Positions 1 to 38,711 of a stretch of DNA of 38,711 nucleotides are shown in pieces. The position numbers and the translations under genes were made by a program. A model generated the notes under the pieces. That model was not told the origin of the DNA and did not search any database. It saw only the letters and a list, made by a program, of their open reading frames with translations. Within the stretch, counting starts at the first letter, position 1. Each line of letters opens with the position of its first letter. Source of the stretch: a virus; IMG/VR virus record IMGVR_UViG_3300032156_000037, positions 1 to 38,711 of that record; one strand, given 5' to 3'.

Positions 1-254
1 TCCAGGTCGCCATTCCCACGGCGCTCGTCTCAAGCACCCTGGCCCTGCTCGGGCGGGAGGGCATAGCGGCCCTCGTAAATCGCAGGCGCGGGAAGAAGAA
101 CGGGAACGGGGGGCCGAAGCCGGGGACTGGGGATGAATGTCTCAAGCACCGGGACAAGCTCACGGAGCATGAGACGAAGTTCGATGCCCTTGATGTGACG
201 CTCAGACGTTATGAGGGTTATTTTCAGGACATCCTCAAGAGGTTGCCGAAGTGA
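1..254 (+). CDS. C-terminal part of a membrane-anchored coiled-coil protein of the lysis module (partial)
   Basis: Only the last 83 codons lie in the window (frame starting at base 3, TGA at 252-254). The visible part opens with a hydrophobic stretch (AIPTALVSSTLALLG), followed by a basic Gly-rich linker (RRRGKKNGNGG) and a charged helix with heptad-like spacing ending KRLPK. A single membrane anchor plus a cytoplasmic helix is common in small phage lysis accessory proteins, but no family is recognised. The next gene starts at a GTG overlapping its stop, so the two are translationally coupled. The true start lies outside the window. Confidence 0.6.
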   Translation, partial: QVAIPTALVSSTLALLGREGIAALVNRRRGKKNGNGGPKPGTGDECLKHRDKLTEHETKFDALDVTLRRYEGYFQDILKRLPK

Positions 255-436
255 GAAAGATCGGGTTTGAGGCGCTGGTTCAGGAAGTGAAGATCAAATC
301 CCTGCGTACCGGCGACAAGAGCATGAGGATTACGCTTGAAGTCGATAGCCCTTCGGACAGACTCATCAACGGGATAAATGGTCTACACAAGGCGGACAAA
401 CTCATCGGCGTGGCCTTCGCGGAGACGGAACGATGA
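251..436 (+). CDS. small hypothetical protein upstream of terminase
   Basis: 61 residues, GTG start overlapping the previous stop (GTGA). The sequence is charged and alternates beta-like stretches (VKIKSLRTGDKSMRITLEV) with a short helix. It has no signal peptide and no membrane segment. Small beta-rich proteins of this kind are often found just before terminase genes, but I do not recognise the family. It overlaps the next gene by 4 bp, which supports a continuous late transcript from lysis into packaging genes. Confidence 0.7.
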   Translation: MRKIGFEALVQEVKIKSLRTGDKSMRITLEVDSPSDRLINGINGLHKADKLIGVAFAETER

Positions 437-732
437 CCGACAGTAAAAAGCGGATGCCAGCGGGTAGACCGTTCAAGAAGGGAGACCCGCGCATCAATAG
501 GCACGGTCCGGTTTCCAAAGATCGACAGGCGTTCACCGTGGAATTCAACAACGCCATCGGCACGCGAGCAGACATCCCGAAGCTCGTCGATAAACTCTGC
601 GCACTCGCCGAGCACGGTATCGAATGGGCCATGAAGGAAGTTTTTGAACGAACGCTCGGCAAGGTCAGCCAGCCCGTGAGCGGCGGCCTAACGGTTGACG
701 GCCATCTCACCATCGAGGTCATCAAGACGTGA
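433..732 (+). CDS. DUF5681-like protein, candidate small terminase subunit
   Basis: 99 residues. The N-terminal region (about residues 9-30) contains GRPFKKGDPRINRHGP, which resembles the Gly/Arg-rich signature of DUF5681, a family found beside large terminases. A helical segment follows and a beta-like tail ends TIEVIKT. Its position immediately before the large terminase, with a 4-bp ATGA overlap, suggests the DNA-recognition (small) subunit of the packaging motor. A classical HTH is not obvious, so the role is inferred from motif and position. Confidence 0.65.
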   Translation: MTDSKKRMPAGRPFKKGDPRINRHGPVSKDRQAFTVEFNNAIGTRADIPKLVDKLCALAEHGIEWAMKEVFERTLGKVSQPVSGGLTVDGHLTIEVIKT

Positions 733-1937
733 AGATCCAAGTCGGCGAACACTTCTTTCCGCTCCTCGATGACGACCATCGCTATCTCGTCCTCTGCGGG
801 GGCAGAGGTTCGGGGAAATCAGAGTTCGCCGCCCGCAAGATATTCCTTCGGTGCATGAAGGAGGGACGGCATCGCTTCCTCATCATGCGCAAGATCAGAA
901 AGACGCTGGAGCAGACCGTCATTCTCGTCATGCGGCGCGTGCTGGCCGAGAACGGCATCGCCCACGAATACAACAAGAGCGACAGGACGATCCATTTCGC
1001 CGGGCCGGCCGGGATGAACGAGCTCGTATTCGACGGATTGGACGACCCCGAGAAGATCAAATCCATCGCGGGCATCACGTCCATGTGGATCGAGGAGGCG
1101 ACGGAGTTCTCCCGAGGGGACTTCCTCAAGGTTGACCTGTGTCTACGTGAGCCCGGGCCGGGCTATCACCAGATCATGATGACCTTCAACCCCCAAGAAG
1201 CCCAAGCCCGCTGGCTCAAAGAGATGTTCTTCGGCCCGACGCCGAATGCCCAGGCCCGCGTCCATAACTCGACCGTTGACGACAACCCCATGAAGAAGCT
1301 CGATCCGGCGACATGGGCGGCCTACACCGGGACGCTCGACGCGCTCAAGGATCAGGATGAGGCGCTGTGGAAGATATCGCGCCTGGGCCTATGGGCCGCC
1401 AGGACGGGGCAAATCTACGCTTGGGACGTTACCCCACTTCCCGAACTCTCCTTCGATGAAGTGTGGTATGGCGGCGACTTCGGCTATTCCGTGAACGAGG
1501 CCGCCGTTGTCCGTATTTACCGCAAGGCCGACGAGTTCTGGCTTGAGGAAATTGTCTACCAGAAGGGCCTTACGAACCCGATGCTCGCCTCCGAGATCGC
1601 TCATGCCGGGTGTGACCGCAATGCCACGTTCTATTTCGACTCCGCCGAGCCCAAGAGTATCGAGGAGCTTCGCCACGCCGGGCTCAATGTCCGCCCGTGC
1701 GAGAAGGGGCCGGATAGCATCCGCGCCGGGATCGACTTCCTCAAGTCGAAGAAGATCCACATCGTCGAGGGGTCGCAGAATCTTTACAACGAAGCATCCG
1801 AATACTGTTGGCGCAAGGACAAGAGCGACCGCCCCCTACCTGAGCCGGTGAAGGATCGAGATCACCTGATGGACGCGGCGAGGTACGGAATTTTTACGCA
1901 TTGCGCACGCGGCGATGTCCGGGTCTGGAGCTTCTAA
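729..1937 (+). CDS. terL: terminase large subunit (PBSX/Terminase_3 type)
   Basis: 402 residues. This is the packaging motor ATPase and headful/cos nuclease acting at the portal vertex. The Walker A motif GGRGSGKS is at residues 24-31 and Walker B with the catalytic Glu pair (SMWIEEA) at about 118-124. The C-terminal RNase H-like nuclease domain shows GGDFG near residue 250, FYFDSAEP near 302 and LMDAARYG near 380, giving the expected acidic cluster. Length is normal for the PBSX family. It starts on an ATGA overlap with the small subunit candidate and ends one base before the portal start. Confidence 0.95.
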   Translation: MKIQVGEHFFPLLDDDHRYLVLCGGRGSGKSEFAARKIFLRCMKEGRHRFLIMRKIRKTLEQTVILVMRRVLAENGIAHEYNKSDRTIHFAGPAGMNELVFDGLDDPEKIKSIAGITSMWIEEATEFSRGDFLKVDLCLREPGPGYHQIMMTFNPQEAQARWLKEMFFGPTPNAQARVHNSTVDDNPMKKLDPATWAAYTGTLDALKDQDEALWKISRLGLWAARTGQIYAWDVTPLPELSFDEVWYGGDFGYSVNEAAVVRIYRKADEFWLEEIVYQKGLTNPMLASEIAHAGCDRNATFYFDSAEPKSIEELRHAGLNVRPCEKGPDSIRAGIDFLKSKKIHIVEGSQNLYNEASEYCWRKDKSDRPLPEPVKDRDHLMDAARYGIFTHCARGDVRVWSF

Positions 1938-1938
1938 C

Positions 1939-3996
1939 ATGAAGATACTCGGCTTGAATATCACGCGGGCTCCCCAGCGGAAGGAAAGCCCGACATGGCC
2001 CGCGATCCTGGCGTTTCTTGCGGGACAGGCGACGGTCTATACCCCCAAGGATTACGCGAAGCTCGCGGAGGCCGGGTATCAGAACTGCGCTCCGGCGTTC
2101 GCGGCTATCTCGCTTATCGCCCGCTCGGCGGCCGGCGTCCGGTGGTTCTCATCGCGGAAGCGGTCGGACGGGACCCTGGTCGAGCTCGATAAGAGCCGCT
2201 TCACCAACCTGCTCGCTCACCCGAACGAGTACGACGACGGATACCGATTCGTCGAGTCCATCGTCTCCTACAAACTCATGGCCGGAAACTCCTATATCCA
2301 CAAGGTCCACGGCTTACCGAGTGAGCCGCCACGCTTCCTCTACACGCTCCGGCCGGACAGGATGACGGTCAAGGCGGGCGACAGTAAGGGGCTCGTCCGG
2401 GCCTACGCCTACGAGGCGAACGGCATCAAGGTGCCGCTCGATTCCAAGGACACGCTCCACCTCAGGGACTTCCATCCGCTCCATGACTTCTACGGCCTCA
2501 GCCGGCTGGAGGTCGCCGCCACGTCCATCGACCTCTCGAACTGGTCTCAGGAATGGAATCTAAACAGCCTTCAAAACGATATGCGTATTCCCGGTGTGCT
2601 TCAGCTCAATGGCGTGAACGATGAGCAGTCGAAGAAGATTCGGGCGCAGATAAAGAACGAGCATTCCGGCGCGATGAACGTCGATAAGGCGCTCGTCCTG
2701 GAGAACCTTACCGATTCCAAGTGGACGCCGATGGCCATGACCCCCAAGGACGCGGACTGGGGCGAGGCGGAGAAGCGGAACCTCCGCCGCATCTGCGCCA
2801 TCTTCAACGTCTGGTCGGGGCTCCTGGGGGATACGGAATCGACGACCTATTCGAACTATCAGGAAGGACGGAAGGCGCTCTACCAGGAAGCTGTCCTGCC
2901 GGAGCTCGACGGGCTCAAGAATGCACTCAATTCCTGGCTCGGCCCCTTCTTCGGGGATGAAGTCCTCGACTATGACCGGGACAAGATAGAGGCGCTTCAG
3001 GAGGATCGGGGCATTAAATATGCCTATCTGAACGGGGCGAAATTCTTGACGGTGAACGAGAAGCGAGCCGAATGCGGATTCGAGGAGATTGGCCCCGAAG
3101 GCGATGTCGTTCTCGTCGGCATCGGGGATATCCCCCTGAGTGATGCCGTGGCTACGATAGGCCCTGGCGACGCCGTGGCCAAGTCTTTCCGTCCACTCAA
3201 GACGAAATCGCTCGGCGGGTTCTGGCGCGGGGAGACGGAGCGCAAGGCCCTGTGGCAGAACTTCGAACGGCGTGTCGCGGCGAAAGAGCGAGTCCTCGTC
3301 CGGGAGATGCAGTCCTACCTCAAGGCCCAAGCCGAGGGCGTCGTTGCGAAGGCGGGCCAGGGCATCGCCCTTGTCGATTCGCTCCTTAACCGGGACGAAG
3401 CCGAGAAGTCCTACGTGACCAGGTTCAAGCCCCGCTACGCGAAGCTGTTCGTGACGGCCCTCGTGGCTGGCCGGCGCATGACTGAGGGCAAGCTCTATGA
3501 CTTCGTTGACGATGACAAGGCGGACGAGCCGGGCATCAGCGACGCACTCCGCAAGAAGCTCGAAAAGCTCATCGAGGAAACGGCGAAGGTCATTACCGAT
3601 GAGACGCTGAGCGAGATTCAGGCCGTCCTGCGCGACGCGACGGGAACGAACCTGACCGTCCAGGAGATCGCCAACGCGCTCAAGGACAAGCTCATTGACC
3701 AGATGTCTCCCGTGCGGGCGCGGCGCATAGCGCGGACAGAGACGGCGATGCTTGAGAACTTCGGAAACCTTGAGGGGTTCAAAGAGATGGAGTTTGTAAA
3801 CAGAAAGATGTGGGTGGCGCAACCGACCGAATTCAGCCGCGACGCACACCTCGAGGCCGACGGCCAGGAAGTAGGCATCGATGAGACCTTCAAGGTCGGC
3901 GGCGAGGAGATGGAATATCCGTTGGACCGGACGCACGGGGCAACCGCAGGAAATATTATCAACTGCAACTGCACCGAGGCCCCGGTGGTCGAATGA
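1939..3996 (+). CDS. portal protein fused to a MuF-type (SPP1 gp7) head morphogenesis domain
   Basis: 685 residues from ATG 1939, which has GGAG eight bases upstream. An in-frame ATG at 1915 inside terL lacks a ribosome site. Residues 1 to about 400 are HK97-family portal: a clip/stem region with DWGEAEKRNLRRICAIFNV and a conserved segment around STTYSNYQEGRKALYQEA. The last 150 or so residues form a MuF domain, with RRIARTETAM, RDAHLEADGQEVGIDETF and the terminal INCNC motif. Portal and MuF are separate genes in most phages. Here one polypeptide carries both, so every portal subunit should bring a MuF domain into the capsid. No frameshift or stop separates them. Confidence 0.92.
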   Translation: MKILGLNITRAPQRKESPTWPAILAFLAGQATVYTPKDYAKLAEAGYQNCAPAFAAISLIARSAAGVRWFSSRKRSDGTLVELDKSRFTNLLAHPNEYDDGYRFVESIVSYKLMAGNSYIHKVHGLPSEPPRFLYTLRPDRMTVKAGDSKGLVRAYAYEANGIKVPLDSKDTLHLRDFHPLHDFYGLSRLEVAATSIDLSNWSQEWNLNSLQNDMRIPGVLQLNGVNDEQSKKIRAQIKNEHSGAMNVDKALVLENLTDSKWTPMAMTPKDADWGEAEKRNLRRICAIFNVWSGLLGDTESTTYSNYQEGRKALYQEAVLPELDGLKNALNSWLGPFFGDEVLDYDRDKIEALQEDRGIKYAYLNGAKFLTVNEKRAECGFEEIGPEGDVVLVGIGDIPLSDAVATIGPGDAVAKSFRPLKTKSLGGFWRGETERKALWQNFERRVAAKERVLVREMQSYLKAQAEGVVAKAGQGIALVDSLLNRDEAEKSYVTRFKPRYAKLFVTALVAGRRMTEGKLYDFVDDDKADEPGISDALRKKLEKLIEETAKVITDETLSEIQAVLRDATGTNLTVQEIANALKDKLIDQMSPVRARRIARTETAMLENFGNLEGFKEMEFVNRKMWVAQPTEFSRDAHLEADGQEVGIDETFKVGGEEMEYPLDRTHGATAGNIINCNCTEAPVVE

Positions 3997-4006
3997 GGAG
4001 ATGAAC

Positions 4007-4639
4007 ATGGCAAGCAAACTCTTGACCAAAGAATTTCCCTTCATCCTGACGAAGATGGACGAGGAGCTAGGGACGTTCACGGGATACGCCTCTGTCTGGG
4101 ACATGGTGGACAGCTGCGGAGATAGCGTCCAGCGGGGCGCGTTCAAGAAGACGCTCAAGGACAACGAGTCCTTCCCGATGCTCTGGTCTCATTACATCAT
4201 GGAGCCCCTTGGCATCATCACGGGGAAGGAAGACAAGACGGGGCTCGCCGTCGAGGGCAAGATCAACCTCGAAGTCCAGCGCGGCAGGGAAATCCGAGCC
4301 CTGATGAAACAGGGGGCCGTCAACGGCTTGAGCATCGGCTACCAGACCATGAAGGAGGACGTGGACCGGGAGAACGGGACGCACCTCCTCAAAGAGATCA
4401 AGCTCTGGGAAATCTCGCCTTGCGTCTTTCAAGCCTGCCCGGGTGCGGTCGTGGAGGGCGTGAAGAGCGAGGTCGTGAATGTCGCGGGCGAACCCGTGGA
4501 GCTATGCGAAGAATGTTCGGCACTTCTCAATAAGGAGCCGGAGCAATCCACTCTCGAAGTGAAGCCGCCTGACGATAAGGGTGAGCCGGATTTCTCTATC
4601 CACTTGCTCGACGGTTTAATTCTCAAGGTCAAGGAGTGA
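4007..4639 (+). CDS. HK97-family prohead protease (peptidase U35)
   Basis: 210 residues from ATG 4007. GAGGAG ends 6 bases before this ATG, which makes it preferable to ATG 4001. The family core is visible: GYASVWDMVDSCGDSVQRGAF, catalytic His in MLWSHYIMEPLG, and catalytic Ser in the GLSIGYQT strand. It cleaves scaffold or the delta domain of the capsid protein during prohead maturation and also itself. The acidic C-terminal tail after about residue 165 may be removed by self-cleavage. It sits directly before its presumed substrate, the capsid gene, in the standard order. Confidence 0.93.
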   Translation: MASKLLTKEFPFILTKMDEELGTFTGYASVWDMVDSCGDSVQRGAFKKTLKDNESFPMLWSHYIMEPLGIITGKEDKTGLAVEGKINLEVQRGREIRALMKQGAVNGLSIGYQTMKEDVDRENGTHLLKEIKLWEISPCVFQACPGAVVEGVKSEVVNVAGEPVELCEECSALLNKEPEQSTLEVKPPDDKGEPDFSIHLLDGLILKVKE

Positions 4640-4643
4640 AAAC

Positions 4644-5804
4644 ATGACCGAACAAGAAATGCAGGCGAAGATCGAAACGATCAACGCCGCAAACAACAAG
4701 ATCATTTCCGACTTCCAGGCCGAGAATGATCGCAAACTGAAGGGCCTGGTGACGGACGCCGCCTTCAAGGACCTCCAGGGCACGTTCGAAAGACGATTCA
4801 ACGAGGTCAACGTGGAGCTCGCCAAGGTCAAGAGCCCCATCATCGCGGCCGCCGACGGCAAGGAACCGACGCTTCACGCAAAGGCCTTCGAGAAGTTCCT
4901 CCGCAAGGGCTCGGGCGCACTCGCGCCGGATGAGATCAAGGTCATGACGATCTCCGACGCGACGACCGGCGGCTACCTGGCCCCGGCTGAGTTCACGAAC
5001 GAACTCATCAAGAACATCGTCGAGTATTCGCCGATCAGGTCCATCGCCCGCGTCGTCGGGACGACCGCCCGGTCGAAGTATTGGCCCAAGAAGACCACTT
5101 CGGCCTCCGCGTCCTGGGTAACGGAGATCGGCACCCGCGCGGAAACGACCAACCCCAAGATCGGGATCGAAGAGATTCCCACGCACGAGATGTACGCCCT
5201 GGCCAAAGTCTCAAAGCAGGACCTCGAAGACGCGCAGTTCAACATCCAAGGTTTCGTCAACGAAGAGTTCACCGAGCAGTTCGGCGTCCTCGAAGGGACG
5301 GCGTTCGTAGCCGGAGTCGGCACCACGCAGCCCGAGGGCATCCTGACCAATCCGAGCGTCACCGGGTTCACCGGCGTCACCACTTCGGCAAAGATCGTCG
5401 CGGATGACCTGAAGCAACTTTTCTTTTCAATCAAGGAACCCTATGCCAAGAACGCCACGTGGCTCTGGAAGCGGTCTTCCACCCTGGCCATCAGCCTGCT
5501 CAAGGACACGGTGAGCGGCAACTACCTGTGGCAGTATGGCTTGCAGCTGGGTGCACCCGGGAACGTTCTCGGCCGTCCGTACATCGAATGTCCGGACATG
5601 CCCGCTGAGGCGGCCAGCGCCAAGGCCGTCGCCTTCGGCGATTTCCGCCGAGGCTACATCATCATCGACCGGGTTGTGATCGAGGTCTTGGAAGACCCCT
5701 ACTCTTCCAAGAGCACGGGTTGCATCGAGTTCAGCGCCCGGAAGCGGGTCGGCGGCCAGGTCGTCCTCGCTGAGGCCATCAAGATTTACACGCTGAAGGC
5801 GTGA
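4644..5804 (+). CDS. major capsid protein, HK97 fold
   Basis: 386 residues. The first 65 or so residues form a coiled coil (EMQAKIETINAANNKII) typical of the scaffolding delta domain removed by the protease. The HK97-fold core starts near residue 75-100 with LRKGSGALAPDEIKVMT and TGGYLAPAEFTNELI. Later family landmarks are ALAKVSKQDLEDAQFN, TAFVAGVGTTQPEGIL, GRPYIECPDMP and VAFGDFRRGYIIIDR. Length and position after the protease are as expected. AGGAGAG precedes the next start, so translation continues into the decoration-type gene. Confidence 0.95.
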   Translation: MTEQEMQAKIETINAANNKIISDFQAENDRKLKGLVTDAAFKDLQGTFERRFNEVNVELAKVKSPIIAAADGKEPTLHAKAFEKFLRKGSGALAPDEIKVMTISDATTGGYLAPAEFTNELIKNIVEYSPIRSIARVVGTTARSKYWPKKTTSASASWVTEIGTRAETTNPKIGIEEIPTHEMYALAKVSKQDLEDAQFNIQGFVNEEFTEQFGVLEGTAFVAGVGTTQPEGILTNPSVTGFTGVTTSAKIVADDLKQLFFSIKEPYAKNATWLWKRSSTLAISLLKDTVSGNYLWQYGLQLGAPGNVLGRPYIECPDMPAEAASAKAVAFGDFRRGYIIIDRVVIEVLEDPYSSKSTGCIEFSARKRVGGQVVLAEAIKIYTLKA

Positions 5805-5816
5805 AGGAGAGATACC

Positions 5817-6200
5817 ATGAAAGACCTTTATCACGATCTGCTGGCCGCGTATTCAATCTATCCGGCCGCGCTGGGCGCGGCCGCGAAGACGGGAGACGCA
5901 ATCGTTGACCTCCAGGGCTACGACGGAGCCCTGATCGTTTGCGGCTCGGGCGCGTTGACAGTCGATATGCCCTTCCAGCTCATGCACGGTGACGCCGCCA
6001 ACCTCTCGGACGCGGCCGCAGTTCCCGACGCCGACCTGATCGGGACCGAGCCCACGCTCCTCCAGGCCACCGACAACGAGGTCAAGACGTTCGGCTACAT
6101 CGGCGGCAAGCGCTATCTGAGGGTCGATACCACCGCGGGAACCGGCATCGCATTCGCGGCGATCATCAAGGGCAAGCCGAGGCACGCGCCGGTCATCTGA
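5817..6200 (+). CDS. putative capsid decoration / structural protein
   Basis: 127 residues with AGGAGAG upstream. It is beta-rich, with segments DLQGYDGALIVCGSGA, NEVKTFGYIGGKRYLRV and a C-terminal GKPRHAP. The GYIGGKRYLRV...GKPRHAP pattern is shared by a widespread family of small phage structural proteins encoded just after the capsid gene. It lacks a signal peptide and membrane segments. A head-stabilising role is inferred from family and position. A strong hairpin follows, so it may close the highly expressed capsid transcript. Confidence 0.7.
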   Translation: MKDLYHDLLAAYSIYPAALGAAAKTGDAIVDLQGYDGALIVCGSGALTVDMPFQLMHGDAANLSDAAAVPDADLIGTEPTLLQATDNEVKTFGYIGGKRYLRVDTTAGTGIAFAAIIKGKPRHAPVI

Positions 6201-6226
6201 AACTGAGGCAGGTAAGTTGATTATTC

Positions 6227-6254
6227 GGGGGGAGCCCCGCGACGGGCTCCCTCC
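6227..6254 (+). terminator. strong GC hairpin after the capsid block
   Basis: An 11-bp stem (6227-6237 with 6244-6254, one G-U pair) closes a 6-base loop, CGCGAC. The downstream sequence is ATTATTCC, not a clean U-run, so this may be an inefficient terminator, an attenuator, or an RNA-stabilising 3' end for the capsid message. It lies in the largest gap of the head region (6201-6356). Confidence 0.5.
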
Positions 6255-6356
6255 ATTATTCCATCGCCGGGAGGCGCGAGAATGTTCGATGGAAGACGGC
6301 AAAATTACATATTCGATAAGACGCCCATCAAACACTTGCGGCCGGAGGTAAGGATA

Positions 6357-6632
6357 ATGCGAATCAAACTGAACGCGGATTATGCGGTATGCCTGGACGG
6401 GGTTCATCCATCATCTTTTCCGGCCGGGAGCGAGATCGATATGCCGACCCACATCGCATCCGTCCTGCTCGAAGATGGCCGGGCGGCCTTGCCATCGGAA
6501 AAGAAGATGGAGAAGACGGCCCTTGAGAACAAGATGCTCAATGGTTCGCCTGAAAACAAGGCGGCAATCGATATCCCGGAGCCGGTCATCGACCGGCAGA
6601 TCAAGGAACCCGTGCGCAGGAAGCGCACATAG
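6357..6632 (+). CDS. small hypothetical protein of the head/neck region
   Basis: 91 residues from ATG 6357 (GGAGG, 8-base spacing). An in-frame ATG at 6282 also has a GGGAGG site and would add 25 residues, so the start is ambiguous. The first half follows a pattern common to small phage proteins near the neck genes: beta strands, SFPAGSEIDMP, then ASVLLEDGRA. The second half is a charged, probably disordered tail ending RRKRT. Function is unknown. Confidence 0.7.
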   Translation: MRIKLNADYAVCLDGVHPSSFPAGSEIDMPTHIASVLLEDGRAALPSEKKMEKTALENKMLNGSPENKAAIDIPEPVIDRQIKEPVRRKRT

Positions 6633-6641
6633 GAGGCCAAC

Positions 6642-7220
6642 ATGGCTTTTTCAGACGCTGGAAACAATTCGATGCTCGATCATCTCGGGACGGAGATCAC
6701 GCACGTCGGCCTGTTCACGGCAGGGACGGCGATGACGGGCACAACGGGCGTGGCTTCGACCGACGTTCTGACCAAGGCGACGCACGGCCTTGTGGACACG
6801 GACATCATCGTCTTCACCTCGCTCACGGGCGGGACGGGCCTGAAGACGCTCAAGCCCTACTATGTCCGCGACATGAGCGGGAGCACCTTCAAGCTCGCGG
6901 GCGTCTCGGGCGGGGCGGCTCTCGACTTCACGACCGACATCACCGACGCGACATTCAAGGAGATCACCGAGATCTCCGGCGGCACGCCCGCCTATGCGCG
7001 AAAGGCCATCGCTTGGGGCGCGGCTGCGCTCGGCCTCATGGACGACTCGACCAATGGGGCGGCGTTCGATGTCCCGGCCGGCGGCGTCGTGGATTTCGTC
7101 GGCTACCACTCGGCCGTCACGGCCGGGACGCTCTACGGCGTAGACGACCTGACTCAGGAGACGTTCACCGGCCAGGGAGTTTACACGCTCACCGATGCGA
7201 AACTCAATCTGAACGCATAA
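6642..7220 (+). CDS. putative virion structural protein
   Basis: 192 residues with AGGAGG upstream. It is Gly/Thr/Ala-rich and beta-rich. It opens with SMLDHLGTEITHVGLFTAG, has GGTPAYARKAIAWGAA in the middle and a C-terminal jelly-roll-like TAGTLYGVDDLTQETF. This pattern occurs in phage structural proteins encoded among head and tail genes. It contains a spacer-like central domain (about residues 40-110) rich in Thr and Gly. The exact position in the virion is not known from sequence. Confidence 0.65.
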   Translation: MAFSDAGNNSMLDHLGTEITHVGLFTAGTAMTGTTGVASTDVLTKATHGLVDTDIIVFTSLTGGTGLKTLKPYYVRDMSGSTFKLAGVSGGAALDFTTDITDATFKEITEISGGTPAYARKAIAWGAAALGLMDDSTNGAAFDVPAGGVVDFVGYHSAVTAGTLYGVDDLTQETFTGQGVYTLTDAKLNLNA

Positions 7221-7232
7221 CAGGAGGACATC

Positions 7233-7589
7233 GTGGGACAATTCGCATTTGTCGATGGCGAGGTCGAGGTCCTCGCCGTGCCAGGGTTTTCTCTCACGCT
7301 TACTCCGAGCCGCGTGGAGGTTCATGCAAAAGATATGGACATGGTTGCGCGGCTCAAGGTCGGCGTCGTGAGGGACGCGGGCTATGACAAACCCGTCTAT
7401 CTTCTCGTGGCCGGAACCTCTATCGGAGAGTTTTCCTTCCAGGGAGTACCGATCACGGTGCCCGGGAAGGACTATGCCCTCGTCAATTCCGGCATCGCCG
7501 AGGTTGACCTGGAGATGGACATGACCGACATGGCTCCGATCAAGATTCCGTTCGCGGTTTCGGGGTTCGAGGACGCGCCGGAGGCCTGA
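7233..7589 (+). CDS. hypothetical beta-rich structural-region protein
   Basis: 118 residues, GTG start 7233 with AGGAGG ending 5 bases upstream. Predominantly beta strands (VEVLAVPGFSLTLTPSRVEV, EVDLEMDMTDMAPIKIPFAV). No signal peptide and no recognised family. The repeated strand pattern and location suggest a virion or assembly protein. It ends on a 1-bp overlap with the LuxR-type HTH gene. Confidence 0.65.
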   Translation: MGQFAFVDGEVEVLAVPGFSLTLTPSRVEVHAKDMDMVARLKVGVVRDAGYDKPVYLLVAGTSIGEFSFQGVPITVPGKDYALVNSGIAEVDLEMDMTDMAPIKIPFAVSGFEDAPEA

Positions 7590-7903
7590 TGAGACTGGCC
7601 AACGTGACCGATATCGACGCCATCCTTGCCCAGTGCCAGTCTGCCATCGAGGAGGAAATCGGTCGGGTCAGGAAAGCGATCTTGTCATCAAAGGATGAGG
7701 CGGGTTGTTCTACGCTCGTCCCGGCAGAGGTGCGGGTATTCCGACTTATGGGCCTGGGCCTGTCGGACAAGGAGATCGCGGAAGGACTTTCGGTCAGCAT
7801 GAACACCGTCCGCACCTATGCGAAGCGGTTGCACGACAAGCTCGCCATCGAGGGACGGGCGAGGCTGGCTGTCGTGGCGGCAAGGATGGAGATGGAGGCA
7901 TAG
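7589..7903 (+). CDS. LuxR/GerE-type helix-turn-helix protein inside the structural operon
   Basis: 104 residues, starting on a TGATG overlap. Residues 1-42 are a charged helix (DAILAQCQSAIEEEIGRVR). Residues 43-100 match a LuxR-type HTH: VPAEVRVFRLMGLGLSDKEI, then GLSVSMNTVRTYAKRLHDKL, with the usual E-x(7)-G-S-x-K-E-I-A and T-V-x-T-Y landmarks. No receiver or ligand domain is present. A DNA-binding fold in the middle of head/neck genes is unexpected. It could control late genes or be a repurposed virion component. The HTH call is firm but the role is inference. Confidence 0.8.
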   Translation: MRLANVTDIDAILAQCQSAIEEEIGRVRKAILSSKDEAGCSTLVPAEVRVFRLMGLGLSDKEIAEGLSVSMNTVRTYAKRLHDKLAIEGRARLAVVAARMEMEA

Positions 7904-8224
7904 ATGCCCCTGAACTGGCCGCCCGTTACCGCTCCGTCCTGGCCGCCGCCGGAGGTGGGGACGAGTCTGGAATGTTCCGACCTCCGCACCCTTGTTGCGG
8001 TGCTCAGGGATCTCGGGTTCACGCAGGCGGCCCCTACGTCGGCGGAGAATACGGCGTTCTTCAATTCGGCCCGGTGTGACCACGGCGACCGGGTGACCGG
8101 ACGGATGCTCGTTTCGCCGTCCGGCATCCGCTACCCCTTCGCCGTCTGCCGCGATGCCGCGCACCGTGACCTGCTCGTTCTCTGGCCGCCCTACTACGCC
8201 GGGGCCCTGTCGGGAGTCGAATAA
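7904..8224 (+). CDS. hypothetical protein
   Basis: 106 residues, starting directly after the HTH stop. The N-terminus is rich in Pro and Trp (NWPPVTAPSWPPP) and is followed by a compact mixed alpha/beta region (DLRTLVAVLRDLGF, RMLVSPSGIRYPFAVC). Three Cys residues occur, but not in a zinc-ribbon pattern. No family is recognised. It overlaps the long repeat protein by 1 bp, so it is part of the same translated block. Confidence 0.6.
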   Translation: MPLNWPPVTAPSWPPPEVGTSLECSDLRTLVAVLRDLGFTQAAPTSAENTAFFNSARCDHGDRVTGRMLVSPSGIRYPFAVCRDAAHRDLLVLWPPYYAGALSGVE

Positions 8225-10260
8225 TGACGCCTATCTGGATTGAGGGATTCGAACACGGCGTCCTGTCGACGAGCGGAGCGGGGATTGTCAACGCCCTGAC
8301 CGGCGCCCCGACCATCGACTCCACCATCAAGCGGACGGGTGGCTACTCCTGCCGTTTCTACAAAACGGTCGCGGCCACCTGCTATTTCGGAAAGACAATC
8401 GCCGCCTCACCGACCTATCTAGTCGGGCGGGTTTATTTCTACTTCACGACTCTGCCTGCCGCCAACACGCTTTTATTGAAGGCCATTACGGCGGCGGGGG
8501 GCTATCCCCGAATCGACTTCGTTCAAGCATCCGGGCGGATAGCCATGAGCATCGGCGGCGTGGGCCAGCAACTCGGCCCCGTCCTTTCAACGGGCCAATG
8601 GTATCGAATCGATTTCAGGATGTATTGCGGCGGCGCGACGCGGACAATCGACTGGGCGATTGACGGCGTTGACCAGACCCAGGTCTCGACCGCCGTAGCG
8701 GCGAGCACTTTCGTCAGCCTGAACATTGGGAGCGAAGTTTCTACGACGTTCGATTTTTATGTCGATGACATCGTCCTCAGCACTACGACCGGCGACTACC
8801 CCATCGGCGCGGGCGGGGTCGTCGGCCTCTCGCCGAACGCGGCGGGGGCGTCGAACCTCGACACGAACATCGAGGACGACGGCTCGGTAGATGTCAACGA
8901 TACCACCAACCCCGCGAACATCGAACTCGATGACGTTCCTTTTAACGGCTCCGACTACATCAAGCAGATAGGCGGGGCCTCGACGCTCTACGGCGCCGTC
9001 GCCTTCGCCGACACAGCGGAGACGACGATTCACGGGGCGCAGGCTTTCCTCGCCTATACATCGGCGGCGGCTTCCCCGGCCAACTCCGCCTCGGCGAAAA
9101 TCTACGACGAGGATGGGGTAGAAACAGCCATCTTCACCGGCGATATGTCGGAGTCCTCGGCCTTCTACAAGTCGGTCATTTGCCGGACGCCGACGGGCGG
9201 ATGGGACACGGCGGCGGTCAATGCATTACAAGGCCGCGTCGGATATGCCACCGACTACGCACCCGTCCCGTATTGGCAGGGGCTGATGATTCAGGTGGCC
9301 TACGGGACGGCGGCCGGCGAATCCTACTCCGGCTCATCCTCGGTCTCGGGCGGCGGGGCCATCGAGGCCACGGGCACCAAGGGCGGCAAGGGCTCGTCCA
9401 CGATTTCGGCTCTCGGCGCTATCGCCACCCTCGGCTTCGCGGCGATGTTCGGACTGTCCTCAATCTCCGGGGGCGGCGCAATCGCAACGACGGGGCAGAA
9501 GTCCGCAACCGGAATCTCGTCCATCTCCGCCGGCGGGGAAATCGTCGCCACGGGCGGAAGGACTATCTTCGGTTCGTCCTCGGTATCCGGCGGGGGCGCG
9601 ATTGTCGCCACGGGGCTAAAAGACGCTCGGGCTCCGACATCCATCGCGGGCGGGGGTGAGCTCGCGGGTTCGGGGACAAAATCCACAGCCGGGGCATCGG
9701 GAATATCAGCCGGGGCCGGGGTCGAAACAACCGGAAAGAAATCCGCCTTCGGTATCTCCGAAGTATCCGGCGGCGGCTCTATCGAATCATCGGGCACATC
9801 CGAGGAAGCCGAGGAGTATAGCGGGGCGAGCGAAGTTTACGGCGGCGGCGCAATCGTCAGCCTCGGTGAAAAGAACGGCAAGGGAACAAGCCTTGTCTCG
9901 GGCGCGGGTGCGCAGGAAGCGACGGGCCGGAAATCTACGACCGGGGCGAGCGTTGTTTCGGCCGGCGGGGCCGTTCTCGCCCTCGGCTCGAAATCGGCAT
10001 CGGGAGCATCCTCGCTCTCGGGCGGGGGCGCGATAGCAAGCGAAGGCCATCAGGTCACCGTCGAGGAACATTCGGGAACCTCCATAATTTCCGGTGGCGG
10101 AGTCATCGAGTCCTACGGGGTCAAGGGACCCTGGATAACGGATTGCGCCATCCCGAGAGCCGCCGAGCGCACAATCGAAATCACGCCCACCGTCCGTTCG
10201 AAATACGCCAAGTCCTCGAAGCGGAGCGTCACCGTCAAGCGGAGGAGAACATGGAACTGA
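8224..10260 (+). CDS. large repeat-containing fibre-like structural protein
   Basis: 678 residues, starting on TAATG. Residues 1-200 resemble a concanavalin/LamG-like beta-sandwich (WIEGFEHGVLSTSGAG, VYFYFTTLPAANTLL, FYVDDIVLSTTTGDYP). Residues 200-370 are a second beta-rich domain. Residues 370-637 consist of thirteen consecutive repeats (separate entry). A basic tail ends KRRRTWN. A repetitive Gly/Ser stalk on a lectin-like head suggests a head or neck fibre. The gene lies between capsid and connector genes rather than with the tail fibres, which favours a head/neck appendage. Attachment to a host surface is inference. Confidence 0.75.
   Translation: MTPIWIEGFEHGVLSTSGAGIVNALTGAPTIDSTIKRTGGYSCRFYKTVAATCYFGKTIAASPTYLVGRVYFYFTTLPAANTLLLKAITAAGGYPRIDFVQASGRIAMSIGGVGQQLGPVLSTGQWYRIDFRMYCGGATRTIDWAIDGVDQTQVSTAVAASTFVSLNIGSEVSTTFDFYVDDIVLSTTTGDYPIGAGGVVGLSPNAAGASNLDTNIEDDGSVDVNDTTNPANIELDDVPFNGSDYIKQIGGASTLYGAVAFADTAETTIHGAQAFLAYTSAAASPANSASAKIYDEDGVETAIFTGDMSESSAFYKSVICRTPTGGWDTAAVNALQGRVGYATDYAPVPYWQGLMIQVAYGTAAGESYSGSSSVSGGGAIEATGTKGGKGSSTISALGAIATLGFAAMFGLSSISGGGAIATTGQKSATGISSISAGGEIVATGGRTIFGSSSVSGGGAIVATGLKDARAPTSIAGGGELAGSGTKSTAGASGISAGAGVETTGKKSAFGISEVSGGGSIESSGTSEEAEEYSGASEVYGGGAIVSLGEKNGKGTSLVSGAGAQEATGRKSTTGASVVSAGGAVLALGSKSASGASSLSGGGAIASEGHQVTVEEHSGTSIISGGGVIESYGVKGPWITDCAIPRAAERTIEITPTVRSKYAKSSKRSVTVKRRRTWN
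9331..10134 (+). repeat. thirteen tandem 20-residue (60-bp) Gly/Ser-rich repeats in the fibre-like protein
   Basis: The 804 bp encode eleven 20-residue and two 24-residue units without gaps. Consensus: G-x-S-x-[IV]-S-G-G-G-[AG]-I-x-x-x-G-x-K-x-x-x. Units 8 and 12 carry a 4-residue acidic insertion ending in a Ser (EEAEEYS and TVEEHS contexts), which divides the array into blocks of 8, 4 and 1. The regular Gly and hydrophobic positions suggest a beta-solenoid or rod. DNA copies have diverged at third positions, so the array is old. Confidence 0.9.
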
Positions 10261-11120
10261 CATCCGAATGGACGATCCCTGTCGGCGGGAACTGGCCCCT
10301 GGAGTTCAAGTTCAAGGAGGATGATCTTCCGTCCGGCGTCACTATCTCATCCGTGACGAAGACGATCACCCCGGCATCGGGCCTCACGGTCTCGGACCCG
10401 GCCGTCAACAGCGCAGCCGACGGGTTCACGTTCTGGGCCGAGGCGGTGACGGCGGGCGGATACAGCGCCCTATTCGTCGCTACGCGCTCAGACGGCGGGA
10501 AGAACATCGTCCTGGGCCATATCGAAGTCGTGGCCGCCTCCGACCGGACGACCCTCGCCTCAAACGCGCTCATCACCGTCGCCGACTTCCGGGGCTACAT
10601 GGGCGACGAGAGCATCAACAAGAACCTGGCCGAAACGCTCATCAACGCCGTCTCCCAGGAGTTCGACCGCTTCATCGGATTCGTCTTGAAGCAGACGACC
10701 TATGCCAGCCTCTACCTGGATGGAAACGGCGAGAAGTATCTGCCGCTTCCCGGCTATCCGGTGGCCTCCCTCGGCACGGTGACGGAGGATGGGACATTAC
10801 TCACAGAAGGCCTGGATGATGATTTCGTTCTCTACACCTCCGACTTCGACGCCTATCTCCGCAAGATCGACGGGGTGTGGCTCGAAGGCCCGAAAACGGA
10901 ACTCATCTCGACCATCAAGCTCGGCTACGCGACGATCCCCGGGGATCTCGTCCTGGCCTGCCTCAAACAGTGCGCTTGGGAATACCAGCGGACGAAGCTC
11001 AGCGAATGGGGAGAGACATCGCGGTCAACGGCTGGCGGCGGGAGCGTGAGCCTCGTCGAACCCGGGCTCCTCCCCGATGTCGAGGCGGTACTCAAGCGGT
11101 ATCGAAGGTGCGGGCTCTGA
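10251..11120 (+). CDS. head-tail connector (gp6/adaptor type) with N-terminal Ig-like domain
   Basis: 289 residues from ATG 10251, with GGAGGAGAAC just upstream. It overlaps the previous stop by 10 bp. Residues 1-100 form an Ig-like beta domain (WTIPVGGNWPLEFKFKEDD). From about residue 105 the sequence follows the head-tail connector pattern: LITVADFRGYMGDESINKNL, SQEFDRFIGF, YLPLPGYPVASLGTV, and a helical LKQCAWEYQRTKLSEWG. Such connectors dock under the portal as a dodecameric ring. The extra N-terminal domain makes it longer than the usual connector of about 110-200 residues. Confidence 0.75.
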   Translation: MELTSEWTIPVGGNWPLEFKFKEDDLPSGVTISSVTKTITPASGLTVSDPAVNSAADGFTFWAEAVTAGGYSALFVATRSDGGKNIVLGHIEVVAASDRTTLASNALITVADFRGYMGDESINKNLAETLINAVSQEFDRFIGFVLKQTTYASLYLDGNGEKYLPLPGYPVASLGTVTEDGTLLTEGLDDDFVLYTSDFDAYLRKIDGVWLEGPKTELISTIKLGYATIPGDLVLACLKQCAWEYQRTKLSEWGETSRSTAGGGSVSLVEPGLLPDVEAVLKRYRRCGL

Positions 11121-11121
11121 C

Positions 11122-11703
11122 ATGGAAATAAAGATTGACCTGTCCGGCGCGTTAGCCAAAACGGCGACGCTCCAGAAGACTCCGCAGGCCGCCCGGAAGT
11201 GCCTCCAGCGATGGGGCTCCGAGACGGTCCTCGTACTCAAGCGGTCCGCCGCCGGCATGAAGAGCTCGGGCCGCAAGACCGGTCAACTCGCCCGGGCCGT
11301 GGGGATGAGGATGGCGGGGAATGTCCTCACCGTCGGGACGAATGTCCAGAAGCAAACCGATGTCAAGTACGCGAAAATCCAAGACGAGGGCGGGGACATC
11401 GTGCCGCGCACGAAGAAGTTCCTGACCGTCCCCTTTCCCGGCGTCAAGGGCCGGGCGACGGATTACATGGGGCAATCGTTCTTCATCACATCAAAGGCCG
11501 GGAATCTCCTCCTCTGTATGAAAAAGGGCAAGACCGGCATCAAACCTCTTTTCTTCCTGACGAAGCATGTCCGAATCCAGCCCTCTCATTGGTTCTCGCG
11601 CCCGATGTTCGAGCAGTTGCCCGTTCTCAATCAGTATATGGACCCGGACTTCATCTATGACGTGGCGCAGAACATGGCCGGGACGATGGGGGGTAACGCA
11701 TGA
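11122..11703 (+). CDS. HK97 gp10-like neck / tail-completion protein
   Basis: 193 residues from ATG 11122, placed just after the connector stop. An in-frame ATG at 11077 would overlap the connector. The pattern fits gp10-like tail-completion proteins: an N-terminal helix with KTPQAARKCLQRWGSETVLV, then RKTGQLARAVGMRM, then KYAKIQDEGGDIVPRTKKFL and a C-terminal region with RIQPSHWFSRPMFEQL. It probably joins head and tail after packaging. The neighbouring connector and tail-terminator genes support this. Confidence 0.75.
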   Translation: MEIKIDLSGALAKTATLQKTPQAARKCLQRWGSETVLVLKRSAAGMKSSGRKTGQLARAVGMRMAGNVLTVGTNVQKQTDVKYAKIQDEGGDIVPRTKKFLTVPFPGVKGRATDYMGQSFFITSKAGNLLLCMKKGKTGIKPLFFLTKHVRIQPSHWFSRPMFEQLPVLNQYMDPDFIYDVAQNMAGTMGGNA

Positions 11704-12170
11704 GCTTCCCTACTGCCGAACCCAAACGTCTGCTCGTCATCGAGAGGGTCGTCGAAGTCCTCAAGTCCATGCGCCAGGGCGACGGCTACTGGTACACCGC
11801 GTCCGAGGTCGTCAAGCAGGTCGTCCATGAGCGGGAGGTTTTGAACTTTCCGTTCTACATGGTCGAATACGAGTCATCGCCGGGGCCGCCTAAGTCCATG
11901 ATAAATCACGGCTTTACGGAGGACTTGAGCATCATCGTCAAGGGCGCGTGCGACGGGGAGGCGGGCGACACGACGATGAAACTCGAACGGTGTATCCGGG
12001 ACGTGCGGACGGCCATCGACGCGGACGCCTCAAGCGGCGTCGCCGGGTCTCTCGGAGCGTTGGGCGTGATCGTTAGTGTTGACGCCCTTGAGATAGAGCA
12101 CGACGAGAAGTATGGCTACTTCAACCAGAAATTCATCGCCCACGTTCGGGGCGTTTGGACGAATCTATAA
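11700..12170 (+). CDS. tail terminator-like protein
   Basis: 156 residues, 4-bp overlap with the gp10-like gene. Mixed alpha/beta sequence with an N-terminal helix (LLVIERVVEVLKSMRQGDGY), a central strand pair and a later helix TTMKLERCIRDVRTAI. It ends with a beta strand (FIAHVRGVWTNL). Order (connector, gp10-like, this gene, tail tube) and size match the tail terminator that caps the tail tube at its head end. Sequence alone is only moderately diagnostic. Confidence 0.65.
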   Translation: MSFPTAEPKRLLVIERVVEVLKSMRQGDGYWYTASEVVKQVVHEREVLNFPFYMVEYESSPGPPKSMINHGFTEDLSIIVKGACDGEAGDTTMKLERCIRDVRTAIDADASSGVAGSLGALGVIVSVDALEIEHDEKYGYFNQKFIAHVRGVWTNL

Positions 12171-12214
12171 ATGGAAATGAAATCTACCGGCATTGACCGG
12201 AGGAGGTAAGAATC

Positions 12215-13576
12215 ATGGCCTACCAGACAGAACCATCTCAGCGTTTTTACAAGATGGGGGCACAGCAGACGACCTGGCCGACGGAGGTCGCGCTCACGGG
12301 AGCCGTCGAGATGCTTGTCACGAAGAGCGGCGATCCGACGTTGAAGCAGTCCTACAAGCCGTATCTCGCCATCGGGCGGGTGATGCCCACGGGCGGGCGC
12401 TTGGGCGCGAAGGATGCCGTGGACTTCTCGCCCGAGTTCGACATGAACTACATGCCGGGCGCAATCGGCTCGCTCATCGGCTCGCTCTTCGGCACGACCG
12501 GGCTCCCGGACCCGCTCTTCGTCGTCGGCGCGACGAACAACAAGATCAACTTCGACGAGGGCGCGGCGGAGCTCACGGGCACGGTGGCGAGCGCGTCGTA
12601 CACCGCGACAACGCTCTGCGCGGCCATCAAAACGGCTCTCGAAGATGCCGGGGCGTTGACCTTCACCGTCACCTTCAGCGCAACGACCAAGAAGTTCACC
12701 ATCGCCGCCCCGACGCAGTTCTCGCTCCATTGGAACACCGGAGCCAACAAGACTACGGACATTTCCACCATGTGCGGCTACTCCGACTTGGCCGACGACT
12801 CGGGCGCGATTACCTACACGGCGGACACCGTGGCCATCGGCGTCGCCTACGTCCACACCTTCCAGTGGGCGAACTTCGCGTCACCCGCTTTCACGGTCGC
12901 CCAGACCCTGCCGGGGGCGGCATGGGTTGTCCCGGCCGCGATCCCCATGAAGCTCGCGCTTTCCGTTGCCGACGGACTCCTCCACGGGGCCATCACCCTT
13001 CGGGGGAACGACTGTATCGCAACCTCGGTGCTCAATACCGACACGGAAATGGCCGCGATCACGCCCGAGGCCGAGGCGGATCTCGACTTCGTGAACTTCC
13101 AGGAAGGCGTCATGTGGATGAATACCCAGGCCGGGGATGCCCTCGATTCGGGCGATGCTATCGAACTGAGCGACCTCAACGCGGACCTCGAGCGGGCGAT
13201 GGATGCCAAGATCGTCATGGGAGCTTCACAAATCGCCCAGCCGAACGAAGGCAACTTCAACATCGGGCTCAAGGTCCGGTTCCCCAGCGCGAGCTCCGGC
13301 AACGTCGCCTATCTCGCCTCGTTCATCGACATGACCGCGATGAAAATGCTCATGACCTTCACCGGGCGCGTCATCGCCGGGACGCACGCCTACGGCCTGT
13401 CCTTCTATTACCCCCGGCTCAAGTTCACCGGGCCGCCGGACGTGAAGCTCGCCGACATCATGGACGCAGGCGCGGAGTTCATCGCCGAGGAAGCGGCAGG
13501 GGCCGTCAATGGGATGAACTATCTGCGGCCCTACCTGACTATCACGAATACGCGGGCCACGGCCTACACGACCTAA
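12215..13576 (+). CDS. major tail tube protein with an inserted domain
   Basis: 453 residues with GGAGGAGG upstream. Tail tube features are at both ends: KMGAQQTTWPTEVALTGAVE, FSPEFDMNYMPGAIGSLIG, and C-terminal beta strands before TITNTRAT. Residues about 107-207 form an insertion (NNKINFDEGAAELTG to ITYTADTVA) rich in Thr/Ala with a strand-helix-strand layout. This type of insertion recurs in phage structural proteins, probably exposed on the virion surface. The tail chaperone pair and tape measure follow immediately, which fits the tail tube assignment. Confidence 0.8.
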   Translation: MAYQTEPSQRFYKMGAQQTTWPTEVALTGAVEMLVTKSGDPTLKQSYKPYLAIGRVMPTGGRLGAKDAVDFSPEFDMNYMPGAIGSLIGSLFGTTGLPDPLFVVGATNNKINFDEGAAELTGTVASASYTATTLCAAIKTALEDAGALTFTVTFSATTKKFTIAAPTQFSLHWNTGANKTTDISTMCGYSDLADDSGAITYTADTVAIGVAYVHTFQWANFASPAFTVAQTLPGAAWVVPAAIPMKLALSVADGLLHGAITLRGNDCIATSVLNTDTEMAAITPEAEADLDFVNFQEGVMWMNTQAGDALDSGDAIELSDLNADLERAMDAKIVMGASQIAQPNEGNFNIGLKVRFPSASSGNVAYLASFIDMTAMKMLMTFTGRVIAGTHAYGLSFYYPRLKFTGPPDVKLADIMDAGAEFIAEEAAGAVNGMNYLRPYLTITNTRATAYTT

Positions 13577-13586
13577 GAGGAGAGAA

Positions 13587-13955
13587 ATGAGCGACATCAA
13601 AAAACTGAAACCGCTTTCCGAATGGCTGGAGTTCGAGCTCGACGCGCCTCCGGCGTGGTTGGACGGGCCGACCGTGAAGTTCAGGGTCCGGCCCATATCC
13701 GGGCTCGCGGGGCTTAACGTCACAGCCGAGGACCGTGCCCCGTCGGCCGCCTTCGCCGCGATGGTCATCGACGCCATCGAGGAGTGGGGCTTTACGAGTG
13801 ACGGCAAGCCGCTCGCCTGCACGACCGAGACGAAGCAGGAATATGCGGGAAACCTTCGCGTTCTTCTCGGCTCGCAGTTGAAAGACAAGAAGGGACTCCT
13901 CGGGATCGAGCTTGCGGCGTTCGCTACGGACCCGGAGAACTTCCTAAAAAACTGA
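13587..13955 (+). CDS. tail assembly chaperone, short form (G-type)
   Basis: 122 residues with AGAGGAGAG upstream. This is the small acidic protein expected between tail tube and tape measure, binding the tape measure during tail assembly. It begins with IKKLKPLSEWLEFELDAPPA and ends FLKN at TGA 13953-13955. Its last three sense codons contain the slippery heptamer, so most ribosomes stop here and a minority continue in the -1 frame. Confidence 0.85.
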   Translation: MSDIKKLKPLSEWLEFELDAPPAWLDGPTVKFRVRPISGLAGLNVTAEDRAPSAAFAAMVIDAIEEWGFTSDGKPLACTTETKQEYAGNLRVLLGSQLKDKKGLLGIELAAFATDPENFLKN

Positions 13956-14272
13956 CCGGCTACCTCGGGCTCTATGGGGATCTCTGGCGTTCGATCCTGA
14001 AACCGGAGAGACACAGGCACGGGGTAGCGGAGAGGAAGAGATGCGCCAACTGTCGGCTGGGGGAGGCGTTCGAGAGCATGGGCGCGTTCGAGCAGGAGTG
14101 CTGGATGTGGTATCGGGATAGCGTCACTCCGGCGACGATTGAGGCGGGGCTCGTGGCGCACTTTTGGCCGAGTCTTGAGGGCGCGGCCGCAGAACTCTTT
14201 CTCAAAGCATTCAATCGGATTCACGGCATGTTCGCCAGGATAGACGCGGAGCGAAGGCAGGACAAGAAATAG
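13587..14272 (+). CDS. tail assembly chaperone, -1 frameshift fusion (GT-type)
   Basis: Slippage at 13946-13952 moves ribosomes to the frame whose first new codon is CTG 13952. That frame stays open to TAG 14270-14272 and adds 106 residues. Total length would be about 228 residues. The T-like part starts LTGYLGLYGDLWRSIL and contains CANCRLGEAFESM, ECWMWYRD and a C-terminal helix. It has no ribosome site of its own: the first ATG in frame is at 14078, well inside. The tape measure starts 2 bases after its stop. Fusion of a chaperone to a T domain by -1 frameshift is established for lambda G/GT. Confidence 0.85.
13946..13952 (+). promoter_or_regulatory. -1 programmed frameshift heptamer A AAA AAC
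   Basis: In the zero frame the codons are CTA AAA AAC TGA. The heptamer A AAA AAC fits X XXY YYZ exactly, is in the correct phase, and lies directly against the stop codon. I saw no convincing stable stem immediately downstream; the adjacent stop may stimulate slippage instead. Confidence 0.9.
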
Positions 14273-14273
14273 C

Positions 14274-16394
14274 ATGGCCGATATCAAGTACACGGTGACG
14301 GTCGACGACAAGGGGGCCGTCACCTCCACCAAGCGGCTCGACGAGGAGCTTAGCAAACTCGGCAAGGGAGCGGGAGAAACCGGGAAACAAACTCAGGCTT
14401 TCGGTCAGAAGATGACCGGACTTCTCCCGACATTCACCGCCGCGAGCCTTGCCGCCGATGCCATCCGCGGGACCCTGCGCGGAATGAAAAACGCCATCTT
14501 CGACACGGTAGGCGCGGCTTTCGCACAAGAAGATGCCGACAGCGCCCTTCGTGCTTCGCTTGAATTGACGGGCCGGACGATAGCCGGAAATTATGACCAC
14601 TATAAAAAGTTCGCCGAGGCCCAACAACTTGTCACTAAGTTTTCCGACGATGAGGTCCAGGCCGCCCAGAATCTTCTCCTCCAAATGACCCGGCTTGACC
14701 AGCAAGGAATCGACCGGGCCACGAAGGGGGCGATGGGCCTGGCCTCAGTCTTCAAGATGGACCTTCAGGCTGCCGCGTCGCTCATCCAGAAAGCGATGGA
14801 AGGAAACTTCGGGGCTCTCGGTCGCTATGGTATCCGAGTCAAGGAAACCGGGACCCTGGAGGAAAAGCGGGCCGACTTACTTCGACAACTCGACGGACTT
14901 TATGGTCGGGCGACGGCGGCGACGGGAACATTCAGCGGCAAAGTGGGCCTGCTCAAAAACGCATGGGGCGAAGCCCAGGAGGAAATCGGAAAGGCCGTCA
15001 CCCAGAATAAGGGCGTACAAGATCTCCTGCAAACGGTGATGAACACGCTCCGGGAATTCACGCCGGAGATAAAAGAATACGTCTCCGGCATCGCCGGATT
15101 TCTCAGCGGGATCGCCAGCGTGACCAAGGCTACGCTCGAAGCGATTGATGACGTTCGCACGGCGGTCGGCGGGATGCGGAGCGATGTCAGCGAAGCAGAC
15201 GCGGCTTGGGACAATCTCTCAAAAAAGCTCGGCGGATTCAGTGGCATCGTGACTGCCGTCGGCGGCCAGATAAAACGGATCGGCCAATACAGCAAGGAAT
15301 CCCGGGACGAGGCCGCGTCATTGGGCGAAAAACTCTGGGCAAGTTTCAACGCGGTGGGCGAACGGGCCACGCTCGCGGCTATCGCCGCCGGAAAATTCGG
15401 GAAAGATGCTCAGGCCGCCTTCAAGGTTGTCGGCGGCGAAGGCCTCAAGCTGGCCGAATCTCTCGGTGTTGTGAAGGGCAAGGTTAATGAGGTCGGGAAC
15501 GCCAACAAGAACCTGGCGGTGACTTATAAACTCCTCGAAACCGCTATGGACGCGATGCCCTGGGGCAAGCATCGGGCAGAATATCAGGCCCTATTGGATT
15601 ACCTCTACCCCGTCGAAAAGGTTATCGAGGGGATTCTCCCACCGGTCACACAGTTGACTAAGAAAATTATCGAACAAGCACGGGCTCTCGGACTCATGCC
15701 CAAGGCGTCCCCTTGGGTCAAGATGGAGGAGGACGTTCAGAGATACGCCGCCACCGCCGGGGCCGCGCTCGGTGCGCTGGATTTAGTCATCCAGCAAGGG
15801 ACGGCGAACCGGATGATTTCCCTCGATAACGAGTATAGCAGACGGCTCGCCCTGATTAATGCCAGCGTCACCGACGAGGACGCCCGGCAACAGGCCATCG
15901 CCAAGCTCGATGATGAATTCGCGGCGAAGAGGAAGAAGGCCGCGCGCGCCTTGGGGCTCAGCACGAAGGCCATCGCAATCTCTAACGCCATCATCTATAC
16001 CCACGAAGCGGCGGCGAAAGCGATGGCCCAGGGCGGATTTATCCTCGGTATCCCTTGGGCCGCAATCATTCAAGCCCTCGGATGGATTCAAGTCGGCCTC
16101 ATCGCCGCGCAGCCGATCCCCTTGGCCAAAGGCGGATACTTCAAGCGGGAAACTGTCCTTGCGGGAAGGGATGCGGATTATCGCCTCCATCCCGGCGAGA
16201 TCGTCAGCCCCGCTCCGATGATGAGGAGCATTGTCCGGGAGGAGTTGACGCGACTCGTCCCGGCGATGGCGGGATCGTTCACCCTCATGGGCGGGATTCA
16301 TATTCATACGGACCGCCAAGTCGATGGGGCAACGATATTCCGGGAGCTTGAACAGCAAGCGCGGATTCGCGGATTCCGGCTCGGGGGAACATAA
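14274..16394 (+). CDS. tail tape measure protein
   Basis: 706 residues. It sets tail length; at the accepted rule of about 0.15 nm per residue the tail would be near 105 nm. The sequence is mostly alpha-helical, with an early hydrophobic region (FTAASLAADAIRGTLRGM), a DNA-ejection-type region around LASVFKMDLQAAASLIQKAM and GNFGALGRYG, and C-terminal hydrophobic stretches (IPWAAIIQALGWIQVGLIAA). The C-terminal AKGGYFKRETVLAGRDADYR and HPGEIVSP motifs are typical of tape measures. No peptidase or lysozyme domain is seen. It follows the chaperone pair by one base. Confidence 0.93.
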   Translation: MADIKYTVTVDDKGAVTSTKRLDEELSKLGKGAGETGKQTQAFGQKMTGLLPTFTAASLAADAIRGTLRGMKNAIFDTVGAAFAQEDADSALRASLELTGRTIAGNYDHYKKFAEAQQLVTKFSDDEVQAAQNLLLQMTRLDQQGIDRATKGAMGLASVFKMDLQAAASLIQKAMEGNFGALGRYGIRVKETGTLEEKRADLLRQLDGLYGRATAATGTFSGKVGLLKNAWGEAQEEIGKAVTQNKGVQDLLQTVMNTLREFTPEIKEYVSGIAGFLSGIASVTKATLEAIDDVRTAVGGMRSDVSEADAAWDNLSKKLGGFSGIVTAVGGQIKRIGQYSKESRDEAASLGEKLWASFNAVGERATLAAIAAGKFGKDAQAAFKVVGGEGLKLAESLGVVKGKVNEVGNANKNLAVTYKLLETAMDAMPWGKHRAEYQALLDYLYPVEKVIEGILPPVTQLTKKIIEQARALGLMPKASPWVKMEEDVQRYAATAGAALGALDLVIQQGTANRMISLDNEYSRRLALINASVTDEDARQQAIAKLDDEFAAKRKKAARALGLSTKAIAISNAIIYTHEAAAKAMAQGGFILGIPWAAIIQALGWIQVGLIAAQPIPLAKGGYFKRETVLAGRDADYRLHPGEIVSPAPMMRSIVREELTRLVPAMAGSFTLMGGIHIHTDRQVDGATIFRELEQQARIRGFRLGGT

Positions 16395-16786
16395 TGGCAG
16401 CCATCAAGCTCGGGATTTTAGGCTCCGAGGTAACGCTCCCCGATATCAAATACGCCCCCGGCTCGGGCATCGACCTCCCATTCAACTGCCCGAAGAATGT
16501 GGACGAGGTGTCGATGCTTGACGGCACGTCGGATTTCATCATCACGGCGAATCATCCCCGCGCCTTCCCGCTCGAATGGGATGAGTTGACCTGGGCCGAG
16601 GTCACGGCGTTGCTCAATATCGTAACGCTGAATCAAGAACTGAGTTTCATCAACGAGTACGTCGATAGCGTCGCCTATCCGGTCGTCGTCCTTGAATATA
16701 GTTATACCCCGATTGCCGAGACGACGGGGCAGACGACGATCCTCTATCGCTTCCGGCTCGAACTGAAGGGCACGGGCGTTGTCTGA
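16394..16786 (+). CDS. putative distal tail / minor tail protein
   Basis: 130 residues, 1-bp overlap with the tape measure and with the next gene. It is beta-rich, with GLPFN-like start region GSGIDLPFNCPKN, PRAFPLEWDELTWAEVTALL and strand VAYPVVVLEYSYTP. Size and place (tape measure, this gene, tail hub) suggest the ring that closes the distal tail. Family identity is not certain. Confidence 0.65.
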   Translation: MAAIKLGILGSEVTLPDIKYAPGSGIDLPFNCPKNVDEVSMLDGTSDFIITANHPRAFPLEWDELTWAEVTALLNIVTLNQELSFINEYVDSVAYPVVVLEYSYTPIAETTGQTTILYRFRLELKGTGVV

Positions 16787-18762
16787 TGCAATCCATCTCC
16801 CCGCTTGTCGCTTCAGACTTTCTTGCGAAGGTCAAGCGGCCCCGCTATAAGTTCGAGATTCACGTCGGCGCGGCCTGGGTGAACCTCTGCGACCTGAACG
16901 GCGTCTATTACCTCAAGACGATTAGCGTCAACCCCTCGGGCGCGGGCGCGACGCCGGACGTGATGGCCGGGACGTGGAGTGCGGAGATACGTAACCCCGG
17001 CGGGATATTCCACCCGCTCCATCCGACTTCCGACTACGCCGACTATTTCCGCATCGGCCGCGAAGTCCGCATCTCCATCGGCGGGAATATCGGCGGGGCG
17101 GACCGTTACTATCAACGCCTCATCGGCTACATGGACGCACCGACATTCAACCATAAGTCGCGCTCGGTCTCCCTTTCCGGCTGTGACTACTCGAAGCAAC
17201 TCGCGGATACGGCACTTCGGAGCCCGGATAATTTCTGGGGGAGCTCGGCGACCTATTCGACCATCGCTTCGGTCATGGTCCTGGGCTCGGAGATATACGA
17301 CGAGGCCGACGCGATGGAGATCGGCGTCCATGAGGCGAACAACGTCACGAACTGGGTTGTGGCGGACGGGACGTTTGAATCGTTTACAGATGGCGGCGGC
17401 GGGTCAACCTATGTCGGGTTGCTTCAGCCGATAGACGACACCGATGCCCCGGTCACATATGATGACAATATCGGGAACTTTACAGTGGGAACGACCTATG
17501 TCGTCTCATTCAATTATAAGCGAACATCTCCCTGGACTCCGGGAACAAAACTATCCTGTTATATTTACGAATCCGGGACATACACCTGTTGGGGAAGCGT
17601 TGCCAACCTTTCTTCGGCAACCTGGGCGGCGGCATCATTCCAGTTTGTCTGCCCGAAAACGACGACAGCACGGATGACGTTCAAAATGTCGGCGCAATAT
17701 AAAGCCGGTGCCGTCGATATCCAGGTCGATCAAATCTCCATCAAGCCGATCACGGGCGACGCCATCAACGCGCCCTACGAGCTCCCCTCGGCGTCCAATG
17801 GCCCCTATCTGGCCGTCCTCGACGATGCGGCGATTTGCTTCGGGCAAGCCAACAACGAATGGATCTTCGACGAGGCCACGAACTTATTGACGTTCTCCGA
17901 GAAGAAAATAATCGCCGCCGGGACGAACAATCTCGTCGTCTACTATTTCACGACCCAGGATATCATAGACGTTCTGGGCGATGTGTTGTCGTCGTCCGGC
18001 CTTTACGTGGACCGGGCGGCGGCGCTTGCGGCGATGGATTACACGGACCCGGACATCTCGCTGGATAAGGTCTGGTTCGAGCCGAGGACGATGAGGCTTG
18101 CCGCGATAAAGCAGATCTGCGAGCGGTCGAACTATCGCTTTTGGTTCGCCTACGACGGAACGCCCACCTTCAAGCCCGCGCCCGTGGCCGGGTCGCCCGT
18201 GTTCAGCTTCCCGTCCTTCGGGAACCTCTCCGCGCTCGATGACAAGCAGGACTTGGAGCAGATCAGGAACCGTATCGTCATCGAGGGGATAGAGCGGGGG
18301 GCTTTCGTCACGGCCAAGGACAAGGAAACGAGCCGATTCACGGGGACGGCCTCGGACGGGACTTCCATCGACGTCTACCTCGAACATACGGAGACAATCC
18401 AGAACCACCTCTTCCAGGACCAGAACTCTATCGACGCGATGTGCGCCGTGATCCTGGCCGAGCGGAAAGACCCGGTCTGGTTCGCAACACTTAACATCCC
18501 CAACCCCGTGCCGCTCGAAGTGGGGGATACGATTTCATGGTTCGTGGACTTTGCGACGGTCAATGTCCTGAGCGGCGGGACGTTCCTCTCCACGCCGGGG
18601 GATACGATAGACGGTGGTTCATTCCTCGTAGAACCAGAGGATACGATAGACGGTGGGACGTTCCTCGGAAGCGCGACCTTATGGGTGACGGGAATCATCC
18701 GCGCCATCAGCATCAGCAATAGCACGGCAACTTACACGTGCGAAATCACGGCCTACGAATAG
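16786..18762 (+). CDS. tail hub / baseplate-like protein with inserted carbohydrate-binding-like module
   Basis: 658 residues. The N-terminal about 180 residues are beta-rich hub-like (GTWSAEIRNPGGIFHPLHP, RVYISI-type strands, YMDAPTFNHKSRSVSLSG). Residues about 184-322 look like an inserted jelly-roll module of the CBM_4_9 kind (NNVTNWVVADGTFESFT, YVVSFNYKRTS, VDIQVDQISIKPIT). The hub sequence then resumes (ICERSNYRFWFAYDG), ending with three short 13-residue repeats (separate entry) before ATYTCEITAYE. It probably forms the tail tip and contributes to surface binding. The hub assignment is from gene order and overall pattern. Confidence 0.75.
   Translation: MQSISPLVASDFLAKVKRPRYKFEIHVGAAWVNLCDLNGVYYLKTISVNPSGAGATPDVMAGTWSAEIRNPGGIFHPLHPTSDYADYFRIGREVRISIGGNIGGADRYYQRLIGYMDAPTFNHKSRSVSLSGCDYSKQLADTALRSPDNFWGSSATYSTIASVMVLGSEIYDEADAMEIGVHEANNVTNWVVADGTFESFTDGGGGSTYVGLLQPIDDTDAPVTYDDNIGNFTVGTTYVVSFNYKRTSPWTPGTKLSCYIYESGTYTCWGSVANLSSATWAAASFQFVCPKTTTARMTFKMSAQYKAGAVDIQVDQISIKPITGDAINAPYELPSASNGPYLAVLDDAAICFGQANNEWIFDEATNLLTFSEKKIIAAGTNNLVVYYFTTQDIIDVLGDVLSSSGLYVDRAAALAAMDYTDPDISLDKVWFEPRTMRLAAIKQICERSNYRFWFAYDGTPTFKPAPVAGSPVFSFPSFGNLSALDDKQDLEQIRNRIVIEGIERGAFVTAKDKETSRFTGTASDGTSIDVYLEHTETIQNHLFQDQNSIDAMCAVILAERKDPVWFATLNIPNPVPLEVGDTISWFVDFATVNVLSGGTFLSTPGDTIDGGSFLVEPEDTIDGGTFLGSATLWVTGIIRAISISNSTATYTCEITAYE
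18562..18678 (+). repeat. three tandem 13-residue repeats near the end of the tail hub protein
   Basis: Units of 39 bp encode NVLSGGTFLSTPG, DTIDGGSFLVEPE and DTIDGGTFLGSAT. The block GATACGATAGACGGTGG is identical at 18601-18617 and 18640-18656, so duplication of the last two units is recent. Repeat number could vary between relatives. Confidence 0.85.
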
Positions 18763-18773
18763 GGAGAAGGAAT

Positions 18774-20516
18774 ATGAAAAAGAAACTCACGACGTTCATC
18801 GGCCTGCTTCTTTTGATAGCGGGACTTCAGTTCGTCATGGCCCCGCAGTCAAGCCTCATCGGGCAGACCTACCGCATCCTCGTCCGGCGGGGACTCGCCG
18901 CCGACCTGCCTGCGTTGGCGACGGGAGAATTCGGTTTCTCTACCGACACGAAGGAACTGCACATCGGTTCCGCCGTCGGCAACCTCCGCGTCATGGGCGA
19001 CTACATCACGCCGGAGATGTACGGTGCGAAGGGCGACGGGGTGACGGATGATACGGCGGCGATACAGGCGGCGATTGATGCGGCAGAAGATGGCGAAGTT
19101 CACTTATCAAAGAAAACCTATTGTCATACGGGACTTTCAATTACCCACAATTTAAAATTAACCGGAGTAGGATGGGACTTTTATGGCTCAGTTTTGTTTA
19201 ATATCGGTGTCGGAACCGGATTGACAATCATAAATGACGATTATACCGGATGTATTCTTTCTGATTTATGTCTCAAGGGAAGTGCAACGACGGGGAATGC
19301 GTTAGATTTACGCGGCGAAGGCCAGACGACATTCCGAAATGTTTATCTCTTGAACGGTGGCGGTTACGGAATCAAATTCCTAAACGGGGGCCATACGAGC
19401 ATTGTGCGTTTATCGAATTGTAGAATTCAAAACATGGCCCTAGATGGAATCTATGGGAGGAGTGAACCGACTGCCCAAATTAATGGAATCAATATACTCG
19501 ATTGCGAAATTACCGCAAACGATGGCGATGGTATAAATCTTTGGGCCAATAATCTAAACATCGAAAGAAATGTCATACAAGGCAACGATGGGGCGGGTGT
19601 AAGATTGACCGGTAGCGACATGGTTACCGGAGATGCCTCCATTTCCGGAGTGAATATTATTGATAATTACCTTGAATTAAACAAGGGCGGAAGCATCGCC
19701 GGGATAACAGAATACAATGTCGTTGGACCCATTGTTCATTATTGTTGGAATTTGCGTATTGAGGGAAACCGACTATCTTTATCCGCAGCTCAGGCCAATC
19801 CAGGAATTACTGCCCAAATAGATTTATCTGGAACCACTGATTCGGGAACAGAATATACGGGGTTATTTATTGGCCCAAATTCATACCATGATGATCTTGA
19901 TTATATCGATTTGAATTATAAGGCCGACACATCGTGTATCGTGGTTGTCGGCCAGGGAACACTGGTGACGAAATATAAACAATTAAATAATGCTCATGTG
20001 ATTTCGTCTCAGACGCTGTATTCCAATGAGGATGGGAATGTCGGTATCAAACAGAAAATTTTCGGGGGGGGCGGGACGAAGATTCTTGCCATTGCTACGG
20101 GGGTGGCTCCCTCCACTTCCCCCGCCGACGCCTATCAGCAATACTCGAAGGATGCCGGGGCCGTCGCGGGTCAGGCCGGGCCGCACTTCCGCACAGAGGG
20201 CGGCGGCATCTTTGGGATGCGCTCCGATACCGGGACGACGCTCCAATATGTTTACCAGGCCGACGCCCTTGCCGACGATGGGACGGTCACGCTCCCGGAT
20301 GCGACGAGCGGGATGGTGCTCGTTTCCTGTAACGGCGAGGCGGGGATGTGGCTCGTCCAGGCTGACGGCACGGTGACGAAGATAAGCGGCTCGACGAACA
20401 CGGCGGCGGCGAATACCGACGCGAACCTGTGCGTCTATGATGGCGGGACCGGGGCCATCGTCAAGAACCGGCTCGGCGCGACGGGTGAGATAAGGATCGT
20501 CTATTACTACAACTAG
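18774..20516 (+). CDS. beta-helix tailspike (pectate-lyase-like), probable receptor-binding depolymerase
   Basis: 580 residues from ATG 18774 (GGGAGAAGG upstream). The first 25 residues look like a signal peptide or membrane anchor (KKKLTTFIGLLLLIAG). Residues about 44-66 are the phage fibre motif LPALATGEFGFSTDTKELHI. Residues 76-100 contain YITPEMYGAKGDGVTDDTAA, the start signature of Pectate_lyase_3 beta-helices. Right-handed beta-helix coils follow to about residue 420. The C-terminal part (APSTSPADAYQQYSKDAG) is a trimerisation/attachment-type domain. It likely degrades a host polysaccharide. Bases 19085-20030 are clearly more AT-rich than both flanks, so the beta-helix was probably swapped in. 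An internal ATG at 18837 would omit the hydrophobic leader. Confidence 0.85.
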   Translation: MKKKLTTFIGLLLLIAGLQFVMAPQSSLIGQTYRILVRRGLAADLPALATGEFGFSTDTKELHIGSAVGNLRVMGDYITPEMYGAKGDGVTDDTAAIQAAIDAAEDGEVHLSKKTYCHTGLSITHNLKLTGVGWDFYGSVLFNIGVGTGLTIINDDYTGCILSDLCLKGSATTGNALDLRGEGQTTFRNVYLLNGGGYGIKFLNGGHTSIVRLSNCRIQNMALDGIYGRSEPTAQINGINILDCEITANDGDGINLWANNLNIERNVIQGNDGAGVRLTGSDMVTGDASISGVNIIDNYLELNKGGSIAGITEYNVVGPIVHYCWNLRIEGNRLSLSAAQANPGITAQIDLSGTTDSGTEYTGLFIGPNSYHDDLDYIDLNYKADTSCIVVVGQGTLVTKYKQLNNAHVISSQTLYSNEDGNVGIKQKIFGGGGTKILAIATGVAPSTSPADAYQQYSKDAGAVAGQAGPHFRTEGGGIFGMRSDTGTTLQYVYQADALADDGTVTLPDATSGMVLVSCNGEAGMWLVQADGTVTKISGSTNTAAANTDANLCVYDGGTGAIVKNRLGATGEIRIVYYYN

Positions 20517-20521
20517 CATGG

Positions 20522-20707
20522 ATGTCTCAGGGCCGATACCTACGCATATACCGATGCGACCAGTGCATCTCACAGATGCCGGGGGCCGAGACTGCCCCTT
20601 GCGGATTCTGCTCGAAGTATAGGCGGAACTGTCCGCCGAACGGCATCCCGGACTTTTGTAGGCTCCCCCGAATCACGAAAAGGCGGCGTGCGCGGAAGGG
20701 GGCCTAG
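20522..20707 (+). CDS. small Cys-rich, probable zinc-binding protein
   Basis: 61 residues. Six Cys residues are arranged CDQC, CGFC, C and C, followed by a basic tail KRRRARKG. This spacing suggests one or two structural zinc sites and nucleic acid binding. No strong ribosome site is visible, and it follows the tailspike after 5 bases. It is the last + strand gene before the attachment region. It could be chance coding, but the ordered Cys pairs argue for a real gene. Confidence 0.5.
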   Translation: MSQGRYLRIYRCDQCISQMPGAETAPCGFCSKYRRNCPPNGIPDFCRLPRITKRRRARKGA

Positions 20708-20825
20708 GAACGCGCCTGCGGGGCGAACTCCTTTTCCCGCCCCCCTCATGCGGGGATGGACCCCGGGACGCGAATTTGACGGACAAAACCCCCCGAATTT
20801 AGGCACTTGGGGGCTTGGGCAGAGA

Positions 20826-20845
20826 CGTGTCCACGGGGTGTCCGT
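20826..20845 (+). repeat. paired GTGTCC element 1 (candidate integrase arm site)
   Basis: CGTGTCCACGG followed directly by GGTGTCCGT. It is one of three such pairs around attP and the integrase remnants. Spacing and clustering resemble arm-type integrase sites, but binding is inferred only. Confidence 0.4.
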
Positions 20846-20944
20846 AAATCATGCCCATCGGCCCGGCTCGATTGACTCGTCTTGTCTCGTTCTTTCCCAT
20901 ATAAATCAGGGTTGGTTTGCTCCTGCCCTGAGAAGGCATATTCC

Positions 20945-20986
20945 TTCCTAACCCGCAGGCCCCCCGTTCAAGTCGGGGCAGGGGCG
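20945..20986 (+). other. tRNA-Arg(CCU) 3' half: candidate attP core
   Basis: The 42 bases fit tRNA positions 32-73 without adjustment: anticodon loop TTCCTAA (anticodon CCT), 3' anticodon strand CCCGC, 5-base variable loop, T-arm CCCCG-TTCAAGT-CGGGG, acceptor strand CAGGGGC and discriminator G. The preceding bases do not pair with CCCGC, so the 5' half is missing. CCA is not encoded. Phages that integrate into tRNA genes carry exactly such a 3' half, beside the integrase gene, as here. By chance, GCTCCTG at 20919-20925 could pair with the acceptor strand, but no D-arm or anticodon stem exists. Confidence 0.8.
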
Positions 20987-21009
20987 CTTTCCTTACCCCA
21001 CAATATCAG

Positions 21010-21320
21010 TTACTTAGCCGAATGGTGGGGTAAAACATCCGCATGCCGGTGTCCGGCCAACGTGTCCACGGCCTGACGTTGTAACCTCGGGTTGGAGTGC
21101 GAATAAAGAAGGGTTGTCATGTAGGCCGAATGGCCGGCAAGTTGGGAAATTGTAACAACGTCAACCCCGGCGGCCAAGAGTTTCGAGCAAAATTTATGCC
21201 TCAAAAGATGAACGTGAAATGGCACCCCCGCGTTCTTCGATATCGTCGCCGTGAGTTTCCGCAAGATGCTGTTGCTTGTCCTGCCGGGGATCTGAAAGAC
21301 GTATTGGCCCTCATGCCGCC
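21010..21320 (-). pseudogene. tyrosine recombinase remnant B (C-terminal catalytic part)
   Basis: Minus-strand frame reading from about HEGQYVFQIPGRTSNS to the TAA at 21010-21012. It contains the recombinase box HVHLLRHKFCSKLLAAGVD, then ISQLAGHSAYMTT and LLYSHSN with the catalytic Tyr, so the R-H-R-H-Y tail is nearly complete from the second Arg onward. The core-binding and N-terminal domains, including the first catalytic Arg, are absent. Upstream sequence in this frame is out-of-frame translation of remnant A. A functional enzyme is unlikely. It lies beside the half-tRNA, so it once acted on that att site. Confidence 0.8.
21048..21071 (+). repeat. paired GTGTCC element 2 (candidate integrase arm site)
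   Basis: GGTGTCCGG, a 4-base spacer, then CGTGTCCACGG. It lies within the 3' end of integrase remnant B, where the minus strand reads VDTLAGHRHAD. It shares the CGTGTCCACGG word with element 1. Confidence 0.4.
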
Positions 21321-21334
21321 GGCCGGCCAGGATC

Positions 21335-21465
21335 GCCGCGGCCCAGGGCCTCGGAGACCATGATCGTCGAGGCCGTGTGGCGGAGATGATGGAAGGTGAA
21401 GTCGTGGATCCCAGTGATCCGGCGGACGGCCTAGAGCGGACCTGTCCAGAATCGGTCCTGGCTTG
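21335..21465 (-). pseudogene. tyrosine recombinase remnant A (internal catalytic segment)
   Basis: In a different minus-strand frame the DNA reads DRFWTGPL, stop, AVRRITGIHDFTFHHLRHTA, then STIMVSEALG before running into a stop just past the junction with remnant B. The HHLRHTA box is the second catalytic Arg region of another integrase. An in-frame stop and loss of the Tyr segment show it is dead. Two LRH boxes in a row mean this is not one frameshifted gene but pieces of two recombinases. Confidence 0.7.
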
Positions 21466-21541
21466 CTCTGTACGAGGCGAACGCTTTTTAGCTACCTCTG
21501 GGACGGGGGAGGGCCGGAAAATCAAAGCTCAATCAATAAAA

Positions 21542-21567
21542 CCCCCTGCCGCTTGAAGATTAGGGGG
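21542..21567 (-). terminator. hairpin followed by T-run on the minus strand
   Basis: CCCCCT (21542-21547) pairs with AGGGGG (21562-21567) around a 14-base loop. On the minus strand it is followed by TTTTATTG, giving a weak intrinsic-terminator shape. The G-run at 21563-21571 is unusually long. The rest of 21466-21711 shows no gene; it holds the third GTGTCC pair and AT-rich sequence leading into the promoter. Confidence 0.35.
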
Positions 21568-21569
21568 GG

Positions 21570-21590
21570 GGTGTCCGTGGCGTGTCCACG
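21570..21590 (+). repeat. paired GTGTCC element 3 (candidate integrase arm site)
   Basis: GGTGTCCGTGG followed directly by CGTGTCCACG. Like element 1 it sits just after a C-run/G-run inverted repeat, so elements 1 and 3 form imperfect larger repeats flanking the att/int remnant. Confidence 0.4.
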
Positions 21591-21711
21591 AATCGGCCCG
21601 CCCGGTAGCGTCGAAATGCGCCGCTCTCCGAAACGATTAAATTTGGCACGGTTCCGCTCCCGGCAATAAACGTGCCAAATTCAGGCCTCATAAAATAAAT
21701 ATCTTTCCTTA

Positions 21712-21740
21712 TTGACAGCCGTAAATTCGTTTGTTATCAT
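21712..21740 (+). promoter_or_regulatory. strong sigma-70-type early promoter
   Basis: TTGACA at 21712-21717, exactly 17 bp spacer, TATCAT at 21735-21740. That is a perfect -35 and a 5/6 -10. The surrounding DNA is AT-rich compared with the rest. Expected initiation is near 21746-21748, only a few bases from the ATG at 21750. It faces the whole early region. Confidence 0.8.
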
Positions 21741-21749
21741 GGCCGCGTT

Positions 21750-21923
21750 ATGGCAATCAAAAGCAAAGCGAAGATCAAACCCAAGGAGGTCCGCTTTTTC
21801 CGGCTCTCCGATTCGATGTGGAAAAAAATCCAGGAAGAGGCCACGGTCAGGGAGATGACCGCTAGCGAATACGTCCGCCGGATCATCGAAACACACTTGG
21901 CTGCCGATGCCAAGGCGAGGTGA
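21750..21923 (+). CDS. ribbon-helix-helix regulator, probably leaderless
   Basis: 57 residues. Residues about 15-50 fit the RHH (Arc/CopG) fold: strand VRFFRLSDSMW, helix KKIQEEATVREM, turn TASEY, helix VRRIIETHL. A basic N-terminus (AIKSKAKIKPKE) precedes the strand. There is no Shine-Dalgarno sequence, and the promoter places the mRNA 5' end almost at the ATG, so translation is likely leaderless. As first gene of the early operon it is a candidate repressor or autoregulator of the promoter just upstream. RHH is recognised by pattern; its target is inference. Confidence 0.8.
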   Translation: MAIKSKAKIKPKEVRFFRLSDSMWKKIQEEATVREMTASEYVRRIIETHLAADAKAR

Positions 21924-21925
21924 CC

Positions 21926-22267
21926 ATGAACGTCGGCGACCGCGTCAAGGAAATCTCCTCGGGCCGGGCTGGCCGCGTCCTCCGCATCTTCGACATCGAC
22001 AATCAGGGCAACCTGGCCGTCATTCGGTTGGACCACGAAGACCCCCTCTACGGGAGCGTCCCGGTCGCGATCGACGCGGGGAAATTCTTTAAAACGAAAA
22101 CGGACGAACTCGTCGATGACCTCCTGACCACGGAGACCACGAGGGAATCTTCGGACGATCCGGCGGTCGTCGCTGATTGCCGCCGCGCCGCCCGGATCCT
22201 CTGGGCCCGGATCTGGACTGTCGAACGTGCTCGCCGGCGTTTTCAGATGAAGGAAGAGGTGGGGTGA
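21926..22267 (+). CDS. hypothetical early protein with N-terminal SH3-like barrel
   Basis: 113 residues from ATG 21926 (GAGG 5 bases upstream); an in-frame GTG at 21920 is possible. The N-terminus, VGDRVKEISSGRAGRVLRIF then GNLAVIRLDHED, looks like a KOW/SH3-like beta barrel. A charged linker and a C-terminal helix (RRAARILWARIWTVERARRR) follow. It overlaps the nuclease gene by 1 bp. Confidence 0.65.
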   Translation: MNVGDRVKEISSGRAGRVLRIFDIDNQGNLAVIRLDHEDPLYGSVPVAIDAGKFFKTKTDELVDDLLTTETTRESSDDPAVVADCRRAARILWARIWTVERARRRFQMKEEVG

Positions 22268-22767
22268 TGCATCCCAGCGAAAAACAATTTGCAGGTTTGC
22301 TGACCAGCAGGGGAAAAACATGGAAGGCCCAGCCCTGCCGATTCAAACTTGGGCATACGACTTATACCCCGGATTTCTATTGCCTCGAGGATGACGTCTA
22401 TTACGAGGTAAAGAAAACCTGTTCGTCCAAAGAGATCAGGAAGATCATCAGGTTCAAGAAGACCTATCCTAAAATAATCCTCAAGGTTATTTCACCCAAT
22501 GGTTATCCATATTACTGCCCAGGCAGTGATTCCTATTTGTCTGCGCTCGAAAACATCATGGCAATTTTGCTCTCGAAGGACATAACCGAGATCTCTGATA
22601 AGGAACGCGCAATTCTCAACCAATCGGCTCCAAGCATGCATGGGATTCGTCGGCCGTCATTTAGCCATTCGCTATCGCTTGCCAAGACCATCAAGGCGGC
22701 CCGCCGGAGGCCCTGTAAGCCGTTGGCAACGGATGAGCGAACATCGGGCCGGAGACGCCAGAAATGA
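22267..22767 (+). CDS. PD-(D/E)XK-type nuclease
   Basis: 166 residues, starting on TGATG. The N-terminal Glu (SEKQFAGLL), then TYTPDFYCL and YYEVKK, give the E...PD...ExK active site of the PD-(D/E)XK fold. The following KIIRFKKTYPKIILKVIS matches the next helix and strand. The C-terminal 50 residues are basic and probably disordered. Local base composition is lower in GC than its neighbours, hinting at separate acquisition. Likely an early nuclease or DNA-processing enzyme; the target (host DNA, branched DNA) is not known. Confidence 0.75.
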   Translation: MHPSEKQFAGLLTSRGKTWKAQPCRFKLGHTTYTPDFYCLEDDVYYEVKKTCSSKEIRKIIRFKKTYPKIILKVISPNGYPYYCPGSDSYLSALENIMAILLSKDITEISDKERAILNQSAPSMHGIRRPSFSHSLSLAKTIKAARRRPCKPLATDERTSGRRRQK

Positions 22768-22994
22768 CACGAAATAGGGCCAAAAAACAAAAGCCGGCCG
22801 TTCGGCTCTGCCGTTCGTGTTCCGAGTTTTTTCTACCTTATCGCCGCTATCAGCGCTTCTGCTCAGGGCGTTGCCGGAATCTGTTTTGGAGAACGAAGAA
22901 CAAGAGCATGCGATTCGCGGTCGAATCCATCGCCGATATTCAAGCCCGCCTCCGGGCCATCGAAGCCAGGCTCAAGATCAAGGGGGCCAAGTGA
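22764..22994 (+). CDS. small zinc-finger protein
   Basis: 76 residues, ATGA overlap. A zinc finger is clear: CRSC, then FFLPYRRYQRFCSGRCRNLFW with C-x3-C. The pattern C-x2-C...F-x-P...Q-R-F-C-S-x-x-C-R is shared with many small phage and plasmid DNA-binding proteins. The C-terminal half is a helix (IADIQARLRAIEARLKIKG). Probably nucleic acid-binding. Confidence 0.75.
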   Translation: MTRNRAKKQKPAVRLCRSCSEFFLPYRRYQRFCSGRCRNLFWRTKNKSMRFAVESIADIQARLRAIEARLKIKGAK

Positions 22995-23263
22995 TCACCG
23001 TCTACTACCCGCTCCGCTTCTGCGAGATCTGCCGAACTATTAAGCGGGAGGATTGGATGTACTCCGAGGACCGCCCGCTGAGTTTCCCGAGGGCCATGCG
23101 CATCCTCGATTTCATCCACTTCAAGAACCCCGACGACATGAGGCTCATCGACTTTATCAATCGGCACGCGGGATGCACGGCGATGCCTAATCGCAACGGC
23201 ATAGACCACGCGGCCGCCAGGCGCATCGTCATGGCGGCTTACGAAATCATCAAGGAAAAGTGA
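22991..23263 (+). CDS. hypothetical early protein
   Basis: 90 residues, GTG start 22991 overlapping the previous stop (GTGA). It begins ITVYYPLRFCEICRTIKRED, with a lone CxxC that is unlikely to form a full zinc site. The later part is helical (RAMRILDFIHFKN, RRIVMAAYEIIKEK). No family recognised. It belongs to the chain of overlapping early genes. Confidence 0.6.
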   Translation: MITVYYPLRFCEICRTIKREDWMYSEDRPLSFPRAMRILDFIHFKNPDDMRLIDFINRHAGCTAMPNRNGIDHAAARRIVMAAYEIIKEK

Positions 23264-23273
23264 GGAGGGGAAG

Positions 23274-23516
23274 ATGACACAAAGACAGTTTGTCGAATTG
23301 CCAGATGGAATGCTTATTTCCCTTGTCGGAGGGAAGGGGCAGGATTCGGCCCGCGTTGTCGGGCGGGATGCGATAAGGAATGGACTTTTTGTTCGGTATT
23401 CCACCGGAGAAAACTTTTTCGTATCCATCGACAAGGCAGGGCTTTATTACGTTCCAGGCCTTGCCGGGACCAAAACCCAGCGTCGTGATCACCACGCTGG
23501 CCAGACAGGAGCCTGA
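23274..23516 (+). CDS. hypothetical early protein
   Basis: 80 residues with GGAGGGG upstream. Beta-rich (QFVELPDGMLISLVGGKG, NGLFVRYSTGENFFVSID), with no signal peptide or known motif. The C-terminus is hydrophilic. Position in the early operon is the only functional clue. Confidence 0.55.
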   Translation: MTQRQFVELPDGMLISLVGGKGQDSARVVGRDAIRNGLFVRYSTGENFFVSIDKAGLYYVPGLAGTKTQRRDHHAGQTGA

Positions 23517-23518
23517 CC

Positions 23519-23728
23519 ATGCCCCGCACAATTACTGACTCCGAATACGAGGATGCCCGCATGGAGCTGGCCGAGGCGCGGTATCTTCGCCGTGTCACGC
23601 GCCACGAGCCGGAGCGGGCCAAATGCGCGGCGTGCGGGAGGAGGACGGACGTTGCCTTCCTCGACGCGCGCAACGTCTGCCCGGACTGCAAGCCGTTCGT
23701 GGAGGACATCGAGGAGATGTGCAGATGA
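23519..23728 (+). CDS. small zinc-ribbon protein
   Basis: 69 residues. Helical N-terminus (DSEYEDARMELAEARYLRR) followed by a zinc ribbon, CAAC...CPDC, separated by 17 residues. Likely binds nucleic acid or a protein partner. It overlaps the next gene by 4 bp. Confidence 0.7.
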   Translation: MPRTITDSEYEDARMELAEARYLRRVTRHEPERAKCAACGRRTDVAFLDARNVCPDCKPFVEDIEEMCR

Positions 23729-24099
23729 ACAAGCCGACGCTGGGGCCGTGGAAAACCAATGCCCCAGGAGGATTTATAATCAGGTCAATAAAATCAGAGT
23801 TAGCGCGAGTCGGGTATTCAATCGGCGGATTTAGCCAAGGGGCCATGTCAAACGCCCCCGGCCTTTCTGAAGCCCAGGCCAACGCCGCACTCATCGTTGC
23901 CGCCGTCAATGCCTGTTTCGCCATCAACCCCTCGAGTCCCCTGGCCGTGGCCGAGGCGTTGCCGGAACTGGTCGAGGCCTTGGAAACAATCCATGTGCGG
24001 ACGGAAGAATACACTACGGCCCCCGATAAGGAACGTGCTCTCGAAGCCATCCATGAAATCTCCCGCGCCGCCCTCGCCAAGATCGAACAACCCAGATGA
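23725..24099 (+). CDS. conserved phage protein of unknown function
   Basis: 124 residues from ATG 23725 overlapping the previous stop. It has the GPW start, the ANAALIVAAVNAC stretch and the LPELVEALE helix typical of a widespread phage/prophage family whose members carry NARLIAAAPELLEAL-type sequence. The C-terminus is a helix (HEISRAALAKIEQ). The function of this family is unknown. Confidence 0.65.
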   Translation: MNKPTLGPWKTNAPGGFIIRSIKSELARVGYSIGGFSQGAMSNAPGLSEAQANAALIVAAVNACFAINPSSPLAVAEALPELVEALETIHVRTEEYTTAPDKERALEAIHEISRAALAKIEQPR

Positions 24100-24512
24100 A
24101 CAAGAAACCCTCTCGATATTCCCTCTTATCTCCAAAACAAAAAGCGGGCATGGCCGCAAGTTCTCGTATTTATCGCGCCAAACATAGGGAAGAGGCCAAG
24201 GCGTTCAATAAGCATTATCGGCTGGAACACAAAGAAGAAATTAGGCTCCAGCGGATGGCCAAGCGTTACGGGATCAACAAGGATGATTTTGATACCCTGC
24301 TCCATAATCAGGGTGGGGTTTGTGCAATTTGCCGAAAACCTGATTGGAATGGGAAGGGTCCCCATGTCGACCATGACCACGTAACCGGAAAAGTTCGGGG
24401 CATCCTTTGCACAAGTTGCAACATGGCTATCGGTCATGTTTACGATGACCCAAAGATAGCCCAGCCCATCGTTGATTATCTTAAAAAATCCAAGCTCAAG
24501 GCCACCCCATGA
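24096..24512 (+). CDS. recombination endonuclease VII-type nuclease
   Basis: 138 residues, 4-bp overlap. The N-terminal 60 residues are a basic helix. The endonuclease VII core follows: CAIC at 76-79, HVDHDHVTGKVRGILC at 90-105 and CTSCN at 105-109. Four Cys bind zinc and the DHDH motif is catalytic (beta-beta-alpha metal fold). T4 gp49, the family type, resolves branched DNA before packaging. Here it may do the same or act as a nicking nuclease of mobile origin. Confidence 0.85.
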   Translation: MNKKPSRYSLLSPKQKAGMAASSRIYRAKHREEAKAFNKHYRLEHKEEIRLQRMAKRYGINKDDFDTLLHNQGGVCAICRKPDWNGKGPHVDHDHVTGKVRGILCTSCNMAIGHVYDDPKIAQPIVDYLKKSKLKATP

Positions 24513-24640
24513 CCTTCCTCCTCTCCATCGTCCCTTACCGCGCCTTCTGGGCCGTCATCATTATCGTCGGTTTCGTGGCCCTTTACGTTGCGATAGTCCG
24601 TGACTTCCTTCGGATGCTGAAGGATAGGGATATCACATGA
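24509..24640 (+). CDS. 43-residue single-pass membrane protein
   Basis: The ATG at 24509 overlaps the nuclease stop and the TGA at 24638-24640 overlaps the next ATG, so it is embedded in the overlapping gene chain. Sequence: a hydrophobic segment (AFWAVIIIVGFVALYVAIV) with a charged C-terminus (RDFLRMLKDRDIT). A small inner-membrane protein of unknown role. Confidence 0.6.
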   Translation: MTFLLSIVPYRAFWAVIIIVGFVALYVAIVRDFLRMLKDRDIT

Positions 24641-24825
24641 CGAAACTCGCCAAGCCCATCAAGCGCGAAATGACCGCCGGGGGTATCCGCCGCCCGCTCA
24701 TCGTCACGCTGGACCCGGAAACTCAGCGCATCGGCATCGCAGAGAAAGGATGTCGCACCGTGTATTGGATGAGATTACAAACTTTTTATGCCCTTGCGAT
24801 TAGGGCGGAAGAAAAGGAGAAATGA
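24637..24825 (+). CDS. small hypothetical protein
   Basis: 62 residues, ATGA overlap with the membrane protein. Basic N-terminus (KLAKPIKREMTAGGIRRP), then beta strands (LIVTLDPETQRIGIAEKG) and a short helix. No recognised family. Ends with AAGGAGAAATGAG, which serves the next gene. Confidence 0.55.
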   Translation: MTKLAKPIKREMTAGGIRRPLIVTLDPETQRIGIAEKGCRTVYWMRLQTFYALAIRAEEKEK

Positions 24826-24826
24826 G

Positions 24827-24985
24827 ATGGAATTGAAAGACCCTGAACTCGTCTTTCTCGACGAAGCAATCGCCGTCATCAAGGCCATCAACGCCAGGAC
24901 CGCCGTTCTGCTGGCCGAGTACGAACACATCAAGAAGGCAATCGCAAACGAGCCGCAACCGGACGCGGGGAAGGCCGGAGCCTGA
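24827..24985 (+). CDS. small helical protein
   Basis: 52 residues from ATG 24827 (AAGGAG upstream, overlapping the previous stop region). Largely one acidic amphipathic helix (ELVFLDEAIAVIKAINARTA). No motif recognised. Confidence 0.5.
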   Translation: MELKDPELVFLDEAIAVIKAINARTAVLLAEYEHIKKAIANEPQPDAGKAGA

Positions 24986-24986
24986 T

Positions 24987-26183
24987 ATGCCGATTAACGG
25001 TCGAGACTCTGATCCTCAAGGCAACACACCGCCCGAGGCAGTTAAGTCCGGCTGTAAAGAGGTTTTTATGTTACTGCAAGTGGCGCGACCCGAGAGCGCC
25101 TTCCTGAAGCTCGGGATCTACGGGGACGCCGGAAGCGGCAAGAGCTACACGTCGTCGCTCGTCGCCATCGGTCTCTCCAAACTTCTCAAGTCCGCGAAGC
25201 CCGTCGGGTTCGTGGACACGGAAACGGGTTCGGATTATCTCATCCCGATGTTCGAGCGGGAAGGGGTGAGCCTGATTCGGACCAAGACCAGGGCCTTCGC
25301 CGACCTCCTCACGGTCATCGACGAGGCCAAGGAAGCGTGTGACGTGCTGGTCATCGACAGCGTCACCCATTTCTGGAACGAACTTGTCGCGTCCTACAAG
25401 AAGACGAACAAGCTCTCGTTCATGACCCTCAAGCATTGGGACCCGCTCAAGCAGACGTGGAAGGAATACACGGACCGCTTCGTGAACTCCCGCCTCCACA
25501 TCATCGTCGCCGGCCGATCTGCCGACAAGTGGGATGAGGTCGAGGACCCGAACGACGGCGCGAAGGAACTCAAGAAGGTCGGGACCAAGATGAGGGTCGA
25601 GGGTCAGTTCGCCTACGAACCCTCTCTCCTCGTCGAGATGGAGTCCGTCCAACTCACGGCCCGCGCCGGGGGCAAGGTCATCCGCCGCCTGTTCGTCAAG
25701 AAGGACCGTTTCGACATCATGGACGGCGCATCTTTCGACAACCCCACCTTCGACACGTTCATGCCGCACATCGCCGCCCTCAACCTCGGCGGCGAACACA
25801 AGGCATTCGAGGAGGGCCGGGACTCGACGGCCATGTTCACCCGGAACGACATCGGGGAGCGCAAGTCCATCCAGAAAGAGATCCTCCTCGAAAAGATCCA
25901 GAACGAGATCAAAAAACTCCACCCGGGCCAGACGAAGGATGACCAGCTCGCCAAGATCGCTCTCCTCCAGGAACTCTTCGGCACGAACTCCTGGACGGAG
26001 ATCGAGAAGTTCTTCTCCAACGAGAAATTGGCCGAGGGCCTCAACAACCTCCAGCTCAAGGCGCTCAAGATGGCCGAGGACGTGGCGAAGGCCGAGGAGA
26101 AAGCTCCCGCGCCCAAGGCCGAGCCCGCCACGACCGCGCCCACGAACGGCGGCAAATCCAAGACGAAGGGAGCACACGCATGA
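24987..26183 (+). CDS. Sak4-like RecA-family ATPase (single-strand annealing/recombination)
   Basis: 398 residues from ATG 24987. A second in-frame ATG at 25068 with AAAGAGG is closer to where the conserved sequence begins (LLQVARPESAFLKLGIYG), so the first 27 residues are doubtful. Walker A GDAGSGKS is at residues 46-53 and Walker B VLVIDSVTHFW at 120-130. AGRSADKWDEVED follows. The domain order matches phage AAA_24/Sak4 proteins, RecA-like ATPases that anneal or exchange single strands. The Ala/Pro/Lys-rich C-terminus is disordered. The SSB-like gene follows on an ATGA overlap, the classic Sak4-SSB pairing. Confidence 0.85.
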   Translation: MPINGRDSDPQGNTPPEAVKSGCKEVFMLLQVARPESAFLKLGIYGDAGSGKSYTSSLVAIGLSKLLKSAKPVGFVDTETGSDYLIPMFEREGVSLIRTKTRAFADLLTVIDEAKEACDVLVIDSVTHFWNELVASYKKTNKLSFMTLKHWDPLKQTWKEYTDRFVNSRLHIIVAGRSADKWDEVEDPNDGAKELKKVGTKMRVEGQFAYEPSLLVEMESVQLTARAGGKVIRRLFVKKDRFDIMDGASFDNPTFDTFMPHIAALNLGGEHKAFEEGRDSTAMFTRNDIGERKSIQKEILLEKIQNEIKKLHPGQTKDDQLAKIALLQELFGTNSWTEIEKFFSNEKLAEGLNNLQLKALKMAEDVAKAEEKAPAPKAEPATTAPTNGGKSKTKGAHA

Positions 26184-26563
26184 AATGGCCAGAACCCAAG
26201 AAAGGTATCCCCGAAGGCCACTACACCTTCACGCTCAATAAGGAGCCGGAGCTCAAGGTCATCCGCATGAAGAACGGGGAAGGCCGTTCGCTCCTCCTCT
26301 ATGTCGTCGGTATGCCCGGAGATCACAAGCACAGCGAAAGCTTCGTCCCTTGGGACCCCCGCTACGAGGACTTGTGCGCCGCTCTCAATGTCGAACACGG
26401 GCGCGATATCCAGATGGAGGGGGCGTCTTTCGAGGCCGATGTGGTCTATGAACCCGACAAGACGGACCCCGACAAGTCCTGGCCACGGATGAAGAACATC
26501 ACCCGAGCCGGGGGGGATTTCGTTCCGAAGATCGGGACGGACGACGGGGATATTCCTTTTTAA
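26180..26563 (+). CDS. SSB-like single-stranded DNA-binding protein
   Basis: 127 residues. OB-like beta strands in the first 90 residues (HYTFTLNKEPELKVIRMKN, RSLLLYVVGMPGD). The C-terminal tip is DDGDIPF, nearly identical to the bacterial SSB tip DDDIPF, which recruits recombination and replication proteins. With the Sak4-like gene just upstream this fits a phage recombination pair. Sequence similarity to canonical SSB is low, so the fold is inferred, but the tip is diagnostic. Confidence 0.75.
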   Translation: MKWPEPKKGIPEGHYTFTLNKEPELKVIRMKNGEGRSLLLYVVGMPGDHKHSESFVPWDPRYEDLCAALNVEHGRDIQMEGASFEADVVYEPDKTDPDKSWPRMKNITRAGGDFVPKIGTDDGDIPF

Positions 26564-26564
26564 C

Positions 26565-26717
26565 ATGAACGACCACGCCGGGGTCGTCCATGACGCGATT
26601 CCCCTCCTTTGCGTGTCGGGCGCAGATTCAAATTGGAGAACACTGCGCATGCGTTCTAATCGCACGGCTCCGACTGCGCCCCTCCCCGGCGTCTTTTCTA
26701 TGAAAGGTAGAACATGA
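26565..26717 (+). CDS. possible 50-residue protein filling the gap before the ParB-like gene
   Basis: ATG 26565 follows the SSB stop by one base and the TGA at 26715-26717 overlaps the next ATG as ATGA, as for neighbouring real genes. The product (starting MNDHAGVVHDAIPLLC) has no recognisable fold and lacks a good ribosome site. The same bases contain inverted repeats, so this may be regulatory DNA instead. Confidence 0.35.
   Translation: MNDHAGVVHDAIPLLCVSGADSNWRTLRMRSNRTAPTAPLPGVFSMKGRT
26618..26681 (+). promoter_or_regulatory. candidate structured RNA / operator element upstream of the ParB-like gene
   Basis: GGGCGCA (26618-26624) pairs with TGCGCCC (26675-26681). Inside, GATT pairs with AATC (26658-26661) and AGAAC (26637-26641) with GTTCT (26653-26657) closing an 11-base loop. 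A bulged long stem results. A separate 6-bp hairpin lies at 26569-26587. No T-run follows, so it is not a simple terminator. Confidence 0.4.
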
Positions 26718-27640
26718 AAATCAAAATTTCGGAGTTGCGACCGAACCCATTTCGCAATATCGAACACTACCCGATTGATGCCGATAAGGTAAAGACTCTT
26801 GTCGCGTCAATCGGCCAGACGGGCTTCTGGGACAACATCCTGGCCCGCAAGGAAGATGGGCAAATCCAGATTGCCTATGGACATCATCGACTCGCCGCAC
26901 TCAAACAAGCGATGAAGCCGAGCGATACCGTGGACATCCCCGTCAAACCGCTCGACGACGCGACCATGCTCAAGATCATGGCGAACGAGAACATGGACGA
27001 GTGGAAGACCAGCCCCGGCGTCATCGACGAGACGGTCCGGGCGACGCGGAAATTTCTTACCGAACACCCAGAAGAAGCGAAGAAAGCTGGCCAGTCCCGC
27101 AACTCCTCCCCCGTGGGGGCGGAGTTAATCTCCCGTTTCCTGGGTCCGTCTTGGTCATCAACTCGCGTGGGGGATGCTATCGAACGCATGGGTCTCATCG
27201 ATGATGGCATTATGGAACCCGAGGCCGTGCGGGTCCTGCCGACAGAACGAGCGGCCCGTGACTTTACGAAAGCCGTCAAGCAGTTCAAACCAACCCACGC
27301 TCAACAAAAGAAGGCAGCCGAGAACATCGCGGGAATGGCGAAGGGCGCCCGCGGAGAGGCCGCTGTGCGCGGGGCCATCACCGAGCAAATCTACCGCCGG
27401 GAGAAACCCGGACACCGGGACTTCAAGCTCATCGAACTCCGAGAGGAGATCAAGGCAACCGAAAAGCTCGCGCGGGATTTGTCCAGCAAACTGTTGACGC
27501 TCATGCGGTTCAAGGAAGAAGTCAAGGACCAAGTTTATCGGGCCGAGGTTGGGGCTTTGGCGACTGAGTTCAATGTACTTATTCAGAGACTTAAATCTTT
27601 TATTGGAGGAAAAAACAATGTCAAACAACTCGAAGGGTAA
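26714..27640 (+). CDS. ParB/Srx-like domain protein
   Basis: 308 residues (AAAGGT upstream). Residues 1-90 are a ParB N-terminal-like domain: ISELRPNPFRN, DKVKTLVASIGQTGFWDNIL and the signature YGHHRLAALKQA. A helical, HTH-containing middle (VGDAIERMGLIDDGIMEPEA) and a long coiled-coil C-terminus (LREEIKATEKLARDLSSKLL) follow. Phage proteins of this group bind DNA or act as CTPase/nuclease-like factors in early DNA metabolism. It is not accompanied by a parA, so partitioning is unlikely. Confidence 0.8.
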   Translation: MKIKISELRPNPFRNIEHYPIDADKVKTLVASIGQTGFWDNILARKEDGQIQIAYGHHRLAALKQAMKPSDTVDIPVKPLDDATMLKIMANENMDEWKTSPGVIDETVRATRKFLTEHPEEAKKAGQSRNSSPVGAELISRFLGPSWSSTRVGDAIERMGLIDDGIMEPEAVRVLPTERAARDFTKAVKQFKPTHAQQKKAAENIAGMAKGARGEAAVRGAITEQIYRREKPGHRDFKLIELREEIKATEKLARDLSSKLLTLMRFKEEVKDQVYRAEVGALATEFNVLIQRLKSFIGGKNNVKQLEG

Positions 27641-28013
27641 GGCAATCGCTGATCTTCTCCTGGCGGATGTATCGAGGTATCGGGGTTGGGATGAACTATT
27701 GGAAGGATTGATTCCTGGCTTTTCTATGGTCCCCAAATCCATCCAGTTCGAAATCATCGAGGCTTACGAAACCTATATGACGCACGCTCGGTCCGTTTTA
27801 GACGAACGCGGTTATATGCTTTTACGAGATGGGCGGGCAATAAACGCGAAGTGGAAAGTTGCAACTCCCAACGATATCGCGGATATCGAGCGTGTATTGG
27901 AAGAACAGCAGAAAAGAGGGGCCGCAATTGATGGCAGGGTTGAGAAAAGGATTGAGAACCTAAAAAAGGCCAACATCCTTCCGCCCGCATGGAGTCCTAC
28001 CCTGAACGCATAA
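27618..28013 (+). CDS. hypothetical early protein
   Basis: 131 residues from ATG 27618, with TTGGAGGAAAAAACA upstream, overlapping the ParB-like gene by 23 bp. Mostly helical (IADLLLADVSRYRGWDELLE, DIERVLEEQQKRG). Local DNA is AT-richer than average. The overlap and strong ribosome site suggest coupling to the ParB-like protein; function unknown. Confidence 0.65.
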   Translation: MSNNSKGKAIADLLLADVSRYRGWDELLEGLIPGFSMVPKSIQFEIIEAYETYMTHARSVLDERGYMLLRDGRAINAKWKVATPNDIADIERVLEEQQKRGAAIDGRVEKRIENLKKANILPPAWSPTLNA

Positions 28014-28015
28014 CA

Positions 28016-28573
28016 ATGAAATCTCCCGCCTTTCAGTTTTACCCCGCTGATTATCTCGCTGACGCGAAAGTCCAGGCTCTCAGCATCGAGGGCGAAGGCT
28101 GTTATTTCCGGCTCCTCTGCTACTGCTGGCGCGAAGGGTTTATCCCGTCCGGTAGGGTGGCTATAGCCCGGCTATGCAAGGGCTATGACGGACCCGGTAT
28201 TGACGAGGCAATTTCGATGTTCGTGCGCGGAGAAAAGAGAGGTCAACTCGTCCATCGTCGGCTCGATAAGGAGCGGAAACGGCAGGAGGAACGCTCTAAG
28301 TTCTTGAGGGAACGTGGTTTAGAGGGAGCGTTAAAAAGATGGCACAAGGATGGGGTGGCTACCATTCGGCCAATGGCCAAAGATAGCTCTTCATCTTCAT
28401 CTTCAGCTTCGGCATTAAATCCCCCTACCCCCTTTGAGAAAGGGGGACAGAAAAAGCCGAACAATCGAAAGACTCGGAGGCTCAAAGTCGGCGCGTCCGG
28501 CGACGTTTCGACCAGCGTGGCCCGAGCCACGGCGAAGAACAGGCGGAACTTCCCGGAGCTGGAGGAGAAGTGA
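28016..28573 (+). CDS. DUF1376 protein, possible replication initiation factor
   Basis: 185 residues from ATG 28016 (an ATG at 27989 would add nine non-conserved residues). The DUF1376 core fills residues 1-90: [19 protein letters not shown] and [17 protein letters not shown], with [14 protein letters not shown] after. A Ser run (SSSSSSSAS) and a basic disordered tail follow. DUF1376 proteins are found in phage replication modules, often where a DnaD/O-type initiator would be. No helicase loader follows here; a methyltransferase does, on a GTGA overlap. Confidence 0.8.
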
Positions 28574-29589
28574 TTATCTGCGGCGACGCTCTGACCGAAC
28601 TCCGCAAGTTGCCGGATGAGTCGGCGAATATGTGCGTCACGTCCCCGCCGTATTGGGGGCTGAGGGACTACGGCGTCACCGGACAACTCGGCCTTGAGAA
28701 AACGCCCGAGGAATACGTCGCTCGCATGGTCGAGGTGTTCCGCGAGGTGCGGCGGGCGCTGAAAAAGGACGGGACGTTGTGGCTGAATCTCGGGGACTGC
28801 TACCATTCGGGCGATAGGGGCGGATACCATCGGGCCCGGGCGGGCGTCAAGAAAAACATGGGCCATTCGGGGAATTATAATGACTTTGTTGGAGCCCCGA
28901 ATCGCCGGAGACAAGCAGGACTCAAGGACAAGGATTTGGTCGGGATCCCGTGGGCCGTCGCGTTCGCTCTGCGTGCCGATGGCTGGTATCTCCGCCGAGA
29001 CATTATTTGGAATAAATCGAACCCCATGCCCGAGAGCGTCGCGGATCGGCCCAGCTCTGCACATGAATATATTTTCTTATTCAGCAAGGACGCCCGGTAC
29101 TATTACGATTCCGAATCAATCCGAGAGATAGCGGCGGAGGCGTCCTCGAGGCGCTGGGCGCAAGATGTCCCGGCCCAGATAGGAAGCAATCGGATCCCAG
29201 GAAAAACAAACGGCCCGATGCGTGCCGTCGGTGGCCCCTATGTTCACGGCAACAAACCCGGCCGGGATGACGGGGGGCGATCTTGTAATAAAGCGGGACA
29301 AGAATTTCGGAACTCTCGTTCGGTCTGGACTATCGCAACGACTTTCTATCAAGAGGCAAGTGGTCATTTCGCCACGTTCCCGCCGGAGATTCCCGAGCGG
29401 TGTATCAAGGCCGGGTGTCCGAAGGGCGGGACTGTGCTTGACCCATTTTTCGGAGCCGGGACGACGGGGCTTGTCGCCATGCGGCTAGGCCGGGAGTTCA
29501 TCGGGATAGAATTGAATCCCGATTATTGCGAGATGGCAAGGAAGAGAATCTACGGGACGCTGGGAGCGACAATGGAGGCTAGCCCATGA
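28570..29589 (+). CDS. DNA methyltransferase (N4-cytosine/N6-adenine, beta class)
   Basis: 339 residues, GTG start overlapping the previous stop. Catalytic motif [10 protein letters not shown] is at residues 24-31 and the SAM-binding motif I ([10 protein letters not shown]) lies near residue 293, the beta-class order. [14 protein letters not shown] at the start and [13 protein letters not shown] near the end complete the family pattern. SPPYW is usual for N4-cytosine enzymes but N6-adenine is possible. The central region is a target-recognition domain. No partner endonuclease is seen, so it probably protects phage DNA from host restriction. Confidence 0.9.
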
Positions 29590-29918
29590 GTGAATCTTTA
29601 TTAATTGCCGACATCCGGTCCTTCCTTATCGCCCATGCCTACGGCTCGGCCAAGGCCACGCCCCGGCGTCACCTACTCTATCATCTCCGCATTCAGGGTC
29701 ACTCGATCTGCGACAGACGGATGAGGGCGATGCTCTCGGCTATGCCGGACATCGGCAGTTGCCTCAAAGGGATATTTTTCATAGTCACGGCGGAGGATCG
29801 CAAGGCCGCGACGAAGCAATTACATTCAGCGAGCATGTCGTCCCTCGTAAGGGAAAAGCGGATACGGGACGCGGGGGAGATGGGGCAGGGGAATTTATTT
29901 GAGGAGGGAACGACGTGA
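29586..29918 (+). CDS. winged-helix-like early protein with possible beta-clamp-binding motif
   Basis: 110 residues, ATGA overlap with the methyltransferase. Residues 1-70 look like a small winged helix ([44 protein letters not shown]). The C-terminus GQGNLFEEG contains Q-x-x-L-F, the sliding-clamp binding consensus. Family unknown; a replication-linked role is suggested only by that motif. Confidence 0.6.
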
Positions 29919-30160
29919 CAAATCCATTCGACGCGGTAATCAAAACGCTCGAGGCCGAGAGGGAAAGGTACTTTTTACCCGAGGAATTGCCGGAGCGAAA
30001 ACAGATTGAGGCCGCCATCCGCGTCCTCGAAGCGGCGGGGGAGATGAGCAAAGAGCGACATCTAACCCACTTCATCGAGGAAACAAGTCACGTCAAATGC
30101 TACTACTGCACCGCTATCCACGCCCTGCTCGCCGCCCTGCCGGACAAGGAGAAACCATGA
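29915..30160 (+). CDS. small helical hypothetical protein
   Basis: 81 residues, GTG start on a GTGA overlap, with GAGGAGGG upstream. Two acidic helices (FDAVIKTLEAERERYF, RKQIEAAIRVLEAAGEMSK) and a lone CYYC near residue 63. No known family. Confidence 0.6.
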   Translation: MTNPFDAVIKTLEAERERYFLPEELPERKQIEAAIRVLEAAGEMSKERHLTHFIEETSHVKCYYCTAIHALLAALPDKEKP

Positions 30161-30495
30161 CCGCCATCACGAAGAAGAGGGTCGACAAGTTGCGGGAGTG
30201 GCTAAAAACTTATTCTTTCGCTTATGTGCAATGTGCCGAAATTCTAACACTCCTCTCCGACTACGAGAAGATGCGGGCCGAGATTGAGAATAGGTGCGAC
30301 CAGCGGGACGCGGCCCTTGAGTCAGTCGGCCTATTATCGGCCCAACTCGAAAAGCAGAGGCCGCTCATCGAGGCGGTGAGGGAGGTTCCCTACGATAGTC
30401 TCCGGCACCTTGTCGAAATATCACACGCTGGAGCGAACACCAATACGGCCAACATCCTCCGCGCCGCACTCAAACTGAGGGAGGGAGAGAAATGA
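30157..30495 (+). CDS. coiled-coil protein, paralogue of the protein at 35636-36115
   Basis: 112 residues, ATGA overlap. Mostly helical with a central coiled coil (SDYEKMRAEIENRCDQRD). The C-terminal pattern L-x-K-Q-x-P-L-I-E-A-V ... I-L-R-A-A-L-K is shared with the 159-residue protein at 35636-36115, so both come from one family. Function unknown. Confidence 0.65.
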   Translation: MTAITKKRVDKLREWLKTYSFAYVQCAEILTLLSDYEKMRAEIENRCDQRDAALESVGLLSAQLEKQRPLIEAVREVPYDSLRHLVEISHAGANTNTANILRAALKLREGEK

Positions 30496-30842
30496 ACGTC
30501 AGCAAAGAGAAGATGCTTGAATTCATAGACCACGTAGACAGTTATCTTCGCTCGGGGGATGGAGATTGGGACATTACGTCCCACCCGGACCCGGCGGCAG
30601 AGGGGGCACTCAAGGCCATCCGTTCCCTCATCGAGTCCAGCGTCCCCGCCGATGACCTATCCATCGAAGTTTGCGACTACTGTAGCGGGGGCATCTCCCG
30701 CCTCCCGCCGATTCGGGTGACGAGGGAGTGGATAGGGAAGTTAATTCACGAAGGATACCTGTGCGGAGCATATAACGATAATCAAGAACGGTTCGTATCT
30801 ATGCTCCGCGAGAAGGGCATCGAGGTGGAGGAGAAGCCGTGA
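30492..30842 (+). CDS. hypothetical early protein
   Basis: 116 residues, ATGA overlap. N-terminal helix (SKEKMLEFIDHVDSYLRSG), a CDYC near residue 60, then helical RVTREWIGKLIHEGYLCGAY and an acidic tail. No family recognised. It is followed by the membrane-peptide cassette. Confidence 0.6.
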   Translation: MNVSKEKMLEFIDHVDSYLRSGDGDWDITSHPDPAAEGALKAIRSLIESSVPADDLSIEVCDYCSGGISRLPPIRVTREWIGKLIHEGYLCGAYNDNQERFVSMLREKGIEVEEKP

Positions 30843-30913
30843 TCCGCCTCCGATGGCTCATCCTGGCTTTCCTCCTCGGCTGGTTCGTCGGGAAGCGGAG
30901 CGTCTATCCATGA
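30839..30913 (+). CDS. 24-residue membrane peptide
   Basis: GTG start overlapping the previous stop; the TGA at 30911-30913 overlaps the next ATG. One hydrophobic segment (WLILAFLLGWFVGK) with basic ends. Very short, but bounded by overlaps on both sides like its neighbours. Confidence 0.4.
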   Translation: MIRLRWLILAFLLGWFVGKRSVYP

Positions 30914-31071
30914 GATTCTCCCGCTCTTTCCGTTCCGGTCTCGCCGGGTTTCTCGCTTTCCTTGTACTCGTGGCGCTCTGGATAATCATCACGGACGAGC
31001 GGTGTTCCCGCAACGTCTCAGGCGACGAGACGGCGGGGATGGCAACGCAGCAAATTCCGTTCAAGGAGTGA
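30910..31071 (+). CDS. 53-residue single-pass membrane protein
   Basis: ATGA overlap. Basic N-terminus (RFSRSFRSG), membrane segment (LAGFLAFLVLVALWIIIT), acidic C-terminal region. Topology suggests N-in with the tail outside. No family recognised. Second member of a four-gene membrane cassette. Confidence 0.55.
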   Translation: MRFSRSFRSGLAGFLAFLVLVALWIIITDERCSRNVSGDETAGMATQQIPFKE

Positions 31072-31074
31072 AAC

Positions 31075-31287
31075 ATGCCTCTATTCCTGAAAATCCTACT
31101 GTCGGCCCTGGCGGTCTGCGCCCTGGCCTGGTTCATCTGGGCGTTCGACCGTGGCGTCAAGCGGGTCAAGTTGGCGAAGGCCCAATGCCGAGCGTCCATG
31201 AACAAGTGGCTTCTCGAAAAGGCGGACGAGTGCGAACTCAACGACGACACGACCAAGATCCTCCCCGTCATCGAGGAGGAGAAGTGA
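31075..31287 (+). CDS. 70-residue single-pass membrane protein
   Basis: AAGGAG upstream of ATG 31075. Membrane segment at residues 4-23 (FLKILLSALAVCALAWFIWA), then a long basic/acidic cytoplasmic or periplasmic helix ending VIEEEK. Third gene of the membrane cassette. Confidence 0.6.
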   Translation: MPLFLKILLSALAVCALAWFIWAFDRGVKRVKLAKAQCRASMNKWLLEKADECELNDDTTKILPVIEEEK

Positions 31288-31448
31288 ATAAATATCAATT
31301 CCGATCTTTATATAATCTCGGGTGGACGATTAGCGCACAAATATTTTGGCTTCACTCTACGGGGAAAACCTTAAAAGTGTTTTGGATGATTCTGTTTTTC
31401 TTGGGACTCATCAACACTTTTTTGGATGCCGTTAAGGGGAACAGATGA
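31284..31448 (+). CDS. 54-residue membrane protein
   Basis: GTG start on GTGA overlap, GGAGGAG upstream. Two hydrophobic stretches (ISAQIFWLH, VFWMILFFLGLINTFL). The gene is AT-rich compared with its neighbours. Fourth member of the cassette; overlaps the resolvase by 4 bp. Confidence 0.5.
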   Translation: MNKYQFRSLYNLGWTISAQIFWLHSTGKTLKVFWMILFFLGLINTFLDAVKGNR

Positions 31449-31780
31449 CCAACTACTCCCGTGGCGCGAACTTCGAGCGCACCGTCAAGGCCGACTTGGA
31501 GGCGAGGGGCTATCTCGTTATCCGCGCCGCAGGGTCGCACGGCATCATGGACCTCGTGGCGTTTCGACCTCCCCGCGCGCCCCATGCAACCGGAGAAACG
31601 TGGCTGGTTCAATGCAAAATCCACGGAACGATATCGCCAGCCGATCGCAAGGAACTCTATGAGACTGCCGCCAAGTGGGGGGCCTGGGCCGTCCGCGCGT
31701 CGCGGCCCAAGCGGGGGGCGATTCTTTACGAGCGGCTTTTCGTGAGGGGCGGGGAGTGCTGGGTGGAGATTTTCGCATGA
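31445..31780 (+). CDS. Hjc-like Holliday junction resolvase
   Basis: 111 residues, ATGA overlap. The Hjc pattern is clear: SRGANFERTVKADLEARGY with catalytic Glu, RAAGSHGIMDLVAF with catalytic Asp, then LVQCKIHG with the Q-C-K version of ExK. Hjc-type enzymes cleave four-way junctions. The window also carries an endonuclease VII, so two unrelated junction nucleases coexist. Confidence 0.85.
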   Translation: MTNYSRGANFERTVKADLEARGYLVIRAAGSHGIMDLVAFRPPRAPHATGETWLVQCKIHGTISPADRKELYETAAKWGAWAVRASRPKRGAILYERLFVRGGECWVEIFA

Positions 31781-31944
31781 CCCCCGACATCGCCCTCTGC
31801 GTTTGGCGGAAGGAATGCCCGCTTGCCGGAATCTGCTACCGCGTGCTGGCCGAGCCGGACGAGGTACGTCAAAACTACTTTGCCCCGTCGAAGCTCGGGA
31901 AAGAATGTCCATATTTTATCGAGGACAAGAAGGAGAAAACATAA
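31777..31944 (+). CDS. small Cys-containing protein
   Basis: 55 residues, ATGA overlap. Four Cys (residues 8, 14, 20 and 44) in CVWRKECPLAGICYR and a later ECPYF. The spacing suits a metal or Fe-S site but not a standard zinc ribbon. Similar small proteins occur beside phage nucleases; function unknown. Confidence 0.55.
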   Translation: MTPDIALCVWRKECPLAGICYRVLAEPDEVRQNYFAPSKLGKECPYFIEDKKEKT

Positions 31945-32537
31945 TGCTACGCAAAAGCCATGTGATTAGTTCAGAAACCCGCACTAAAATAGCAAAGGCG
32001 CTGCGCGGTCGCAAACTCAGCCCGGAACACTGTGTTAAATTGTCGGAAGCGCATAAGGGAATTAAACTCAGCCCGGAACACTGCGCGAAAATATCGGCGG
32101 CTAATCACGACCGCGCCCACCTACTTAGCCCGGAGGCTCACGCGAAATTAGTAGCAGCAAATCGAATGCGCATTGGCGAGAAGCGCAGTTTGGCAACTCG
32201 CATTAAAATGTCGGCAATGCGCCGCGGGGAGAATAATCCAAATTGGAAAGGAGGGAGATGTAGATCTGGACCATCCGGGCGCGGATATTTCTATATACTT
32301 CATCCAGACCATCCTTTCGCCACGCGCTCCGGCTATGTGGCCGAACATCGCCTCGTGATGGAGGCCCACTTAGGCCGAACCCTTCTCCCCACAGAAGTCG
32401 TTCATCATATAAATGGCGATATCGAAGATAATCACATCGAAAATCTAATGTTGTTCTCGTCTCAAGGCAAACATCGCAATAATCATGGGAACAAACGAAG
32501 AGGAGGATTACGTGGGAACACCAGCACCATTGTTTGA
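31944..32537 (+). CDS. NUMOD3-HNH endonuclease 1 (free-standing homing type)
   Basis: 197 residues from ATG 31944. Residues 10-95 contain NUMOD3-like DNA-binding repeats ([42 protein letters not shown]). PNWKGGR follows at 100. The HNH_3 nuclease core is at 131-177: [35 protein letters not shown]. Its DNA is AT-richer than the flanks. It overlaps the start of the next gene. A free-standing homing endonuclease that nicks or cuts relatives lacking it. Confidence 0.9.
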   Translation: MLRKSHVISSETRTKIAKALRGRKLSPEHCVKLSEAHKGIKLSPEHCAKISAANHDRAHLLSPEAHAKLVAANRMRIGEKRSLATRIKMSAMRRGENNPNWKGGRCRSGPSGRGYFYILHPDHPFATRSGYVAEHRLVMEAHLGRTLLPTEVVHHINGDIEDNHIENLMLFSSQGKHRNNHGNKRRGGLRGNTSTIV

Positions 32538-32976
32538 CCGACTCAAGGCGTGCATCGAGAAACACGCCGACTGGACGGACGAGAGAATCGCCGCCGCTAT
32601 CGTCGGCTCGACCCGCGCTATGGTTCGAGCCATCCGGGCCGGGGAGCCGTTGCCGGAAAGGGCGGCCATCGCCGAAGTCCGGCTCGATACCGGGACCATC
32701 AGCTTCGCCAAGGTCCGGGAGAGATACGATATCGCCGCGGCGATCCGGGTAGAGTTGGCGAAGCTCAAACCGGGGGCCCTGATACCGGAGCGCGAGCTCT
32801 GCCAGCGGGCGGCGGGAAAGGACAACAACCGATTCCGCCGGGCCGTCGAAAACAACGCCGACGAGTTTCGGAAAAACCGCATCAAGTTGGCCCTGAAAGA
32901 CGACCCGCCCGATGGCCGCTTTTATTGGGGTCGACGCGAGGATATTCAGGAAGCAACCCGCCTACGGGATGAATAG
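32512..32976 (+). CDS. HTH-like early protein
   Basis: 154 residues from GTG 32512, with AGGAGG 5 bases upstream; an in-frame ATG at 32485 lacks a ribosome site. Residues 1-70 are helical with a possible HTH (DERIAAAIVGSTRAMVRAIR). Residues 80-154 form a second helical domain (FAKVRERYDIAAAIRVELAK). The ribosome site lies inside the 3' end of the HNH gene, as expected when the HNH inserted just upstream. Confidence 0.65.
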   Translation: MGTPAPLFDRLKACIEKHADWTDERIAAAIVGSTRAMVRAIRAGEPLPERAAIAEVRLDTGTISFAKVRERYDIAAAIRVELAKLKPGALIPERELCQRAAGKDNNRFRRAVENNADEFRKNRIKLALKDDPPDGRFYWGRREDIQEATRLRDE

Positions 32977-32985
32977 GAGATAAGC

Positions 32986-33900
32986 ATGAAAAAAGAAAAA
33001 GAAATCAACCTCGGGGAACTCCAGGACCTTTTGGCCGAAGGGCCGGGGGGCAGGGAGAAGATCAAGAAGCAGGCCGCCGCCATCAGCGCGCTCCAGGAAT
33101 CGCTCATGGCCACCTACAAGCGGCAGAAGCCCTACGAGGTGCCGGTCAAGGCCGCTGACAACAAGATCCGCTTCGGACTCATCGGGGACACGCACATCGG
33201 CTCGCTCTACTACCAGCGGGACGCGCTCCGGGCCTTTTACGAACGGTGCAACGACGAGGGTGTCGCGGATATCCTTCATGCCGGTGACGTCCTGGCCGGA
33301 TGGCGCGTTTACAAGGGCCAAGAGTTCGAGCTGAGGCCGGACGCGAAATCCTGGCCGGAGCAACGGGACATCTTCGCCAACGAAGTGCCCAAGATTCCGG
33401 GGATGCGGACGATCTTCATTACCGGGAACCACGACAACAGTTTCAAGAAACTCGTGGGGATGGTCGTTGGGGACGAACTCGGGCGGCTCCGGGAGGACTG
33501 GAAATTCATCGGTCAGGACGTCGGCGACGTGGACCTGATGACGCACGGCTCGAATGAAAAGCCGGGCCAGAAGTTCCGCGTCCGCCTGCTCCACCCTGGC
33601 GGCGGGACGGCCTATGCCGTGAGCTACCACGCCCAGAAGATCGTCGAGTCCATGCCGGGCGGGGAAAAGCCGGACCTTATCGGCATCGGCCACTACCACA
33701 AGGCGATGTTCATGCCCGCCTACCGGAACGTGTCCTGCATCCTGACCGGGACGTTCGAAACGCAGACGCCGTTCATGCTCCAGCACAGTATCGCCGCGCA
33801 CGTCGGCGGCTGGATTATCACCGTCCATCTTAACGAGCGGAAGAAACTCACGAGTCGGGTCGAGGCCGAATTCGTGGGATTTTACAGCGAGGCACGCTAA
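32986..33900 (+). CDS. calcineurin-like metallophosphoesterase
   Basis: 304 residues, AGGAGAT upstream. Metal motifs in order: GDTH at 67-70, GD at 100-101, GNHD at 147-150, LLHPGGG near 205 and GIGHYHK near 234. Together they build a two-metal active site. N-terminal 55 residues are a charged helical extension. Phage members of this superfamily include SbcD/Mre11-like nucleases and protein phosphatases; the companion recombination genes favour DNA end processing. No SbcC partner is present. Confidence 0.85.
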   Translation: MKKEKEINLGELQDLLAEGPGGREKIKKQAAAISALQESLMATYKRQKPYEVPVKAADNKIRFGLIGDTHIGSLYYQRDALRAFYERCNDEGVADILHAGDVLAGWRVYKGQEFELRPDAKSWPEQRDIFANEVPKIPGMRTIFITGNHDNSFKKLVGMVVGDELGRLREDWKFIGQDVGDVDLMTHGSNEKPGQKFRVRLLHPGGGTAYAVSYHAQKIVESMPGGEKPDLIGIGHYHKAMFMPAYRNVSCILTGTFETQTPFMLQHSIAAHVGGWIITVHLNERKKLTSRVEAEFVGFYSEAR

Positions 33901-33903
33901 CCC

Positions 33904-33933
33904 CCTCGCCTACGGGTGAGGATAAATCTTTTT
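33904..33933 (+). terminator. intrinsic terminator / attenuator
   Basis: CCTCGCC (33904-33910) pairs with GGTGAGG (33915-33921) around TACG, and a TTTTT ends at 33933. The T-run overlaps the ribosome site of the next gene, so it may partly terminate the early transcript and regulate the downstream block. Confidence 0.6.
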
Positions 33934-33944
33934 AGGAGGTTTCT

Positions 33945-34091
33945 ATGATTCGACTCGGAAACAAGGTCAGGGACAAGGTAAGTGGCATCGAGGGCATCGC
34001 CAAGCACGGACCGGACCCCGCGAAATGGCCCGAGTCCATGAGGCCCAAGGCCCCGGCGGAGACGGAGCCGTCTGTCGCTCCCGGCTGCTGA
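33945..34091 (+). CDS. 48-residue small protein
   Basis: ATG 33945 with AGGAGG upstream. N-terminus LGNKVRDKVSGIEGIA matches the start of a common phage SH3-like family, but the rest is short and Pro-rich, so this looks like a shortened member. TGA at 34089-34091. Confidence 0.6.
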   Translation: MIRLGNKVRDKVSGIEGIAKHGPDPAKWPESMRPKAPAETEPSVAPGC

Positions 34092-34099
34092 GGGACGCC

Positions 34100-34453
34100 A
34101 TGCCCATCATCGTCACCTATCTCAACCCCAACATGAGGCCGGACATCGTCGAGGGCGTCTCCTGGAAGCAACTCGACGAGAACTCGCCGCGCCTCGGGAC
34201 GATCAACCTTAAGTCTCTCGGCGACGGCCACCACATCATCGTTAATAAGTCCGCCGTGGCGAAGGCCGAGGAGTTCACGGTGGAGGCCTGGCAGAAGCTG
34301 AAGGACGAGGACGAGGCGGCCGCCGCCGCCCAGGCGAAGGCGCGGTCCGACGCGGAGACCAAGAAGAAGTCAGACGCCGCGACGCTGGCCCTCCTTGAAT
34401 CCAAGACGCTCCGGGGGCGGATTCGGAAGCTCTTCCACGTCAAAAAGGGCTGA
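34100..34453 (+). CDS. hypothetical protein with helical Ala/Lys-rich C-terminus
   Basis: 117 residues from ATG 34100 (GAGGGA upstream). The first half is mixed (IIVTYLNPNMRPDIVEG). The second is a long charged helix (KLKDEDEAAAAAQAKARSD) ending in a basic RIRKLFHVKKG. No known family. Confidence 0.55.
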   Translation: MPIIVTYLNPNMRPDIVEGVSWKQLDENSPRLGTINLKSLGDGHHIIVNKSAVAKAEEFTVEAWQKLKDEDEAAAAAQAKARSDAETKKKSDAATLALLESKTLRGRIRKLFHVKKG

Positions 34454-34461
34454 GATAACAC

Positions 34462-34959
34462 ATGGCAATACAGCAGGCGGAGGGCGGGTTCGACATCAAG
34501 CGGCTCAAGTTCTATCGGGAGCGGGCGCGACTGACGCAAACCGAACTCGGGAAGAGAGCGGGCGTGTGCGCCGTGCAGATCTGCCACTTGGAGAAAGGGA
34601 AGCACAAGCCTCACCCCAAGACGGCCGCCAAGCTCTACGCCGCGCTCTCCGCCTGCTTCCGGGGTGGCCTGCCGATGGGGGGCATGTACGCTGACGGACT
34701 GCGCCGGGCCGGTTGCCCCCACTGCGGAGCCCCGAACGGCCACACGCTTGAGGTCTGTATCCCCGGGATTGAGCTCCAGTGTGTCAGTTGCGCCCGGGTC
34801 TTCCGCCTCGACGCGAAGGGACGGGCCTATGTCCCGGGTCCGGTATCGGCACCGGCAAAGATTCTCCTAATGCACGAGATGTCGGCGGCCGCCCGGGCGA
34901 GGATATCGGCCGGCCAGCGGCGGCGGCATGCCAGGGAGAGGGGAGAGGAGGAAGCATGA
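34462..34959 (+). CDS. XRE HTH + zinc ribbon + NUMOD3-like tail regulator 1
   Basis: 165 residues. Residues 11-66 are an XRE helix-turn-helix (RLTQTELGKRAGVCAVQICH). Residues 85-110 form a zinc ribbon (CPHC...CVSC). Residues 139-160 are a basic helix MSAAARARISAGQRRRHARE that resembles the NUMOD3 helices of the HNH genes. The same three-part order occurs in the protein at 36642-37160, so these are paralogues. Predicted DNA-binding regulator with up to three DNA contacts. The architecture is not one I recognise from known families. Confidence 0.8.
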   Translation: MAIQQAEGGFDIKRLKFYRERARLTQTELGKRAGVCAVQICHLEKGKHKPHPKTAAKLYAALSACFRGGLPMGGMYADGLRRAGCPHCGAPNGHTLEVCIPGIELQCVSCARVFRLDAKGRAYVPGPVSAPAKILLMHEMSAAARARISAGQRRRHARERGEEEA

Positions 34960-35177
34960 CCAAGCCGAAGGTCCAGACGAGGAAGGTGTTCATCATAACG
35001 ACCCCCGCCGGGAGCCTCCATTACGGATTCATGGAGGTCACGGAGAAATTAGCGGAACATCGCGCCGAAGAGGTATTCGGGCGGCAAGGGCAAGTGTGTC
35101 TTTGCGGCTGTGGAAAGAAGTTCGACGGATTCCGCGTCGTCCGCGCAACCCTGACATGGACGATGAAAGGAAAGTAG
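34956..35177 (+). CDS. small hypothetical protein
   Basis: 73 residues, ATGA overlap with the regulator. Beta-rich start (RKVFIITTPAGSLHYGFMEV) and a CLCGCGKKFDGF knuckle near residue 50 that could bind zinc. Basic C-terminus. Function unknown. Confidence 0.55.
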   Translation: MTKPKVQTRKVFIITTPAGSLHYGFMEVTEKLAEHRAEEVFGRQGQVCLCGCGKKFDGFRVVRATLTWTMKGK

Positions 35178-35178
35178 G

Positions 35179-35445
35179 ATGACCATCCAAGAACGACTTT
35201 CGACAATTAAGGCTCGGCACCTAGTCTTTCATGCCGTTCAAATTGGATTAATAGCGGGCAGGCGTGTGAACGTCTTGACCAAAAGAGGCGTTCAAATCGG
35301 CCATCTCGACTATTCCCTTGAGTGGCGGTGTTATATCCTCTGCCCGTACAGGGATACGATTTGGTCAAAGGGTTGCCTCGATGATGTGGGCAAGGCGCTC
35401 GCCATTCTGGACGAACCCGCCCCCGCGAAAGGAGAAGGACGATGA
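35179..35445 (+). CDS. small hypothetical protein
   Basis: 88 residues, AAGTAGG just upstream. Beta-rich (ARHLVFHAVQIGLIAGRRVN, SLEWRCYILCPYRDTI). Overlaps the next gene by 4 bp. No family recognised. Confidence 0.55.
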   Translation: MTIQERLSTIKARHLVFHAVQIGLIAGRRVNVLTKRGVQIGHLDYSLEWRCYILCPYRDTIWSKGCLDDVGKALAILDEPAPAKGEGR

Positions 35446-35639
35446 GTATGCAAACCCTAGAAAGAGCGATTCTCTCAGAGTTAAAAACGGTTGCCAATAA
35501 CCCAAAACTGAAAATGAAGGATATGCTCGAATGGTCAACGGGTCCGGTTGAACCACACGAGGGAGAGGTCGTATTGAATCTCCCAGACATGAACGTCAAC
35601 TGCGCCCTTCTGACGATGCTCGACAAGAGGAAGCCATGA
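35442..35639 (+). CDS. small hypothetical protein
   Basis: 65 residues, GGAGAAGG upstream and ATGA overlaps on both sides. Helical N-terminal half (LERAILSELKTVANNPKLKM) and a strand-like second half. Function unknown. Confidence 0.5.
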   Translation: MSMQTLERAILSELKTVANNPKLKMKDMLEWSTGPVEPHEGEVVLNLPDMNVNCALLTMLDKRKP

Positions 35640-36115
35640 CCCCCCGTGCGCCGTCGAGGGAGAGGGTCTTTAACATCCATGAATTGAAGGCGTGGCTCAA
35701 TGAGTTCATGCCGCTCAAGGGCGGGGTGCTAGAAGAAGTGATAGCCCTCATAGCGATGGTTGATGAGGTTAAATCTCTTGAGGCCGAGAACGAGCGGCTG
35801 AAAGAAGATGTCGGCAGGCTTGGTGTTCAAAATGAAATGCTCAAGGGGCCGTGGTCAAAAATAAAAATAGTAGGTGGAGCGGGTTCTTGGAAAGACAAAT
35901 ATTTCAACGCCTCTGACCTGTGCCAATTTCTTCGTGAAGACAACGACAGGAAGAAGGCCCAACTCGCCAAGCAAGCCCCGCTCATCGAGGCGGTCATGGG
36001 GGCGGACAATAAGAAACTTTTAGACGAGGCCGATATTCTGCGAGACTTCGGCGGAGAAGAGGACCTATCTGTTTCTCTCATCCTCCGCGCCGCCCTCAAG
36101 TTTAGGAAAGAATGA
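35636..36115 (+). CDS. coiled-coil protein, paralogue of the protein at 30157-30495
   Basis: 159 residues, ATGA overlap. A central coiled coil ([20 protein letters not shown]) and the C-terminal pattern L-x-K-Q-x-P-L-I-E-A-V ... [11 protein letters not shown] shared with the shorter protein at 30157-30495. It overlaps HNH endonuclease 2 by 4 bp. Function unknown. Confidence 0.65.
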
Positions 36116-36645
36116 CCGCCCCCCAGTCTGCCCTCTTTAAGCGAGGATTCAAACATAGTCCGGAAGCACGAGCGAAGATATCGATGGCGCTTCGAGGTCG
36201 AAAATTCAGCCCGGAACATTGCGCGAAAATAGCCGCCGCACAACGCGGCCCAAAAAACCATAACTTTGGGAAGCGGGTGAGTCAAGAGACGAGAGAAAAA
36301 TTGTCGGCGGCAAGTTTGGGCCGTCCCAAAAGCCCAGAACACCGGGCCAGCCTGAGTGTCGCAAAGCGTGGTGCCAATCATCCCAATTGGAAAGGGGGCC
36401 GCCATAAGAATAGCGATGGCTATATATATATTTTCTTGCCGAACCATCCGCACCATAATGGCAAGGGCCGCGTTTGGGAGCATCGCCTTGTTATGGAGGC
36501 GCACCTTGGCCGGACCCTCCTTCCCACGGAAATCGTTCATCACATCAATGGAATTCGGGACGATAACCGAATCGAAAATCTGACGTTGTTTTCTTCCCTT
36601 GGGAAGCATATTGGCTATCACAACGCCAAGAGGAAAGTGAAGTGA
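36112..36645 (+). CDS. NUMOD3-HNH endonuclease 2
   Basis: 177 residues. NUMOD3-like repeats at residues 14-87 ([50 protein letters not shown]), PNWKGGR near 92, and HNH_3 at 121-166: [35 protein letters not shown]. Clearly a paralogue of the gene at 31944-32537, almost identical around the nuclease core but diverged in its repeats. Its last bases overlap regulator 2 by GTGA. Confidence 0.9.
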
Positions 36646-37160
36646 ATACACTCAGGGCGCACCGCAAGGCCCGCGGCATCCGTCAACTGGACCTTGCACG
36701 GTTGGCCCACGTCGCTCAGGCCGATATCGTTTCATTCGAGAAGGGGGGGCGGCTCCCTACCATCGGCCAAGCGAAACGGATCGCCCTGGCCCTCGGCCTC
36801 AAAGTCGAGGCATTATTCACCGATGGATTCCGGGAGCAGAGCAAGCACACGGGACGGCCAATCAAGAGTTATGTGCCGTATATGCCGCCTGCGCCGGTTC
36901 CGCATCCGAGTAGTGGGCTGCGTCCGGCCGATTCGCGCCGCCTTGTCTGCCCTCGTTGCGGGGCGTCGTCATACAGTCTATGCGACCTCCCCGGCCTGGC
37001 CTTTCAATGTATCCTGTGCGGCCGTTCGTTCGGGATGGATGGGAAGATGGCGGAGCCGAAGACACCGAGGGCCGTGAAGATGTCAGCGGAAACGAAGGCG
37101 AAGATGTCCATCGGGCAGAGGGCGCGGCGTGCCGGGGAAAGGGAGATGCGCGATGAGTGA
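36642..37160 (+). CDS. XRE HTH + zinc ribbon + NUMOD3-like tail regulator 2
   Basis: 172 residues, GTG start overlapping the HNH stop. HTH at residues 1-60 ([20 protein letters not shown]). A Pro-rich linker leads to a zinc ribbon (C103/C106, C123/C126: CPRC and CILC). The basic C-terminal helix [19 protein letters not shown] at 147-165 resembles a NUMOD3 unit. Same architecture as regulator 1, with a longer linker. Likely DNA-binding transcriptional or replication regulator. Confidence 0.8.
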
Positions 37161-37452
37161 CCCCGCTGTGAAGAAAAGGCTCAATAACGCCAAGCGGAAG
37201 ATCACCGCGACGCTCACCCTGGCCGGGTTCGATGTCTATGCCTTCGAGGCTGGGCCGTTCCACCTCTGCGCCGACAGCCGGGATGGCGGAAAGCGTATCA
37301 GGATATGCTTCGGTTCGACGAATGCCGACGAGGCCAAGGCCATGAGCCGCGCTGTCATGCCATCGAACTGTCACCGCGAGGCTTGGCAGGTCTCCGATGA
37401 CGGGAAGCGGTTCGTCATCGGGCGGATCGCGGAAATGAAGAAGAAGTCTTAA
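37153..37452 (+). CDS. hypothetical early protein
   Basis: 99 residues from ATG 37153, overlapping regulator 2 by 8 bp. Basic helix (VKKRLNNAKRKITATLTLAG), strands (FDVYAFEAGPFHLC, KRIRICFGSTNADE) and a basic end. Last gene before the terminator. Function unknown. Confidence 0.6.
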   Translation: MSDPAVKKRLNNAKRKITATLTLAGFDVYAFEAGPFHLCADSRDGGKRIRICFGSTNADEAKAMSRAVMPSNCHREAWQVSDDGKRFVIGRIAEMKKKS

Positions 37453-37507
37453 ACGAATGTCAATACCCTAATTCCCCCTCGTAACCCGTAGATATAGGCA
37501 CCATTTG

Positions 37508-37536
37508 AGGCCCCCATCAGGCGGGGCCTTTTTTTT
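37508..37536 (+). terminator. strong intrinsic terminator closing the early region
   Basis: AGGCCCC (37508-37514) pairs with GGGGCCT (37523-37529) around an 8-base loop, and eight T (37529-37536) follow. This is a textbook rightward terminator separating the early block from the lysis genes. Confidence 0.9.
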
Positions 37537-37577
37537 CGACGCCGCCACAAAAAAACCGGGTGTATGTCTATGCCAGC

Positions 37578-37970
37578 ATGCCAAAGGACTATTTCCCCGA
37601 GGGCTTCGCGTGTGCCGATAAGTGTGGCCTCGCGTCATTCGACCCGAAAATGAGGGCAATCCTCAATCTCGGGCGGGAGATGTTCGGGCGGCCCCTGATA
37701 ATCAATTCGGCGTGCCGGTGCGCCGAACATAATATGCACGTCGGCGGTGCCAGGAAGTCCGCGCACCTCGTCGGCCCGGACGGTCTCTGTCACGCCGCCG
37801 ATATAAGATGCCTCTCAGATATCACCCGCGCCGAACTCCATGAGATTTTCTCTCACCTGGGGATTCGACGCTTCGAGGTGTCGGATGCCCACATTCACGT
37901 TGATAACGCGGTCTGGTTGCCGACGCCGCTTTTGAAGGCGGTCACTTTCGCCATCGTGCCGGAGGGATAA
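37578..37970 (+). CDS. M15-family peptidase endolysin
   Basis: 130 residues from ATG 37578; an in-frame GTG at 37560 would add six residues. The start region lacks a good ribosome site in either case. Peptidase M15_3 features: INSACRCAEHN, the zinc ligands in KSAHLVG, CHAADIRC and DAHIHVD, and the usual GIRRFEVSD segment before the last His. It would cleave peptide bonds of the host cell-wall peptidoglycan at the end of infection. No signal peptide, so it needs the holin-like protein encoded next. Confidence 0.88.
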   Translation: MPKDYFPEGFACADKCGLASFDPKMRAILNLGREMFGRPLIINSACRCAEHNMHVGGARKSAHLVGPDGLCHAADIRCLSDITRAELHEIFSHLGIRRFEVSDAHIHVDNAVWLPTPLLKAVTFAIVPEG

Positions 37971-37971
37971 C

Positions 37972-38187
37972 ATGAAACTCTTCAACTTCGAAGTCCGCAC
38001 CGGCCCCGGCTGGCTCCTGACTTTCGGGGCAACGGTCGTCTACGCTTTCAAAATGAACCCTCCGTTTGCCGAGGCCTGGATTGCCTTCGCGGCTTTCTTC
38101 ACGCTGTTGATGGGCCGCCGACTCTGGAAGGAACTCAAGCTCCCGAACGGGACGACGCTGACATCGCCGGAAGAAAACGGGAAGTGA
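37972..38187 (+). CDS. holin-like membrane protein
   Basis: 71 residues. Two hydrophobic segments (GWLLTFGATVVYAFKM and AWIAFAAFFTLLMG) with a short basic C-terminus (RRLWKELK). It follows the endolysin by one base and precedes the spanin-like gene, the usual site for a holin. Small size and two membrane spans fit, but holins share little sequence so the call rests on topology and position. Confidence 0.7.
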   Translation: MKLFNFEVRTGPGWLLTFGATVVYAFKMNPPFAEAWIAFAAFFTLLMGRRLWKELKLPNGTTLTSPEENGK

Positions 38188-38711
38188 AAAAGCCCCTGGC
38201 CCTAATCCTCATCGCCTTCGCTCTCGGCGCGGCCTTGGGCGCGGGCGTAGTCCTGAAATCCTGTGGCCCGGACAAGGGCTACTGGATCGAGCGGGCGAAG
38301 TACGACAAGGACGTTGCGGCCCAGGAAGCGAAGACAACCGAAGCGCTCGCCATGATCCGCGAGGCGGGCCAGATCATCATCGACAAGGACAACGACCTGG
38401 CGGCCAGGGAAGCGAAGATCGACGGACTCGAAGCACAGGCCGCCGACTACTTCACCGAGCTTGACGCGCTGGCCAAAGAAACAGCGGTGCTCAAAGTGAA
38501 TGCTCAAGCGGTCATCGCGGCGAACCCCGCCGTCCGAGCTCTGGTCGAGAATTACGAACTCCGTATTGCCGCCTCTGACCGCCGGGTCTTTACGCTCACC
38601 GCCATCATCGACGAGGAGCGCATGGCGAAGGGCGACTGGATCGCTAAGTACGGCGCGGCCATCGTCCAGCGCGACGAGTGGCATCGGCTTTACGACGACG
38701 AGCACGCGCTC
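38184..38711 (+). CDS. spanin-like membrane-anchored coiled-coil protein (runs off the window)
   Basis: GTG start 38184 overlapping the holin-like stop; 176 codons are open to the window edge. An N-terminal membrane anchor (LALILIAFALGAALGAGVV) with a Cys just after it (KSCGPD), then a long coiled coil (IDKDNDLAAREAKIDGLEAQ). Rz-type inner-membrane spanins have this layout, and the gene follows endolysin and holin-like genes. The C-terminus is outside the window. If correct, the host has an outer membrane. Confidence 0.7.
   Translation, partial: MKKPLALILIAFALGAALGAGVVLKSCGPDKGYWIERAKYDKDVAAQEAKTTEALAMIREAGQIIIDKDNDLAAREAKIDGLEAQAADYFTELDALAKETAVLKVNAQAVIAANPAVRALVENYELRIAASDRRVFTLTAIIDEERMAKGDWIAKYGAAIVQRDEWHRLYDDEHAL

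Follow-up and report, generated by a model that had tools for sequence, protein, structure and literature searches.

The phage genome and its attachment region

The window analysed here is the whole of viral record IMGVR_UViG_3300032156_000037 (38,711 bases). It carries the genes of a phage: terminase, portal, tape-measure, tail spike, a Sak4-like protein, a ParB-like protein, a methyltransferase and an endolysin. A megablast search of positions 1–24999 against phages gave no match. GC content is 0.44 at 19001–20000, inside the tail spike gene, against 0.53–0.65 in the other 1-kb steps. The last 400 nt of the same gene are 84% identical to a related phage, G002, where they are placed differently; taken together, this looks like a swapped domain. 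Two similar reading frames, 31803–32537 and 36112–36645, both with repeated motifs, have an HHING...ENL motif in common (by eye); judging from these letters, they are likely to be related endonucleases of the HNH type.

Half of a tRNA-Arg(CCU) gene

On the plus strand, positions 20945–20986 read TTCCTAACCCGCAGGCCCCCCGTTCAAGTCGGGGCAGGGGCG. These 42 bases fit tRNA positions 32–73, with anticodon CCU. The anticodon loop TTCCTAA (32–38) is followed by CCCGC (39–43) and AGGCC (44–48), then by a T-arm (49–65) whose strands CCCCG and CGGGG make five perfect pairs around the loop TTCAAGT, and finally by CAGGGGC (66–72) and G73. ARAGORN found no complete tRNA gene in the whole window, and the Rfam tRNA family had no match at E ≤ 10 within 20800–21200; there is therefore no whole tRNA gene. 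Single-strand folding is uninformative here: the fold of 20915–20990 is unremarkable (z −1.67) and the fold energy of the 42 nt alone is average (z 0.16). When a genuine tRNA-Arg(CCU) gene, that of locus L005 (an Acidobacteria genome discussed below), is aligned with the window, its best place is exactly 20945, with 37/41 identities, compared with a maximum of 26/41 when the window was resampled 60 times under a first-order Markov model. At the last position, the window has G73 and 4 of the 5 tRNA-Arg(CCU) genes that we found have A, so that a tRNA origin can be demonstrated for 41 nt.

The original prediction had read these 42 bases as positions 32–73 of a tRNA-Arg(CCU) with a perfect T-arm, had noted that the 5′ half was missing, and had taken the whole for the core of a phage attachment site (attP). 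The first point is confirmed, both by the sequence and by the match to a real gene (37/42), and the second is borne out by ARAGORN and by the upstream bases, which do not match positions 1–31. The third is supported by the matches to real tRNAs, by the position and orientation of similar pieces in three related phages, and by repeats that these phages share with the window. As in attP sites of the tRNA type, the fragment extends to the 3′ end of the tRNA and lacks the 5′ half, and an integrase gene adjoins it, in the form of a remnant that ends 23 nt away.

A broken integrase beside the tRNA half

What the original prediction left out of its picture is the state of this neighbouring gene, which is destroyed. 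Matches to the tyrosine integrase family PF00589 are limited in the window to two pieces, both on the minus strand and in different frames; serine recombinases (PF00239) have no match. The piece nearest to the tRNA half (remnant 2, 21010–21342, PF00589 with 39.2 bits at 21088–21303) is the C-terminal quarter of a tyrosine integrase, and it is its stop codon that lies 23 nt from the core. It aligns with residues 280–376 of the 379-residue integrase frame of a related phage, G003 (49% identity), and is 48% identical to the integrase of G002. By eye, it retains the HxxR, GH and tyrosine boxes and is devoid of the region of the first catalytic arginine; nothing corresponding to the first 279 residues was found in the window.

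The second piece (remnant 1, 21312–21427, PF00589 with 15.6 bits at 21350–21427) comes from another integrase and covers the surroundings of its HxLRHT box. Over 102 columns (window 21312–21412), it is 82% identical in nucleotides to the intact 413-residue integrase frame of yet another relative, L034 (L034:3265–4506); about 100 nt are thus left of this second integrase. Parts of two different integrases lying head to tail look like the outcome of an integrase swap that failed or stayed partial, and the presence of remnant 1 beside remnant 2, taken with the intact gene of L034, suggests that swapping of integrase modules takes place here. Some 300 nt without a recognised gene then precede the next reading frame. 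A small ribbon-helix-helix-like protein is encoded at 21750–21923 (plus strand), with weak Arc-like Pfam matches that fall below cut-offs; lying next to the integrase region, it is at most a candidate component of the site. Used as queries in viral contigs, the integrase remnant and the neighbouring gene at 21926–22267 returned 55 and 28 pattern stretches, respectively, and no relative.

An attachment site in working order would have an intact integrase in the same element, and the window has two fragments. For this reason we class the locus with orphaned attP sites and do not count it among working integration systems; present-day integration is doubtful, the adjacent integrase being broken.

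Related phages have tRNA pieces at the same place

A search with the Sak4-like protein led to three records of 41–43 kb, G001 (L023, 91% identity), G002 (L024, 61%) and G003 (L025, 58%), and these are the ones that have a tyrosine integrase among the seven records examined. The integrases of G002 and G003 are intact and full-length, while that of G001 is cut by the contig end. In all three, the integrase stop is closely followed by the 3′ part of a tRNA, encoded on the other strand. In L034, the fourth relative with an integrase, inspection by eye of the 700 nt that follow the gene revealed no evident tRNA half. The distance from the integrase stop to the tRNA end is 69 nt in G003, 134 in G002 and 16 in G001, to be compared with 23 in the window. 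The tRNA part of G003, TTCCTAATCCATGTGTCGGGGGTTCGAGTCCCCCCAGGGCTA, again has the loop TTCCTAA and anticodon CCU, and its core differs from that of the window at many positions. The isotype of the two others was assigned by eye: an Arg(UCG)-like half in G002 and a Ser-like T-loop and acceptor end in G001. G002 also holds a complete tRNA-Ile(UAU) gene (L024:14347–14418), unlike its Arg(UCG)-like attP half.

GTGTCC repeats around the core

Counting both strands, the window has 16 copies of the hexamer GTGTCC. Six of them fall within 20780–21620; these are plus-strand copies without exception, grouped into three close pairs that start at 20827/20838, 21049/21062 and 21571/21582. It is the top hexamer of that region, with a binomial P of 7e-7 that is only nominal; the motif was first chosen in the window itself. 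In a fixed region from 150 nt before to 250 nt after the core start (401 nt), it heads the list of 334 hexamers in the window; in the same region around their own cores, it also heads the lists of G003 (330 hexamers) and G002 (335), all three being records of this integrase type.

Two of these pairs would make the arms of the attachment site. The putative left (P) arm, 20827–20843, has two direct repeats 11 nt apart, which begin 118 and 107 nt upstream of the core; the corresponding distances are 113 and 107 nt in G003, and 104 nt in G002. The putative right (P′) arm, 21049–21067, has two copies 13 nt apart that fall within the integrase remnant. Its distance from the end of the 42-nt core is 63 nt, against 74 nt in G003 and 29 nt in G002. 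The right pair of the window (GTGTCCGGCCAACGTGTCCAC) is near-identical to that of G003 (GTGTCCGGCAAAGTGTCCAC), and as both overlap integrase codons, part of this similarity may be coding. The motif is missing from the 2.2 kb around the site of G001, as expected if it goes with the type of integrase, since the G001 enzyme shares only 32% identity with the others. Placed as they are, the GTGTCC copies look like arm-type integrase sites, and this family of integrases thereby gains a candidate arm-site motif.

The third pair (21571–21587, plus strand, 11 nt apart) lies upstream of the integrase remnants, without an explained role. On both sides of the att/int region (20779–20865 and 21535–21600), a CCCCC/GGGGG inverted repeat is followed by a GTGTCC pair, and 21535–21600 resembles a diverged duplicate of the left arm.

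Matching tRNA genes and the question of the host

The original prediction held that the core names the host directly, through a tRNA-Arg(CCU) gene containing exactly this sequence. The exact 42-mer is absent from genome contigs of at least 3,000 bases (one genome per species, 84,980 species), as it is from the other viral contigs searched. A degenerate pattern of the Arg(CCU) half, which fixes CCTAA, the inner T-stem and the acceptor strand and which an exact host tRNA would satisfy, retrieved nothing from viral contigs and five loci from genome contigs. All five are tRNA-Arg(CCU)-like, and they extend over several phyla: Acidobacteria (L005, also G011, from MAG fen_186, with 37/42 identities to the core, and L006, with 36/42), Deltaproteobacteria (L004, 36/42), Nitrospinota (L002, 35/42) and Zipacnadia (L003, 32/42). 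ARAGORN recognises a tRNA-Arg(cct) in L002 to L005; L006 is cut by a contig end. The loop TTCCTAA is common to the window and 4 of the 5 genes, and identity between the window and real genes begins at position 32, inside the anticodon loop.

With up to 3 mismatches allowed, the 41-mer was found in 0/395 genomes of the phylum of G010 and 0/396 of that of G011, two sets that are samples and do not exclude these phyla as the source of the host; it was found in 0/77 genomes of the phylum of G008 and in 0/5 of the order of G010. Prediction of the host is therefore weak, as no genome contig has the exact 42-mer and near matches are scattered over several phyla; the core gives a faint handle that appears to single out no phylum. 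Of the original claim, the existence of tRNA-Arg(CCU) genes near-identical to the core stands, and the exact gene is wanting, with 37/42 as the best match. In the same way, the finding that was to refute it, namely that no bacterial tRNA has such a 3′ half, holds so far for exact identity and fails for near-identical genes.

The prediction further proposed to look for a prophage at the matching tRNA locus. At the nearest gene, L005, we saw no acceptable evidence of one, and the 3.4 kb around the tRNA showed no notable second tRNA fragment. A 449-residue tyrosine integrase frame (L005:1228–2577) does end 16 nt before the 5′ end of this gene. We dropped it as prophage evidence: it sits on the 5′ side, and it is 28% identical to the G003 integrase. 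What the core offers to the study of this uncultured phage group is a testable prediction, that its hosts have a tRNA-Arg(CCU) with loop UUCCUAA and acceptor strand CAGGGGC.

An attachment site probably orphaned by loss of its integrase

We think it very probable that 20945–20986 is the attP core of a tRNA-Arg(CCU) gene, orphaned when the adjoining integrase was lost. Directly visible are the half tRNA gene, the position and orientation that it has next to an integrase in the window as in relatives, the repeats in common with related phages and the broken state of the gene. From these, one may propose how the site would have worked. Before the loss, a tyrosine integrase expressed from the neighbouring minus-strand gene would have bound the arm-type GTGTCC pairs that flank the core. 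Strand exchange would have taken place in the anticodon loop of the host tRNA gene. By analogy with known tyrosine integrases (PMC4383910), a tRNA would have been rebuilt at the integrase side of the prophage, from host positions 1–31 and phage positions 32–73, the old host 3′ half being left at the far end. Since about 279 N-terminal residues of the integrase are gone, the phage presumably no longer integrates by its own means. In our preferred reading, the site is the fossil of a recent integrase loss.

Metagenomic assembly could create such a fossil artificially. If two integrase variants had been collapsed into a false junction, attP would be real and the living phage would have an intact gene. 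The junction, around 21312–21342, indeed joins fragments of two integrase types, the exact 42-mer occurs in no other viral contig that would confirm the region, and the integrase is intact in the sister records G002 and G003. A false junction would nevertheless have to account for what is missing beyond it: some 279 N-terminal codons for remnant 2, and most of the gene for remnant 1, with 300 nt or so without a recognised gene before the next reading frame. We hold this explanation to be unlikely, while giving it some weight.

The orphaned site could also still be in use in trans, with an integrase provided by a resident prophage or by a co-infecting sister of the G003 type. The core and both putative arms look intact despite the loss of the gene, and G003, whose integrase is intact, has a right-arm pair almost identical to that of the window and shares its tRNA isoacceptor. 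Intact arms are equally explained by a recent loss, however, and the G003 core departs from that of the window; we find use in trans rather improbable. A bolder form of the idea, integrase parasitism among full-size phages, where selection would maintain the orphan attP and the enzyme would be borrowed from sister phages with the same tRNA specificity, is a speculation to which we give slightly less credit.

That the stretch is no attachment site, being the ruin of a phage-encoded tRNA gene, has in its favour the heptamer GCTCCTG (20919–20925, inverted repeat I10), the one exception among the upstream bases, which could pair with the 3′ strand of the acceptor stem. We rejected this very improbable reading, as the D-arm and the 5′ anticodon strand are missing, 19 nt taking the place of 25 in the L005 gene, and as in three relatives the corresponding position next to the integrase is occupied by 3′ parts that come from different tRNAs. 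Chance resemblance, for which one might invoke the ease with which stems form in a GC-rich stretch and the average fold energy of the 42 nt, has a negligible probability and is rejected by the resampling control.

Comparison with known systems

Assigning hosts to metagenomic phages through matches between attP and tRNA genes, as the original prediction proposed, is already published (PMC3861242), with the warning that such a match alone leads to a broad assignment, for example to phylum or class. The matches described there are exact, whereas the best one for the window core is 37/42.

Phages with tRNA-dependent lysogeny (PMC10865867) are described as having a tyrosine integrase, an attB in a tRNA gene, about 10 bp in common with attB, and a replacement tRNA. 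The window resembles them in the type of integrase and in the attB expected in a tRNA gene. It differs in the length of its half gene (41–42 nt) and, as it has no tRNA gene at all, in the lack of a phage tRNA of the same isotype. We rejected this mode for the window.

The Islander survey (PMC4383910) maps attP/attB systems of tyrosine integrases in tRNA genes, where attP is a 3′ tDNA fragment beside the integrase gene; it counts 2083 'A' and 1836 'J' islands, exchange centred on the anticodon being one of two classes. The window likewise has a 3′ tDNA fragment next to its integrase gene. Unlike these systems, its integrase is broken, and no lysogen, pair of attL and attR sites or exact host tRNA was found.

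The argW gene of E. coli encodes tRNA-Arg(CCU). It is the seat of the KplE1 (CPS-53) prophage, with a duplicated core of 16 nt (PMC2951348). The target of the integrase is a tRNA-Arg gene in KplE1 and would be one in the window; the core is 16 nt long and the integrase works in KplE1, whereas in the window similarity covers 41–42 nt from the anticodon loop on and the integrase is broken.

Finally, for a lost integrase or an integrase pseudogene accompanied by attP, our literature search brought up no exact precedent, which is no proof of absence; the reverse case is represented by the virulent Oenococcus phage OE33PA, described as having an integrase, with attP not identified (PMC6256464). Set beside these systems, the new points of the window are the orphaned state of its attP and the candidate arm motif, and the lesson is that a phage contig with half a tRNA gene does not necessarily have a working integration system.

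Follow-up and report, generated by a model that had tools for sequence, protein, structure and literature searches.

Two genes of the viral record analysed here (a linear record of 38,711 bases, hereafter the window, with its main genes all on the plus strand) encode proteins, regulator 1 and regulator 2, in which an XRE-type helix-turn-helix (HTH) is followed by a four-cysteine (C4) ribbon and a basic C-terminal tail. Together with a homologue on IMG/VR contig IMGVR_UViG_3300031707_000087 (G001, also indexed as L003), three proteins from two phages share this real, uncatalogued architecture. We favour, with a probability of roughly 0.55, the reading that both are regulators of interchangeable pieces, with the tail adding contacts, and that the adjoining HNH endonuclease gene (HNH2) is a separate gene at the 5′ end of regulator 2 that was lost in G001. 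The parts of the two genes are located as follows.

34462–34959, plus strand: regulator 1, with XRE HTH, C4 ribbon and basic tail (ORF, Pfam HTH_31/HTH_3, AlphaFold)
34501–34647, plus strand: HTH of regulator 1, residues 14–62 (Pfam HTH_31)
34714–34791, plus strand: putative C4 ribbon of regulator 1, C85-x2-C88 to C107-x2-C110 (sequence; cysteines invariant among homologues)
34879–34956, plus strand: basic tail of regulator 1, MSAAARARISAGQRRRHARERGEEEA, predicted helix (AlphaFold; PSSM score of 17.0 bits; DNA identity to G001)
36642–37160, plus strand: regulator 2, with XRE HTH, C4 ribbon and basic tail (ORF, Pfam, AlphaFold)
36651–36809, plus strand: HTH of regulator 2 (Pfam HTH_3, residues 4–56, 6.6e−8; Foldseek CylR2/C.AhdI)
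36948–37019, plus strand: putative C4 ribbon of regulator 2, C103-x2-C106 to C123-x2-C126 (sequence, AlphaFold)
37080–37157, plus strand: tail of regulator 2, predicted helix, NUMOD3-like (Pfam tail search, profile scan, AlphaFold)

Both reading frames were intact, regulator 1 (165 aa) starting with ATG and regulator 2 (172 aa) with GTG. Pfam HTH matches were significant in each (best E values 1.7e−6 and 6.6e−8, respectively), with HTH_31 and HTH_3 scoring 28.7 and 23.7 bits in regulator 1 and 28.6 and 32.9 bits in regulator 2, above the Pfam cut-offs of 27 and 23, and by this definition the two are XRE/HTH_3 DNA-binding proteins. Foldseek searches with the HTH part of the AlphaFold models returned CylR2, C.AhdI, SinR and phage repressors. 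The four cysteines (CxxC...CxxC) and the Q, R and E residues of the tail were invariant across regulator 1, regulator 2 and the G001 homologue, the three members of a thin family alignment. Pfam searches of both regulators gave no zinc-ribbon model over its cut-off and AlphaFold placed only a weak two-strand element at this site in each, and the C4 zinc ribbon is a putative assignment taken from the four cysteines only. The AlphaFold models were confident in the HTH alone (pLDDT mostly 80–90, whole-model mean 63–64) and predicted a C-terminal helix in both proteins, at residues 142–164 of regulator 1 (pLDDT about 67–77) and residues 149–171 of regulator 2 (block pLDDT about 57–62). Pfam, sequence and AlphaFold thus agree with the initial annotation in finding an XRE HTH, four cysteines and a basic C-terminal helix in both genes, while the tail motif it proposed, MSAxxxAxxSxGQRxRR, fits regulator 2 exactly but not regulator 1, which ends in GQRRRH.

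The full-length family was found in none of Pfam, PHROGs and NCBIfam, which bears out for these three collections the earlier statement that the combination belongs to no described family. A zinc-binding part is also combined with an XRE HTH in MqsA-type antitoxins and in aMBF1, but the regulators differ from these in placing the HTH first and in carrying the basic tail, and their NCBIfam matches to both groups were weak, confined to the HTH and far below the cut-offs. Scanning viral contigs for the regulators with protein sequences, alignments and a DNA pattern recovered the G001 homologue only. A tblastn search of 50,697 phage records with full-length, ribbon-tail and tail queries gave HTH-only or chance matches, and regulator matches among 398 genomes of one phylum were confined to the HTH. 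Four candidates considered as further homologues (L004, L005, L036 and L037) were rejected, with one domain only matched in each.

Comparison of the two regulators located their relationship in the C-terminal half. Alignment of the ribbons scored 86 against a shuffle maximum of 49, and alignment of the tails 57 against 43, each exceeding all 2000 of 2000 shuffles, and by sequence the two proteins have homologous ribbons and tails. The HTH heads, on the other hand, were identical at only 13 of 46 positions (28%), an ordinary level for XRE domains, and the best matches of each head to unrelated phage XRE proteins reached 38–46% identity. Since each head stands at least as near to unrelated XRE proteins as to the head of the other regulator, what unites the pair is its C-terminal half, and the description of the two genes as paralogous, made in the initial annotation, applies to ribbon and tail but not to the heads.

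The G001 homologue, 185 aa in length, showed opposite identity gradients against the two regulators. Against regulator 2, its DNA identity was 0.91 in the HTH, 0.83 in the linker, 0.71 in the ribbon and 0.57 at the tail end; against regulator 1, it was 0.40 in the HTH but 0.78 at the tail end, with 88% identity over 43 bases between regulator 1 (34906–34948) and G001 (2694–2736). The G001 protein therefore combines a regulator 2-like head with a regulator 1-like tail end, and these gradients point to a mosaic family in which the 3′ end is the likely unit of exchange. The C-terminus is likely, judging from these alignments, to be a shuffled module swapped between HTH heads. On G001 the regulator is adjoined by a 196-aa protein (L003 2744–3334) with a C-terminal sigma-70 region 4 (Pfam 1.4e−15), whose N-terminus resembles an XRE-type HTH and whose linker contains GRPI like that of regulator 2 (two-sequence E value 7e−4).

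The initial annotation had likened the tail to the NUMOD3 helices of the HNH endonucleases in the same genome. When the regulator 2 tail was searched alone against Pfam, NUMOD3 (PF07460) was the sole family returned, at 13.2 bits (E = 0.088) against a curated cut-off of 20.4 bits, and the tails of regulator 1 and G001 gave no match in the same search. By this cut-off the regulators are not members of NUMOD3, and they answer to the Pfam definition for the HTH only. We also scored a NUMOD3 profile of 16 columns, derived from 49 repeats of HNH and GIY-YIG proteins with the window regulators left out, against the 392 ORFs of both phages. Three HNH proteins ranked at the top, followed by regulator 2 in fourth and regulator 1 in fifth place. 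The tail of regulator 2 reached 23.1 bits, compared with a leave-one-out median of 24.4 for true repeats, and none of 20,000 shuffled tails attained its score; the tail of regulator 1 reached 17.0 bits, a score attained by 13 of 20,000 shuffles, with the next best ORF at 9.2. The G001 tail scored only 3.2 bits, even though this protein is the closest homologue. Judged by these scores and shuffles, the NUMOD3 core helix pattern, SxExxxK(I/M)SxA, stands above chance in regulator 2, is borderline in regulator 1 and does not appear in G001. As a control, 1,035 ORFs of other contigs were scored and the best chance match was an XRE helix at 16.2 bits; since an unrelated XRE helix comes this close, the 17.0 bits of regulator 1 are weak by themselves. 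A PDB search with a NUMOD3 profile from this analysis yielded no homologous chain. The likeness of regulator 2 to NUMOD3 is thus real as a sequence pattern, and homology of the tail to NUMOD3 is possible, while the wider claim that both tails resemble NUMOD3 is weakened by the borderline regulator 1, by G001 and by the sub-cut-off Pfam score.

These scores leave two accounts of the tail to be weighed. The tail may be an ordinary basic amphipathic helix in contact with nucleic acid or protein that converged on NUMOD3, the proteins then being ribbon-bearing XRE repressors or activators; we give this only a little less than an even chance. The richness of the tail in A, R, K, E and S is what such a helix would show, the borderline or negative results of regulator 1 and G001 agree with it, and XRE helices can reach 16.2 bits, but it has to accommodate a regulator 2 score that lies mid-range among true repeats and well clear of all else in the two genomes. 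Alternatively, the tail would be a true NUMOD3 helix, taken from or given to homing endonucleases, which would relate the regulators, nuclease-free as they are, to the DNA-binding part of those enzymes. This is what the place of regulator 2 directly behind the three HNHs, at the level of true repeats and with no shuffle equalling it, would lead one to expect, as would the return of NUMOD3 as the only Pfam family for its tail; a phage protein in which no nuclease domain is recognised (L028 2650–3120) also has clear C-terminal NUMOD3-like motifs, and CapR (PMC10448857) and I-TevI (PMC2988022) provide precedents. We nevertheless consider it unlikely, given the distance of the Pfam score from the cut-off with no match for the other two tails, the low G001 score despite the closest kinship and the 16.2 bits of the unrelated XRE helix. 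In addition, the part of the tail conserved in the family, GQRxRxARER, lies mostly outside the NUMOD3 core. The L028 protein, 156 aa long with two such motifs, is an observation in its own right, showing a NUMOD3-like tail on a non-nuclease more cleanly than either regulator does.

DNA-level comparison likewise gave no trace of copying from the window HNH genes. When synonymous codons were resampled, the tails were no more identical in DNA to the HNH repeats than expected (p = 0.32 and 0.58), and the idea that the tail had recently been copied from HNH NUMOD3 DNA, prompted by shared ATA-TCG codons, was rejected. The proposal that endonuclease DNA-binding modules had been grafted onto the regulators also drew on the overlap of regulator 2 with HNH2, and this overlap turned out to be a gene junction. 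The HNH genes and the junction comprise the following features.

31944–32537, plus strand: HNH1, NUMOD3 repeats and HNH_3 endonuclease, 197 aa (Pfam, start analysis)
36112–36645, plus strand: HNH2, three NUMOD3 stretches and HNH_3 endonuclease, 177 aa (Pfam NUMOD3 6.3e−21, HNH_3 1.2e−11)
36102–36142, plus strand: start of HNH2, with ribosome-binding region, ATG and the first 10 codons (matches the G001 regulator start at 40 of 41 bases)
36143–36658, plus strand: 516 bases in the window, absent from G001, containing the HNH body and the regulator's own start, GTG AAT ACA CTC AGG GC (BLAST, exact string comparison)

HNH1 and HNH2 are free-standing endonuclease genes tightly packed against their neighbours, as are the T4 mob and seg genes (PMC2988022). 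The likely start of HNH1 is the ATG at 31944, which lies in a TAATG overlap with a 55-aa cysteine-containing ORF (31777–31944), the longest-ORF start at 31803 being disfavoured; at the 3′ end it shares 26–53 nt with the next ORF (32485–32976), a packing as tight as that of HNH2, and no homologue was found for this downstream gene. G001 has no HNH2 at its regulator and carries a NUMOD3-HNH gene of its own on the minus strand (28829–29311, L034 8829–9311), which overlaps both the end of a terminase-like ORF and the beginning of the one after it. A further HNH gene related to HNH2 is annotated as lying wholly within a methyltransferase gene in overlapping frames (Mycobacterium phage Constella 61259–62686, L060 1878–3305), at a place annotated in related phages as a methylase with undetermined coding region; this could be a split gene, an intron or an annotation error.

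Regulator 2 overlaps HNH2, as initially annotated, by 4 nt (GTGA, 36642–36645), and the comparison with G001 resolved the junction base by base. G001 2180–2220 matches window 36102–36142 and G001 2219–2633 matches window 36659–37076, so that both flanks of the junction are contiguous in G001 with a 2-base overlap. The common start region leads straight into the regulator in G001, whereas in the window it leads into HNH2 and regulator 2 restarts at the overlapping GTG. In having an uninterrupted homologue in which both flanks are contiguous, the arrangement resembles a split-gene homing endonuclease insertion, for which the uninterrupted form would also have to be the ancestral one. This precise junction accounts for the overlap, and the contact between the two genes reflects gene position and has no bearing on a domain graft. 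No intron family was found in window 31000–38711, and an intron around HNH2 was rejected because no intron RNA was found in the region; an intein was rejected as well, since the 516-base block is almost entirely the HNH ORF, whose stop overlaps the start of regulator 2 in another frame.

Evidence on which of the two arrangements is older came from the regulator starts and from base composition. Five HTH models gained 2.8 to 7.2 bits from the window N-terminus, MNTLRA; from that of G001, four of them gained 0.3 to 1.4 bits and the fifth, RstR, 3.6. Owing to this better fit, the start of regulator 2 looks native and that of G001 looks like a fusion left by HNH loss. One competing account is that HNH2 inserted into an uninterrupted regulator of the G001 type, took over its start and first ten codons and brought a new GTG for the remainder, which would be a variant, at the 5′ end, of the insertion of mobE into nrdA. 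It would explain the contiguous flanks in G001 and the 516 extra bases in the window, HNH insertions into coding sequence are documented (PMC2988022), and the composition of HNH2, with a GC3 of 0.56 against 0.73 for regulator 2, is that expected of an incomer. More broadly, GC3 was 0.49–0.56 in the HNH genes and 0.73–0.81 in the regulators, but an upstream 159-aa gene unrelated to the regulator is also lowish at 0.61, and low GC3 alone is therefore no proof of foreign origin. The leader codons of HNH2 have G or C at 8 of 10 third positions, nearer to the regulator than to the HNH, and this composition weakly favours insertion over deletion. Against insertion, the window regulator begins with a canonical XRE start that fits the HTH models better than that of G001, and a blind insertion is unlikely to supply such a start unless it came with a homologous donor flank. 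We regard insertion as credible at somewhat below even odds, and deletion of the HNH in G001 as slightly ahead of it.

Several known systems resemble parts of this arrangement. In I-TevI, the endonuclease of the T4 td intron, zinc finger, helix and HTH are laid out along the DNA, and this DNA-binding part also serves as an autorepressor of transcription (PMC2988022). Regulators 1 and 2 likewise combine zinc-finger-type, helix and HTH modules, but in place of the I-TevI order (nuclease, zinc finger, helix, HTH) the HTH comes first, is of XRE type and is accompanied by no nuclease, and neither the order nor the homologous modules of I-TevI were found in them. That a true NUMOD3 helix forms the C-terminal arm of XRE-ribbon regulators, as a nuclease-free, reordered counterpart of I-TevI and a module traded beside NUMOD3 endonucleases, is in our estimation rather improbable. 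CapR, a transcriptional repressor of PLE satellites, has a DNA-binding domain in common with the T5orf172 homing endonucleases of phage ICP1 (PMC10448857). This domain is a CxxC...CxC zinc finger, and at the DNA level CapR is more than 70% identical to the endonuclease genes. The regulators may resemble CapR in sharing a DNA-binding domain with homing endonucleases, but unlike CapR they show no link in DNA sequence to the HNH genes. Kinship with homing endonucleases is also reported for the regulator WhiA (PMC3781837).

Genes are also split by homing endonucleases in phage Aeh1 (mobE in nrdA) and in T4 (mobA in gene 60) (PMC2988022). As with mobE in nrdA, the window HNH gene lies inside what is a single coding region in a relative, G001. 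Unlike that case, it separates ten codons only and itself uses the start, regulator 2 begins at its own, native-like start, and loss from G001 is no less likely than insertion.

In our preferred reading, the differing XRE heads would read the operator, and the C4 ribbon would probably be a structural zinc site that serves as a rigid spacer or in dimerisation. The basic tail helix would add DNA contacts, probably on the backbone or in the minor groove in the fashion of a NUMOD3 helix. HNH2 would be a separate, free-standing gene lodged at the 5′ end of regulator 2, whose translation would restart, possibly coupled to that of HNH2, at the GTG within GTGA. The older order was probably HNH followed by regulator, and G001 would have lost the HNH body through a deletion of 516 bases, leaving the HNH start fused to the regulator. 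Regulator 2 stands near the end of its gene block, and a strong terminator-like hairpin with a T run (37507–37530) separates the regulator operon from the lysis genes, where a peptidase M15 lysin gene follows at 37560–37970. From this gene position, a role of regulator 2 in the early-to-late switch is plausible. A Q-like antiterminator role was considered because regulator 2 precedes the terminator and the lysis genes, but no antiterminator family was matched in Pfam or PHROGs, so that such a role may be argued from position only. The phage itself is distant from known phages in its terminase (under 40% identity).

Regulators 1 and 2 represent no new system but a modest variation on the gene shuffling known from phages, and by analogy they are in line with the precedents of I-TevI, CapR and mobE in nrdA. 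They provide a concrete phage case of a regulator family that appears to swap a C-terminal module among differing HTH heads, and for a NUMOD3-HNH gene at the 5′ end of a regulator, the window and G001 give the occupied and the unoccupied site to the exact base. If the tail is NUMOD3, it would join CapR and I-TevI as evidence of DNA-binding parts common to homing endonucleases and regulators; if it is not, the pair would indicate that a selfish gene at the start of another gene can alter or donate the N-terminus of a regulator.
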